A stretch of DNA of 45,168 nt, taken from positions 1 to 45,168 of the forward strand of contig JAFUVB010000050.1 in assembly GCA_017471245.1 (NCBI GenBank), in the 5' to 3' direction. This DNA comes from Prevotella sp. Lineage in GTDB: Bacteria; Bacteroidota; Bacteroidia; Bacteroidales; Bacteroidaceae. This document shows, piece after piece, positions 1 to 45,168 of this stretch. The notes beneath the pieces are model-generated. The model did no database searches, was not told the DNA's origin, and saw only the letters and a list, made by a program, of their open reading frames with translations. Positions within the stretch are counted from its first letter, which is position 1. Each line of letters opens with the position of its first letter. The translations under genes and the position numbers were made by a program.

Positions 1-416
1 GAGAATAATTAGAATAAATTCGGCCACAAAGGTGGCCTGACACGAATAATGTATGTAACCATCATGCGAATTATTATAATTTGTGGATTGAATTCGTTCT
101 AATTATTCTCATTCGTTTCTGAAAAAGAACTCCAAGGAACTTCTGTATATATAATATATAAATGTACGCGCGCGAACATTTATATTAAGAGGCAAGAGAT
201 TTGAGAAGCAAGAAGGGTTATTTGAGAAGCAAGAGGCAAGAAGCAAGAAGCAAGAGAATAGAGCAATGCAATTGGCTTGAGTATAGAGCAATGTATCTCA
301 GTACATATCTCTTGCTTCTTGCCTCTTGCTTCTTGCCTCTATTTTCTTGCTTCTTGCCTCTTGCTTCTTGCCTCTATTTTCTTGCTTCTTGCCTCTTGCT
401 TCTCAAATGAACACCA
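1..416. other. Intergenic region downstream of asnS, structured and repeat-rich
   Basis: I see no supportable gene here. The stretch holds nested inverted repeats. A 14 bp perfect pair lies at 1-14 and 97-110. A 6 bp GGCCAC/GTGGCC hairpin with an AAAG loop lies at 22-37. A 9 bp TATAAATGT/ACATTTATA pair around a CG-alternating loop lies at 157-184. From about 188 to 404 there is a large purine-rich versus pyrimidine-rich inverted repeat built from GCAAGAAG/GCAAGAGG words. Short open frames across it are Leu/Ala/Ser/Cys translations of the repeat, not credible proteins. Confidence 0.7.
188..404. repeat. Purine-rich inverted repeat (GCAAGAAG/GCAAGAGG element)
   Basis: The left arm (about 188-256, plus strand) is made of AGCAAGAAGCAAGAGG-type words. 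The right arm (308-404) is their reverse complement. Inside the right arm a 35 bp unit starting CTTGCTTCTTGCCTC and ending TATTTT repeats at 311-345, 346-380 and, incomplete, 381-404. The element sits just after the asnS stop, so as RNA it would form a long hairpin in the asnS 3' region. It could serve as a transcription end or an mRNA-stabilising hairpin, but that is inference. Related direct copies lie at 5229-5265 and 5430-5490. Confidence 0.8.
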
Positions 417-1868
417 TCAGAACTCTGCGTTCTTCGGAGTTCTGGGGAACGGGATGACATCGCGGATGTTCTGCATGCCGGTGACGAAGAGGATCAGGCG
501 CTCAAAGCCCAAGCCGAAGCCGCCATGAGGACAGCTGCCATACTTGCGCGTGTCGAGATACCACCACAGGTGGGTCATGTCCATCTGTCGGCGCTCAATC
601 TCCGCCATCAGCTTGTCGTAGCTTTCCTCACGCACTGAGCCTCCGATGATCTCGCCGATCTGCGGGAAGAGCACGTCGGTGCCTTGCATGGTGGGACCCG
701 GTGCCACGGTGCCACGGTAGCCGATGGAGCCTCCGTCGGGTGTCGGCTCGTTCTGTTTCATGTAGAACGACTTGAACGAGCTGGGGTAGTCGGTCATGAT
801 GACCGGCTTCTTGAAATGCTCCTCCACGAGATAGCGCTCGTGCTCGGAAGCGAGGTCGTCGCCCCACTCGCACGGGAACTCGAACTTCCGGCCCGCCTTG
901 ATGGCATCTTGCAGGATGCGAATGCCGTCGGTGTAGGACAGGCGCACGAAGGTTTCCTTGAGCACACCCTCCAAACGAGGTATGAGGTCGTGGTTAGGCG
1001 TGATGAACTTGTTGTTGTTGATAAACTCCAGGTCGTCCTTGCAGTTTTCGAGAGCCCACCGCACGCAATACTTGATGAAATCTTCTTCGAGGTCCATGAG
1101 TTCCTCCTGGTCGATGAATGCCACCTCAGGCTCCACCATCCAGAACTCAGCGAGATGGCGCGGGGTGTTGGAGTTCTCTGCGCGGAACGTAGGACCGAAG
1201 GTGTAGATGGCACCCAATGCGGTGGCGCCCAGCTCGCCTTCCAGCTGTCCGCTGACGGTAAGCGAAGTCTGCTCTCCGAAGAAGTCGTCGGAGTAGATGA
1301 TCTTTCCGTTCTCATCCTTCTTCAGGTCATAGAGATTCTTGGTTGTCACCTGGAACATGTTGCCGGCTCCCTCGCAGTCGCTGGCAGTGATGAGCGGTGA
1401 GTGGAAATAGAAGAATCCATGCTCATGGAAATAAGTATGGATGGCGATTGCCATGTTGTGACGGATGCGCATCACAGCCCCGAAGATGTTGGTGCGCAGA
1501 CGCAGATGCGCATACTGACGCATGTATTCGAAACTCTGTCCTTTCTTCTGCATGGGATAGTCGCTGCCACAGGGTCCGAACAGAGAGATGCTCTTGCACT
1601 GAATCTCGGAAGCCTGTCCCTGTGCAGGACTCTCCACGAGCGTTCCCGTCACTCCGATGCAGGCGCCTGTGGTGATCTGCTTGAGCAGCTCCTCGCTGAC
1701 GTCCTGCGGATCGACCACCACCTGTATACTCTTGACGGTTGAGCCGTCGTTGAGGGCGATGAAGTGGACAGCCTTGCTGCTGCGGTGTGTCCTCACCCAC
1801 CCCATGACGGTTATTTCTTTTCCATAATCGGTGCAGCTGAGTGCATCGATGACTTTTGTCCTTTTCAT
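417..1868 (-). CDS. asnS: Asparaginyl-tRNA synthetase
   Basis: This enzyme charges tRNA-Asn with asparagine in the cytoplasm, using ATP. The 483-residue protein has an N-terminal OB-fold anticodon-binding domain (roughly residues 15-110) and a class II catalytic domain. Class II motif 2 is visible in the [19 protein letters not shown] stretch, and motif 3 as [10 protein letters not shown] near the C-terminus. The end, [15 protein letters not shown], is typical of AsnS. The RAEN and HLAEFW context favours AsnS over AspRS, and the length is close to the usual 460-470. It is the last gene of a likely rluB-asnS unit, with its start 21 bp after the stop of the pseudouridine synthase gene. No promoter of its own is visible. 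Confidence 0.96.
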
Positions 1869-1889
1869 AATTGCGAATGATTATCGATA

Positions 1890-3320
1890 TTATTCGAATG
1901 CCCCCATGCTCAGCATGTCAACCTCTTTCTCTGTGAGGAATCGCCAGTCGCCGCGGCGGAGGTTCTTCTTGGTGAGTCCGGCAAAGAGCACGCGGTCGAG
2001 CTTCACCACTCGATAGCCGAGATTCTCGAAGATGCGGCGCACCACGCGGTTCTTGCCACTGTGGATCTCGATGCCCACCTGACTCTTGTCGGTATCGCTG
2101 GCATATTCAATGGCATCGGCATGCACTTCGCCGTCGTCGAGGTCTACGCCCTCAGCAATCTTCTGCATATCCTGCGGCTCCACGGGCTTGTCGAGGAACA
2201 CATGATATACCTTCTTCTTCAGGAACTTGGGATGAGTGAGTTTGCTTGCCAGGTCGCCATCGTTGGTGAGGAGAAGCACGCCAGTGGTGTTGCGGTCGAG
2301 ACGTCCCACAGGATAGATGCGCTCCGGGCATACGTTCTTCACGAGATCCATCACCGTCTTGCGCTGCTGGGGATCGTCGCTGGTGGTAACATAGTCCTTC
2401 GGCTTGTTGAGCAGCACGTATACCTTCTTCTCCAAAGAAACCGGCTTGCCCTGGAATACCACCTCGTCGGAGCGGAGCACCTTGGTACCCAATTCAGTAA
2501 CCACCTGTCCGTTCACGGTGATGGCACCGTTCTGTATCAGGTCGTCGGCTTCGCGACGGCTGCAGATACCGGCATTGGCAAGATATTTGTTCAGACGCAC
2601 CGGCTCATTCGGGTCGATATGCATCTCCTTGTATTCGATACGCTTCTTCAGACTGTATTTAGCATTGGGATCATAGCCACCCTGCTTGGGACGGGCATTA
2701 TAGCCGCCGCGCTGCTGATAACCGCCACGCTGCTGATAGCCGCCCTGCTGGTAACCGCCACGGCTGTTGTAGCCACCCTGCTGACGGGGACCGTAGCCAC
2801 CGCGCTGCTGATAACCGCCACGCGGCTGATAGCCTCCCTGCTGACGGGGACCGTAACCCTGCTGATGCGACTGATAGCCACCCTCACCCTCTTCGTTGTA
2901 GCGCGGACGGTAGCCACCCTGCGGGCGCTGCTGGTAGTTGTTGCGCGGCTGATAGCCTCCTTCATTGTCGTTGTTATTATAGCGTGGACGATAGCCTCCC
3001 TGCTGACGGGGCTGATAGCCACCCTGCGGGCGCGACTGGTAGCCTCCCTGCTGATAGCTGTTGCGGGGACGGTAGGAACGCTGCGGTGCATCCGACTGCA
3101 GCGATGCTCCGAATCCTTCGGGGCGGAAACTGTCGTCATCGTTGTTGCTGTAGTTTTTCGGTGGATAAGACCGTTGTGTGTGGATTCTCGGGCGCGGAGA
3201 ACGTCCCGGTGCTCGGTAGTTGCTGGAATAGCCTGACGGACGGTAGCCCTCACGGCTTCCTTCGTTAGCCTGGTTTTCTGCAGGCTTTCCTTCGGTTTTG
3301 TTTTCTAATTCTTCTGACAT
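1890..3320 (-). CDS. RsuA/RluB-family pseudouridine synthase with long Gly/Arg/Gln/Tyr-rich N-terminus
   Basis: Enzymes of this family isomerise uridine to pseudouridine in rRNA. The S4 RNA-binding domain starts near residue 241 (VRLNKYLANAGICSRREAD). The catalytic domain follows from about 300, with the family motif GRLDRNTTG placing the catalytic Asp at 342. The enzyme core fills only the C-terminal half of the 476 residues; family members are usually about 240-300 long. Residues 84-215 are a low-complexity tail of GGYQPRQQ and GGYQQRG words, resembling an RGG-type RNA-binding region. The GGYQ words are encoded by many near-identical short DNA repeats, so copy number may vary between strains. 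It lies between purB and asnS, both on the same strand. The exact rRNA target (RluB versus RsuA or RluF type) cannot be read from the sequence. Confidence 0.9.
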   Translation of the reverse strand: MSEELENKTEGKPAENQANEGSREGYRPSGYSSNYRAPGRSPRPRIHTQRSYPPKNYSNNDDDSFRPEGFGASLQSDAPQRSYRPRNSYQQGGYQSRPQGGYQPRQQGGYRPRYNNNDNEGGYQPRNNYQQRPQGGYRPRYNEEGEGGYQSHQQGYGPRQQGGYQPRGGYQQRGGYGPRQQGGYNSRGGYQQGGYQQRGGYQQRGGYNARPKQGGYDPNAKYSLKKRIEYKEMHIDPNEPVRLNKYLANAGICSRREADDLIQNGAITVNGQVVTELGTKVLRSDEVVFQGKPVSLEKKVYVLLNKPKDYVTTSDDPQQRKTVMDLVKNVCPERIYPVGRLDRNTTGVLLLTNDGDLASKLTHPKFLKKKVYHVFLDKPVEPQDMQKIAEGVDLDDGEVHADAIEYASDTDKSQVGIEIHSGKNRVVRRIFENLGYRVVKLDRVLFAGLTKKNLRRGDWRFLTEKEVDMLSMGAFE

Positions 3321-3368
3321 AATCGCTTAAATTTAAATAATTAAAAAATAGTAATAAAATTATCAAGA

Positions 3369-3384
3369 GCCTAATCGCTTAGGC
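3369..3384 (-). terminator. Small hairpin after purB, possible terminator
   Basis: GCCTAA-TCGC-TTAGGC is a perfect 6 bp stem with a 4-base loop, starting 15 bp past the purB stop. On the minus strand it is followed by a T-rich stretch, although the longest T run comes about 20 bases later. It could be a weak terminator for purB or a leader hairpin of the rluB transcript. Confidence 0.4.
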
Positions 3385-3399
3385 ATGTTATCGCTGTGT

Positions 3400-4761
3400 T
3401 TAAATACCCGTATAGTTAGACGGCGTGATGGCCATCAGCTCTGCCTTCACGGCATCAGAGACATCGAGCGTCTGGATGAACTCGTGAATGGTCTGCTCGG
3501 TCATGTGACGATTGGTGCGCGTGAGCGCCTTCAGTGCCTCGTAGGGATGGGGGTAAGCCTCTCGGCGCAGGATGGTCTGTATTGCCTCTGCCACCACAGC
3601 CCAAGTGTTGTCAAGATCCTCTGCCAGCTTTGCCTCGTTGAGAATCAGCTTGCGCAATCCCTTGAGCGTGCTCTGGATGGCAATCATGGCATGACCCATC
3701 GGCACTCCCACATTGCGGAGCACGGTGGAATCGGTGAGGTCGCGCTGCAGACGGCTCACGGGCAGCTTCTGGGCGAGGAACTGGAGAACGGCATCTGCCA
3801 TACCCATGTTGCCCTCGGAGTTCTCGAAGTCAATGGGGTTCACCTTATGGGGCATGGCACTCGACCCTACTTCGCCTTCCTTGATCTTCTGCTTGAAATA
3901 CTCCATCGAGATGTACATCCAGAAGTCGCGGTCGAGGTCGATGACGATGGTGTTGATGCGGCGCATGGCATCAAAGAGGGCTCCCAGCTGGTCGTAGTTG
4001 CTGATCTGCGTGGTGAACTGCTCGCGCACCAATCCTAATCGGTCGCTGACGAAGCGGTTGCCGAAATCGCGCCAGTCGTATTCGGGATACGCCACATGAT
4101 GGGCATTGAAATTGCCTGTGGCCCCGCCGAACTTCGCCGTGATCTCCACCTTCTTCAGTTCTTCCAACTGACGGCTGAGACGATAGACGAACACCTGCAC
4201 CTCCTTGCCCAGACGGGTGGGAGAAGCCGGCTGCCCGTGCGTCTTGGCAAGCATCGGCACGTCTTTCCACTGTTCGGCATACTCGTGCAGCTGCTCAATG
4301 AGCTCCTGCACCATGGGGATGAACACATCGTGGAGCGCCTCCTTGATCGACAGTGGGACGCTGGTGTTGTTGATATCCTGCGATGTAAGACCGAAATGGA
4401 TGAATTCCTTCAGAGGCGAGAGTTGAGGATTGGCGGGTGTTACGATGGCATCGTACTTCTCCTTGATGAAATACTCAACGGCTTTGACATCGTGGTTGGT
4501 TATCTTCTCGATATCCTTCACACGCTGTGCATCCTGAACGGAAAAGTCGGCATAGATGGCGCGCAATGCCGGGAACAAAGCATGGTCGAAACTCTCTAAC
4601 TGCGGCAATGGCAATTCGCACAACGCGATAAAATACTCTATCTCCACTCGCACGCGGTAGCGTATCAATGCATATTCTGAAAAGTAATCAGCCAACCGCT
4701 CTGTTTTTCCTCTGTAGCGCCCATCAATAGGTGAGATGGCGGTCAATAAATCAAGATTCAT
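3400..4761 (-). CDS. purB: Adenylosuccinate lyase
   Basis: This enzyme cleaves adenylosuccinate to AMP and fumarate, and SAICAR to AICAR and fumarate, in purine synthesis. The 453-residue protein begins MNLDLLTAISPIDGRY, the E. coli PurB-type start, and matches that subgroup in length. The fumarase/aspartase superfamily signature GSSAMPHKVNP is at about residues 299-309 and carries the flexible-loop catalytic serine. THGQPASPTRLGKE near 174-187 includes the conserved His. The gene has its own promoter (TTG, 20 bp, TATCTTTG at 4827-4797), with a short leader. It is transcribed toward rluB and asnS, an order I recall as common in Bacteroidales. Confidence 0.97.
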   Translation of the reverse strand: MNLDLLTAISPIDGRYRGKTERLADYFSEYALIRYRVRVEIEYFIALCELPLPQLESFDHALFPALRAIYADFSVQDAQRVKDIEKITNHDVKAVEYFIKEKYDAIVTPANPQLSPLKEFIHFGLTSQDINNTSVPLSIKEALHDVFIPMVQELIEQLHEYAEQWKDVPMLAKTHGQPASPTRLGKEVQVFVYRLSRQLEELKKVEITAKFGGATGNFNAHHVAYPEYDWRDFGNRFVSDRLGLVREQFTTQISNYDQLGALFDAMRRINTIVIDLDRDFWMYISMEYFKQKIKEGEVGSSAMPHKVNPIDFENSEGNMGMADAVLQFLAQKLPVSRLQRDLTDSTVLRNVGVPMGHAMIAIQSTLKGLRKLILNEAKLAEDLDNTWAVVAEAIQTILRREAYPHPYEALKALTRTNRHMTEQTIHEFIQTLDVSDAVKAELMAITPSNYTGI

Positions 4762-4796
4762 CTACTATAATAATACGTATTAATTGCAATAGGGTG

Positions 4797-4827
4797 CAAA
4801 GATAGCAATTTAATTCGAAACTGGCAA
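4797..4827 (-). promoter_or_regulatory. Bacteroidetes-type promoter of purB
   Basis: On the minus strand TTG is followed by exactly 20 bp and TATCTTTG, matching the Bacteroidetes sigma-ABfr pattern (TTTG ... TAnnTTTG). The -7 box lies 36 bp before the purB start codon. Confidence 0.75.
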
Positions 4828-5015
4828 GCGAATTAGGATTATTTATCTTTTAGAACTGAAGGTTTAGGGCTGAGAGGGCTCGCAGCGGCGAGCATTGGGC
4901 TGAGAGGAAAATAAGGCTAATGGGGCTAATGGGACTAATAGGACTAATAGGGCTTATGTGACCTATAAGACTTATAAGACCTATAAGGCTCATTCACCGA
5001 CAATGGCTCTCAGGA
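4828..5015. other. Intergenic region between purB and tRNA-Val
   Basis: No gene is visible. The stretch contains short purine-rich words (GGGCTGAGAGG, twice) and then a nine-unit tandem array with a 9 bp period at 4913-4993. Confidence 0.7.
4913..4993. repeat. Tandem 9 bp repeat, nine units
   Basis: Consecutive 9-mers read AAGGCTAAT, GGGGCTAAT, GGGACTAAT, AGGACTAAT, AGGGCTTAT, GTGACCTAT, AAGACTTAT, AAGACCTAT and AAGGCTCAT. The period is strict, with drift from a CTAAT ending to a CTTAT or CCTAT ending. The 9 bp unit would be in frame if translated, but no start or coding context supports a protein. Confidence 0.85.
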
Positions 5016-5045
5016 TAAAAAAATGCCTCGCGGAAATCGCGAGGC
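5016..5045 (-). terminator. Rho-independent terminator of tRNA-Val
   Basis: On the minus strand the stem GCCTCGCG, loop ATTTC and stem CGCGAGGC (5045-5025) are followed by ATTTTTTT. This is a strong intrinsic terminator placed just after the tRNA 3' end. Confidence 0.9.
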
Positions 5046-5051
5046 TCTGTG

Positions 5052-5126
5052 TGGGCGTTGACGGATTCGAACCGCCGACCCTCTGCTTGTAAGGCAGATG
5101 CTCTAAACCAGCTGAGCTAAACGCCC
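5052..5126 (-). tRNA. tRNA-Val (anticodon TAC)
   Basis: The minus strand folds as a cloverleaf. The acceptor stem pairs GGGCGTT with AACGCCC plus discriminator A. The D arm starts AGCTCAG, the anticodon stem pairs TCTGC with GCAGA around loop CTTACAA, and the T arm contains GGTTCGAATCC. The loop gives anticodon TAC, reading GTA (Val). CCA is not encoded, because the base after the discriminator is followed by A. Upstream is a consensus promoter (5176-5145) and downstream an intrinsic terminator, so it is a single-gene transcription unit. Confidence 0.95.
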
Positions 5127-5144
5127 TTGCTCAGAAAAGCGATG

Positions 5145-5176
5145 CAAAGGTAGTGCTTTTTCCCGAAACTGCCAAA
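5145..5176 (-). promoter_or_regulatory. Bacteroidetes-type promoter of tRNA-Val
   Basis: The minus strand reads TTTG, exactly 20 bp, TACCTTTG. The -7 box ends 19 bp before the first base of the tRNA. This is a full match to the pattern. Confidence 0.85.
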
Positions 5177-5228
5177 TATTTCGGGAACTTTTTCATAAAA
5201 AAGTGGATATTTGGTGTTTTTGGGTGTT

Positions 5229-5490
5229 TTTAAGAAGCAAGAAGCAAGAGGCAAGAAGCAAGAGGTTAGAGTTTTTTAGAGGTGAGAGGTGAGAAGATTA
5301 GAGAATACATTCGAGTACAAGCAGTATGCAGCAAGACATTTGTCTTAACTCCTTAACTCCTTCACTCCTTAACTCCTAAAAATGACAAGTAACAAGAAGC
5401 AAGAGAATAGAAATAAGAAGCAGGAGGTGTTTTTTAAGAAGCAAGAAGCAAGAGGCAAGAAGCAAGAAGCAAGAGGCAAGAAGCAAGAGA
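5229..5490. repeat. GCAAGAAG/GCAAGAGG repeats and TTAACTCC octamers
   Basis: TTTTTAAGAAGCAAGAAGC opens both a block at about 5228-5265 and a longer one at about 5431-5490. Both are built from the same words as the 188-404 element but in a single orientation. Between them lie a GTGAGAGGTGAGAAGATTAG stretch and four 8-mers (TTAACTCC, TTAACTCC, TTCACTCC, TTAACTCC) at 5345-5376. Confidence 0.8.
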
Positions 5491-5547
5491 ATAGAAATAA
5501 GAAGCAGTGTGCTGATATTGTGGCATGGAAGCGCCGCGATGGAACAG

Positions 5548-5701
5548 CAAATCAAGTTGATTTGCGCGGTAATTCAAATTGATTTGAAAAGTAATTCTTA
5601 TTGATTTGAAAAGTAAATCAATTTGATTTGCTGAGGTAAAGTGCCGCATTTGCTGAGGCAATGTGCCGCATTGATGACTCGAAAGTGCCGCTATGAATTC
5701 T
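5548..5701. repeat. 22 bp periodic array, seven units (array 1)
   Basis: Units begin at 5548, 5570, 5592, 5614, 5636, 5658 and 5680, a strict 22 bp period. Units 1-4 carry a near-palindromic AT-rich core of the type AAATCAATTTGATTT. From unit 5 the core changes to AAAGTGCCGCATTTG and CAATGTGCCGCATTG while the period is kept. Spacers between cores are GCGCGG, GAAAAG, GAAAAG, CTGAGG, CTGAGG and GACTCG. There is no coding potential. Confidence 0.9.
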
Positions 5702-5767
5702 CCATTTCTGCGACTTTCTTCCTCATTATCAACTGTTTGGAACAATCAGACCGATGGCTCGCCTCAG

Positions 5768-5855
5768 TAAATTAATTTAATTTACTCAGCAATTTAATTT
5801 AATTTGCTTTTCAATTTAATTTAATTTGAACGGTAAATTAATTTAATTTACTTTG
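5768..5855. repeat. 22 bp periodic array, four units (array 2)
   Basis: Units begin at 5768, 5790, 5812 and 5834. The cores are AAATTAATTTAATTT or CAATTTAATTTAATTTG, separated by CTCAG, CTTTT, AACGG and CTTTG. It has the same 22 bp period as array 1 and a similar spacer vocabulary, in the complementary orientation. It starts 66 bp after array 1 ends. Confidence 0.88.
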
Positions 5856-5897
5856 GGAGGACGGCTATTGGAGATCGCAAGATATGCGTTGCGGGGC

Positions 5898-5940
5898 TGC
5901 GGTAGCGGCACATTGAAGAAACGAGAGTGCCGCTACCGCA
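5898..5940. repeat. 14 bp perfect inverted repeat after the ACT gene
   Basis: TGCGGTAGCGGCAC (5898-5911) pairs perfectly with GTGCCGCTACCGCA (5927-5940) across a 15-base loop. It lies 19 bp past the ACT gene stop. It lacks a T run, so a role as terminator or mRNA end is possible but not shown. The arm contains GTGCCGC, the same heptamer seen in array 1. Confidence 0.75.
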
Positions 5941-5959
5941 AAAGGATCAGCCCTGCGAA

Positions 5960-6385
5960 TCACAACCGGTAGAGGTCGCTGGCTGCGATCAGGTCAACCT
6001 TCTTGTCCTCCAGGATGCGGTCGCAGGCATCCAAGTCGGATGGGCGTATGACGATGTTCGCCACATCACCATTGGCGAAGCTGTACATATACTCGATGAA
6101 GATGCCCTGCTCAGAGAGGCATCTGAGCACCAATGCGAGCGAGCCGCTGGTGTTGGGACACGTGAATCCGATGACATCGGTGAGCTTCACGGCGAATCCC
6201 GCCGCTTTGAGCACCTTGTAAGCCGCATCGGGATCAGAGACGATACAGCGCAGGATGCCGAAATCGCTGTTGTCGGCAATGCTCAGTGCTGAGATGTTGA
6301 TGCCTGCACTTCCCATGACGTCGGTCACCTCGGTGAGCCTGCCGCTCTTATTCTCTAAGAATACGGATATTTGCTTTGCTTTCAT
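5960..6385 (-). CDS. Tandem ACT-domain protein
   Basis: The 141-residue protein consists of two ACT domains, small ligand-binding folds that usually sense amino acids or related metabolites. The first (residues 1-68) opens KQISVFLENKSGRLTEVTDVM, and the second (about 70-141) has the same beta-alpha-beta pattern. There is no catalytic domain. It starts 61 bp downstream of paaK on the same strand; this pairing is common in Bacteroidetes and suggests a sensory or regulatory partner for aryl-acid-CoA ligase activity. The ligand is unknown. Similar proteins are sometimes labelled as acetolactate synthase small-subunit-like, which this one is not clearly. Confidence 0.88.
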   Translation of the reverse strand: MKAKQISVFLENKSGRLTEVTDVMGSAGINISALSIADNSDFGILRCIVSDPDAAYKVLKAAGFAVKLTDVIGFTCPNTSGSLALVLRCLSEQGIFIEYMYSFANGDVANIVIRPSDLDACDRILEDKKVDLIAASDLYRL

Positions 6386-6446
6386 TGTTGAACGTTTGAT
6401 TAATAATTGTTCTGCTTGCGTTTTTTAAAAAAAGGATGACTGACGG

Positions 6447-7745
6447 TCAGAGCTTGCGGTTGTCGAACACGCGCTTTGCCTTGCCCGTGCTCCGCTCAAT
6501 GCTCTTCGGCTCAACCAGCCTGACCTTGAAGCCTAAGCCGATGACACTTCTCAGCTCAGCCTCCAACTTGCGCTGTAGTCCGACGAGCTGCGCCATCTCG
6601 TCAGTGAAGAACTCCTCCTTCACCTCCACCTTCAGTTCTGAGGTGTCAGTGTTGTTCACACGGTCGACGGTGAGGACGAAATGCGGTTCAAACTCAGGCA
6701 GGCTGAGGATTACTGCCTCGATCTGCGACGGGAACACGTTGACGCCGCGGATGATGAGCATGTCGTCGCAGCGGCCGAGGATGCGATCCATGCGCACGAG
6801 CGTGCGCCCGCACGTACATTTATCATAATGCAAGGCAGTGAGGTCGTGCGTACGATAGCGCAAGAGCGGCATACCCTGTTTTGTGAGGTGTGTGAACGTG
6901 AGTTCGCCCACCGTTCCCTCCGGCAAGGGCTCACCGGTATTCGGGTCGAGGATTTCGGGATAGAAATAATCCTCGTTGAGATGGGTGCCATGCTGGCATT
7001 CGCATTCGAATCCCACGCCGGGACCAGCCACCTCGCTCAGCCCATACAGGTCGTAAGCCTTGATGCCGAGGGTTTCCTCCAGTTTCTGCCGCATGCTCTC
7101 CGTCCACGGCTCAGCACCGAAACAGCCTATCCGCAGCTTGAAGTCTTCGCGCGGCCACTCGCTCTCGCGCATGGCTTCGCCGAGGAACATGGCATAAGAA
7201 GGAGTGCAGCAGAGCACTGACGCTCCAAAATCGTGCATCAGGGTGATCTGCTTCTGGGTGTTGCCAGAAGACATCGGTATCACGCTGGCACCGATGTTTG
7301 AGGCACCGTCATGTGCTCCGAGACCGCCCGTGAAGAGCCCGTAGCCATAGGACACCTGAAAGATGTCGTCCTTGGAAGCCCCATAGGCAGTGAATGCCCT
7401 TGAGATGCTCTCCGTCCACATGGCAATGTCTTTTCTCGTATGGAGCACCACAACGGGCTTTCCCGTGGTTCCCGACGAGGCGTGTATCCTGACAATCTGG
7501 CTCATCGGCTCCGCCGCCAATCCGAAAGGATAGTTATCCCGCAGGTCGAGCTTATTGGTGAAAGGCAGCTTCACGATATCGTCGATATCCTTGATGTCGC
7601 CCGGCTCCAACCCCATTTCCTGAAATCTTTTACGATAGAACGGCGTGTTATGATACACATAATCAGCCATCTTCCTTAACCTGATACTCTGTACTTCGCG
7701 CATTTGCTCACGGCTCATGCACTCAATGTTTTCATTCCAAATCAT
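6447..7745 (-). CDS. paaK: Phenylacetate-CoA ligase family protein
   Basis: Members activate phenylacetate or other aryl acids to the CoA thioester, using ATP, in the cytoplasm. At 432 residues it is the normal size for PaaK. The AMP-binding P-loop is SSGTTGKPVVV at about 91-101. YGLSEVAGPGVGFEC carries the adenylation-core region, RTHDLTAL and GRCDDMLIIRGVNVFPSQIE mark the start of the C-terminal lid domain, and the tail is GKAKRVFDNRKL. In gut Bacteroidales, which mostly lack a ring-degradation pathway, it may activate phenylacetate or indoleacetate-like acids from amino acid fermentation (inference). The tryptophanase gene in this window fits aromatic amino acid metabolism but is 10 kb away. 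Confidence 0.92.
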   Translation of the reverse strand: MIWNENIECMSREQMREVQSIRLRKMADYVYHNTPFYRKRFQEMGLEPGDIKDIDDIVKLPFTNKLDLRDNYPFGLAAEPMSQIVRIHASSGTTGKPVVVLHTRKDIAMWTESISRAFTAYGASKDDIFQVSYGYGLFTGGLGAHDGASNIGASVIPMSSGNTQKQITLMHDFGASVLCCTPSYAMFLGEAMRESEWPREDFKLRIGCFGAEPWTESMRQKLEETLGIKAYDLYGLSEVAGPGVGFECECQHGTHLNEDYFYPEILDPNTGEPLPEGTVGELTFTHLTKQGMPLLRYRTHDLTALHYDKCTCGRTLVRMDRILGRCDDMLIIRGVNVFPSQIEAVILSLPEFEPHFVLTVDRVNNTDTSELKVEVKEEFFTDEMAQLVGLQRKLEAELRSVIGLGFKVRLVEPKSIERSTGKAKRVFDNRKL

Positions 7746-7778
7746 AACTATTCGTTGTTGTGGTTATTGATTTGGTTG

Positions 7779-7786
7779 CAAAAATA
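7779..7786 (-). promoter_or_regulatory. Likely -7 box of paaK
   Basis: The minus strand reads TATTTTTG (TAnnTTTG), 34 bp before the paaK start. No good TTTG is found at -33. The box directly abuts the terminator of the upstream OmpA-family gene. Confidence 0.5.
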
Positions 7787-7826
7787 CAAAAAAAATCCGC
7801 ATTCTGATAGCAGAATGCGGATTTTT
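7787..7826 (-). terminator. Intrinsic terminator of the OmpA-family gene
   Basis: AAATCCGCATTCTG (7793-7806), loop ATAG and CAGAATGCGGATTT (7811-7824) form a 14 bp perfect stem. On the minus strand it is followed by a long T run. It starts about 20 bp after the OmpA-family stop. Confidence 0.92.
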
Positions 7827-7844
7827 TATTCAATTATGTTACGA

Positions 7845-9023
7845 TTATTCGTCTTCTGTGATCTGAACGGTAGCACGGCGGTTGAAGTCAACCGGAGTCA
7901 GGATCTCCACGCCACCATAGTGAGTGGTAGTGATCTTCTCAGGCTTAACACCCATTTCGATGAGTTCGTTCTTCACGCGCTCAGCACGCTTCTCAGACAA
8001 CCACTGGTTGCGCTCGGGAGTACCTGTTGCACTGTCGGCATAACCTGTAACGAGGATGTTGCGGTCGTTCTCGATGGCAAACTTGGCAAGAGCCTTCACG
8101 TTAACGAGGTCTTTCAGCACAGCGATCTCAGTCTTGTTAAGATTGAAGAACACAGAAATCGGAGTGGTGATGAATTCGTTTACAGACTTTGTGATGATCT
8201 CAGCAGGCTTCTCGATGATTGTCGGCTTCTTTGCAAGCTCGTCGCGGAGGTTGTTGATGGTGTTGTTGGCATCAGCAAGCTGAGCGTTCAGTGCATCGAG
8301 CTGGCTCTGTGTGAGCTGCTTGAGGGCATTCACATCGGGTACTTTGTCCCAACCGGTCTTGCCTACATTGTAGGTGAGACCCACCTCTGCATAGAGCATG
8401 TTGTCGTGGCTATCCCATCCGCGAGGTCCGTCGTTGACACCACCATATTTATGAGCACCGTCAAAGTCAGGCTCGTGACGATCCCAACCCAGTTCGAAAT
8501 GCAGCTGTGTGCGGTCGGAAATCTTGAATGTGTTGAGCACACCCACGCTGAAGCCGATGGTATAGAGGTTAACAGAGCAAGAGCGCGATACGCCGAGACC
8601 TGCAAAAGGAATCACATTCCAAGTGCGGTCGGGATTATAGCCGTACATGATGTTGCTCAAGTTGAACAACGGTTGCAGGTGAATGTTCCAGAACTTGTTG
8701 GACTTTTTTACCTCGTTTTCATCAACTGTACGTCCCCAGATACCGTTGAACTTCAAACGTGCACCGAGTTCGGGAACGAACCACTTGCCGATACCGAGTG
8801 CCAACTCAGGACTTGAACGGAATCCCTTGAAAGGATTCTTTGTCAGGTGGTCGCCATGCTCCTCACCAGTGTAGAACACGCCCCACTGCACACCAGCCTG
8901 GATGAACCAGTTGTTCCAGAAAGAATTAGTAGCCACGCTATGCTTCAATTCAGGAACCTCCTCCTGTGCCATTGAAGTCATCGTGAATCCGGCAAAAGCC
9001 AATACGATCAATAATTTCTTCAT
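7845..9023 (-). CDS. OmpA-family outer-membrane protein
   Basis: This is an outer-membrane barrel with a peptidoglycan-binding domain. A signal peptide (MKKLLIVLAFAGFTMTSMAQ) is followed by a beta-barrel-like region with many aromatic-ended strands up to about residue 225. A short coiled linker follows (LTQSQLDALNAQLADANNT and onward). The C-terminal OmpA domain carries GYADSATGTPERNQWLSEKR and the closing NRRATVQI. The 392-residue length fits the major OmpA-like proteins of Prevotella and Bacteroides. It is a single-gene unit with a recognisable promoter at 9117-9086 and a strong terminator, which fits high expression. A structural role tethering outer membrane to cell wall is the family expectation. 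Confidence 0.93.
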   Translation of the reverse strand: MKKLLIVLAFAGFTMTSMAQEEVPELKHSVATNSFWNNWFIQAGVQWGVFYTGEEHGDHLTKNPFKGFRSSPELALGIGKWFVPELGARLKFNGIWGRTVDENEVKKSNKFWNIHLQPLFNLSNIMYGYNPDRTWNVIPFAGLGVSRSCSVNLYTIGFSVGVLNTFKISDRTQLHFELGWDRHEPDFDGAHKYGGVNDGPRGWDSHDNMLYAEVGLTYNVGKTGWDKVPDVNALKQLTQSQLDALNAQLADANNTINNLRDELAKKPTIIEKPAEIITKSVNEFITTPISVFFNLNKTEIAVLKDLVNVKALAKFAIENDRNILVTGYADSATGTPERNQWLSEKRAERVKNELIEMGVKPEKITTTHYGGVEILTPVDFNRRATVQITEDE

Positions 9024-9085
9024 GATTCTTTATTTTACAGTAATTTAATTTGGTTGTTTCTATGCCTTTATTGAATTATCCGCTA

Positions 9086-9117
9086 CAAAGGTAACAATAT
9101 TTTTTAATTCTATCACA
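9086..9117 (-). promoter_or_regulatory. Promoter of the OmpA-family gene
   Basis: The minus strand reads TGTG, 20 bp, TACCTTTG. The -7 box is perfect and the -33 box has one mismatch from TTTG. The leader would be about 55 nt. Confidence 0.65.
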
Positions 9118-9189
9118 TTTTTGAAGAAGAATTTACCTTTTTAACATCAAAAATATCAAAAATCACAGCTTTTTCGTATACTTATTGCA

Positions 9190-11010
9190 TTAATTGAACA
9201 GTTTTTCTATCTCATTCTGAGGGAGAATAGACAAGATGACCTTACCGTCGGGGGCATAGTTCACATTGTCACATGCAAAAAGCTGATTGACGATGTTCTC
9301 CATCTCGGCATCACCAAGCACCTGACCAGGAGGAATTGCGGCCTGGCGCGCAAGGCACAAGGCAAGTCCGTGAGTGATTTCGTCGTGACGGGCGGCATCC
9401 GATTCCACAGCAGACTCCACCATGCTCCGGACCAGATTCACCACATTGATGCCCTCGATGCCCGAGGGGACACTGTTGATGGCAAAGCTGCTTCCGCCGA
9501 GGCTCGTCAATTCAAAGCCCAGACGCTCCAGCTGGGGCATGATCCGCTCCAACACGACGACATCAGAAGGAGGAAACTGAACCACCTCGGGGAAGAGAAC
9601 CTTCTGCGCAGAGCCTGCCACTCTTTCTTGCTGGCGCATGTACCCATCATACAAGATGCGCATGTGAGCCCGATGCTGGTCGATGATCATCAGCCCCGAC
9701 TTCACGGCGGTCATGATGTAGCAGCCCTTGTACTGATAATGTACGGGGGATTTGTCTGCCATGATTCCCTGAGCCATATCGTGACTCTCGACCTGCATGT
9801 CGAAGAAGCCTTGTTCCTGCGAAATATCCTGCACATTTCGTTCCATGCCGCGGTATAACGTTTCCCAGTCTTTTGCCTCATGCTGACGTGGCGTGTGCTG
9901 CCGGAAAGGATTATACTGCGGGTCGGCACTCACCTTCGGGATGTTCGTATGAAGGTTCTGGGGGTCGAACATGGGAATCTCCGGTTTGCCATGCACGTCA
10001 AAATCAATGGAAGGCACTTCGTTGAACTTGCCCACAGCCTCTTTCACCGCTGCCGCAAGGATTTGCCATATCGCCTGCTCGTTCTCAAACTTGATCTCGG
10101 TCTTTGTAGGATGGATATTCACATCGATATCCTCTGGTGCAACATTCAGATAGATGAAATAGGGAATCTGCTCCCCTACTGGTATCAAACGCTCGAAAGC
10201 TGCCATCACAGCCTTGTGGAAAAAAGGATGCCGCATGAAGCGCTCGTTCACGAAGAAATACTGATGGGCACCCTTCTTACGGGAAAACTCCGGCTTGCCG
10301 ACGAAACCGGTGATGCGGCACACGGTGGTGTCAACATCAACGGGCAACAGTTCCTGATTGATCTTCTTGCCGAACACATCAGTGATTCTCTGGCGATGAT
10401 TCCCCTTACGCAGGTTGAACACCTCCACCCCATTGCTATGGAAGGTGAAGCTGATGTGAGGATTAACCAGCACGATACGCTCGAATGCTGCCAGGATATT
10501 GTTCAGTTCAGTGGAATTGGACTTCAGGAACTTCCTTCGTGCAGGAACATTGAAAAAGAGATTCTCCACGGAGAAATTGCTTCCTACGGGACAGGCGACA
10601 GGCTCCTGAGCCACCACCTTGCTGGCAGAAATGGAAAGATGAGTTCCAACCTCGTCATCCTCCATCCTCGTTTTCAATTCCACCTGAGCCACAGCAGCAA
10701 TACTTGCCAGAGCCTCACCGCGGAATCCCATCGTATGCAAGTTGAACAGGTCGTCAGCTTTCCTGATCTTTGATGTAGCGTGCCGCTCGAATGCCAGACG
10801 GGCATCCGTGGCAGACATTCCCTTTCCATCATCAATCACCTGAATGGACGTGCGCCCTGCATCCACAATAATCACATGGATGTTGCGCGCACCAGCGTCA
10901 ACGGCATTTTCAACCAGTTCCTTTACGACACTGGCAGGACGCTGTATCACCTCACCAGCGGCTATCTGGTTGGCGACGCTATCAGGAAGCAGTTGTATGA
11001 TATCACTCAC
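9190..11010 (-). CDS. mutL: DNA mismatch repair protein MutL
   Basis: MutL couples mismatch recognition by MutS to strand removal. The N-terminal GHKL ATPase (about 1-330) shows [14 protein letters not shown], the HATSKI segment and [14 protein letters not shown]. The C-terminal dimerisation domain starts near residue 420. The usual MutL endonuclease motif DQHA-x2-E is changed to [12 protein letters not shown], so the expected Glu is Met, and no zinc-binding CPHGRP-like motif is evident near the end. On these residues it looks like a non-nicking MutL, although the organism's mismatch repair cannot be judged from this gene alone. It is the last gene of the run starting at guaB, with its start 19 bp past the small membrane protein gene. 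Confidence 0.96.
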
Positions 11011-11029
11011 GGCAGAACCTAATCAATAA

Positions 11030-11212
11030 TCAATTCATAAAAAACAAATAAACCAACACCAGCAGGATGAATATGAGCAACAACGCACTCAAGCGCGAGG
11101 CACGTCCCACATCCGACCGCGGCTCATCACGCTGGATGAGAGTACGCCTTTCCTTTGCATATCTGTATTCAAGTCGGAAAGGCCGGGGACGACGAGGATG
11201 AAACAATCCCAT
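11030..11212 (-). CDS. Small single-pass membrane protein
   Basis: This 60-residue protein has a strongly basic N-terminal half (HPRRPRPFRLEYRYAKERR) and one C-terminal hydrophobic helix (about 42-58, LSALLLIFILLVLVYLFF), which predicts a tail-anchored membrane protein with a cytoplasmic N-terminus. I do not recognise a family. It is tightly packed between the OstA-like gene (5 bp) and mutL (19 bp), on the same strand and in the same apparent operon. That position and the clear transmembrane segment are the reasons for calling it real despite its size. Confidence 0.65.
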   Translation of the reverse strand: MGLFHPRRPRPFRLEYRYAKERRTLIQRDEPRSDVGRASRLSALLLIFILLVLVYLFFMN

Positions 11213-11217
11213 GACGG

Positions 11218-12897
11218 CTACGGCACTGAAGTTTTTTCCAATTCGGACAGTTTCTGCAAAGGCGCTTCATGGCGGTTGATGACCTTCATCTCGGTACCCT
11301 TGCTTTTTCCTCGCCACTCAAAGATATCATCCTTGTCAACGGGACGGATATAGTCGAACCATGCGAAATTGGGCAATTTCTGTTTTCCGGGCGGTATCTG
11401 CGTGACAGGGTAGCCCGTTCCCTCAGACTTCGGAGCCCATATCTTGTGCAACTTACGGTCTTTCAGATACATCTTCATTTCGGATGTCTCGATATAGTTC
11501 ATCATAATCAACGAACTGTCCTTGTCATCCTCGATGTAATACACCGACACCACGTTTCCTTCGGCATCGCTGCGCGAGATCTGACCGTCAACGAAATAGG
11601 CGAACATCTCCTTTGAAGACAGCTGATTGAAATGTTCCTTGTCGTCAACCTGCTCGATTGACATGGCCTGCCCGATGACATGCGCCTTGTTGATGGTGGA
11701 GTCTTTCATATACACTTCGATGATCTCTCCCAACAGCTGACGGTTGAAATTCCAGGTAATCGGATCTTTATACATCGTCATGAGCGAGTCTTTCGTGTTG
11801 TACACCAATGAGTCGCACACAGCCTGCATGTCTTTCCTATACACGCGCACCTTATCAAAGCAATGGATGGAACGCCATACGGAATCGGTTTCCATGTCGT
11901 GGGAGTACATCTTCATGCTGTCGGCATGCATGTAGAGGGTGTCCTTTTGCGAATAGTCCACAAGTTTGGCACGCTCCGTGGCGTATGCCTCGCCAGTTTT
12001 CTCATTATACCAGAAACGGTCGCAATAGAGCATGTTCTTGTTTTCCTTGTCTACATACACCACATTCTTGAAGCCCTCGCTGATGCCGTTCTTCTCGTCA
12101 TGATACAGGCTGTCGCCTGTCAGCTCCTTCTCCTTGTTAATCAATGTGCTGCGCCCGAAGAGCTGCGCATATTCCTTATTGGTGTCGTAGTATCCCTCGG
12201 AAGTGTTGATGATACTTGCACCGGACGTGATTTGCGACGGTCCCACGATATGAGCCAATGCCGATCGCGTGTTATAGTGCAGCGTATCCGTCGTCAGCAG
12301 GAATTTAGGATTCTTTAAGTGCACATCATAATTGAACACTGCCTCCCGCGTATCTGTGTAATACTCACCCCAGTCGCTTGTGAGCACATTCTTCTTGTCG
12401 ATCATTTTTCCGCCATCGAAGAAATAGCCCATGTTGTACAGGCGGTCGAAGTCAAGGCTGTCGGTATACAGTTTCGTCTGCCGGTGTGTGAGAACCACAT
12501 TGCGACGTGCATGCGCCATCTGGTCATTACCATCATAGAAGGCATAGTCACTGGTAAGGGTAAGCGTATCGCCCTGCCGCATCCTCACATGACCGAAAGC
12601 CTCGAAGGAGTTAGATGCCTCAAAGAAATAAGCACTGTCACAGGTGAGATTTGCCCCTTTGTGGCGGAAGTGCACCTTACCGTTGAGCACCTGCGCATCC
12701 CTTACCCTGCCATACATGTCGTAAGACAATTTGTCTGCATGAACCAGATACACACGCTCGTCGGTTTTTTGCCGGGGACGTTTCTTTCGTGGTGCCTGAC
12801 GCGAGAAAGCCAAACATAGCCCAAACAGGCATAAAACCACCATGACGATGGCTCTATGCCCGCTGAACAACTTATTTGTCAGTCTTTCTATACTCAT
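11218..12897 (-). CDS. OstA/LptA-like organic solvent tolerance protein
   Basis: OstA/LptA-type proteins form beta-jellyroll periplasmic bridges that carry LPS toward the outer membrane. An N-terminal hydrophobic segment (about 14-32) acts as signal or anchor and is followed by a basic patch. Many short repeated beta motifs of the LptA type follow, such as VYLVHADKLSYDMYGRVRDA, LNGKVHFRHKGANLTCDSAYF and VRMRQGDTLTLTSDYAFY. At 559 residues it is much longer than E. coli LptA (about 185), as is usual for the Bacteroidetes OstA-like family. It overlaps the upstream PPIase gene by 4 bp (ATGA), indicating translational coupling. With lptB elsewhere in the window and SurA-like chaperones upstream, outer-membrane biogenesis is the likely theme. 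Confidence 0.85.
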   Translation of the reverse strand: MSIERLTNKLFSGHRAIVMVVLCLFGLCLAFSRQAPRKKRPRQKTDERVYLVHADKLSYDMYGRVRDAQVLNGKVHFRHKGANLTCDSAYFFEASNSFEAFGHVRMRQGDTLTLTSDYAFYDGNDQMAHARRNVVLTHRQTKLYTDSLDFDRLYNMGYFFDGGKMIDKKNVLTSDWGEYYTDTREAVFNYDVHLKNPKFLLTTDTLHYNTRSALAHIVGPSQITSGASIINTSEGYYDTNKEYAQLFGRSTLINKEKELTGDSLYHDEKNGISEGFKNVVYVDKENKNMLYCDRFWYNEKTGEAYATERAKLVDYSQKDTLYMHADSMKMYSHDMETDSVWRSIHCFDKVRVYRKDMQAVCDSLVYNTKDSLMTMYKDPITWNFNRQLLGEIIEVYMKDSTINKAHVIGQAMSIEQVDDKEHFNQLSSKEMFAYFVDGQISRSDAEGNVVSVYYIEDDKDSSLIMMNYIETSEMKMYLKDRKLHKIWAPKSEGTGYPVTQIPPGKQKLPNFAWFDYIRPVDKDDIFEWRGKSKGTEMKVINRHEAPLQKLSELEKTSVP

Positions 12898-14339
12898 TTA
12901 ATCCAACCTTCATACTCGAATGAACAATCCCTATATCGGTCGTTCATCCTGACATATACATCCTTAAGTTTCTTCTGCACCCATTCCTTGACAAACGATT
13001 CCCTGCGCTTTGCAAGCACCACATTCTTCATGGTCTGGAAATCTTCTGTAATGGTTGCCCGGTGTTCGTCGACCCTGCTCTTCAGAAGAGCAATCACACA
13101 GACGGTCTTTCCTTTGCTGTTCACCATCTGGAACGACTTGGATATCTCTCCGACTTTCATCGTGTCTACCACACGCGCCACTTCAGTCGGGAGATCCTGC
13201 ATCCTGAACTTGGAGGTGCGGCCTGTTTCTGATACATTCGCCATCAGTCCATGGTTGTTGCGTGTATCCTTGTCGTCGGAGATATACGAAGCAGCCTCAT
13301 TAAACGAGAACTTGTTGTTACGAATGTCGTCGGCAATGGAGTCAAGACGTGCCTTGCTCTGCTCGATAGCCTCGTCGGTGACTTTTGGTTTCAGCAAAAT
13401 GTGGCGGCACTTGATTTTATCACCACGCTTGTCTATCAACTGAATGATATGATAACCGAACTCCGTTTCCACAATCTTCGAAATCTTCTTCGGATCGGTG
13501 AGATTGAAAGCAACATTGGCAAAAGCCGGATCAAGCATACCGCGACCCGTGTAGTCGAGTTCTCCACCCTGGCGTGCTGTTCCGGGATCTTCCGAATACA
13601 AGCGAGCCAGTGTGGCAAACGAAGTCTCTCCGCGCGTCACACGCTCTGTATACTGTCGCAGTTCGTCTTTCACCCTGTTGATTTCTTCGGCAGCCACTTT
13701 CGGAGTGAGCGTAATAATCTGTACTTCGACCTCTGTAGGTACAAAGGGAATGCTGTCTTCGGGCAAGTTCTTGAAATAATTGCGCACGTCGGCGGGCGAC
13801 ACCGTGATATCCTCGACGAGCTTTTCCTTCATCTTCTCGATCATCTGACGGTCACGGAAATCATCGTGCATCTCTTGGCGCATCTGCAACAGAGACTTCT
13901 TGCGATACTCCTCCAGTTTCTCACGACTGCCTATCAGCTGAATCCAGTAGTTGATCTGTTGCTCCACGGCTTGGGCTATCTCTCCCTCTGTCACCTCGAT
14001 GCTGTCGATGGCAGCCTGATGCAAAAACAGTTTCTGCACGGCAATCTGCTCAGGGATACTGCAATCAGGATCTCCATTCCATCTGATGCCCTCTGCTTCT
14101 GCCTGCAAGCGCATGGCCTCCACATCCGACTTCAGAATGGCCTCATCACCAACCACCCATATCACTTCATCAATGACATTCGCCTCGTTATAGATATCGG
14201 CTTTGGTTTTCACGCTGTCGTCCTGCGCAGTGCATAGGATGGCTCTGGTCATCTTCATTTGTGAGCCCGTAGCATTGATTCCCATGGCAATGGTTAACAC
14301 CGCCACCGTGGCCAATATCATCTTTCTTGATAGTTTCAT
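12894..14339 (-). CDS. SurA-like periplasmic peptidyl-prolyl isomerase, two parvulin domains
   Basis: SurA proteins chaperone unfolded outer-membrane proteins in the periplasm. The 481-residue protein has a hydrophobic N-terminal signal and a SurA-like N-terminal helical domain (about 55-190, including VIDEVIWVVGDEAILKSDVEA). The first parvulin domain (about 205-310) contains FATLARLYSEDPGTARQGGEL and ETEFGYHIIQLIDKRGDK. The second (about 312-425) contains RHILLKPKVTDEAIEQSKAR. This domain order matches SurA. It overlaps the OstA-like gene by 4 bp and follows another PPIase gene by 18 bp. Confidence 0.9.
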   Translation of the reverse strand: MKLSRKMILATVAVLTIAMGINATGSQMKMTRAILCTAQDDSVKTKADIYNEANVIDEVIWVVGDEAILKSDVEAMRLQAEAEGIRWNGDPDCSIPEQIAVQKLFLHQAAIDSIEVTEGEIAQAVEQQINYWIQLIGSREKLEEYRKKSLLQMRQEMHDDFRDRQMIEKMKEKLVEDITVSPADVRNYFKNLPEDSIPFVPTEVEVQIITLTPKVAAEEINRVKDELRQYTERVTRGETSFATLARLYSEDPGTARQGGELDYTGRGMLDPAFANVAFNLTDPKKISKIVETEFGYHIIQLIDKRGDKIKCRHILLKPKVTDEAIEQSKARLDSIADDIRNNKFSFNEAASYISDDKDTRNNHGLMANVSETGRTSKFRMQDLPTEVARVVDTMKVGEISKSFQMVNSKGKTVCVIALLKSRVDEHRATITEDFQTMKNVVLAKRRESFVKEWVQKKLKDVYVRMNDRYRDCSFEYEGWIK

Positions 14340-14357
14340 CTGTTATCTTATTAAAAA

Positions 14358-15818
14358 CTAATGTTTATTCACCGTGGAGAGCACTTGCCTATCCACCGTC
14401 ACTGTATATCGCTTGCGAAGCTCAGCCACCCACTCCTTTTCGAGCATCTCCTGATAGTCGGAGGTGACAAGGCTGCGCACATCCTCATATTCTTCTGGTC
14501 CCTTCTTCAACAACTTGCCGAAAACGGCATCGATAGGATACCCTTTCACCTCATTGACCGTTGTGTCTTTTTTGAACACCATCTTGTCAATCAGTGCATG
14601 GTCGCCTTTCCTGAACAAGCCTTTTTCCACTCGAATGCGAATGACGGAATCCTTGTTGAAAGTGGTACGCAGACGATCTGCCCATTTGTTGAAAGGCAGA
14701 CCTTTCACACTTTTCTTCACTGCCTTCACGTCGCCCTGCTCTTTCACATGATAGGCGATACCTTTATAGCGAGGCTCATCCCACGTGTATTTCTTTTTGT
14801 TCTTCTTGAAATAGGCAGCAAGTCCGGCATCATCCTTAGCAGCTTTCTCCCAGACGGTGCGATTGCTAATCTCATAGAGAAGCAAACCGTCGTGGTATTC
14901 ACGAATCAAGTATTTCAATTCAGGATCCTTTGCAGAGAGTTCGTCTGCCCGATTCTCCATAATCTGCTCGCGCGTCAGTGTGCCATTGCTCTTCTCAACC
15001 ATATCATCAACAGCCTTACGAGCCACATGCTCACTGGCATTGCGATCTTCAAGGAACTTCAGGATATCATCCTTCAACTCTTCGAAAGGCTCCAACTGCT
15101 TGCGGTCCTTCATCAAGATGATGTGGTAGCCGAAAGGCGACTGCACTGGAGCACTCATTTCACCTTTCTGCAAGGCATAGGCAGCCGTCTCAAACTCCTT
15201 TACCGTCTGTCCCGGCTGAATCCACGGCAACAGACCGCCTTGCTTGGCAGAGCCGGGATCCTGAGACACTTTCTTTGCCATCTCGGCGAAGTCAGCACCA
15301 TTCAACAGAGCCTGATAGATGGAATCAATGCGCACACGTGCTGCCTGTTCCTCTTGCTTACTGGCATCCTGCTTCAAAAGCAAGAGAATATGTGCAGGCA
15401 TGATCAGTCCTTGCGGACCGATTGCATTCTTTGTGTTTTCGTATACCACGCGCGCCTCCTCCAGCATTCCTTCGTCGGTCGCAAACGAAGGCAGCACCTG
15501 CTGATCGCGGTAGGATACGAACTCCTGCTTGAACGACGCCATGGTATCCAAATGGGCATCAAGCGCCGCTTCCACCTTCAGTTTGTAGTTGATGAAGAGA
15601 TCTACGTATTCGTCAACCGTTTTCTTATCGATTACGCCCTCCGCATTGTTCTTGTTATACGAATACTCGAATTCAGAACGAGGCACCGGTTTCCCATTAA
15701 TGGTCATGATGACGGGATCGTTGCCCTGCGCCATGGCAGGACAGAACGCCAAATGACAGATGACCGTTGCCACTATCATTCCCATCCACAGGTTACCCAA
15801 AAGACAATTCTTGGTCAT
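14358..15818 (-). CDS. Periplasmic PpiC/parvulin-type peptidyl-prolyl isomerase
   Basis: The 486-residue secreted protein has a signal peptide (cleavage likely after PAMAQ, about residue 31) and an N-terminal segment GNDPVIMTINGKPVPRSEFEYSY typical of SurA/PrsA-like proteins. One clear parvulin domain (about 135-245) contains ADFAEMAKKVSQDPGSAKQGG and QSPFGYHIILMKDRK. The C-terminal half is helical and lysine-rich with no domain I recognise, and may be a second degenerate isomerase or chaperone arm. It lies 14 bp downstream of guaB and 18 bp upstream of the second PPIase. A chaperone role for outer-membrane proteins is inferred from the pairing. Confidence 0.88.
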   Translation of the reverse strand: MTKNCLLGNLWMGMIVATVICHLAFCPAMAQGNDPVIMTINGKPVPRSEFEYSYNKNNAEGVIDKKTVDEYVDLFINYKLKVEAALDAHLDTMASFKQEFVSYRDQQVLPSFATDEGMLEEARVVYENTKNAIGPQGLIMPAHILLLLKQDASKQEEQAARVRIDSIYQALLNGADFAEMAKKVSQDPGSAKQGGLLPWIQPGQTVKEFETAAYALQKGEMSAPVQSPFGYHIILMKDRKQLEPFEELKDDILKFLEDRNASEHVARKAVDDMVEKSNGTLTREQIMENRADELSAKDPELKYLIREYHDGLLLYEISNRTVWEKAAKDDAGLAAYFKKNKKKYTWDEPRYKGIAYHVKEQGDVKAVKKSVKGLPFNKWADRLRTTFNKDSVIRIRVEKGLFRKGDHALIDKMVFKKDTTVNEVKGYPIDAVFGKLLKKGPEEYEDVRSLVTSDYQEMLEKEWVAELRKRYTVTVDRQVLSTVNKH

Positions 15819-15832
15819 ATTATTTGTTTTTA

Positions 15833-17374
<1,542 letters not shown>

Positions 17375-17491
17375 TTACGAAAAACTTACCTTATTAATGC
17401 AATTTAACCAATGATTCATCTTGCAGGCGCACCCTTGGGAGCAAATAATGACACAAATAGGGAAAAACCTCGCAATGTTTAGGGAAAAACC

Positions 17492-17523
17492 TTTGGCAAT
17501 ATGGAAATTTCTTTGTTTCTTTG
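17492..17523 (+). promoter_or_regulatory. Promoter of the plus-strand secreted hypothetical
   Basis: TTTG (17492-17495), 20 bp, TTTCTTTG (17516-17523). The spacing is exact and the -7 box has one change (T for A at position 2). The leader would be about 70 nt and contains a 15-codon open frame at 17544-17591. Confidence 0.6.
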
Positions 17524-17602
17524 CAGTGAGAAAAAGAAAGACCATGCACCCGTCAGGGAGCTGGATGAAAACCAAATGTAGAACCACTTAATACTTACAA
17601 CT

Positions 17603-18364
17603 ATGAAGAAGTTCATGATGATGGCAATGATGATGGCGATAGCCACCTCTGCCAAGGCAATGACATACAGTGAGGCTCGTGCTGAGGCCCTGTTCCTGAC
17701 AGACAAGATGGCATACGAACTGCGCCTGAGCAACGCACAGTATGATGCCGTGTATGAAATCAACCTCGACTACATGCTCACGCTGATGGTGCGCGACGAC
17801 ATCTTCAGCACGGCATGGGCGCGCCGTAACAGCGACCTGCGCTATGTGCTCACCATCTATCAGTATGAGGTGTATCAGGACACACGTTACTTCTATCGCC
17901 CCGTCTACTGGAGCGACAACATGTTCACATTCCGCATCTACGGCATGTATCGCGACCGCGACCGCTTCTACACCACTTATCGCCCGATAGGACTGAGAGA
18001 ATACCGCGGCGGACACAACGTGGGAAGTGTGAGCTACTATATGAACCGCGAGTTCAATAAGCCCATCGACCTGCGTCCCGCAATGATGGGAAGGCCGAAG
18101 TCTACGTGGACAACCACCGTACCTGTTACCACCAACCGCGTGGCTACGACCAACCATTCTGTCACGACTAATCGCACTGCAACAACCAATCGCACCGTTA
18201 CGACCAACCGCTCCGGCTCAAATGTGAACACGATGCCGCAGCGTCCCGCAACGACTGCCAAGCCCGCCACCACGACTGTGAGCCGCAGCACTAACACCGG
18301 CAGCAGTAGTTCTGGCAGCAACGGTCAGACACAGCGCAGCGGTCACTTCGGTGGAAAGAGATGA
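17603..18364 (+). CDS. Secreted protein of unknown function with Thr/Asn-rich tail
   Basis: This is the only plus-strand protein gene in the window. The 253-residue product has a signal peptide (MKKFMMMAMMMAIATSAKA). A helical N-terminal domain (about 22-65: LTDKMAYELRLSNAQYDAV) resembles the Spy/CpxP-like motif of small periplasmic helical proteins; this is a weak, pattern-level match. A Tyr/Arg-rich region follows to about residue 165. The tail (about 170-253) is low-complexity with repeated TTNR words and ends GHFGGKR. The tail looks disordered or surface-exposed. It has its own promoter and a convergent hairpin at its 3' end, and no functional link to its neighbours is visible. Confidence 0.8.
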   Translation: MKKFMMMAMMMAIATSAKAMTYSEARAEALFLTDKMAYELRLSNAQYDAVYEINLDYMLTLMVRDDIFSTAWARRNSDLRYVLTIYQYEVYQDTRYFYRPVYWSDNMFTFRIYGMYRDRDRFYTTYRPIGLREYRGGHNVGSVSYYMNREFNKPIDLRPAMMGRPKSTWTTTVPVTTNRVATTNHSVTTNRTATTNRTVTTNRSGSNVNTMPQRPATTAKPATTTVSRSTNTGSSSSGSNGQTQRSGHFGGKR

Positions 18365-18377
18365 GTGGATTAGAGAA

Positions 18378-18408
18378 TTAGGGGTGAGAGGTGATCTCTC
18401 ACCCCTAA
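18378..18408. terminator. Hairpin between convergent genes
   Basis: TTAGGGGTGAGAG (18378-18390), loop GTGAT, CTCTCACCCCTAA (18396-18408) form a 13 bp perfect stem between the converging hypothetical gene and tnaA. No long T run follows on either strand, so bidirectional termination is likely but not certain. The arm uses the same GGTGAGAG words as the 5278 repeat and two fecR insertions. Confidence 0.65.
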
Positions 18409-18427
18409 TATTCTCACCCCTGAACAA

Positions 18428-19801
18428 CTACAGCCTCTTCAGCTGCACGGTAAAGTGGCGCATCAGCGGAGCCTCCCACTCGATGGCCACGCCGCGCGTG
18501 ATTTCATTGCGACGGTCATAGACATTCTTAAGGGCAGCCGCAATGACATTCATGTGATTGTCTGTATATACACGGCGGGCAATGCAGAGACGCAGCAGGT
18601 CGAGACCGCCAAAACGATTCTCGCGGGTCACCGGGTCGCGGTCGGCGAGAATGTAGCCAATCTCACAACCACGGATGCCAGCCTCCAAATAAAGCTCACA
18701 TGTCAGCGTCTGGGCCGGGAATTCCTCCTTAGGAACATTGCACAACACCTTGTCGGCATCCACGAAAATGGCATGACCGCCTACCGGACGCTGATAAGGA
18801 ATACCATATTCGTCAAGTTTCTTGGCAAGGTATTCCACCTGGTGAATACGTGTCTCTAACATATCAAACTCCGTATTCTCGTCCAGTCCCACTGCCAGCG
18901 CATTCAGATCGCGGCCGTTCATACCACCGTATGTGATATACCCCTCGAAAGGAATGCAATAGAGTTTAGCACCTTCAAACCATTCCTTGTTGTTCGTGGC
19001 AATGAAACCGCCCATGTTCACCACGCCGTCTTTCTTGGCAGACATGGTCATGGCATCCACATACGAATACATCTCACGGGCAATCTCCTTGATGCTCTTG
19101 TCGGCATAACCCTCTTCGCGCACCTTGATGAAATAGGAGTTCTCGGCGAAACGGGCAGAGTCCATCACCACGGGAACACCATATTTGTGGCACAGCTCAC
19201 AGGTCTCGCGGATATTCTTCATGCTGACGGGCTGCCCGCCCACGGTGTTGTTCGTCACGGTGAGCACCATGAAAGGCACGTTGCCCTTGTTCTCCTCCAG
19301 CACTTTCTCCAATTTCTCCAATGACACGTTACCCTTGAAAGGCACCTCCAACTGAGTGTCCTTAGCATCATCAGTAGTCACGTCGATGGCCTTTGCCTTG
19401 CGACTCTCGATATGTCCCTTCGTGGTGTCGAAATGGGCATTGCCGGGAATCACGTTACCCTCTTTCACCAAATAAGAGAACAGCACGTTCTCTGCAGCAC
19501 GACCCTGGTGAGTAGGAATCACATACTTGAAGCCGAAAATGCGCTGCACCACTTCCTCAAACTTATAGAACGATGTAGCACCGGCATAGCTCTCGTCGCC
19601 CAGCATCAGGGCAGACCACTGGCGGTCGCTCATGGCTCCTGTTCCTGAATCGGTGAGGCAGTCGATATAAACTTGTTCAGCCTTCAGCTGGAATACGTTG
19701 TAATGGGCTTCTTTCAGCCACTGTTCACGCTCTTCGCGCGTACTCTTACGAATGGGTTCAATCATCTTGATCTTCCAAGACTCTGCAAATGGTAGTTCCA
19801 T
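18428..19801 (-). CDS. tnaA: Tryptophanase
   Basis: This PLP enzyme splits tryptophan into indole, pyruvate and ammonia. I chose the start MELPFAESWKIKMIEPIRKS, which matches what I recall of Bacteroides tryptophanases and gives 457 residues. A longer in-frame extension to 19873 exists but adds a hydrophobic segment not seen in the family. PLP site residues are in SAKKDG (Schiff-base Lys). THQGRAAEN and DSARFAENSYFIK are diagnostic; tyrosine phenol-lyase has DATRCVEN in the second position. The C-terminus (LMRHFTVQLKRL) is typical. It appears to be monocistronic with a long upstream leader. Indole production is a known host-relevant trait of gut Bacteroidales. Confidence 0.95.
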   Translation of the reverse strand: MELPFAESWKIKMIEPIRKSTREEREQWLKEAHYNVFQLKAEQVYIDCLTDSGTGAMSDRQWSALMLGDESYAGATSFYKFEEVVQRIFGFKYVIPTHQGRAAENVLFSYLVKEGNVIPGNAHFDTTKGHIESRKAKAIDVTTDDAKDTQLEVPFKGNVSLEKLEKVLEENKGNVPFMVLTVTNNTVGGQPVSMKNIRETCELCHKYGVPVVMDSARFAENSYFIKVREEGYADKSIKEIAREMYSYVDAMTMSAKKDGVVNMGGFIATNNKEWFEGAKLYCIPFEGYITYGGMNGRDLNALAVGLDENTEFDMLETRIHQVEYLAKKLDEYGIPYQRPVGGHAIFVDADKVLCNVPKEEFPAQTLTCELYLEAGIRGCEIGYILADRDPVTRENRFGGLDLLRLCIARRVYTDNHMNVIAAALKNVYDRRNEITRGVAIEWEAPLMRHFTVQLKRL

Positions 19802-20140
19802 AATTGTCGTTTTTTTAGTTATGCACATATACGCGATGAAGAGCACATACGCTTTCATCCACATCATACGCACAGATAATTAATAAAAAAAGGGGAGTTA
19901 AAATCATCCTCAGGCACCCTGCCGCCGGAATCCTCGGAAACATCTTGCGAGTGCTCATCAACGTGCCACTCTGTGTTCCCTGCATTTGTCAAAGAGAAAA
20001 ATGATCGAGCTCTTTGATGTTAATGAATTTGCGCGAAATAAACGCGATGTTGTTAACTACTGGCATAATTAGATTATTTGCGCTGCAAATTTAACAAAAT
20101 AAATCCGAAACGCAAACATTTTAATCGTTAAATAGTGTGA
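19802..20140. other. Long leader region of tnaA
   Basis: This 339 bp region has no separate gene. It holds an 8 bp perfect dyad TCAAAGAG/CTCTTTGA (19989-19996 and 20010-20017, 13 bp spacer) and a C/T-rich stretch ending in eight Ts on the minus strand about 85 bp before tnaA. In frame with tnaA, upstream of the chosen start, lies a short peptide-like run beginning MRMMWMKAY that contains one Trp codon but no stop. A TnaC-like leader peptide cannot be demonstrated. No convincing TAnnTTTG promoter was found. Confidence 0.5.
19989..20017. promoter_or_regulatory. Candidate operator dyad upstream of tnaA
   Basis: TCAAAGAG-(13)-CTCTTTGA is an 8 bp perfect inverted repeat about 190-215 bp before the tnaA start. 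It could be an operator (for example of a CRP/FNR-like regulator) or an RNA hairpin. No assignment is possible from sequence. Confidence 0.4.
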
Positions 20141-21838
20141 CTAATCAGATGCTTCTGGAGAGAAAAGAGCATCCAAAAACTCTTTACTCGCAGTATCCAA
20201 GATTTTTTTCCGATCATCAGGTGTCAGCAAGTCACAAAACTGTCCATAGTATTTTGCACCGATTATATGATCGTTGTTCCTCTTTAGGAATCTGACGATA
20301 AAAGCAGCCACGCGACTTTCATTCTCTCTGATTGTCTTTTCCAATTGCCTCCGGCGCTCATCGCTCGTGTTCACATTATTATATTCCTCCACAAGCCTGC
20401 GCATATCTTCTTGAGACATCGTCGGCCTATTCAGGATACGGGTACTGTCCTCATACTCTTCCAACGCCTTTGTCATCCGGCCTCCCTGCACATGGAAATT
20501 GTTATTGCTGTAAGTAATCATGATGGTGCCATTCTCAATACAGAAGCCCTTCTGCTTGGCAAATGTATTCCCTCTCACATAGATACGAGCACGATCACCC
20601 TCTTCTGCCTTGCCCTTGAACTCAAACTTCCCATTTCTGACATAGGTGGAATCAATTGCTTGAGATCCTGAATTCACGGTATAGAGGCGAACTTCCATTC
20701 CGTTTAATACGGAAGGCAGTGTCCCTGTTATATGATAAGGTATCTGTTCTCTTTTCATGGCAACGTCTTCTTTACCAGCAGTCTCTGGAACATCACCGAA
20801 CTTCTCTGAGAGCACTTTCTTTAAATCCTCCATTTTCATTTCACTCGCCACAATCTTCCCATCGCTACCAATCAGGATCATACAGGGAATACTCATCGCG
20901 TCGTAAATGCCATAGAGTTGAGCTATATCACCACTCGGGGAACTAAGGTTCGGCCAAGACAGTTTCAACACTTCCAAGGCCTTCTCCCAATTCTCCGAGA
21001 ACGCATTCACCGAGATGCCAACGACCTCAAAACCTCTGCCGGAATAACAGTCGTATAGTCGTTTCAAAACCGTTACATCAGAAATACATGAGGGAAGAAG
21101 GGGATTCCAAAAATAGAGCAGTGTGCATTGTCTTTGCTTAACAATATCAGACAAGCGCAGCCTGCCATTCTCATCTTCATTCAGGGTAAAGTCAACAAAA
21201 CGCTTTCCATTCTCCCGTTTCTTTTCCGACTCGTGCTTCATAAATGCGATTCTCGCCTGCTCATCCGTCAGGAAATCGTCTCCGGTCTTTTCAAAGAGGC
21301 GGTCTATCTCCTCTGGCGTCATGGAATAGGAACAACGTCCAAAGGCATATCCTCCCACAAGATTATCCGCGTTAGCAAAGATGAAGTCTTTCATCTTCTG
21401 GGTACTAAGCTCATGAGTATTATTCCGGAGTTCATCGTTGAACAACTGCTTCTCCAGTTTCTGATATACTGCCAACCGCTCATTGTTCTTGCCTCCCACC
21501 ACTTTAAACGCAATATAAGAGATGGTGACCGTAGCCGGGCTACCATCCAAGGCTATCAGTCCTTCAGACAGGTTCTCATCCGCAACCTCTAACCGTGCAA
21601 TGACCGGCTCCGGAATTGCCCCCTCCATGGCAAACTTTCCTTTACGGATCTTCGTTGAAGATATGATATGTATACCATTGTTATCATAATAACCCACCTG
21701 AATCTGCTTGCCCTCCATTGTATAGGGAGCGGTTCCCCGGATAACATATCTCACGCTGTCTGTATCCTCTGCCCGCATAAAAAGGGAGATGGACAATATC
21801 ATCAGGATAAAAAACAAAATCTTTCTCATGTTCTTCAT
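20141..21838 (-). CDS. Thioredoxin-fold protein with disrupted CxxC, flanked by DUF4369-like domains
   Basis: The 565-residue exported protein has a signal peptide ending near MRAED. A DUF4369-like beta domain (about 28-115, VRYVIRGTAPYTMEGKQIQVG) precedes a TlpA/AhpC-like thioredoxin fold (about 210-350). A second DUF4369-like domain (about 365-460, YHITGTLPSVLNGMEVRLY) and a helical tail follow. At the redox site the usual FWxxWCxxC reads FWNPLLPSC (residues 243-251). The first cysteine is replaced by Leu248 and only Cys251 remains, so normal disulfide exchange is unlikely. Putting the thioredoxin domain between two DUF4369 units is also unusual. It has its own promoter, so it is not part of the SusC/D transcript upstream. 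Confidence 0.82.
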   Translation of the reverse strand: MKNMRKILFFILMILSISLFMRAEDTDSVRYVIRGTAPYTMEGKQIQVGYYDNNGIHIISSTKIRKGKFAMEGAIPEPVIARLEVADENLSEGLIALDGSPATVTISYIAFKVVGGKNNERLAVYQKLEKQLFNDELRNNTHELSTQKMKDFIFANADNLVGGYAFGRCSYSMTPEEIDRLFEKTGDDFLTDEQARIAFMKHESEKKRENGKRFVDFTLNEDENGRLRLSDIVKQRQCTLLYFWNPLLPSCISDVTVLKRLYDCYSGRGFEVVGISVNAFSENWEKALEVLKLSWPNLSSPSGDIAQLYGIYDAMSIPCMILIGSDGKIVASEMKMEDLKKVLSEKFGDVPETAGKEDVAMKREQIPYHITGTLPSVLNGMEVRLYTVNSGSQAIDSTYVRNGKFEFKGKAEEGDRARIYVRGNTFAKQKGFCIENGTIMITYSNNNFHVQGGRMTKALEEYEDSTRILNRPTMSQEDMRRLVEEYNNVNTSDERRRQLEKTIRENESRVAAFIVRFLKRNNDHIIGAKYYGQFCDLLTPDDRKKILDTASKEFLDALFSPEASD

Positions 21839-21887
21839 TTTTGAGGTTGTTATGCTCTTATGTGTTTTCGATATTTCAATTTCCCTG

Positions 21888-21918
21888 CAAAGTTAGCGAG
21901 AAAAAGTGAATCTGACAA
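21888..21918 (-). promoter_or_regulatory. Promoter of the thioredoxin-fold gene
   Basis: The minus strand reads TTG, 20 bp, TAACTTTG, a full pattern match, with a leader of about 45 nt to the start at 21838. Confidence 0.75.
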
Positions 21919-21953
21919 GAAAAAACGGAACTTTCTGCGTTGCTGCACTTGCA

Positions 21954-21997
21954 AAAGTTTAGCCAAAGTTTAGCCAAAGTTCAGCCAAAGTTCAGCC
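21954..21997. repeat. Tandem 11 bp repeat, four units
   Basis: AAAGTTTAGCC twice, then AAAGTTCAGCC twice, in strict 11 bp period. AAAGCGGCAC follows directly, so the array runs into the GCGGCAC (GTGCCGC) motif seen in other repeat clusters here. Confidence 0.88.
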
Positions 21998-22031
21998 AAA
22001 GCGGCACTTTTCTCGCTTCATACTCTGTGTT

Positions 22032-22099
22032 TTCAATTCAGAAACTGCGGCTTTTTGAATTGAAAACTGCGAGTGTTTGCAATAAAAACTCGCAGTTTT
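22032..22099. repeat. Two overlapping inverted repeats
   Basis: TTCAATTCA (22032-22040) pairs with TGAATTGAA (22056-22064). AAAACTGCGAGT (22063-22074) pairs with ACTCGCAGTTTT (22088-22099). The two stems share two bases at 22063-22064, so they could be alternative or stacked hairpins. Confidence 0.7.
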
Positions 22100-22204
22100 T
22101 GGCACAAAAACTTTCACGAACTCATATTTCCTCATAAGTCAAACCAGCAACTTCCTGGAAATGAACCATATAACGGATTCTAAGAAATCGCTGAAAAACG
22201 GCTG

Positions 22205-22240
22205 AAAAACAAAATAGGCACCGCAACGCGTGCGGTGCCG
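22205..22240 (-). terminator. Intrinsic terminator of the SusC/D-TlpA transcript
   Basis: GGCACCGCA (22217-22225), 5-base loop, TGCGGTGCC (22231-22239) form a 9 bp GC-rich stem. On the minus strand TATTTTGTTTTT follows. It lies 37 bp after the TlpA stop and marks the end of the run that began upstream with SusC or earlier. Confidence 0.9.
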
Positions 22241-22276
22241 ACTAAAGAGAACTATAAAATAGTCGTAATGAATATC

Positions 22277-23428
22277 CTACTTTTGAAACAGTTCGTCTAA
22301 GAAGTTAAAGAAAGAGGGATCTTCGCCCACCACCACACGGACTATCAGTCCGTCGGGCGAGATGAGCACTTTGGTGGGAAACCCTCTCACAGCATAGTCG
22401 ACCGTTACGCTGCTTCCTGCTTTGGGATTATAGAGGTTGGTCCAAGGAAGTTCATATTGCTTCACGGCATCACGCCATTTCTGGTCCGTGTCGTTGCAAT
22501 CGATACCCACCACTTCCATGCGGTCTTTATACTTCTGATAGTATTCCTTCAGCTGCGGAAAACCCTTGATGCACCATATACACCACGATCCCCAGAAGTC
22601 GAGCAGCACATATTTGCCGCGGAAGGAGGCGAGCGAATGTTCCTTGTCGTTCAAGTCTTTCAGCTTGAAGTCGGGTGCCGGTTTCCCTTTGCTCATTCTT
22701 TTCTCCGCCTGAGCAGCCGCCAGCTTACTGTCGGCCTGAGCCAGCGCATTGTCAATCATGTCACTCATTCGCCCCTTGCGCACCCTTTCGGTGAGCAGTG
22801 CCGCTGCATCGTGAGTGAGATGCTGAGACAATTCACCTACAAGGGTGGCTGCAGCATCGCTGTCGGGGTGGGTTCTGATAAGTTCCATGCGCTTCTGGTC
22901 GAGTCGCCTGTAGATATCGCCTATTGCCTGGTTATAGTAGTTAGTGATTGAATCGCGGTCGATTCCAGCCTCTTGCATTGCCTTAAGTTGATTTCTCAGA
23001 GGGTTGATGCCCGCCATGATTTCATTCACTTCGTTGTTGAACTCATGCAACTGCTCATAAAACGATGATCCGCTGATGGTGAGATTGGTGGCTCCCGACT
23101 GTCCCCAAGGCCATGATCCGCCTATATGCAGATGCTCACCCGGAATCAGGTAAAGACGCACACGCAGCATGCCACCGTTGCGGATGTTGCAGATAATGGC
23201 TTCCGCAGCCTTGTCGAGAGGAATGTCAAGCGCAAACTGCCCGTCTTTCACATAGACTGTATCGCAGCGTGCAAACTCGTTGTGCTGATAGTCGATGGTC
23301 TGGATAATGACCGTGTCGCCTGTCTCCGCTGCATCGCTGGTAACGCGCATCACCTTTTGGGCATTGGCAGCAGCGTGAAGCGCCACTACAGCCAATAGGA
23401 AAATTACTTTTTTCATCATAGTTGTCAT
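22277..23428 (-). CDS. TlpA-family thioredoxin with N-terminal DUF4369-like domain
   Basis: The product is an exported thiol-disulfide oxidoreductase. I chose the start MTTMMKKVIFLLAVV (383 residues). The longer frame would overlap the upstream lipoprotein gene by 23 bp and put non-signal sequence before the signal peptide. The signal peptide ends near AANAQ. A DUF4369-like beta domain (about 25-120) and a helical region follow. The thioredoxin domain starts near 245 (KGKPAPDFKLKDLNDKEHS) with an intact active site WGSWCIWC (Cys283 and Cys286). The cis-Pro region is RGFPTKVLI. It is last in the SusC/SusD run, 22 bp after the PKD-like lipoprotein gene. A role in reducing or maturing exported partners or substrates is inferred. 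Confidence 0.9.
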   Translation of the reverse strand: MTTMMKKVIFLLAVVALHAAANAQKVMRVTSDAAETGDTVIIQTIDYQHNEFARCDTVYVKDGQFALDIPLDKAAEAIICNIRNGGMLRVRLYLIPGEHLHIGGSWPWGQSGATNLTISGSSFYEQLHEFNNEVNEIMAGINPLRNQLKAMQEAGIDRDSITNYYNQAIGDIYRRLDQKRMELIRTHPDSDAAATLVGELSQHLTHDAAALLTERVRKGRMSDMIDNALAQADSKLAAAQAEKRMSKGKPAPDFKLKDLNDKEHSLASFRGKYVLLDFWGSWCIWCIKGFPQLKEYYQKYKDRMEVVGIDCNDTDQKWRDAVKQYELPWTNLYNPKAGSSVTVDYAVRGFPTKVLISPDGLIVRVVVGEDPSFFNFLDELFQK

Positions 23429-23450
23429 ACTATTGAAACGTTGAGTGCCA

Positions 23451-25172
23451 TTACATATTCTTGATGCTTGCATCGAGAATCGGCATGTTGAAATTCCATC
23501 CCGGAGTAGTGTCGCCGTCGAAACGAACCACCTTGCTGATACGCCCTGACATTAGATCCATGTGCAACGACCACAGCGTGGCTTGCTCGTTCTGCCATGT
23601 GGCAACAAGGAGGATTGTCTCGGAAGAGTGGGTCGGTGTCGTCATGGCATCATTATCGAGCAGTTTCATCATGGTTATCTCACCATTTGGCGACCACGCA
23701 GAACCGTCGGTCATGCCTAAAGGCTCTACTGCTGCGATGCTGTTGCCATCGATGCGCCATTGATAGACTCCGTTTGATGTGGCGTAGTAGCACATATTTT
23801 GCGTCTGTCCGAACTCAAAGAAGCGGGCATCGCTGATGTTGGTGAGCGAAGACAAGTCGTAGAGGCACTGCGGAATGCCGCCGAATGCAGTCTGCGCACC
23901 GACAGGAGCCGCGCCGTTGACTTGCAGATCCACGGCAAAAAACTTGCCGGCAAACGTGGGATGGGAGTTGTCGCCCTTCAGCACTGCCATGGCGTGACCA
24001 CGGTTGTCGCGTGCCATTTTCATCAGATCAGCATGCATGTTTCCAGGATTAAACGGAGTGTCATCGGTCTGTGTGTCAAGCAGGAACGAATAATTCTGGA
24101 AGTATCCGGGTGCTAATGATCGCAGTCCGACAAATCCCTTATGATTGGTATCACCATCCACAGCATCTACATAAAGCAGACAAGGATACGGATTAACTCC
24201 AGGCATACATACTTGTCCAGTAAATGAATAACTGTGACCGTCGTTCAGCTTGGTATCAGTGGTGGCATCGGCAAACAGGAACGGGAAACTGCTCAATGCA
24301 TTGATGGAGAAGACATCGCCGCCGTCGAAGCCGAAAATATAGATCATGTAGATATACATAGCCCGCGGCATGTTCTTATTGAAGGCATCATCACCCTTCA
24401 CATAGAATAAGTAGTTCCAGTCACCATAGGCAGTGAATCCATCTTTATCAATCCAGCGTGCGTCTTTATCAGTCAGCGCGAGAATCTGTCCGCATCGCGT
24501 CCCCAGAATCTGCGGGTAATAAGCCATGTAGGTGGTGAAATAAAGAGAAGTGATCTGCTGTATCTGCTTGCCTTTGCCAGGAATCTTCTGTCCGTCGTTG
24601 CTCATGGAATATAGCTGCATGCTTGCCGACGGAGAATCAGGAAGCGTCATTGCAGACGGCGTGAAGTCTTCTGCCTGAACAATGGCAATATCACTGTTTT
24701 CCTCCGTTCCATAGAGCACCATCAGTCCGGAGATGCCAGAGATGGTGATGGTAAAAGTATTTGAGGAATAAAAATCACGACCGGTACTTTTTTGCTTCAC
24801 ATGCAAGCGGCAAGGATAGCTCAGGTTGAGTGTGGTGATATTACGGTCGATATGTGCTGTATAGTTTAGGGTACGACTCTGCTCTTCTTCTGCCAACAGA
24901 GGGAGGAACGCCTTTTTCCCTTGTGCATTCACGCTGTCCCCATTCACCTCCCAGATAAACTGCAAGTCATCTTCTGCAATCGTGGTGGTCACTACAGGGT
25001 CAATCGTGATAGTCTCACCCAACGAAGCACTGTAGGCGCTGGCTGGTATCTCAATGTGAACATCGGGGAGAGCCACATCGAAATCATTACCGCTTTGATT
25101 GTCGTAGCATGCCGCCATTCCCAGCACGGAGCATACGGCATACACCGCTTGAATTATATATTTTCTTTTCAT
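23451..25172 (-). CDS. PKD-like family surface lipoprotein
   Basis: The 573-residue lipoprotein has a signal peptide ending LGMAAC (lipid Cys at 22). An immunoglobulin/PKD-like region (about 40-145: ASLGETITIDPVVTTT, LQFIWEVNGDSV) follows. The larger C-terminal part looks like repeated beta-sheet blades (GLMVLYGTEENSDIA and similar). The arrangement matches the PKD_6 family I associate with SusC/SusD loci that also carry DUF4843. A structural study of the B. thetaiotaomicron BT2261-2264 SusCD complex found two extra surface lipoproteins bound to the transporter. I recall that only in outline, and suggest this protein and its DUF4843 neighbour play comparable roles. The substrate is unknown. 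Confidence 0.8.
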   Translation of the reverse strand: MKRKYIIQAVYAVCSVLGMAACYDNQSGNDFDVALPDVHIEIPASAYSASLGETITIDPVVTTTIAEDDLQFIWEVNGDSVNAQGKKAFLPLLAEEEQSRTLNYTAHIDRNITTLNLSYPCRLHVKQKSTGRDFYSSNTFTITISGISGLMVLYGTEENSDIAIVQAEDFTPSAMTLPDSPSASMQLYSMSNDGQKIPGKGKQIQQITSLYFTTYMAYYPQILGTRCGQILALTDKDARWIDKDGFTAYGDWNYLFYVKGDDAFNKNMPRAMYIYMIYIFGFDGGDVFSINALSSFPFLFADATTDTKLNDGHSYSFTGQVCMPGVNPYPCLLYVDAVDGDTNHKGFVGLRSLAPGYFQNYSFLLDTQTDDTPFNPGNMHADLMKMARDNRGHAMAVLKGDNSHPTFAGKFFAVDLQVNGAAPVGAQTAFGGIPQCLYDLSSLTNISDARFFEFGQTQNMCYYATSNGVYQWRIDGNSIAAVEPLGMTDGSAWSPNGEITMMKLLDNDAMTTPTHSSETILLVATWQNEQATLWSLHMDLMSGRISKVVRFDGDTTPGWNFNMPILDASIKNM

Positions 25173-25192
25173 AATCGTTTGTATTGAGTTTG

Positions 25193-25903
25193 TTAGTATG
25201 CCCTATTGCCGAAAGTAACCAGTTGTCCCGGCGCATTCTCATCGCTCTCCGGGTAACGCACATCGTTCTTCGTCACGTATTCTCTCAGCATATAGATTAG
25301 GAACTTGAACTTATTGCCAGCCCAGCCGTCATCATCGTATGGTCTTTCGTCACCACCCGTAACAGCATAGTAAACATTCATCTTCAACTGGGTGAAATAC
25401 CCCATGTAGTAATCGCAGTTGGCATCCCACCACGCAGGCTTGGCAAATCCGTTGTAAAGGCACAGGTTGGTGGTGACATAGTCGGAAAGCCCCGGCGAAA
25501 AATCCTCTGATTCCAAGATTGTGAACGATATCGTGTCGTGCACTTCTGCCAGATGGGCTCCGTTGGTAACCTTCACATACATTGTGTCAACGATATGGTT
25601 AGCACGGAACACCACTGGCTGTTGCAGCTCGAATGTGGTGCGGCTGTCAGAAGGCTGGCGAGTAATGCTCACAGCCAACGTGCGGTCATGTGAGCTCACC
25701 GTTGAAGCCACGCGGATGCGTATCGGCACGAGATAGGTGCCTCCTTCTGCTATTTCAGGATGGCTGGCAAAGGTGAAGTCGTTGTTTTCGTATGTGAACC
25801 AGGCAAACCCCTTGTCACTCCATCGGTCTATCTCGTCTTTCGTGCATGCCGACAACATGAACACTGCTGCCGCTGCTATATATAGAAATCTCAATATTTT
25901 CAT
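25193..25903 (-). CDS. DUF4843-family lipoprotein
   Basis: The 236-residue protein has a lipoprotein signal (VFMLSAC, lipid Cys at 20) followed by TKDEIDRWSDKGFAWF. A beta-rich domain follows, with EGGTYLVPIRIRVASTVSSHDR and later a C-terminal segment FLIYMLREYVTKNDVRYPESDEN. This layout fits DUF4843, a family of unknown biochemical function found beside SusC/SusD. It sits 29 bp after susD and 20 bp before the PKD-like lipoprotein gene, in the same run. It is probably surface exposed and part of the outer-membrane complex. Confidence 0.8.
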   Translation of the reverse strand: MKILRFLYIAAAAVFMLSACTKDEIDRWSDKGFAWFTYENNDFTFASHPEIAEGGTYLVPIRIRVASTVSSHDRTLAVSITRQPSDSRTTFELQQPVVFRANHIVDTMYVKVTNGAHLAEVHDTISFTILESEDFSPGLSDYVTTNLCLYNGFAKPAWWDANCDYYMGYFTQLKMNVYYAVTGGDERPYDDDGWAGNKFKFLIYMLREYVTKNDVRYPESDENAPGQLVTFGNRAY

Positions 25904-25932
25904 GATTCATTCAGTTTTAATAGTCACATTAT

Positions 25933-27549
25933 TCAGTTTAAGGTGCGCCCTCCGTAGGTATCTTCATCATCGGGACGAGGCATGGTGAACACTTCGGGCG
26001 TTATCTCGTAAGAGCCTTGGAATCCGGCATTCGTGAACGACTGGTTCAAGCGTTTGTGATAGTAGAACAGCTGACCTTCAGAGACAAACTCCTTGCGATA
26101 CTCGTTTTCTATCTCCTGCTGCAGCTCCTCGCGGCTGCTCACAGTGAGCGGGTAGGGAGCCATGCCGCGATGGCGGCGCACCGTCTCCAGATATTCCACC
26201 GCCTGGTCGATATTAGGCTCGCACTCTGCTGCTATATAAAACATCTCAGCCAGCTTGATCAGAGGAATGCGTTTCACCGCCCACGGGAAATACTGGTTCT
26301 GGCTGTCGTCATCCTGATAATACTTGGTGGAGATGTGAAAAAAGTCGGAATAAACGTAGCGTAGATACGTGTAGCGCGGATCGGCATCCCTCGTGGCATT
26401 GTCGAAGAGATAGTTGGTATTCATTCCCAGCATTTGGTTGGTCGACTGGAACGTCTTCTGCTTTTCCTGCAAAATGCCGTCAATGCGGTCTTCAAGGTCA
26501 ATCACGTTGAGAGCCATGATATGCTCAGTGCAGAAAGAACGGTCGCGGGCAACGGTGTTGCTGGCAGACGTAACGTTGGCTATCAGGTCGGTGTTCACCC
26601 ACGGAAACTTGTCTGCCGGAGCGTCAATGATCTCCTTGGCACATTGCAGTGCCTGCTCCTTGTCACCCGTCCACAGGTAGAGGCGAGCCATGGTGGCGAC
26701 TGCCGCATAGTAGTTGAAATGCAGGCGGCGGTTGTGCCAGTCCTTTATACCATACTGATTGCGCAGAGTAAGCAGTCCGCTCACCTCGTCACATACGTAT
26801 GGCGAAGGAGCACTGCCTGTGAGCATCGGATCTTTCTTCAAGAGTTCCTTTGCCTCGTTGAGATCCTTCAGTATTGCCTGGGCTATAAACTCAGCTGGTG
26901 CCAGTGCATAGACATCAGAGGTAAGACTACTCACATAAGGCATGTAAACCTTCGTGTTACTATAGTCATCACTGCTGATGGCATCGGTATAAAGACGCAT
27001 TAAATCGAAATGCAGGAAAGCGCGCAGTCCCAGTGCCTCACCTTTAATGATACTATAGTCGTCGCCTGTAAATACATTTTTCTTCTCATCGATACATGCC
27101 AGTATCGAGTTGATGTTGGCGATAGCATTATAGGCGTTTTTCCAAATGGGATCGATATAGTTGATCTGATAGTTCTGGAAGTAGCTATAGGGTGTGTTGG
27201 GATGGAAATAGTACTGTTCAATATAGCTGTTTAGGCCAGAGCCGGCATAGCCTCCGCCTCCCATCATTTCCAACAGATACCAAGTCATGTTCTTTCCATA
27301 CAAGGCATCTTTACTCATAATCGTATAGACACCGCTTATCGCATCGGCAAATCCAGCCTCATCCTTGAAGAGATCTTCACGGTCCATTTCTGTGGTCGGC
27401 TCTACGTCAAGCCAGTCGTTACATGAGGAGCACATTGCCGAAAAGGTCAGCATGCACAAGGGCAGGAATACTATCAGGAGCATCCTCGCTTTATTGATGG
27501 TTGTTTTATTCTTCATTTTCTTCAAAAATATAGTTTTCTTCCTTATCAT
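25933..27549 (-). CDS. SusD/RagB-family nutrient-binding outer-membrane lipoprotein
   Basis: SusD proteins cap the SusC barrel and capture substrate at the cell surface. The 538-residue protein has a lipoprotein signal with SSCNDWLDVEPTTEMDREDLF just after it, the classic SusD start. TPR-like helices follow throughout, including LRAFLHFDLMRLYTDAIS. The C-terminal RagB/SusD block contains AVKRIPLIKLAEMFYIAAE and ENEYRKEFVSEGQLFYYHKR. Its start codon overlaps the susC stop (TAATG), so translation is coupled. A second in-frame Met at 27516 is an alternative start. The lipid Cys is likely residue 43, with Cys40 possible. Confidence 0.95.
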   Translation of the reverse strand: MIRKKTIFLKKMKNKTTINKARMLLIVFLPLCMLTFSAMCSSCNDWLDVEPTTEMDREDLFKDEAGFADAISGVYTIMSKDALYGKNMTWYLLEMMGGGGYAGSGLNSYIEQYYFHPNTPYSYFQNYQINYIDPIWKNAYNAIANINSILACIDEKKNVFTGDDYSIIKGEALGLRAFLHFDLMRLYTDAISSDDYSNTKVYMPYVSSLTSDVYALAPAEFIAQAILKDLNEAKELLKKDPMLTGSAPSPYVCDEVSGLLTLRNQYGIKDWHNRRLHFNYYAAVATMARLYLWTGDKEQALQCAKEIIDAPADKFPWVNTDLIANVTSASNTVARDRSFCTEHIMALNVIDLEDRIDGILQEKQKTFQSTNQMLGMNTNYLFDNATRDADPRYTYLRYVYSDFFHISTKYYQDDDSQNQYFPWAVKRIPLIKLAEMFYIAAECEPNIDQAVEYLETVRRHRGMAPYPLTVSSREELQQEIENEYRKEFVSEGQLFYYHKRLNQSFTNAGFQGSYEITPEVFTMPRPDDEDTYGGRTLN

Positions 27550-30500
27550 TAGAATGTTGCGTTGACAGAGAAGGAGAATGTGCGGGCAAACGGGTAACTT
27601 GTACCGCGTTCAATCTGAATACTTGACAGACGCACGAGTTCATCGACATAGAAATCGAGTTTGAGACGCTCCAATCCCACTTTCTTCAGCCAAGCCTGAC
27701 GATAGAAATCGTAGCCCACGCTGAGTGATGATACGTAGAGCTCATTGTTCTTCTGCACGAAACGCGAAGTCGGCTTGGTGGAGGTGAATCCCATCATGGT
27801 GGTGGGTGTTTCCAACATCAGCACCTGACGGTAAGGCGATTGATCGCCTGGCTGCGTCCAGGTATCTGCAACGCGCTTGTCAAGGTTACCGTATCCTGTG
27901 ACATTCTCCACACGGTCAATGAGCGTGGTGTTGTAGATGTCACCGCCCCACCTGTAAGATGCAATCACAGAACATGTGAAACCTCTCCAACCAGCATTCA
28001 ATCCAAACGTACCCCGCCATTTAGGATTGCTGTCACCGATAACAACTTGATTGTCAACATCCCATGTGTAAGTAATATCGCCGTTCTTGTCTAAATAGAT
28101 TTCATTGCCGGTCATAGGGTCTATACCCAATGAACGTACGCCCCAGATGGCTGTCATGGAGCAACCTTCGTAGAACTTCGTAGCCGGACGTGTGGTGCGT
28201 TGCATATAGAGCGCTGCATCCTCTGGCGTGGGATTACCGGTGGAGAAGCGGTAGTTCAGATCGTTGTCTGCATCTTCATTGAATTTTTTGAAAATATCAT
28301 AGATCTTCGTGATCTTGTTCTTGTTATGGTATGCGGTGGCAGAGAAGGTCACCCATGCGCGCTGCCCGTTGTCACGCCACGGCGTGATACCCAAGGCAAG
28401 TTCCACGCCACGATTTTGTATCTCGCCCATATTATCCTTATAGGTGGTGAAACCCGTGGATGACGGAAGGGTGATGTCGGTGAGCATGTTGTCGGTCTTT
28501 TGAATGTAATACTCTGCACGTGCTGTGAGGAAAGACCCCAAGGCGAGGTCAAGACCCAGGTTGTTGTCGTATACCTTTTGCCATTTCAGTGTTGTGTTAG
28601 GCAGACCAAGGATGGTGGTTCCAGGACGTCCGTCGTAGTATAAGCCACCATACTGGTATTTTGCATGTGCCTGATAGGGGTTGAAATTCTGTGTTCCTGT
28701 ATATCCAAGGGAATAGCGCAGCTTCAGCAGTTTGATGATATCTTGGGCTGGAAAGAACGGCTCCTTGTGCAGGTTCCATCCAACTCCTAACGACCAGAAA
28801 GAGCCCCAATGGTTGTCACTACCATAAACCGACGAGCCCGTTGCCCGGTAAGAGGCATCAAAAAGATAACGGTCGGCATAGGAATAGTTCATGGCACCGA
28901 TAAGACCAATCTCCCGTGTCTTGTTGTCGCTGCCGAAGGGACGGCTGTTGTGATAATAGGATGTTGCCATCGAGATATGATCCATGGAGTCGTTGCCGTA
29001 GCCCTCTGCCATCATCCCAGTTGTCTCGTTGTTCTGGCTGCGCAGATTCCATGTGCCGTTAAAAAAGAGGGCATGCTTGCCGAAAGACTGGTTGTAGCTC
29101 AGACCTGCTTGTGAAGTGATGATGTCACTGAATCCATTTTGTTTGGTGTAAAGACCTTTACGGTCGGACAAACCGTTGGCATCATAGTCGATGAAGCGTG
29201 TATGGCTGGATGGATAGAACACGTCTGACTGGTTTTCCTGACGGGTATATGAGAATTTTGCCACGAAGCGGAAATGCTCGTTGATACGCCAGTCCATATC
29301 GAAATTATCGGTGAAGGCTGTATACTGCGACTGGGCTTTCGTGTTCAGTGTGGCATTATAAAGCGGGTTGTAAACCGGTGAGGCGAATGACCCGTCAAGG
29401 TTCACACACTGGTAGCCTAACAGCTGCTTGATGTTTCCGTCCTCATCAAATGGCGCAAAGTATGGCTCAAGACCTATGTACTGACTGAACGATCCATACG
29501 GTGAGTTTTTTGCGTTGTTGCGTGAATAGTCCATCTGATTGCGGAAAACCATGTCCTTATATGTATAAGAGAGAGTTGAGTTGATGTTGAAAGTGTTGCG
29601 GCTCGAAGCTTTCATGACACCCGCAACATTGTTATATGACAAACCTAAGATGTACCGCACCCTGCTGTCGCCACCTTCCAGCTGGAGGGAATGGCGCTGC
29701 CCCACACCTGTATGGAGGGGTTTCGATAACCAATAGGTATCTGTACCTGATGAGATGGCATCATAGACCGATTTATAGAGGAGATCGGCTGTCTGTGGGT
29801 TGACACCTGTAAGCGCATTATCATATTTGTGGTGTGCCAGTTCCCAGTCGAACTTTTCCTGTGCATTCATCAGGTTATACCCGGTAAGGTCGGGACATTC
29901 TATGTTCAGGTTTCCATTATAGGAGATACGCATCTCTCCACTCTTTGGACGAATGGTTTCGATGACCACCACGCCGTTGCCTGCCTTTGAGCCATAGATG
30001 GCCTTGGCTGCGGCATCCTTCAAGAGGGTGACGCTCTGCACGCGGTTCATATCCAAGTCGATAACTTTCTCTAATGTCGTCTCAAAGCCGTCAAGGACAA
30101 ACAGAGGCTGGTTGGCATTACCTTCATAGTCACCTTGCAGGTTGAACGAGGTCTCGCCGCGCAGTTGGATGTTGGGCATGGCATTGGGATTGCTTCCCAA
30201 CTCGATATCTTCAATAATCTGGAAAGCAGGATCGAGATTCTTGAGACTCTTCACCAGATTCTGGTTTCCCACTTGCAGGAGTTCTTCGCGGTTGAATGTG
30301 GTGGTGGAACCTGTGAAGCTTTCTTTTCGGCGCTCATACATACCATTGACCACCACCTCATCAATGACCTTTGAATCTGTTTGAAGAGTAATTGTGTAGT
30401 TGTCGTTTCTCCCCAAGGAAACCGTCTTGTTCTGGAATCCAATATAACTGATCTCCAATTGACGGCTATTCTGCGGGACATTCAGGGAGAACTTACCCTC

Positions 30501-30953
30501 AATATCTGCAATAACGACGACACTCTCACTCCCTCCAACAGCCGTCACTCGGGCTCCTGGTAATACTTCTCCGTCTTCACCTCTGATGATTCCCGTGATT
30601 CTTCGTGGATGGCCATCGGCACCTTTCTGATACACAGTGATAGTTCGCCCGTTGATATCGAAAGTGCATTGAAGGGGCGTGAGGACGCGTTCCAACACGT
30701 TGTCAACGGGTTCGTTGTTTGCCGTTGCATTCACTCTTGGCAGTGTTCGAGCCAAGTCCATACTGATCAGAAAGTCGTAGCCTATCTGCTGCGTGATTGC
30801 AGAGAATAATTGTTTGAGCGTCACTTGTCTGAGATTCAGCGTTACATTCTCTCTCTTTTGCTGTTGATGAGTTGCCTGAGCTTGAACCGATCCTGTCATT
30901 AGAATCAGCAATAAGACAAGAAGCAACAGCCGTAGGATTCTTTTGTGTCGCAT
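27549..30953 (-). CDS. SusC/RagA-family TonB-dependent transporter with STN signalling domain
   Basis: This 1134-residue outer-membrane transporter imports its substrate using TonB energy. The order is signal peptide (to about 25), STN domain (about 37-108: VTLNLRQVTLKQLFSAITQQ), CarboxypepD-like domain (about 118-195: ITGIIRGEDGEVLPGARVTA), TonB-box-like DEVVVNG (198-204), plug (about 215-330), and a 22-strand barrel ending NATF. The STN domain marks it as a signalling transporter that talks to a FecR anti-sigma factor, and fecR and an ECF sigma gene lie immediately upstream. The start is 39 bp after the fecR stop, and the stop overlaps the susD start. Confidence 0.96.
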   Translation of the reverse strand: MRHKRILRLLLLVLLLILMTGSVQAQATHQQQKRENVTLNLRQVTLKQLFSAITQQIGYDFLISMDLARTLPRVNATANNEPVDNVLERVLTPLQCTFDINGRTITVYQKGADGHPRRITGIIRGEDGEVLPGARVTAVGGSESVVVIADIEGKFSLNVPQNSRQLEISYIGFQNKTVSLGRNDNYTITLQTDSKVIDEVVVNGMYERRKESFTGSTTTFNREELLQVGNQNLVKSLKNLDPAFQIIEDIELGSNPNAMPNIQLRGETSFNLQGDYEGNANQPLFVLDGFETTLEKVIDLDMNRVQSVTLLKDAAAKAIYGSKAGNGVVVIETIRPKSGEMRISYNGNLNIECPDLTGYNLMNAQEKFDWELAHHKYDNALTGVNPQTADLLYKSVYDAISSGTDTYWLSKPLHTGVGQRHSLQLEGGDSRVRYILGLSYNNVAGVMKASSRNTFNINSTLSYTYKDMVFRNQMDYSRNNAKNSPYGSFSQYIGLEPYFAPFDEDGNIKQLLGYQCVNLDGSFASPVYNPLYNATLNTKAQSQYTAFTDNFDMDWRINEHFRFVAKFSYTRQENQSDVFYPSSHTRFIDYDANGLSDRKGLYTKQNGFSDIITSQAGLSYNQSFGKHALFFNGTWNLRSQNNETTGMMAEGYGNDSMDHISMATSYYHNSRPFGSDNKTREIGLIGAMNYSYADRYLFDASYRATGSSVYGSDNHWGSFWSLGVGWNLHKEPFFPAQDIIKLLKLRYSLGYTGTQNFNPYQAHAKYQYGGLYYDGRPGTTILGLPNTTLKWQKVYDNNLGLDLALGSFLTARAEYYIQKTDNMLTDITLPSSTGFTTYKDNMGEIQNRGVELALGITPWRDNGQRAWVTFSATAYHNKNKITKIYDIFKKFNEDADNDLNYRFSTGNPTPEDAALYMQRTTRPATKFYEGCSMTAIWGVRSLGIDPMTGNEIYLDKNGDITYTWDVDNQVVIGDSNPKWRGTFGLNAGWRGFTCSVIASYRWGGDIYNTTLIDRVENVTGYGNLDKRVADTWTQPGDQSPYRQVLMLETPTTMMGFTSTKPTSRFVQKNNELYVSSLSVGYDFYRQAWLKKVGLERLKLDFYVDELVRLSSIQIERGTSYPFARTFSFSVNATF

Positions 30954-30992
30954 GTAAACTTGTTTTGTGATTAATACTATGTTTTAATAATA

Positions 30993-32384
30993 CTATTTCC
31001 CGATGACAACCTCATTATCATGAAGTTTGACATTTACTTCTGTTGACTTTTCTATGGCGCTTAATACAGGTATGATATCGTTATATCGATTCAAGCTACC
31101 CATAAAACGTAATTGTTTGAGTTCATCCGACTTAAAACGGACATTAACATTATACCAACGCCCCAACACTTCCATCAGTTTCCATAAAGGGCAGTCTTCG
31201 AAAAGGAATTTACCTTCGTTCCATGCCACATACGAAGAAACATCAACATTTTCTATATTGACCATTGATGATTGACCATTGACCGTTGCCTGCTGATTGG
31301 GTTTCAACATTATCTCCTTGCTGCCGGTCGGCGTTACAGATACGCTTCCCTTCACAAGAACGACAGCTGTGGAGAGGGATGTGTTCTCTGCACCCGACGC
31401 ACTTCTCTCACCTCTAATCTTCTTACCTCTCACTTCTGTTCTCGTATTCACATTGAACTCTGTTCCATATACCTTCACGTCCCCATTGGGGGTATGAACG
31501 ATGAAGGGACGACTCTTGTCCTTTGCCACCATGAAGTAGGCTTCGCCGTCAAGGATCACGTTGCGGTCGCCACGCCCGAATCTCTCAGGATAGATCAGGC
31601 GCGTATTATAATTAATGTGCACCAATGTGCCATCGTCCAACGTCAGCCAGAACTCCTTGTCGTGTCTCGTGGTGATGCGCTTCGCTGCCAACAGCTGATC
31701 CTTTGTTAGTGAAGAGGTGATATTAAGTGAAGAGTTAAGAGTGAAGAGTGAAGACGAGTTGTTGAACGGATGTGAAAAATTTTTCGTTGGTGACTCTTCG
31801 CTATTCGTTCTCCGCTTATCATTTCCAATGTATTTTTCGCCTTCGCTCAACAACCCGTCTTCACTCTTCACTCTTAACTCTTCACTTAACTCAGATTCTT
31901 CACTCTTCACTCTTAACTCTTCACTCAAAGCTTCCTGCTTTCCGCTTTGGATGCTTTGCTGCATGGCGAGCTGAATTTCTTCAGAGATTTCGGGAGGAGT
32001 AACCTTGGTGTATTGCGAATACCAATAACCGGCACTGGCAATAACAAACACGAGGATTGCAGCGGCGTATTTTAGAAGATTAGAGGTGAGGGGTGAAAGG
32101 CTACGGGTAGGCGTGCTTGACTCGGGAATGAGGATTTGAGAAAAGCCCTGCTTCTGCTCACCTTCCACTTCTGATTTCTCGTTTTCAATGCGTTCCAGCA
32201 TTTCTGCGTATGCCCGTTTTTCATCAATATCCGCATACAGCTGATACCGTTCAACGAAGTCTTGAGCCTGCATAATTTCCCGAAACGATTGTTTGTCAAC
32301 CGTTTCTCTTATTGCCGCCTTTTCTTCTTCTGTTGCCTCGCCTAACAGCAACTTCTTTATAAGTGCATTTATTCCTTGATTCAT
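30993..32384 (-). CDS. FecR-family anti-sigma factor with repeat-derived insertions
   Basis: This inner-membrane regulator restrains the ECF sigma factor and receives the signal from SusC's STN domain. The 463 residues comprise a cytoplasmic N-terminal domain (1-95), a transmembrane helix (about 104-122), a FecR domain (about 234-350: DKEFWLTLDDGTLVHIN, GDRNVILDGEAYFMV, VYGTEFNV) and a C-terminal DUF4974 domain (about 390-462). It is longer than the usual 330-390. The excess is mostly residues 153-222, with repeated SEELRVKSE and SSLFTLNSSLN words from a 42 bp DNA inverted repeat, plus a shorter insert (about 316-336) inside the FecR domain. All insertions keep the frame, so the gene appears intact. 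Confidence 0.92.
   Translation of the reverse strand: MNQGINALIKKLLLGEATEEEKAAIRETVDKQSFREIMQAQDFVERYQLYADIDEKRAYAEMLERIENEKSEVEGEQKQGFSQILIPESSTPTRSLSPLTSNLLKYAAAILVFVIASAGYWYSQYTKVTPPEISEEIQLAMQQSIQSGKQEALSEELRVKSEESELSEELRVKSEDGLLSEGEKYIGNDKRRTNSEESPTKNFSHPFNNSSSLFTLNSSLNITSSLTKDQLLAAKRITTRHDKEFWLTLDDGTLVHINYNTRLIYPERFGRGDRNVILDGEAYFMVAKDKSRPFIVHTPNGDVKVYGTEFNVNTRTEVRGKKIRGERSASGAENTSLSTAVVLVKGSVSVTPTGSKEIMLKPNQQATVNGQSSMVNIENVDVSSYVAWNEGKFLFEDCPLWKLMEVLGRWYNVNVRFKSDELKQLRFMGSLNRYNDIIPVLSAIEKSTEVNVKLHDNEVVIGK
31257..31282. repeat. ATTGACCATTGA direct repeat inside fecR
   Basis: ATTGACCATTGA occurs at 31257-31268 and again at 31271-31282, a 14 bp spacing, in the C-terminal part of fecR (encoding the NGQSSMVNIENV segment). 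Short TCAATGGTCAAT repeats are frequent between genes in Bacteroidetes as I recall them, so a small repeat may have been absorbed into the gene. Confidence 0.6.
31723..31926. repeat. 42 bp inverted repeat within fecR plus third partial copy
   Basis: Left arm 31723-31764 and right arm 31848-31889 are inverted copies matching at 41 of 42 positions, with an 83 bp loop. A 26 bp core of the right arm (31861-31886, TCACTCTTCACTCTTAACTC and onward) recurs exactly as a direct repeat at 31900-31925. Arms are in the same codon phase on both strands. They encode SEELRVKSED and SSLFTLNSSLN on either strand. Confidence 0.93.
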
Positions 32385-32413
32385 TGAATCCTTGTTTTAC
32401 ATCTTAATACAAG

Positions 32414-32443
32414 CGAAGATATAAAACGGGTGAGTGAAAACAA
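32414..32443 (-). promoter_or_regulatory. Candidate promoter before fecR
   Basis: In the 106 bp gap between the sigma gene and fecR the minus strand reads TTG, 19 bp, TATCTTCG. The -7 box has one mismatch from TAnnTTTG. It would let fecR-susC-susD be transcribed apart from the sigma gene. Confidence 0.4.
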
Positions 32444-32490
32444 AATAATTTCAAAAAAAAGATTGTCGTAGCACCAACTTCAAGGAAAGA

Positions 32491-33045
32491 TTACCTTAAC
32501 ATCAAGAGAAGCAAGACAAACGACTCTGGCGACAGTTTGTCCCGCAATGCTTTTATTCCGTGCTGCTTCTGTGCTTTCACCGTGTTAATGCTCACTCCCA
32601 TTGACTGGGCTATCTCGACGTTTTTCTTTCCCTTCATCAACTGCAGGAAGATTTCACGCTGTTTGGGCGGAAGCTGATCAATGGCAAGGAAAAGCTGTCG
32701 GTACACTTCTTCCTTATATAGCTTTTCTTCCTTGTCGGAGGAGAGAAACATTTCCTTGTATTCACTGCGGATGGACTGCAGATGATCGCTGCGTACCTGT
32801 TTTTGTCGCAGGTGGTTGATTCCCTCGTTCCTGACAGAATTAAAGAGGTACGCCTTCAGCGCGCCGACGGTCTGAAACGTGTTCTTTTTCTTCCATGTGT
32901 TGAAGAACACCTCTTGCACGATGTCTTCAGAGATATGCCTGTCGGCTGTTATCTGAATGGCGAATGCCACCAGTGCCTTATAAAAATCCTTATAAAGCAA
33001 CCTCAATGAGTGGTTGTCCCACTGGTGGATATCGTCGAGCGTCAT
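32491..33045 (-). CDS. ECF-type RNA polymerase sigma factor
   Basis: This is a sigma-70 family regulator of the extracytoplasmic function class. The 184-residue protein has region 2 (about 15-85: AEDI-type HISEDIVQEVFFNTWKKK and SVRNEGINHL) and region 4 (about 120-172: DQLPPKQREIFLQLMKGKKN, IAQSMGVSINTVKAQ helix-turn-helix). Size and layout match the Bacteroidetes ECF factors paired with FecR. The cognate FecR is next downstream. Upstream, the phosphatase-GH92 gene ends only 13 bp before this start, so the sigma gene may be co-transcribed with that enzyme. Its target promoter is probably that of susC or of the whole locus. Confidence 0.95.
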   Translation of the reverse strand: MTLDDIHQWDNHSLRLLYKDFYKALVAFAIQITADRHISEDIVQEVFFNTWKKKNTFQTVGALKAYLFNSVRNEGINHLRQKQVRSDHLQSIRSEYKEMFLSSDKEEKLYKEEVYRQLFLAIDQLPPKQREIFLQLMKGKKNVEIAQSMGVSINTVKAQKQHGIKALRDKLSPESFVLLLLMLR

Positions 33046-33058
33046 ATTATTCTCTTTT

Positions 33059-36000
33059 TTATTGATTACCGTTCATCACGTCGGGCGGACAGTCTTCTGG
33101 GCGGCTCCCCCACTCCTTGTTTGGCTCGTGTCCCATGGTGAACTTCAGCACGCCGCCTTGCTTAATCATGTCGTGGGTGATGTAGTTCTTGGTGTAGGGC
33201 TGCCCGTTCCACGTGGCGCGCTGGATGTAGAAGTTCTCTTCCGACACGTTGTCAGCCTGAATGATGAAGTTGCCTATGCGCGCAGTGCTGAACATGGGCG
33301 TTCCGATGACGTAATAAGGTGTGGCAGGGCATACCGGATAGAAGCCTAAGGCAGAGAAGACATACCATGCCGACATCTGCCCGGCATCGTCGTTGCCGCT
33401 CAGACCACCGGGCTCATCAAGATACTCTGTGCTCATAATGTGCTTCACCCACTTCTGCGTGCGCCACGGTTCTCCTGCATAGCTGAACATGTAGGCAACC
33501 TGATGGCAGGGCTCGTTGCCATGCCAGTAGAGTCCTTCGGTGAACATGGAGTCGAGACGGGCGACATAAACATCGCGACCGCCCATCGCCTGCATCAGTC
33601 CATAGGGGTCGTGCGGCACGTACCACGTGTAATGGCAGGCAGCTCCCTCGGTAATGAACGGCACGCGGTGAACCTGATCCCGGTTGTTCAGCCATTTGCC
33701 ATTGCGGAAGCGACCGTCAGCCCATCCCGTGCGCGGATTGATCACGTTCCGCCAGTTGGAGGCGCGCTTCATCAGCTGTTGGTAGTCGTCGGTCTTCCCC
33801 AGTTTCTTGGCAACCTGAGCCAAGGCGAAATCATCGTAGGCATATTCCAGCGTGCGGCTCACCTGCTCGTGGGTGTGGAACGCCTCCATCACGCTGTCTT
33901 CCATCGGTATGTAGCCATATTTCAGATAGCTTTCGAGCGCGCGTCGCCCCATGCCGTTGGCATATTCCTCTGCCGTGGCAGGCACCTCGAAGGCATTCTT
34001 ACGCATTGCCTCGTAAGCCTTTTCCACATTCAGGTTGCTCACATTCTTGACAATCGCATCAGAAAGGGCTGCTATGCAATGATCGCCGATCATGGCTGCC
34101 GTGTAACTGTTCCAACAAGGGAAGATGGGAAGCCAACCGCCTTGCTCATACATGTGGACAAGACTGTTGAGCATGGCACTTGTGGTGGGTTCTATGAGGA
34201 TGTTCAGCGGATGAAGTGCGCGATAGGTGTCCCACATGGAGAAATCCATGTAGACGCGCTGGTAGATGGACTTGCCGCCAATCTTTCCGAGCGAATGACG
34301 CATGATTTCCTTTCCTCCGGCAAACGAGGGATAGCGACCGTCTTTGTCGCTGAACGCACGTGGAAGGAACCCTGCACGATAGAGGGCACCGTTGAACTGC
34401 CGGATGGCGGCATCGTCGTCGCCGTCAACCATCACGCGCTTCAGTTTCTTCTGCCATGCCTCAACCACACGGCAGCGTGTATCATAGAATTCCCAATGGG
34501 GCATTTCCTGGTCAATATTGTTGAAGGCACCTTTCAGGTCGACGAAACTGCTGCCTGCCTTTACCAGGACACCCTGCCCTTTTCTCACGTCGAAAGCTAC
34601 CCATGCCACCGTGTCTTTCACCCCATACTCCACGATGGGCAGTTCGAATGCCACGACGAACCAGCCATTGAAACCCGCTTTCTCGCCCCATCCCTGATAG
34701 ATGCGGTGCACCGGGTTATAGCCGTATATACAGTTCTTGACTGTATCCACTGCCACAAAACCTTCGTTTTCGTCGCTATTGGGATTCACCACGAAATAGG
34801 CTTTTCCGTCTTTCTGATAGGTAAAACGAAACATTGCACTGTGGCTCAGCCCCGTCATCTCCGCCTTCAGATGCTCATCGGGCAGGATAACGGAGTAGTA
34901 GTCAGGATGCGACACTTCGTCGGCATGACTGAAACGCGATGCTCTTTCCGTAGGCTTCAGGCGCAGACTATCCATCAGCGGCATCAATGTGAACGTTCCG
35001 TAATCCTGCGTGCAGCCTCCCACAAGCCAATGGCTGTTGCGGAATCCCTGCAACAGGGTGTCGCTATAATAATAAGGTGCAACACACTTGCGCTCAGAGT
35101 CGCGTGTCTGCGGCGTCCAGAAATTCATTCCATTAGGCTCCAGCACCGCTGGTATGGTCTGTCCGTGCTCCTCCGAACCCTTTCCGTAGCGTCCTGCCGA
35201 CTTCGTTACGGCATAGTCGGTGCCCACCATTGTATTGATGGCCTCGATGCGGCGCAGGTTCTCAAAGTCGATGATGCGGTTATAGACGAACTTCTTCATT
35301 TCATCCCAACGCATGTAAACCTTGGTGGAACGCAGTCCCAGCTTCACTTCGCGCTCATTGTGGAGAACCTTCACGATGACATCCTTACCGTTGGTGAAGA
35401 ATATCAACTGGAGATTTGCTGCCATGGGCAACACCTCGTCCATGTGGTCGGCGCGCTCATCACTCAACGACTCTGCTCCGATCAGCGACAAGAGACGATA
35501 GAGATTCGTGTCATGCCCAAAGCGCAGATGGGCGGCAACGTTTCCTTGCCGGATAGCCTCGTCAGCATCAGCAACCACTCGCTGCCAAAGCGAAATGGCA
35601 GAGCGCGCGGCAACACCGTAATTATCAGGACACAATCCATTACAAGTCCACATGCGGAGATTGTTCTGGTCATATACTGAGCGCCATTCGCCATCCGTGA
35701 GCACGTCGTCAAAACGAATCTTGAGCGGAACATCCTGCATGTCGGAAGCAATCGTATGGATTTCAGACAACAGTTTATCACAGTTCTCCACCTTTGAAGG
35801 ATCCTTGAACAAAGCCTTTGCTATGCGCTCACCCGTTAGCCATCCTCTTGGCTTTGTCTTTGCCTCGAGTGCCTTCAGTTCTGGCGAAGAGTATGCCATC
35901 CACTCCATATCGGCAGAGTCTGTCACAACATCGAACTGCAGCGACTGACCAGCGGAGAGGTGCTCCAATTCACCACAAAAAGCCTGCATGCTCTTGGCAC

Positions 36001-36466
36001 AACGGTCGTAGACACTGCTTCGGGCATATACACTCCGATGATTGGCAAACACCTCGGAATAGTGTTCAATCATCCTCCGGGCAATGCCCCGATGCTGCTC
36101 GGCACCCAACGGCGTCAGTTTCCCGCCGTTGCCCTGAGCGTTTTTCCATATCTTTTTCAATCGTTTCTTCAGACTCTTGCCAAGCTTCGTGAGATTGGCA
36201 TCGTCGGCAAACTGCGCATTCACCCATTCATAACGGCTGTCAGAAGGCAGCCAGCGCGAGCCGTGCCGCCCATAATGCGAAATATAAAAAGGCTTGAATC
36301 CGGCAGGAACAGCAGTGAGCGTGTCATCAGGTGCATGATAAACGAAATACACACCGCCGCGCCGTTCCTGCATGGTCTGTGCAGAAAGCGTGCAACAGAG
36401 CATGAGCAACAGACCAGCAACTATCGCACCAAATCGTTTTCTAAAATGTATCATCTCCAAATTCAT
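33059..36466 (-). CDS. Fusion of histidine acid phosphatase and GH92 alpha-mannosidase
   Basis: This secreted bimodular enzyme starts MNLEMIHFRKRFGAIVAG (1135 residues). The open frame to 36508 would precede the signal peptide and overlap recQ. A signal peptide ends near TLSAQ. The first module (about 30-390) is a histidine acid phosphatase, with the RHGSR phosphohistidine motif (His68) and GHD (about 317-319). The second (about 398-1120) is GH92. FITEGAACHYTWYVPHD holds the expected general acid Glu (about 940), and GLSGNDDAGQMSAWYVFSALG holds the paired Asp base residues (about 1026-1027). GH92 enzymes are calcium-dependent exo-alpha-mannosidases. The fusion suggests removal of phosphate and mannose from phosphorylated mannans or N-glycans (inference). 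It sits just before the ECF sigma gene. Confidence 0.88.
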   Translation of the reverse strand: MNLEMIHFRKRFGAIVAGLLLMLCCTLSAQTMQERRGGVYFVYHAPDDTLTAVPAGFKPFYISHYGRHGSRWLPSDSRYEWVNAQFADDANLTKLGKSLKKRLKKIWKNAQGNGGKLTPLGAEQHRGIARRMIEHYSEVFANHRSVYARSSVYDRCAKSMQAFCGELEHLSAGQSLQFDVVTDSADMEWMAYSSPELKALEAKTKPRGWLTGERIAKALFKDPSKVENCDKLLSEIHTIASDMQDVPLKIRFDDVLTDGEWRSVYDQNNLRMWTCNGLCPDNYGVAARSAISLWQRVVADADEAIRQGNVAAHLRFGHDTNLYRLLSLIGAESLSDERADHMDEVLPMAANLQLIFFTNGKDVIVKVLHNEREVKLGLRSTKVYMRWDEMKKFVYNRIIDFENLRRIEAINTMVGTDYAVTKSAGRYGKGSEEHGQTIPAVLEPNGMNFWTPQTRDSERKCVAPYYYSDTLLQGFRNSHWLVGGCTQDYGTFTLMPLMDSLRLKPTERASRFSHADEVSHPDYYSVILPDEHLKAEMTGLSHSAMFRFTYQKDGKAYFVVNPNSDENEGFVAVDTVKNCIYGYNPVHRIYQGWGEKAGFNGWFVVAFELPIVEYGVKDTVAWVAFDVRKGQGVLVKAGSSFVDLKGAFNNIDQEMPHWEFYDTRCRVVEAWQKKLKRVMVDGDDDAAIRQFNGALYRAGFLPRAFSDKDGRYPSFAGGKEIMRHSLGKIGGKSIYQRVYMDFSMWDTYRALHPLNILIEPTTSAMLNSLVHMYEQGGWLPIFPCWNSYTAAMIGDHCIAALSDAIVKNVSNLNVEKAYEAMRKNAFEVPATAEEYANGMGRRALESYLKYGYIPMEDSVMEAFHTHEQVSRTLEYAYDDFALAQVAKKLGKTDDYQQLMKRASNWRNVINPRTGWADGRFRNGKWLNNRDQVHRVPFITEGAACHYTWYVPHDPYGLMQAMGGRDVYVARLDSMFTEGLYWHGNEPCHQVAYMFSYAGEPWRTQKWVKHIMSTEYLDEPGGLSGNDDAGQMSAWYVFSALGFYPVCPATPYYVIGTPMFSTARIGNFIIQADNVSEENFYIQRATWNGQPYTKNYITHDMIKQGGVLKFTMGHEPNKEWGSRPEDCPPDVMNGNQ

Positions 36467-36504
36467 GATGAAACCCGTTCTTGTCATCATCTCACGAAAC
36501 CATT

Positions 36505-38685
36505 TCAATTGGCAAGCTCAGACAGGAACTTGATGCGAACCAGCCGCACCTCATCCTCAGAATAGTCATCCCCCAGTTCTTCCATGGCGGTATTCAAGTC
36601 ATCGGTATCGCTTTCGCGGAAATACTCGAAGATGTCATCCACATGATCCTCATCCATCACCTCGTCTAAGAAATAGTCGATGTTGAGTTTCGTACCGCTA
36701 TATACAATAGCCTCCACCTCGTCGAGCAGTTCTTCGAATTCCAGTCCCTGCGCATTGGCTATGTCATCCAATGCCACCTGACGGTCGATGCTCTGAATGA
36801 TTTTCACTTTGAGCATGCTCTTCTTGGCAACGGTGCGCACGCGCAGATCCTCAGGGCGCTCTATTTCGTTCTCGTCGCAGTGCTTCTTGATAAGCTCAAC
36901 AAACTCCCTGCCAAACTTGCGCGCCTTGCCTGCCCCGACACCTTGAATATTTTGCAGTTCTTCTAAAGTAATCGGATAGACGGTTGCCATCTGCTCCAAA
37001 GAGCCGTCCATGAAGATCACGTATGGCGGAAGCCCGTTTTTCTTGGCCACCTTCTTCCTCAAGTCCTTCAGCATGGCATAGAGTTCCGGATCCAAGGCGC
37101 TGCCATGGCCATCCATCATTTCTTCATCCTCGTCGTCGTTAAACTCCTTGTCCTCTACAATCATAAACGACGATGGTTTCTTGATGAACCTCTTGCCTGC
37201 TGCCGTAAGCTTGAGCAACCCGTAGTTCTCAACGTCTTTTCGCAGATAGCCGGCTATCAATGCCTGCCTGATCACCGGATTCCACAATTTGGAATCCTCA
37301 TCCTCACCAGAGCCGAACTCTTCCAGTTTGTCATGTTTATGAGCAATGATGTCGTCAGTGGCATTTCCTTTTACAAAGTCAATGACATAGTCAGTGCGGA
37401 AGTCTTCCTTGATAGCCAGAATGGCTTTCAACACGATGAGCAGCGCATTCTCACCCTCGATCTTGGTCTTGGGATGCAGGCAGTTGTCACAGCTACCGCA
37501 ATTGTCTTCTTTGTAATCCTCGCCGAAATAATGCAACAGCAGTTTGCGGCGACATACCGACGACTCTGCGTATGCAGCCGTTTCCTGCAACAGCTGTCGC
37601 CCGATGTCCTGCTCTGCCACTGGTTTTCCTTCCATGAACTTCTCTAACTTCTGCAAGTCTTTGTAGGAATAGAAGGCGATACACTTGCCTTCACCGCCAT
37701 CGCGCCCGGCACGTCCTGTCTCCTGATAATAGCCTTCAAGACTCTTGGGAATGTCATAGTGAATCACAAAGCGCACATCAGGCTTGTCAATGCCCATACC
37801 AAAGGCTATCGTGGCAACGATTACGTCGATTCTCTCCATCAGGAAATCATCCTGCGTGGTGCTGCGTGTCTGCGAGTCGAGACCGGCATGATAGGGTGCC
37901 GCCTTGATGTCGTTGGCACAAAGCACAGCCGCCAGCTCCTCCACCTTCTTGCGCGACAGACAGTAGATGATGCCGCTCTTGCCCGAATTCTGCTTGATGA
38001 ACTTCACTATCTGCTTGTCCACGTCTTTTGCCGACTTCTGCCTCACCTCGTAATACAGGTTGGGGCGATTGAACGAGCTCTTGAATTCCGTAGCATCCAT
38101 GATATTCAGGCTCTTCTTGATATCGGTGCGCACCTTGTCGGTTGCCGTCGCAGTGAGCGCGATGACGGGTGCGGCGCCTATTTCATTGATGATCGGACGT
38201 ATGCGGCGATACTCCGGACGGAAGTCATGCCCCCACTCTGATATGCAATGCGCCTCATCAATGGCATAGAAAGAAATCTTACACATCTTCAGAAACTCCA
38301 CATACTCCTCCTTCGTCAGCGATTCAGGAGCCACATAAAGCAGTTTCGTCTTTCCCGAAACGATGTCGCTCTTCACCTGATCGATGGCGGCTTTGTTCAA
38401 CGAGGAGTTCAGATAGTGAGCCACGCCGTCTTCCTCGCTCATGCCGTTAACCACATCCACCTGGTTTTTCATCAAGGCGATGAGTGGTGAGATGACGATT
38501 GCCGTGCCATCCATGATGAGCGAAGGAAGCTGATAGCACAGCGACTTGCCGCCGCCCGTAGGCATCAACACAAAGGTGTTTTTCCCGGCAAGCACATTGC
38601 GGATGATTGCCTCTTGGTCGCCCTTGAAAGTGTCAAAGCCGAAATGGTGCTTCAACTTCTGTATAAGATTCACTTCCTTTGTCAT
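36505..38685 (-). CDS. recQ: ATP-dependent DNA helicase RecQ
   Basis: This 3'-5' DNA helicase acts in recombination and fork repair. The 726 residues show Walker A (LMPTGGGKSLCYQLP, about 39-53), the DEAH box in AIDEAHCISEWGHDFRP, and motif VI in YYQETGRAGRDG. The RecQ zinc-binding region contains CRRKLLLHYFGED and CGSCDNC. A winged-helix (RQC) region follows, and an HRDC domain (about 530-610: LRKKVAKKNGLPPYVIF). An acidic C-terminal extension beyond HRDC makes it longer than E. coli RecQ (about 609). It follows clpX by 47 bp in the tig-clpP-clpX-recQ order I recall for Bacteroidales. Confidence 0.96.
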   Translation of the reverse strand: MTKEVNLIQKLKHHFGFDTFKGDQEAIIRNVLAGKNTFVLMPTGGGKSLCYQLPSLIMDGTAIVISPLIALMKNQVDVVNGMSEEDGVAHYLNSSLNKAAIDQVKSDIVSGKTKLLYVAPESLTKEEYVEFLKMCKISFYAIDEAHCISEWGHDFRPEYRRIRPIINEIGAAPVIALTATATDKVRTDIKKSLNIMDATEFKSSFNRPNLYYEVRQKSAKDVDKQIVKFIKQNSGKSGIIYCLSRKKVEELAAVLCANDIKAAPYHAGLDSQTRSTTQDDFLMERIDVIVATIAFGMGIDKPDVRFVIHYDIPKSLEGYYQETGRAGRDGGEGKCIAFYSYKDLQKLEKFMEGKPVAEQDIGRQLLQETAAYAESSVCRRKLLLHYFGEDYKEDNCGSCDNCLHPKTKIEGENALLIVLKAILAIKEDFRTDYVIDFVKGNATDDIIAHKHDKLEEFGSGEDEDSKLWNPVIRQALIAGYLRKDVENYGLLKLTAAGKRFIKKPSSFMIVEDKEFNDDEDEEMMDGHGSALDPELYAMLKDLRKKVAKKNGLPPYVIFMDGSLEQMATVYPITLEELQNIQGVGAGKARKFGREFVELIKKHCDENEIERPEDLRVRTVAKKSMLKVKIIQSIDRQVALDDIANAQGLEFEELLDEVEAIVYSGTKLNIDYFLDEVMDEDHVDDIFEYFRESDTDDLNTAMEELGDDYSEDEVRLVRIKFLSELAN

Positions 38686-38732
38686 ATATTAAGCAGTTCT
38701 TTTACTGGATAATAATGGTGTTTTATGGTATA

Positions 38733-39977
38733 TCATGCGCTTGCCAGCATGCTGTTGCCCGTTTTCTCCAACTGCCGCTTCGCATAGTCGAGAGTTACTT
38801 CGAAGGTCTTCACCCGTTTCGAAGGTATTTCAAACATCGCATCCATCATCATGCTCTCCACGATGGAGCGCAGTCCGCGGGCACCAAGCTTATACTCCAC
38901 CGCACGGTCAACCACGTAGTCGAGCGTCTCTTGCGGAATCTCCAGTTTGATACCGTCCATCTCAAAGAGCTTCTTGTATTGTTTCACGATGGAGTTCTTG
39001 GGTTCCACCAGGATCTTCCGCAAGGCCTCTTTGTCGAGCGGGTTCAGATAGGTGAGCACGGGAAGTCGGCCTATAATCTCGGGAATCAGGCCAAACGACT
39101 TCAGATCTTGCGGTGCAACATACTGCATCAGGTTGCCTTTGTCAATCTTGTGCGCATGCTGCACGCTGTTATAGCCCACCACGTGAGTATTCAGGCGCTG
39201 TGCGATTTTCCGTTCAATGCCGTCGAAGGCACCGCCGCATATAAAGAGAATGTTGCGCGTGTCCACATGTATGAATTCCTGTTCGGGATGTTTTCTGCCG
39301 CCATGCGGGGGAACGTTCACGGTGGTTCCCTCCAACAACTTGAGCAGTCCCTGCTGCACGCCCTCGCCGCTCACGTCGCGCGTGATGCTGGGATTGTCGC
39401 TCTTGCGCGCAATCTTGTCGATCTCGTCGATGAACACGATGCCGCGCTGAGCTGCCTCCACATCATAGTCGGCCACTTGCAGCAGCCTGCTGAGAATGCT
39501 CTCCACGTCCTCGCCCACATAGCCTGCCTCGGTGAACACGGTGGCATCCACGATGGTGAACGGCACATCGAGCATCTTAGCAATGGTGCGCGCCATGAGC
39601 GTCTTGCCCGTTCCCGTGCTTCCCACCATGATGATGTTGCTCTTTTCTATCTCCACGCCGTTGTCGCTATCAGGCTGCACCAGGCGCTTATAATGGTTAT
39701 ACACCGCCACCGAGAGGTATCGCTTGGCATCATCCTGACCGATGACATACTGGTCGAGATGGTTTTTAATCTCAATCGGCTTAGGCACTCTCTTCAACTT
39801 GAACTTCCCATTCTCGCCATCCTTTGCTTTGCCCTTCGGGGCGAGCACGCCCGACGACTGGGTAATCTCGTAGGCTTGCATGGCACAGTCCTCACAGATA
39901 TACCCGTTGATACCCGTGATTAACAGCTTTACCTCGTTTTCGTTACGTCCGCAAAAACTACATACTTTCTTTGGCAT
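38733..39977 (-). CDS. clpX: ClpXP protease ATPase subunit ClpX
   Basis: This AAA+ unfoldase delivers substrates to ClpP. The 414-residue protein has an N-terminal zinc-binding domain (Cys6, Cys9, Cys28, Cys31 in CSFC and CEDC), Walker A GSTGTGKT, Walker [14 protein letters not shown], and sensor/arginine regions further on ([30 protein letters not shown]). Length matches the family. It lies 15 bp after clpP, as in most bacteria where the two are co-transcribed. Confidence 0.97.
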
Positions 39978-39992
39978 TTCTCCTTACGCTCC

Positions 39993-40685
39993 TTATGGTT
40001 GTTCCTCTACGCCCTTTTTTCTCATGAGCACGCTGTCGATCATTCCATACTCTTTGGCTTCTTCGGCGGTCATCCAGTAGTTTCGGTCGGAGTCTGCCCA
40101 CACCTTGTCAAACGGAGTATGCGAATGGTCGCTGATGATTGTATAGAGTTCTTTCTTGTATTTCATGATCTCACGCGCCTCGATCTCGATGTCAGAAGCT
40201 TGACCCTGCACGCCGCCGAGCGGCTGATGAATCATCACGCGGCTATGTGGAAGAGCCGAGCGCTTGCCTTCTGCACCAGCCACCAGCAATACGGCTGCCA
40301 TCGAAGCTGCCATGCCCGTGCAGGTGGTTGCCACGTCGGATGAGATAAACTGCATCGTGTCGTAGATGCCCAGTCCCGCCGTTACGCTGCCGCCGGGCGA
40401 ATTCAGATAGATGTTGATATCCTTTCCCGGATCGAGCTGTTCCAGGAAGAGCAGCTGCGCCATGATGGTGTTTGCCACGTAGTCGTCGATTTGTGTGCCG
40501 AGGAAGATGATGCGGTCCATCATCAGTCGCGAGAACACATCCATCTGAGTAACGTTCAGCTGTCGTTCTTCCAGTACATAAGGATTCATATACTGAGCCT
40601 GCGCGCTCATCACATCATCGAGCACCATGCCGTTAATTCCCAAATGCTTGGTAGCATATTTTCTAAAATCGTTCATATTACTCAT
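39993..40685 (-). CDS. clpP: ATP-dependent Clp protease proteolytic subunit
   Basis: ClpP is the barrel-shaped serine protease partner of ClpX. The 230-residue protein carries the catalytic serine in TGMAASMAAV (Ser128), the His in VMIHQPLGG (His153) and an Asp in WADSDRNYWM (near 200). The N-terminus (about 30 residues before the conserved core) may be a propeptide. A -7 box (TATCTTTG, 40749-40742) lies 57 bp before the start and is framed by a 9 bp inverted repeat. The start of clpX is 15 bp downstream of its stop. Confidence 0.97.
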   Translation of the reverse strand: MSNMNDFRKYATKHLGINGMVLDDVMSAQAQYMNPYVLEERQLNVTQMDVFSRLMMDRIIFLGTQIDDYVANTIMAQLLFLEQLDPGKDINIYLNSPGGSVTAGLGIYDTMQFISSDVATTCTGMAASMAAVLLVAGAEGKRSALPHSRVMIHQPLGGVQGQASDIEIEAREIMKYKKELYTIISDHSHTPFDKVWADSDRNYWMTAEEAKEYGMIDSVLMRKKGVEEQP

Positions 40686-40707
40686 TGCGTTTTAATAGAT
40701 AAAAAAG

Positions 40708-40770
40708 GAAGTTATCAACTATTTTTCATCCTTGTGAGTTACAAAGATACGAAAAAAAGTCGATAACTTC
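40708..40770 (-). promoter_or_regulatory. clpP -7 box inside a 9 bp inverted repeat
   Basis: TATCTTTG (minus strand, 40749-40742) fits TAnnTTTG. GAAGTTATC (40708-40716) and GATAACTTC (40762-40770) are perfect inverted copies on either side. No TTTG is found at -33. The 40686-40836 gap otherwise holds only A/T tracts. Confidence 0.45.
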
Positions 40771-40836
40771 TTATTAGAAAGCAGTTTTTTAGCAAAAAAA
40801 CTTTTTTTAACTATTTGTCTGAATTCGGGCTTCTTC

Positions 40837-42198
40837 TTATTTGCCGCCTTCCATCAGCTTGTTGAACTCCTCGAGAGTTGCCTCTTTCGGATTCAGTTTC
40901 ACAACCTTCTTGAGTGCCTCGGTCAGCTTGCGGTCGATGCTGCGGTCGAGGAGATTGTCAACATACTCCTTTTTCTTCAGCATGTCGGCGGCATAGTTCT
41001 CAAGATACTCATCGGGAATGTTGTTCATGCCGTACTGTGCAAACTGTGCGCGGGCAGCTTCCTTGGCGGCATCCTTGATGTCGGCATCGTCGATCTTGAT
41101 GTCGTTGGCAGCCACCAGCTGCTCCTTGATCAGGTGCCACTCCAGCTCCTTGATGCTCATGTCGAAGTTCTTCTCCACATAGTCGGCACCCTTGTCCTTG
41201 TTGTTGTTCAGCATGATGCGCTTGAGCAGTGCCTCCGGGAACTCCAGCTTGCCCACCTTCTTCTCGCAATGAGCGCGCACGTCCTGGATGAACTTGAAGT
41301 CGCTGTCGGCCACGAACTGAGCCTTCAGCTGCTCGGCAATCTTCTCGCGGAACTCCTTCTCGTCTTTCACGGCACCCTGTCCATACACTGCGTCAAACAG
41401 TTCCTGGTTCACCTCAGCCTTCACATAGCGGCTGATTTCGGTCACCTGATAACTGAAGTCGGAAGTAATCTTCTCTGCCTCGTCGCGTGTGATCTTCAGC
41501 AGACCGGTCAGTTCGCCGAGATTCTCGGGATAGGCCTTCTTCGGGTTGAACGTGATCACGTCGCCCAGCTTCACGCCGTCGAACAGTTTCTTCTGGTCTT
41601 CCACCTTGATGTATGAAGGCAACATCACAGCCTCCGAAACGGTGATGCCGTCTTCCTTGGTATTGCCGTTCTCGTCGAGTTCGCGCAGGTCGCCCTTCAG
41701 CATGTCGTTCTCCTGATACTCCTCCACCTTGTCGTAGTGGCCTGAGCGCGATGCATACATGTCTACCTGCTGGTCGATCAGCTTGTCGTCAACGGTAATG
41801 GTATAATAGTCAATCTTGTCGCGACCGGTCAGCGCCATCTGGAACTCTGGAGCCACGGCGATATCGAACACGAAGGTGTAGGGAGCCTCGCCCTCTACGT
41901 CCACCGGCACCTGCTTGTCGCTGGGGAGCGGCTCGCCGAGCATCTGGATCTTGTTCTCGTTCACATACTTGTAAATCTCCTCGCCTAAGATTTTGTTGAT
42001 GGCATCCACCTTCACTGCAGTGCCATACTGGCGCTTGATCATGCTCATCGGGACCATGCCAGGACGGAAGCCCGGCACCTGAGCCTTCTTGCGGTAGTCT
42101 TTCAGTGTCTTCTCGACATTCTCCTTGTAGTCTGACTCTTCCACGGTAAGGGTCATCAGACCGTTCACCTTGTCAGGATTCTCAAATGTTACTTTCAT
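40837..42198 (-). CDS. tig: Trigger factor
   Basis: This ribosome-bound chaperone meets nascent chains. I chose the start MKVTFENPDKVNGLMTL (453 residues), because the longer open frame to 42243 would begin on the promoter -7 box. The N-terminal ribosome-binding domain has the signature GFRPGMVP (about residues 42-49). A middle FKBP-like domain (about 150-240) is divergent from the E. coli form, and the C-terminal part is the helical cradle. It is the first gene of the tig-clpP-clpX-recQ group, with 151 bp between it and clpP, where a clpP promoter is likely. Confidence 0.94.
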   Translation of the reverse strand: MKVTFENPDKVNGLMTLTVEESDYKENVEKTLKDYRKKAQVPGFRPGMVPMSMIKRQYGTAVKVDAINKILGEEIYKYVNENKIQMLGEPLPSDKQVPVDVEGEAPYTFVFDIAVAPEFQMALTGRDKIDYYTITVDDKLIDQQVDMYASRSGHYDKVEEYQENDMLKGDLRELDENGNTKEDGITVSEAVMLPSYIKVEDQKKLFDGVKLGDVITFNPKKAYPENLGELTGLLKITRDEAEKITSDFSYQVTEISRYVKAEVNQELFDAVYGQGAVKDEKEFREKIAEQLKAQFVADSDFKFIQDVRAHCEKKVGKLEFPEALLKRIMLNNNKDKGADYVEKNFDMSIKELEWHLIKEQLVAANDIKIDDADIKDAAKEAARAQFAQYGMNNIPDEYLENYAADMLKKKEYVDNLLDRSIDRKLTEALKKVVKLNPKEATLEEFNKLMEGGK

Positions 42199-42240
42199 TT
42201 TCTGTATTCTTGTTTTTTGATTATTTTTCAAATTGGGGTG

Positions 42241-42248
42241 CAAAGGTA
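42241..42248 (-). promoter_or_regulatory. Likely -7 box of tig
   Basis: TACCTTTG on the minus strand, 43 bp before the chosen tig start. No TTG occurs at the expected -33 distance, so support rests on the -7 box. Confidence 0.5.
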
Positions 42249-42302
42249 CGCATATTTTCCGTAATTACATGACATACAAGCAGAAAAATACGTTTTTTTA
42301 AC

Positions 42303-43130
42303 CTACTCGCCCGCCTCCTCAGCCGCTGCCTGCTCCTCTTTGCGGCGTTTCTCCTCGTCGATGAGCTGGAAGTCTTTCTTTTGCAGCACGAAGTTGGTAC
42401 CCAAGTATTTCTCCTTCACAATGGGGTTGGCTGCCAGCTCCTCCGGACTGCCCTGGAACAAGATTCGCCCCTCGAACAGCAGATAGGCACGGTCGGTGAT
42501 GTTCAGCGTCTCATGCACGTTGTGGTCGGTAATCAGGATGCCGATGTTGCGGTATTTCAGCTGCCACACGATGTGCTGGATGTCCTCCACGGCAATCGGG
42601 TCGACACCGGCAAACGGCTCGTCGAGCATGATGAACTTCGGCTCGATGGCGAGGCAGCGCGCTATCTCCGTGCGGCGGCGCTCACCGCCCGACAGCTGGT
42701 CGCCCTTGTTCTTGCGCACCTTCTGCAGGCGGAACTCGTCGATCAGGCTCTCCAACTTCTGCAGCTGATAGTCGCGGGGCTTGCCCGTCATCTCCAACAC
42801 CGCCATGATGTTGTCTTCCACGCTCAGTTTGCGAAACACGCTCGCCTCCTGCGGCAGGTAGCCGATGCCGGCACGTGCGCGCTTGTAAACGGGGAACCCC
42901 GTAATCTCCTGGTCGTTGATATAGATATGTCCGGCATTCGGCACTATCAAGCCCGTGGTCATATAAAACGAGGTGGTCTTTCCTGCTCCGTTAGGACCGA
43001 GCAGTCCCACAATCTCGCCCTGCCTCACGTTGATGTTCACGTCGTTCACCACCGTGCGCTTGCCATATCGCTTCACCAGTCCCTCGGCGCGAAGGATGGC
43101 GCGTTCCGTCTGAATGATTTCTTCTTCCAT
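42303..43130 (-). CDS. lptB: LPS export ABC transporter ATP-binding protein
   Basis: LptB powers extraction of lipopolysaccharide from the inner membrane with LptFG. I chose the start [17 protein letters not shown] (275 residues), because the longer frame to 43154 overlaps the -7 box. Walker A is GPNGAGKTT, the ABC signature [16 protein letters not shown], and Walker [14 protein letters not shown] followed by an H-loop ([10 protein letters not shown]). [11 protein letters not shown] and DHNVHETL are typical of LptB rather than other ABC ATPases. A charged C-terminal extension ([15 protein letters not shown]) is present. It is apparently a single gene, 104 bp upstream of tig. Confidence 0.93.
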
Positions 43131-43151
43131 GTCGTTTTCAGTTTCAAACGG

Positions 43152-43183
43152 CAAAGGTAATACATTTTTTGATTACTGGCAAA
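43152..43183 (-). promoter_or_regulatory. Bacteroidetes-type promoter of lptB
   Basis: TTTG, exactly 20 bp, TACCTTTG on the minus strand, a full pattern match. Its position 21 bp before the chosen start rules out the upstream in-frame Met at 43154. Confidence 0.85.
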
Positions 43184-43285
43184 TTATTTAACTTTATATA
43201 TATATTTAAGCAGAACGAACCATAACGCCGTTTTGGAGCCTCCGTCGCGGCTATTTCCATGCCCCGCGGAGACATTCTGCTTCAG

Positions 43286-43373
43286 CAAATCAATTTAATT
43301 TACCGCGCAAATCAATTTGATTTACTTTTCAAATCAATTTAATTTACTCAGCAAATCAAATTGATTTACTTTT
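43286..43373. repeat. 22 bp periodic array, four units (array 3)
   Basis: Units begin at 43286, 43308, 43330 and 43352. The cores are AAATCAATTTAATTT, AAATCAATTTGATTT, AAATCAATTTAATTT and AAATCAAATTGATTT. Spacers are ACCGCGC, ACTTTTC, ACTCAGC and ACTTTTC. CCGCGC, CTTTTC and CTCAG are the reverse complements of the GCGCGG, GAAAAG and CTGAG spacers in array 1, 38 kb away. Confidence 0.9.
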
Positions 43374-43455
43374 CCATTGCGGCGGTTCGGGGGAACGAAA
43401 ACGGCACTGCGGAGCAAGCAAAGAAGGTGTTTCAAAATACAGATATTCCTATATA

Positions 43456-43558
43456 AACAACGGATTTCACGGATTTTACGGATTTAAGTAATGCTGATGC
43501 AGAAACTTAAATAATCCGTAAAATCCGAGAAATCCGCAATCCGAGAAATCCGTTGTTG
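43456..43558. repeat. Long CGGATTT inverted repeat
   Basis: The left arm (43456-43489) reads ACAACGGATTTCACGG and continues with TTTTACGGATTTAAGT. The right arm (43504-43558) is its reverse complement, with two small insertions and one extra CGGATTTCT unit. The loop is about 14 bases. It lies 51 bp after the BspA-like gene stop and could act as its mRNA end. Confidence 0.8.
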
Positions 43559-43608
43559 CTTATTTTTAACGCGTACTCTTCGCGATACTGATGCTTACTA
43601 AAGGGAAA

Positions 43609-45168
43609 CTATTCTTCAACTTCCTTCACCGTCCATCCCTCAGGGATGCCACTTTCGCCACTTGGCCATTCCACGCCTTTGGCTTTGATGAACTCGCCGG
43701 TTGAAGATACTCCGTAGAGCCAACGATATAAATAATCATCAGCAGAGATATCCGTTGCATAGCAAGTCACCTTTGATAGTTTATTGCAATTGAAGAACAT
43801 ACCGGAGTAGCAACCCTCTGCCAATGTAGTTGCAGGAAGCGCGGGTGTCTGAGTTAACGAGGTGCAACCGTAGAACATACCGGAGTAGCACTTCTTTGCC
43901 AATGTAGTTGCAGGAAGTGCGGGTGCCTGAGTTAACGAGGTGCAACCGTCGAACATACTGGCGTAGCAATATTCTGTCAATGTCGTTGCAGGGAGCTCGG
44001 GAGCCTGCGTTAACGAGGTGCAACCGTAGAACATTGTCGAGTAGCAATAATCTGCCAATGTAGTGGCAGGCAGTGCAGGAGCCTGCGTTAACGAGGTGCA
44101 TCCGCGGAACATGTCGTAGTAGCAACCATATGCCAATGTAGTTGCCGGGAGTTCAGGAGCCTGCGTTAACGATCTACAACCGGAGAACATGTTATAGTAG
44201 CAGGCCTCTGCCAATGTAGTTGCTGGCAGTGCGGGTGCCTGAGTTAACGAGCCGCAATACTTGAACATACCGGAGTAGCAAGATTCCGCCAATGTCGTGG
44301 CAGGAAGCGCAGGAGCCTGCTTCAACGAGGTGCAATCGTAGAACATAGAGGCATAGCAAAATTTTGTCAATGTCGTTGCAGGGAGTTCAGGAGCCTGCTC
44401 TAACGAGGTGCAACTGTAGAACATTTCGCTGTAGCAGTTATCTGCCAATGCCGTGGCAGGAAGCGCAGGAGCCTGCTTCAACGAGGCGCAACCGTAGAAC
44501 ATACCATAGTAGCATTTTAGTGCCAAGTCCGTTGCTGGGAGCAAAAGGCTCTTTGTGGGATGACTGAGCAGATTTTTATTACTGCAGAACAAGAATTGGA
44601 ATGCATGTTTCGCAACGGTTGTCTGCTTAGCAAAAGCGGTTGAGCTGACCAAGCTCATCACATTGCCGTAGACATAGCAGGGGGCAGAGAAGTTAATGCT
44701 TGTACGTTCTTCATAGCTTTTTGCATACGCACTGTTGTCACCATAGAGCTGCACCTTGTCGCCGGCAGCTGCCTTTATCTCAATATTTTCGTCACTGCCC
44801 GATGTTTTCTCTCCATCATTCAAGGAATACTGGATGGTGAGCTTGAACGGATTCTCGATGGTAATCGTTGCATCCTCCTTTGCCTCAACGGTGAGCGGAG
44901 TGGTGAGCGGATCAAACGTCGACTCCACCGGTATCGTTGCCGTGTAGAACTTGCCGATGTCGAAGCCTTTCTCCTTCACGCCCACGTATTCGCCGCCGTA
45001 CTCATCGGTGACGGTGAACGTGTAGGTGTCTGCATCCGGCGACTCGTTGCGCAGAGCCACCCATATATCATCAGTCGCTTCGTCAACTTCTGCCGTCACC
45101 TCGCCCTGCCGGTTGTAGGTCCTACTGTCGTCAAACGGGTTGTAGCGCTGCCAAAGCTTGCCGTCCTC
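43609..45168 (-). CDS. BspA-like surface protein with 26-residue repeats (5' end outside window)
   Basis: The frame stays open to the window edge: 23 further codons precede the first GTG at 45099 and encode EDGKLWQRYNPFDDSR, so the start is outside. The visible 519 residues contain beta-rich domains (VRL-type strands to about residue 170 from 45099). Ten tandem 26-residue repeats of the type LPATTLAESCYSGMFYGCTS follow (nt 44541-43762; the last is degenerate). The C-terminus (GEFIKAKGVEWPSGESGIP) is characteristic of these Bacteroidetes proteins. The repeats match the surface-protein 26-residue repeat (DUF285-like/BspA leucine-rich) group. Such proteins bind host or bacterial surface ligands, but this one's ligand is unknown. 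The signal peptide, if any, is not in view. Confidence 0.88.
   Translation of the reverse strand, partial: EDGKLWQRYNPFDDSRTYNRQGEVTAEVDEATDDIWVALRNESPDADTYTFTVTDEYGGEYVGVKEKGFDIGKFYTATIPVESTFDPLTTPLTVEAKEDATITIENPFKLTIQYSLNDGEKTSGSDENIEIKAAAGDKVQLYGDNSAYAKSYEERTSINFSAPCYVYGNVMSLVSSTAFAKQTTVAKHAFQFLFCSNKNLLSHPTKSLLLPATDLALKCYYGMFYGCASLKQAPALPATALADNCYSEMFYSCTSLEQAPELPATTLTKFCYASMFYDCTSLKQAPALPATTLAESCYSGMFKYCGSLTQAPALPATTLAEACYYNMFSGCRSLTQAPELPATTLAYGCYYDMFRGCTSLTQAPALPATTLADYCYSTMFYGCTSLTQAPELPATTLTEYCYASMFDGCTSLTQAPALPATTLAKKCYSGMFYGCTSLTQTPALPATTLAEGCYSGMFFNCNKLSKVTCYATDISADDYLYRWLYGVSSTGEFIKAKGVEWPSGESGIPEGWTVKEVEE
43762..44541 (-). repeat. Ten tandem 78 bp coding repeats
   Basis: A 78 bp unit repeats without a break across the BspA-like gene. 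Each carries a conserved CY-xx-MF-xxC-x-SL-x-QAP pattern with a variable pair before CY. Adjacent units share long identical stretches, so unit number could change by recombination or slippage. Confidence 0.92.

Follow-up and report, generated by a model that had tools for sequence, protein, structure and literature searches.

Dispersed intergenic arrays of palindromic units at a 22-bp pitch in Prevotella

Tandem palindromes are familiar from the OR and OL operators of phage lambda, in which 17-bp odd-centred palindromes lie a few base pairs apart and are bound cooperatively by protein dimers. The arrays described here are unlike these operators in that they occur in dozens of dispersed copies, with no recurrent neighbouring gene. 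Among dispersed repeats, REP and BIME elements are extragenic palindromes that form regularly spaced mosaic clusters, are species-specific and are reported to bind several proteins (PMC2817692, PMC3733652). BrickBuilt, a MITE-minisatellite of Porphyromonas gingivalis, has a 23-nt tandem unit and 19 dispersed, intergenic copies that break assemblies (PMC4596501). Within Prevotella itself, PINSR is described as an intergenic repeat of P. intermedia with 177 and 184 copies per genome and a 188-bp consensus, confined to one Prevotella lineage, without terminal inverted repeats, probably non-coding and with no function assigned.

The window analysed here is a stretch of 45,168 bp from a Prevotella sp. 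draft genome (3.73 Mb in 114 contigs, hereafter the source genome). At positions 43286–43368 it contains four 17-bp odd-centred palindromes, which start at 43286, 43308, 43330 and 43352 and thus follow one another in exact 22-bp steps. The array reads CAAATCAATTTAATTTA-ccgcg-CAAATCAATTTGATTTA-ctttt-CAAATCAATTTAATTTA-ctcag-CAAATCAAATTGATTTA, followed by ctttt, and its units have the form YAAATYAAWTTRATTTR, in which some of the Y/R pairs are not complementary. Tandem Repeats Finder returned the same array with a period of 22 and 4.0 copies, so the four units and the 22-bp period of the original prediction are borne out by direct reading and by the program alike. The spacers had been given as six letters; the words were right, but they are really 5-nt junctions plus one flanking base. 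Their announced recurrence in reverse complement elsewhere in the window was found in the four-unit array at 5548–5630 (plus strand, third unit degenerate), which has cgcgg, aaaag, aaaag and then ctgag. Beyond it, GC-type 22-bp units (GTAAAGTGCCGCATTTG CTGAG, then others) occupy 5636–5701 on the plus strand and are followed by a second four-unit array at 5768–5850 (minus strand, an orientation that is weakly assigned), 220 bp (10 × 22) from the first and in the same register. This second array shares ctcag and ctttt with the array at 43286 and has aacgg as its third junction. In the window as a whole, the core pattern with up to two mismatches on both strands was matched 24 times, against 0.19 expected in dinucleotide shuffles.

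What the original prediction missed is that the array at 43286 forms the middle of a ten-unit element at 43215–43434. When the flanks of the four-unit arrays (AT-type units) were set in 22-bp rows, GC-rich, variable palindromic units (NGAAANCGGCGNTTTGG AGCCT and similar) emerged in the same register. Stacking of 33 four-unit arrays of the source genome, out of 39 with at least three units, gave 10.2, 11.5 and 17.4 bits per row before the AT units and 7.7, 10.6 and 11.7 after them, with 2.7 and 3.1 bits in the rows next outward and about 1 beyond; for 25 of the 26 arrays of the close relative UBA4268, the values were 12.3, 11.7 and 14.8 before, 8.2, 10.6 and 9.3 after, and 2.6 and 3.8 outside. 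Since the information drops sharply beyond the six GC rows, the element consists of ten units in a 3-4-3 arrangement and spans 220 bp; stacking in both genomes revealed no shared sequence outside these ten rows. The complete element of the window, whose edges and register were taken from the stacked four-unit arrays (33 and 25), lies on the minus strand. In its own orientation, AT-type units 1 to 4, each a 17-bp odd palindrome, occupy 43352–43368, 43330–43346, 43308–43324 and 43286–43302, and are joined by J1 (43347–43351, word CTGA, minus strand ctgag), J2 (43325–43329, AAAA, aaaag), which is the centre of the four AT units, and J3 (43303–43307, CGCG, cgcgg). Three GC-type 22-bp units lie on one side at 43369–43434 (rows −1 to −3) and three on the other at 43215–43280 (rows 4 to 6). 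The earlier reading is thus refined in two respects: the junction words depend on position, and the AT arrays sit in the middle of a larger element of 3-4-3 layout. With the AT units masked, lag 22 remained the top-ranking lag in the non-coding DNA near the arrays of four genomes (the source genome, UBA4268, G331 and G466). For the window by itself, the first rank went to lag 9. Nearly identical, gapless copies of the window element, of about its full length, were found on contigs C45 (188 bp, 96.3% identity) and C79 (207 bp, 92.8%). The DNA around them differs from that around the window element, apart from a paralogue (about 79%) of the window's neighbouring repeat gene, which is found close to the copy on C79.

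The original prediction had envisaged a family present throughout the genome, with few spacer words and a preference for intergenic sites, and each of these traits is seen in the source genome. The exact core matched 127 times (45 + 82) across the whole genome and 328 times (159 + 169) with up to one mismatch, with 0 matches for the reversed-pattern control in both cases; these counts cover both strands, so that one symmetric unit may be counted twice. The 45 sequences that we read (the window, 33 stretches and 11 of the 14 in a further set) yielded 50 arrays, defined by at least three units in register, a definition that leaves out stretches such as L031, L037 and L047, and exactly four units were present in 42 of the 50. 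Off-register units beside these arrays amounted to two counts at 23 bp, which probably represent a single pair, at locus L059, viewed from both sides. The 162 junctions of the 50 arrays carry mostly AAAA (35), CTGA (28), CGCG (20) and CAAA (19), four oriented words that together cover 102 of them. An oriented junction rule, G-N4-GT on one strand (85) or AC-N4-C (51), fits 136 junctions, with 26 exceptions. Where an array has four units, AAAA occupies the middle junction in 27 of 42 cases in the source genome and in 17 of 21 in UBA4268. The bases that flank the junctions avoid complementarity (14 of 132, against 45 expected), which indicates that an ...ATTTG half and a GTAAAT... half meet at each junction.

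As to position, arrays lie outside open reading frames (ORFs, called by a simple longest-ORF rule) in 38 of 39 cases in the source genome, three of them at the end of a stretch, and in 26 of 26 in UBA4268, 10 of 10 in G615, 10 of 10 in G466, 12 of 12 in G331 and 16 of 18 in G586; the sole exception in the source genome sits within a 103-aa ORF that begins with TTG. Convergent, divergent and tandem gaps are all occupied; the array at 43286 stands upstream of a gene for an ABC-transporter ATPase. Among the 52 proteins that flank 26 loci of the source genome, no common family exceeded three members (thioredoxin-like) and no transposase appeared, in both cases among the 25 of 78 families listed. 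An array of regulon operators was rejected for want of a common flanking family within that list.

The arrays also have a bearing on genome quality, as several of those in the source genome sit at contig ends. Arrays occur within 200 bp of the start of contigs C31, C51 and C86, and the ends of two contigs (L031 at the end of C4, L037 at the start of C31) share 3185 identical bases that adjoin an array and probably represent one place on two contigs. Such contig ends are likely assembly breaks caused by the repeats. Several other repeats were noticed as well. ATCCGT-type repeats of about 9 bp adjoin the window array at 43460–43552, with similar ones beside other arrays of the source genome (L035, L036), and the gene at 43609–45099, whose paralogue accompanies the C79 copy, encodes a protein that is unmatched in Pfam and contains about nine repeats of 78 bp (26 aa). 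At 22042–22112 lies another non-coding repeat with a 22-bp period (AAACTGCGAGTTTTTGAAATAA) that lacks AT-type units, and a similar stretch is present in an array-free gap of contig C108 of the source genome. Tandem 7-bp repeats, AAGAAGC / CTTGCTT, stand between genes at 225–403 and 5232–5506 and constitute a separate repeat family, one member of which abuts an array copy in L045.

Comparison with relatives bears on turnover. The place of the window array is 90% identical in UBA4268 over 778 bp, and neither there nor in five other genomes was an AT core found within 700 bp past the aligned part; in UBA4268 an array does follow some 2.7 kb farther along (L117, around 3713–3820), so that displacement by inserted genes is possible at this place. 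Six UBA4268 arrays could be traced to the source genome: for three of them an array is present there next to the matching flanking DNA, a single flank being traced each time, and the other three correspond to gaps bounded by both flanks and without an array. At C64/L177, a place that is shared, 17–20 of 22 positions agree in the AT units and 7–15 in the GC units, while the DNA beyond the array stays highly similar, with a 1-bp offset. Since array positions differ between relatives, no single copy looks essential.

Beyond close relatives, the sequence of the units changes. The exact core matched 3 of 301 genomes of the family, two of them once, and a two-unit pattern with two mismatches matched 10 of 398 genomes of the genus. 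A sequence-only profile of 28 cores (A1, R1) at E ≤ 1e-4 detected 68 of 398 genus genomes (26 of 175 of good quality), under strict filters, with ten candidates scored per genome and many genomes represented by one to three matches. Across the order it reached 7 of 393 genomes, two of this genus and five weak, and six of seven loci from the five weak genomes were without a 22-bp palindrome array (22 of 32 pairs); the seventh, L223, holds an even-centred array built from another unit. All 20 profile-hit loci fetched from 13 further genomes, a sample selected from the listed hits, contained at least three units at pitch 22, a unit being counted from 13 of 17 positions upwards; AAATTCASTGAATTT, AAAACAAATTGTTTT and AAAATAAATTATTTT are examples of their cores. 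In several genomes one unit number prevails. UBA4268 has four units in 21 of 26 arrays; G331 has four in 8 of 12, the other 4 arrays having three; G615 has six in 6 of 10, with eight units in another 3 arrays and four in the last; and G466 has six in 7 of 10. The arrays of G586 have 3 to 9 units, with four in 9 of 18, and 2 of the 18 lie inside ORFs. GC-type flanking units of another sequence accompany the arrays of G615 and G466 too, and three of four loci in G639 show a 3+1+3 layout. In G056 the palindromes are even (TATTTTCATGAAAATA plus 6 nt) and stand in arrays of four. With up to three mismatches, the 22-mer of G056 occurs 62 + 65 times in that genome and 75 + 75 times in G092, with control counts of 0 and 1; G000, G639, G136 and G150 have two matches at most. 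Around 1499–1630 of locus L223 (G1004, from another family of the order) there are about six units of even palindromes with a 22-bp period (ACTCAGTGAACTGAGT and variants), unrelated in sequence, which perhaps belong to the same class outside Prevotella.

The pitch also emerges from a scan that is blind to sequence, in which four successive self-complementary 17-mers with at least 24 of 32 pairs were sought at periods 17 to 31. The sole period with hits was 22: three in the window, 35 in 33 loci of the source genome, seven in four UBA4268 stretches, three in G639 and one in G136, with no odd-centred hit in G056. With 16-mers added, seven genomes of the genus sampled by place (602,375 bp), two of which (G639 and G412) already had profile matches, gave seven hits at 22, one at 20 and none at other periods; the seven came from G056, G136 and G639 and all lay outside ORFs. 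Two genomes of other genera (120 kb) yielded no hits. The samples of G150 (80 kb), G299 (20 kb) and G412 (60 kb) held no array, so the class cannot be called universal, and 80 kb of G092 held none at pitch 22, though the pattern search gave 150 unit matches there. A looser threshold (23 of 32) brought single hits at periods 23, 30 and 31 as well, and repeatedly at pitch 33 (1.5 × 22), as expected for dyads about every 11 bp; the comparison set taken as array-free in this looser scan contained one array (L117).

What might such an arrangement be for? We tentatively propose, at somewhat less than an even chance, that the arrays are a BIME-like, dispersed intergenic platform on which a dimeric DNA-binding protein assembles, with a specificity that drifts from one species to another. 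Each 17-bp odd-centred palindrome would be the site of one protein dimer, and the 22-bp pitch, about two helical turns, would bring neighbouring dimers to almost the same side of the double helix, such that four, or up to ten, dimers could bind cooperatively and build a nucleoprotein block between genes. The putative binder may be a nucleoid organiser, an insulator or a BIME-type anchor that recognises the units, its specificity drifting along with the palindrome in each species, and copies may arise by recombination between arrays or by the copying of whole elements. Dyad symmetry, a rigid pitch, a constant junction length and a usual unit number fit cooperative dimer binding on double-stranded DNA. 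Covariation between symmetric positions bears on the same question. Among 66 pairs tested, pair 8/10 covaries in the GC units (z of 4.1 in the source genome and 3.6 in UBA4268); as this pair flanks the centre and could not form in a hairpin, it favours a double-strand over a single-strand reading, as one of 66 pairs. Pair 6/12 covaries in the AT units (z of 3.5) and in the GC units of UBA4268 (3.5), not in those of the source genome (0.6), and for most other symmetric pairs the covariation is near zero. Against the proposal count the variable unit number and the two intragenic arrays of G586, the shift of positions between relatives, the stray hits at other periods under the looser threshold, the samples without arrays, and the strong folding of the RNA, which would allow for a role at that level.

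Several other explanations have to be weighed against such a binding platform. An RNA-level element, in which units 1–4 and 2–3 pair into a long hairpin with an AAAA loop that is processed or protects mRNA ends, seems unlikely, even though the prevalent AAAA of the middle junction would suit a loop and the mean fold z is stronger on the element strand than on the other (−7.5 against −5.4 in 43 oriented arrays of the source genome; −6.5 against −4.8 in 16 of UBA4268). The window folds accordingly, with a z of −14.1 for the AT core on the element strand and, for the whole 220 nt, −6.2 on the element strand against −2.2 on the other; long-hairpin pairing on the element strand moreover prefers G-U over A-C (109:63 in the source genome and 50:27 in UBA4268, outermost pair excluded). 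However, palindromic, periodic units exceed what a long hairpin needs, the preference for wobble over C-A at position 6/12 (36:21 in the source genome) is reversed in UBA4268 (15:21), the 12 arrays of G331 cannot be oriented and fold alike on both strands (−7.7 and −7.3), and arrays occur in gaps of all three orientations. A long hairpin with the GC units as stem arms was rejected, because the GC flanks show no covariation as arms. An Rfam search of the window at the gathering score placed no structured-RNA family on the arrays, its sole match being a tRNA at 5052–5126. As for DNA shape, A/T tracts about every 11 bp raise the thought of intrinsic curvature from phased A-tracts, and from wedge parameters a strong bend is predicted for the G615 and G466 arrays (L137–L156, core AAATTAASTTAATTT; end-to-end 0.52 against 0.88 in shuffles). 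The elements of the source genome (0.91), UBA4268 (0.92) and G331 (0.95) nevertheless show no excess over single-base shuffles (0.90–0.91), for which reason curvature was rejected as a shared function and is, as a general explanation, scarcely credible. CRISPR arrays consist of identical repeats and unique spacers of about 25–40 bp; the 5-nt junctions drawn from a small reused set led us to reject this assignment as well.

The remaining alternatives concern how the copies spread. A non-autonomous mobile element of the MITE or BrickBuilt type, containing tandem repeats and mobilised in trans by a transposase, would account for element-length copies at unrelated, intergenic loci, for a lineage-specific abundance and for positions that differ between relatives, but we consider it unlikely. 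No terminal inverted repeat can be told apart from the palindromic units; the left and right flanks of one element do not pair better than swapped flanks, with a mean rank of 0.58 in the source genome, 0.54 in UBA4268 and 0.54–0.65 in four other genomes (0.5 being random), and the end units are themselves palindromes that could serve as short inverted ends. The three array-free orthologous gaps that were read show no clean empty site or target duplication, which divergence may hide, and the listed flanking families contain no transposase. Of eight paired arrays, moreover, five lie at distances that keep the 22-bp register (220, 198, 198, 176 and 176 bp), and the other three miss it by one base (241, 109 and 89). 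Spread of a classical REP/BIME by a RAYT (Y1 tyrosine transposase) is very unlikely. The arrays share extragenic palindromes, high copy number, mosaic clusters and species-specific sequence with such elements, and Y1_Tnp (PF01797) occurs once in the source genome and three times each in G466, G586 and G615. Its distribution nonetheless does not follow that of the arrays: it is present in 4 of 9 genomes with the AT core, against 2 of 9 others, most of them drafts in which the gene may be missed; UBA4268, G331, G443, G456 and G593 have the AT core and no Y1_Tnp match; some of the other group bear arrays as well (G005, G056, G092); and G056 and G092, of two contigs each, combine arrays with no PF01797 match. 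Dependence on a RAYT found no support on these grounds, and the REP tag (GTAG, CGTC or complements) occurred once, in 1 of 50 arrays of the source genome with 5 nt on each side included, other species being inspected by eye only. A neutral, fast-homogenising satellite, functionless and generated by slippage and gene conversion, appears unlikely. The C64/L177 place, where poorly matching GC units stand beside a well-matching flank, is consistent with unit exchange, and the unit number of G586 ranges widely; against this, unit number is otherwise characteristic (four in 42 of 50 arrays of the source genome, for instance, and six in most arrays of G615 and G466), the pitch stays at 22 while junction words vary, and the same pitch recurs with unrelated palindromes in other genomes.

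A bolder form of the protein-platform reading, possible if doubtful, is that geometry rather than sequence is under selection, the 22-bp pitch, the species-typical unit number and a new palindrome in each lineage being the footprint of a fast-evolving chromosome-organising protein. That the palindromes differ widely while the pitch and, in several species, the unit number stay constant points to recognition by a multi-dimer complex, a reading under which every species should have its own cognate protein. It is usually by their sequence that intergenic repeats of bacteria are recognised; here spacing seems to be the feature that is kept. If this were true, the arrays would parallel, in bacteria, the co-evolution of satellite DNA with the proteins that bind it, and would offer a way into chromosome organisation in a genus that is common in the gut, mouth and rumen.

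Set beside the described systems, the arrays are dispersed intergenic palindromic repeats that stand outside the named families, PINSR being compared by description only. No description of 22-bp palindromic arrays in Prevotella appeared among the papers listed by a literature search in which preprints fell outside the coverage and subscription papers were sparsely covered. With REP/BIME the arrays share extragenic palindromic units in high copy and in clusters (50 arrays in the source genome), but GTAG/CGTC occur at chance level (once in 50 arrays), there is no consistent RAYT, and the arrays have a strict pitch of 22 bp together with a usual unit number and order of junctions. With BrickBuilt they have in common a short tandem unit, intergenic dispersal, a Bacteroidota host and the breaking of assemblies (PMC4596501). 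That element, however, has a leader and a tail, IS5-type terminal inverted repeats and a non-palindromic unit, AGAYCATARTATCCTCTCRTRTG, which is repeated 1 to 22.8 times in an element (PMC4596501), as opposed to 22-bp palindromic units, four of them in 42 of 50 arrays, in the source genome. The original prediction had recognised no described element with these traits; judged by description, PINSR may be one. It resembles the arrays in being intergenic, present in high copy and restricted to a lineage, and its 188 bp are close to 8.5 × 22 bp, but it is described as one consensus, and section 3.4 of that description mentions no 22-bp palindromic units. PINSR is the nearest described element in the genus, and, if the reading of a multi-dimer complex is true, the arrays offer a possible explanation for this unexplained repeat.
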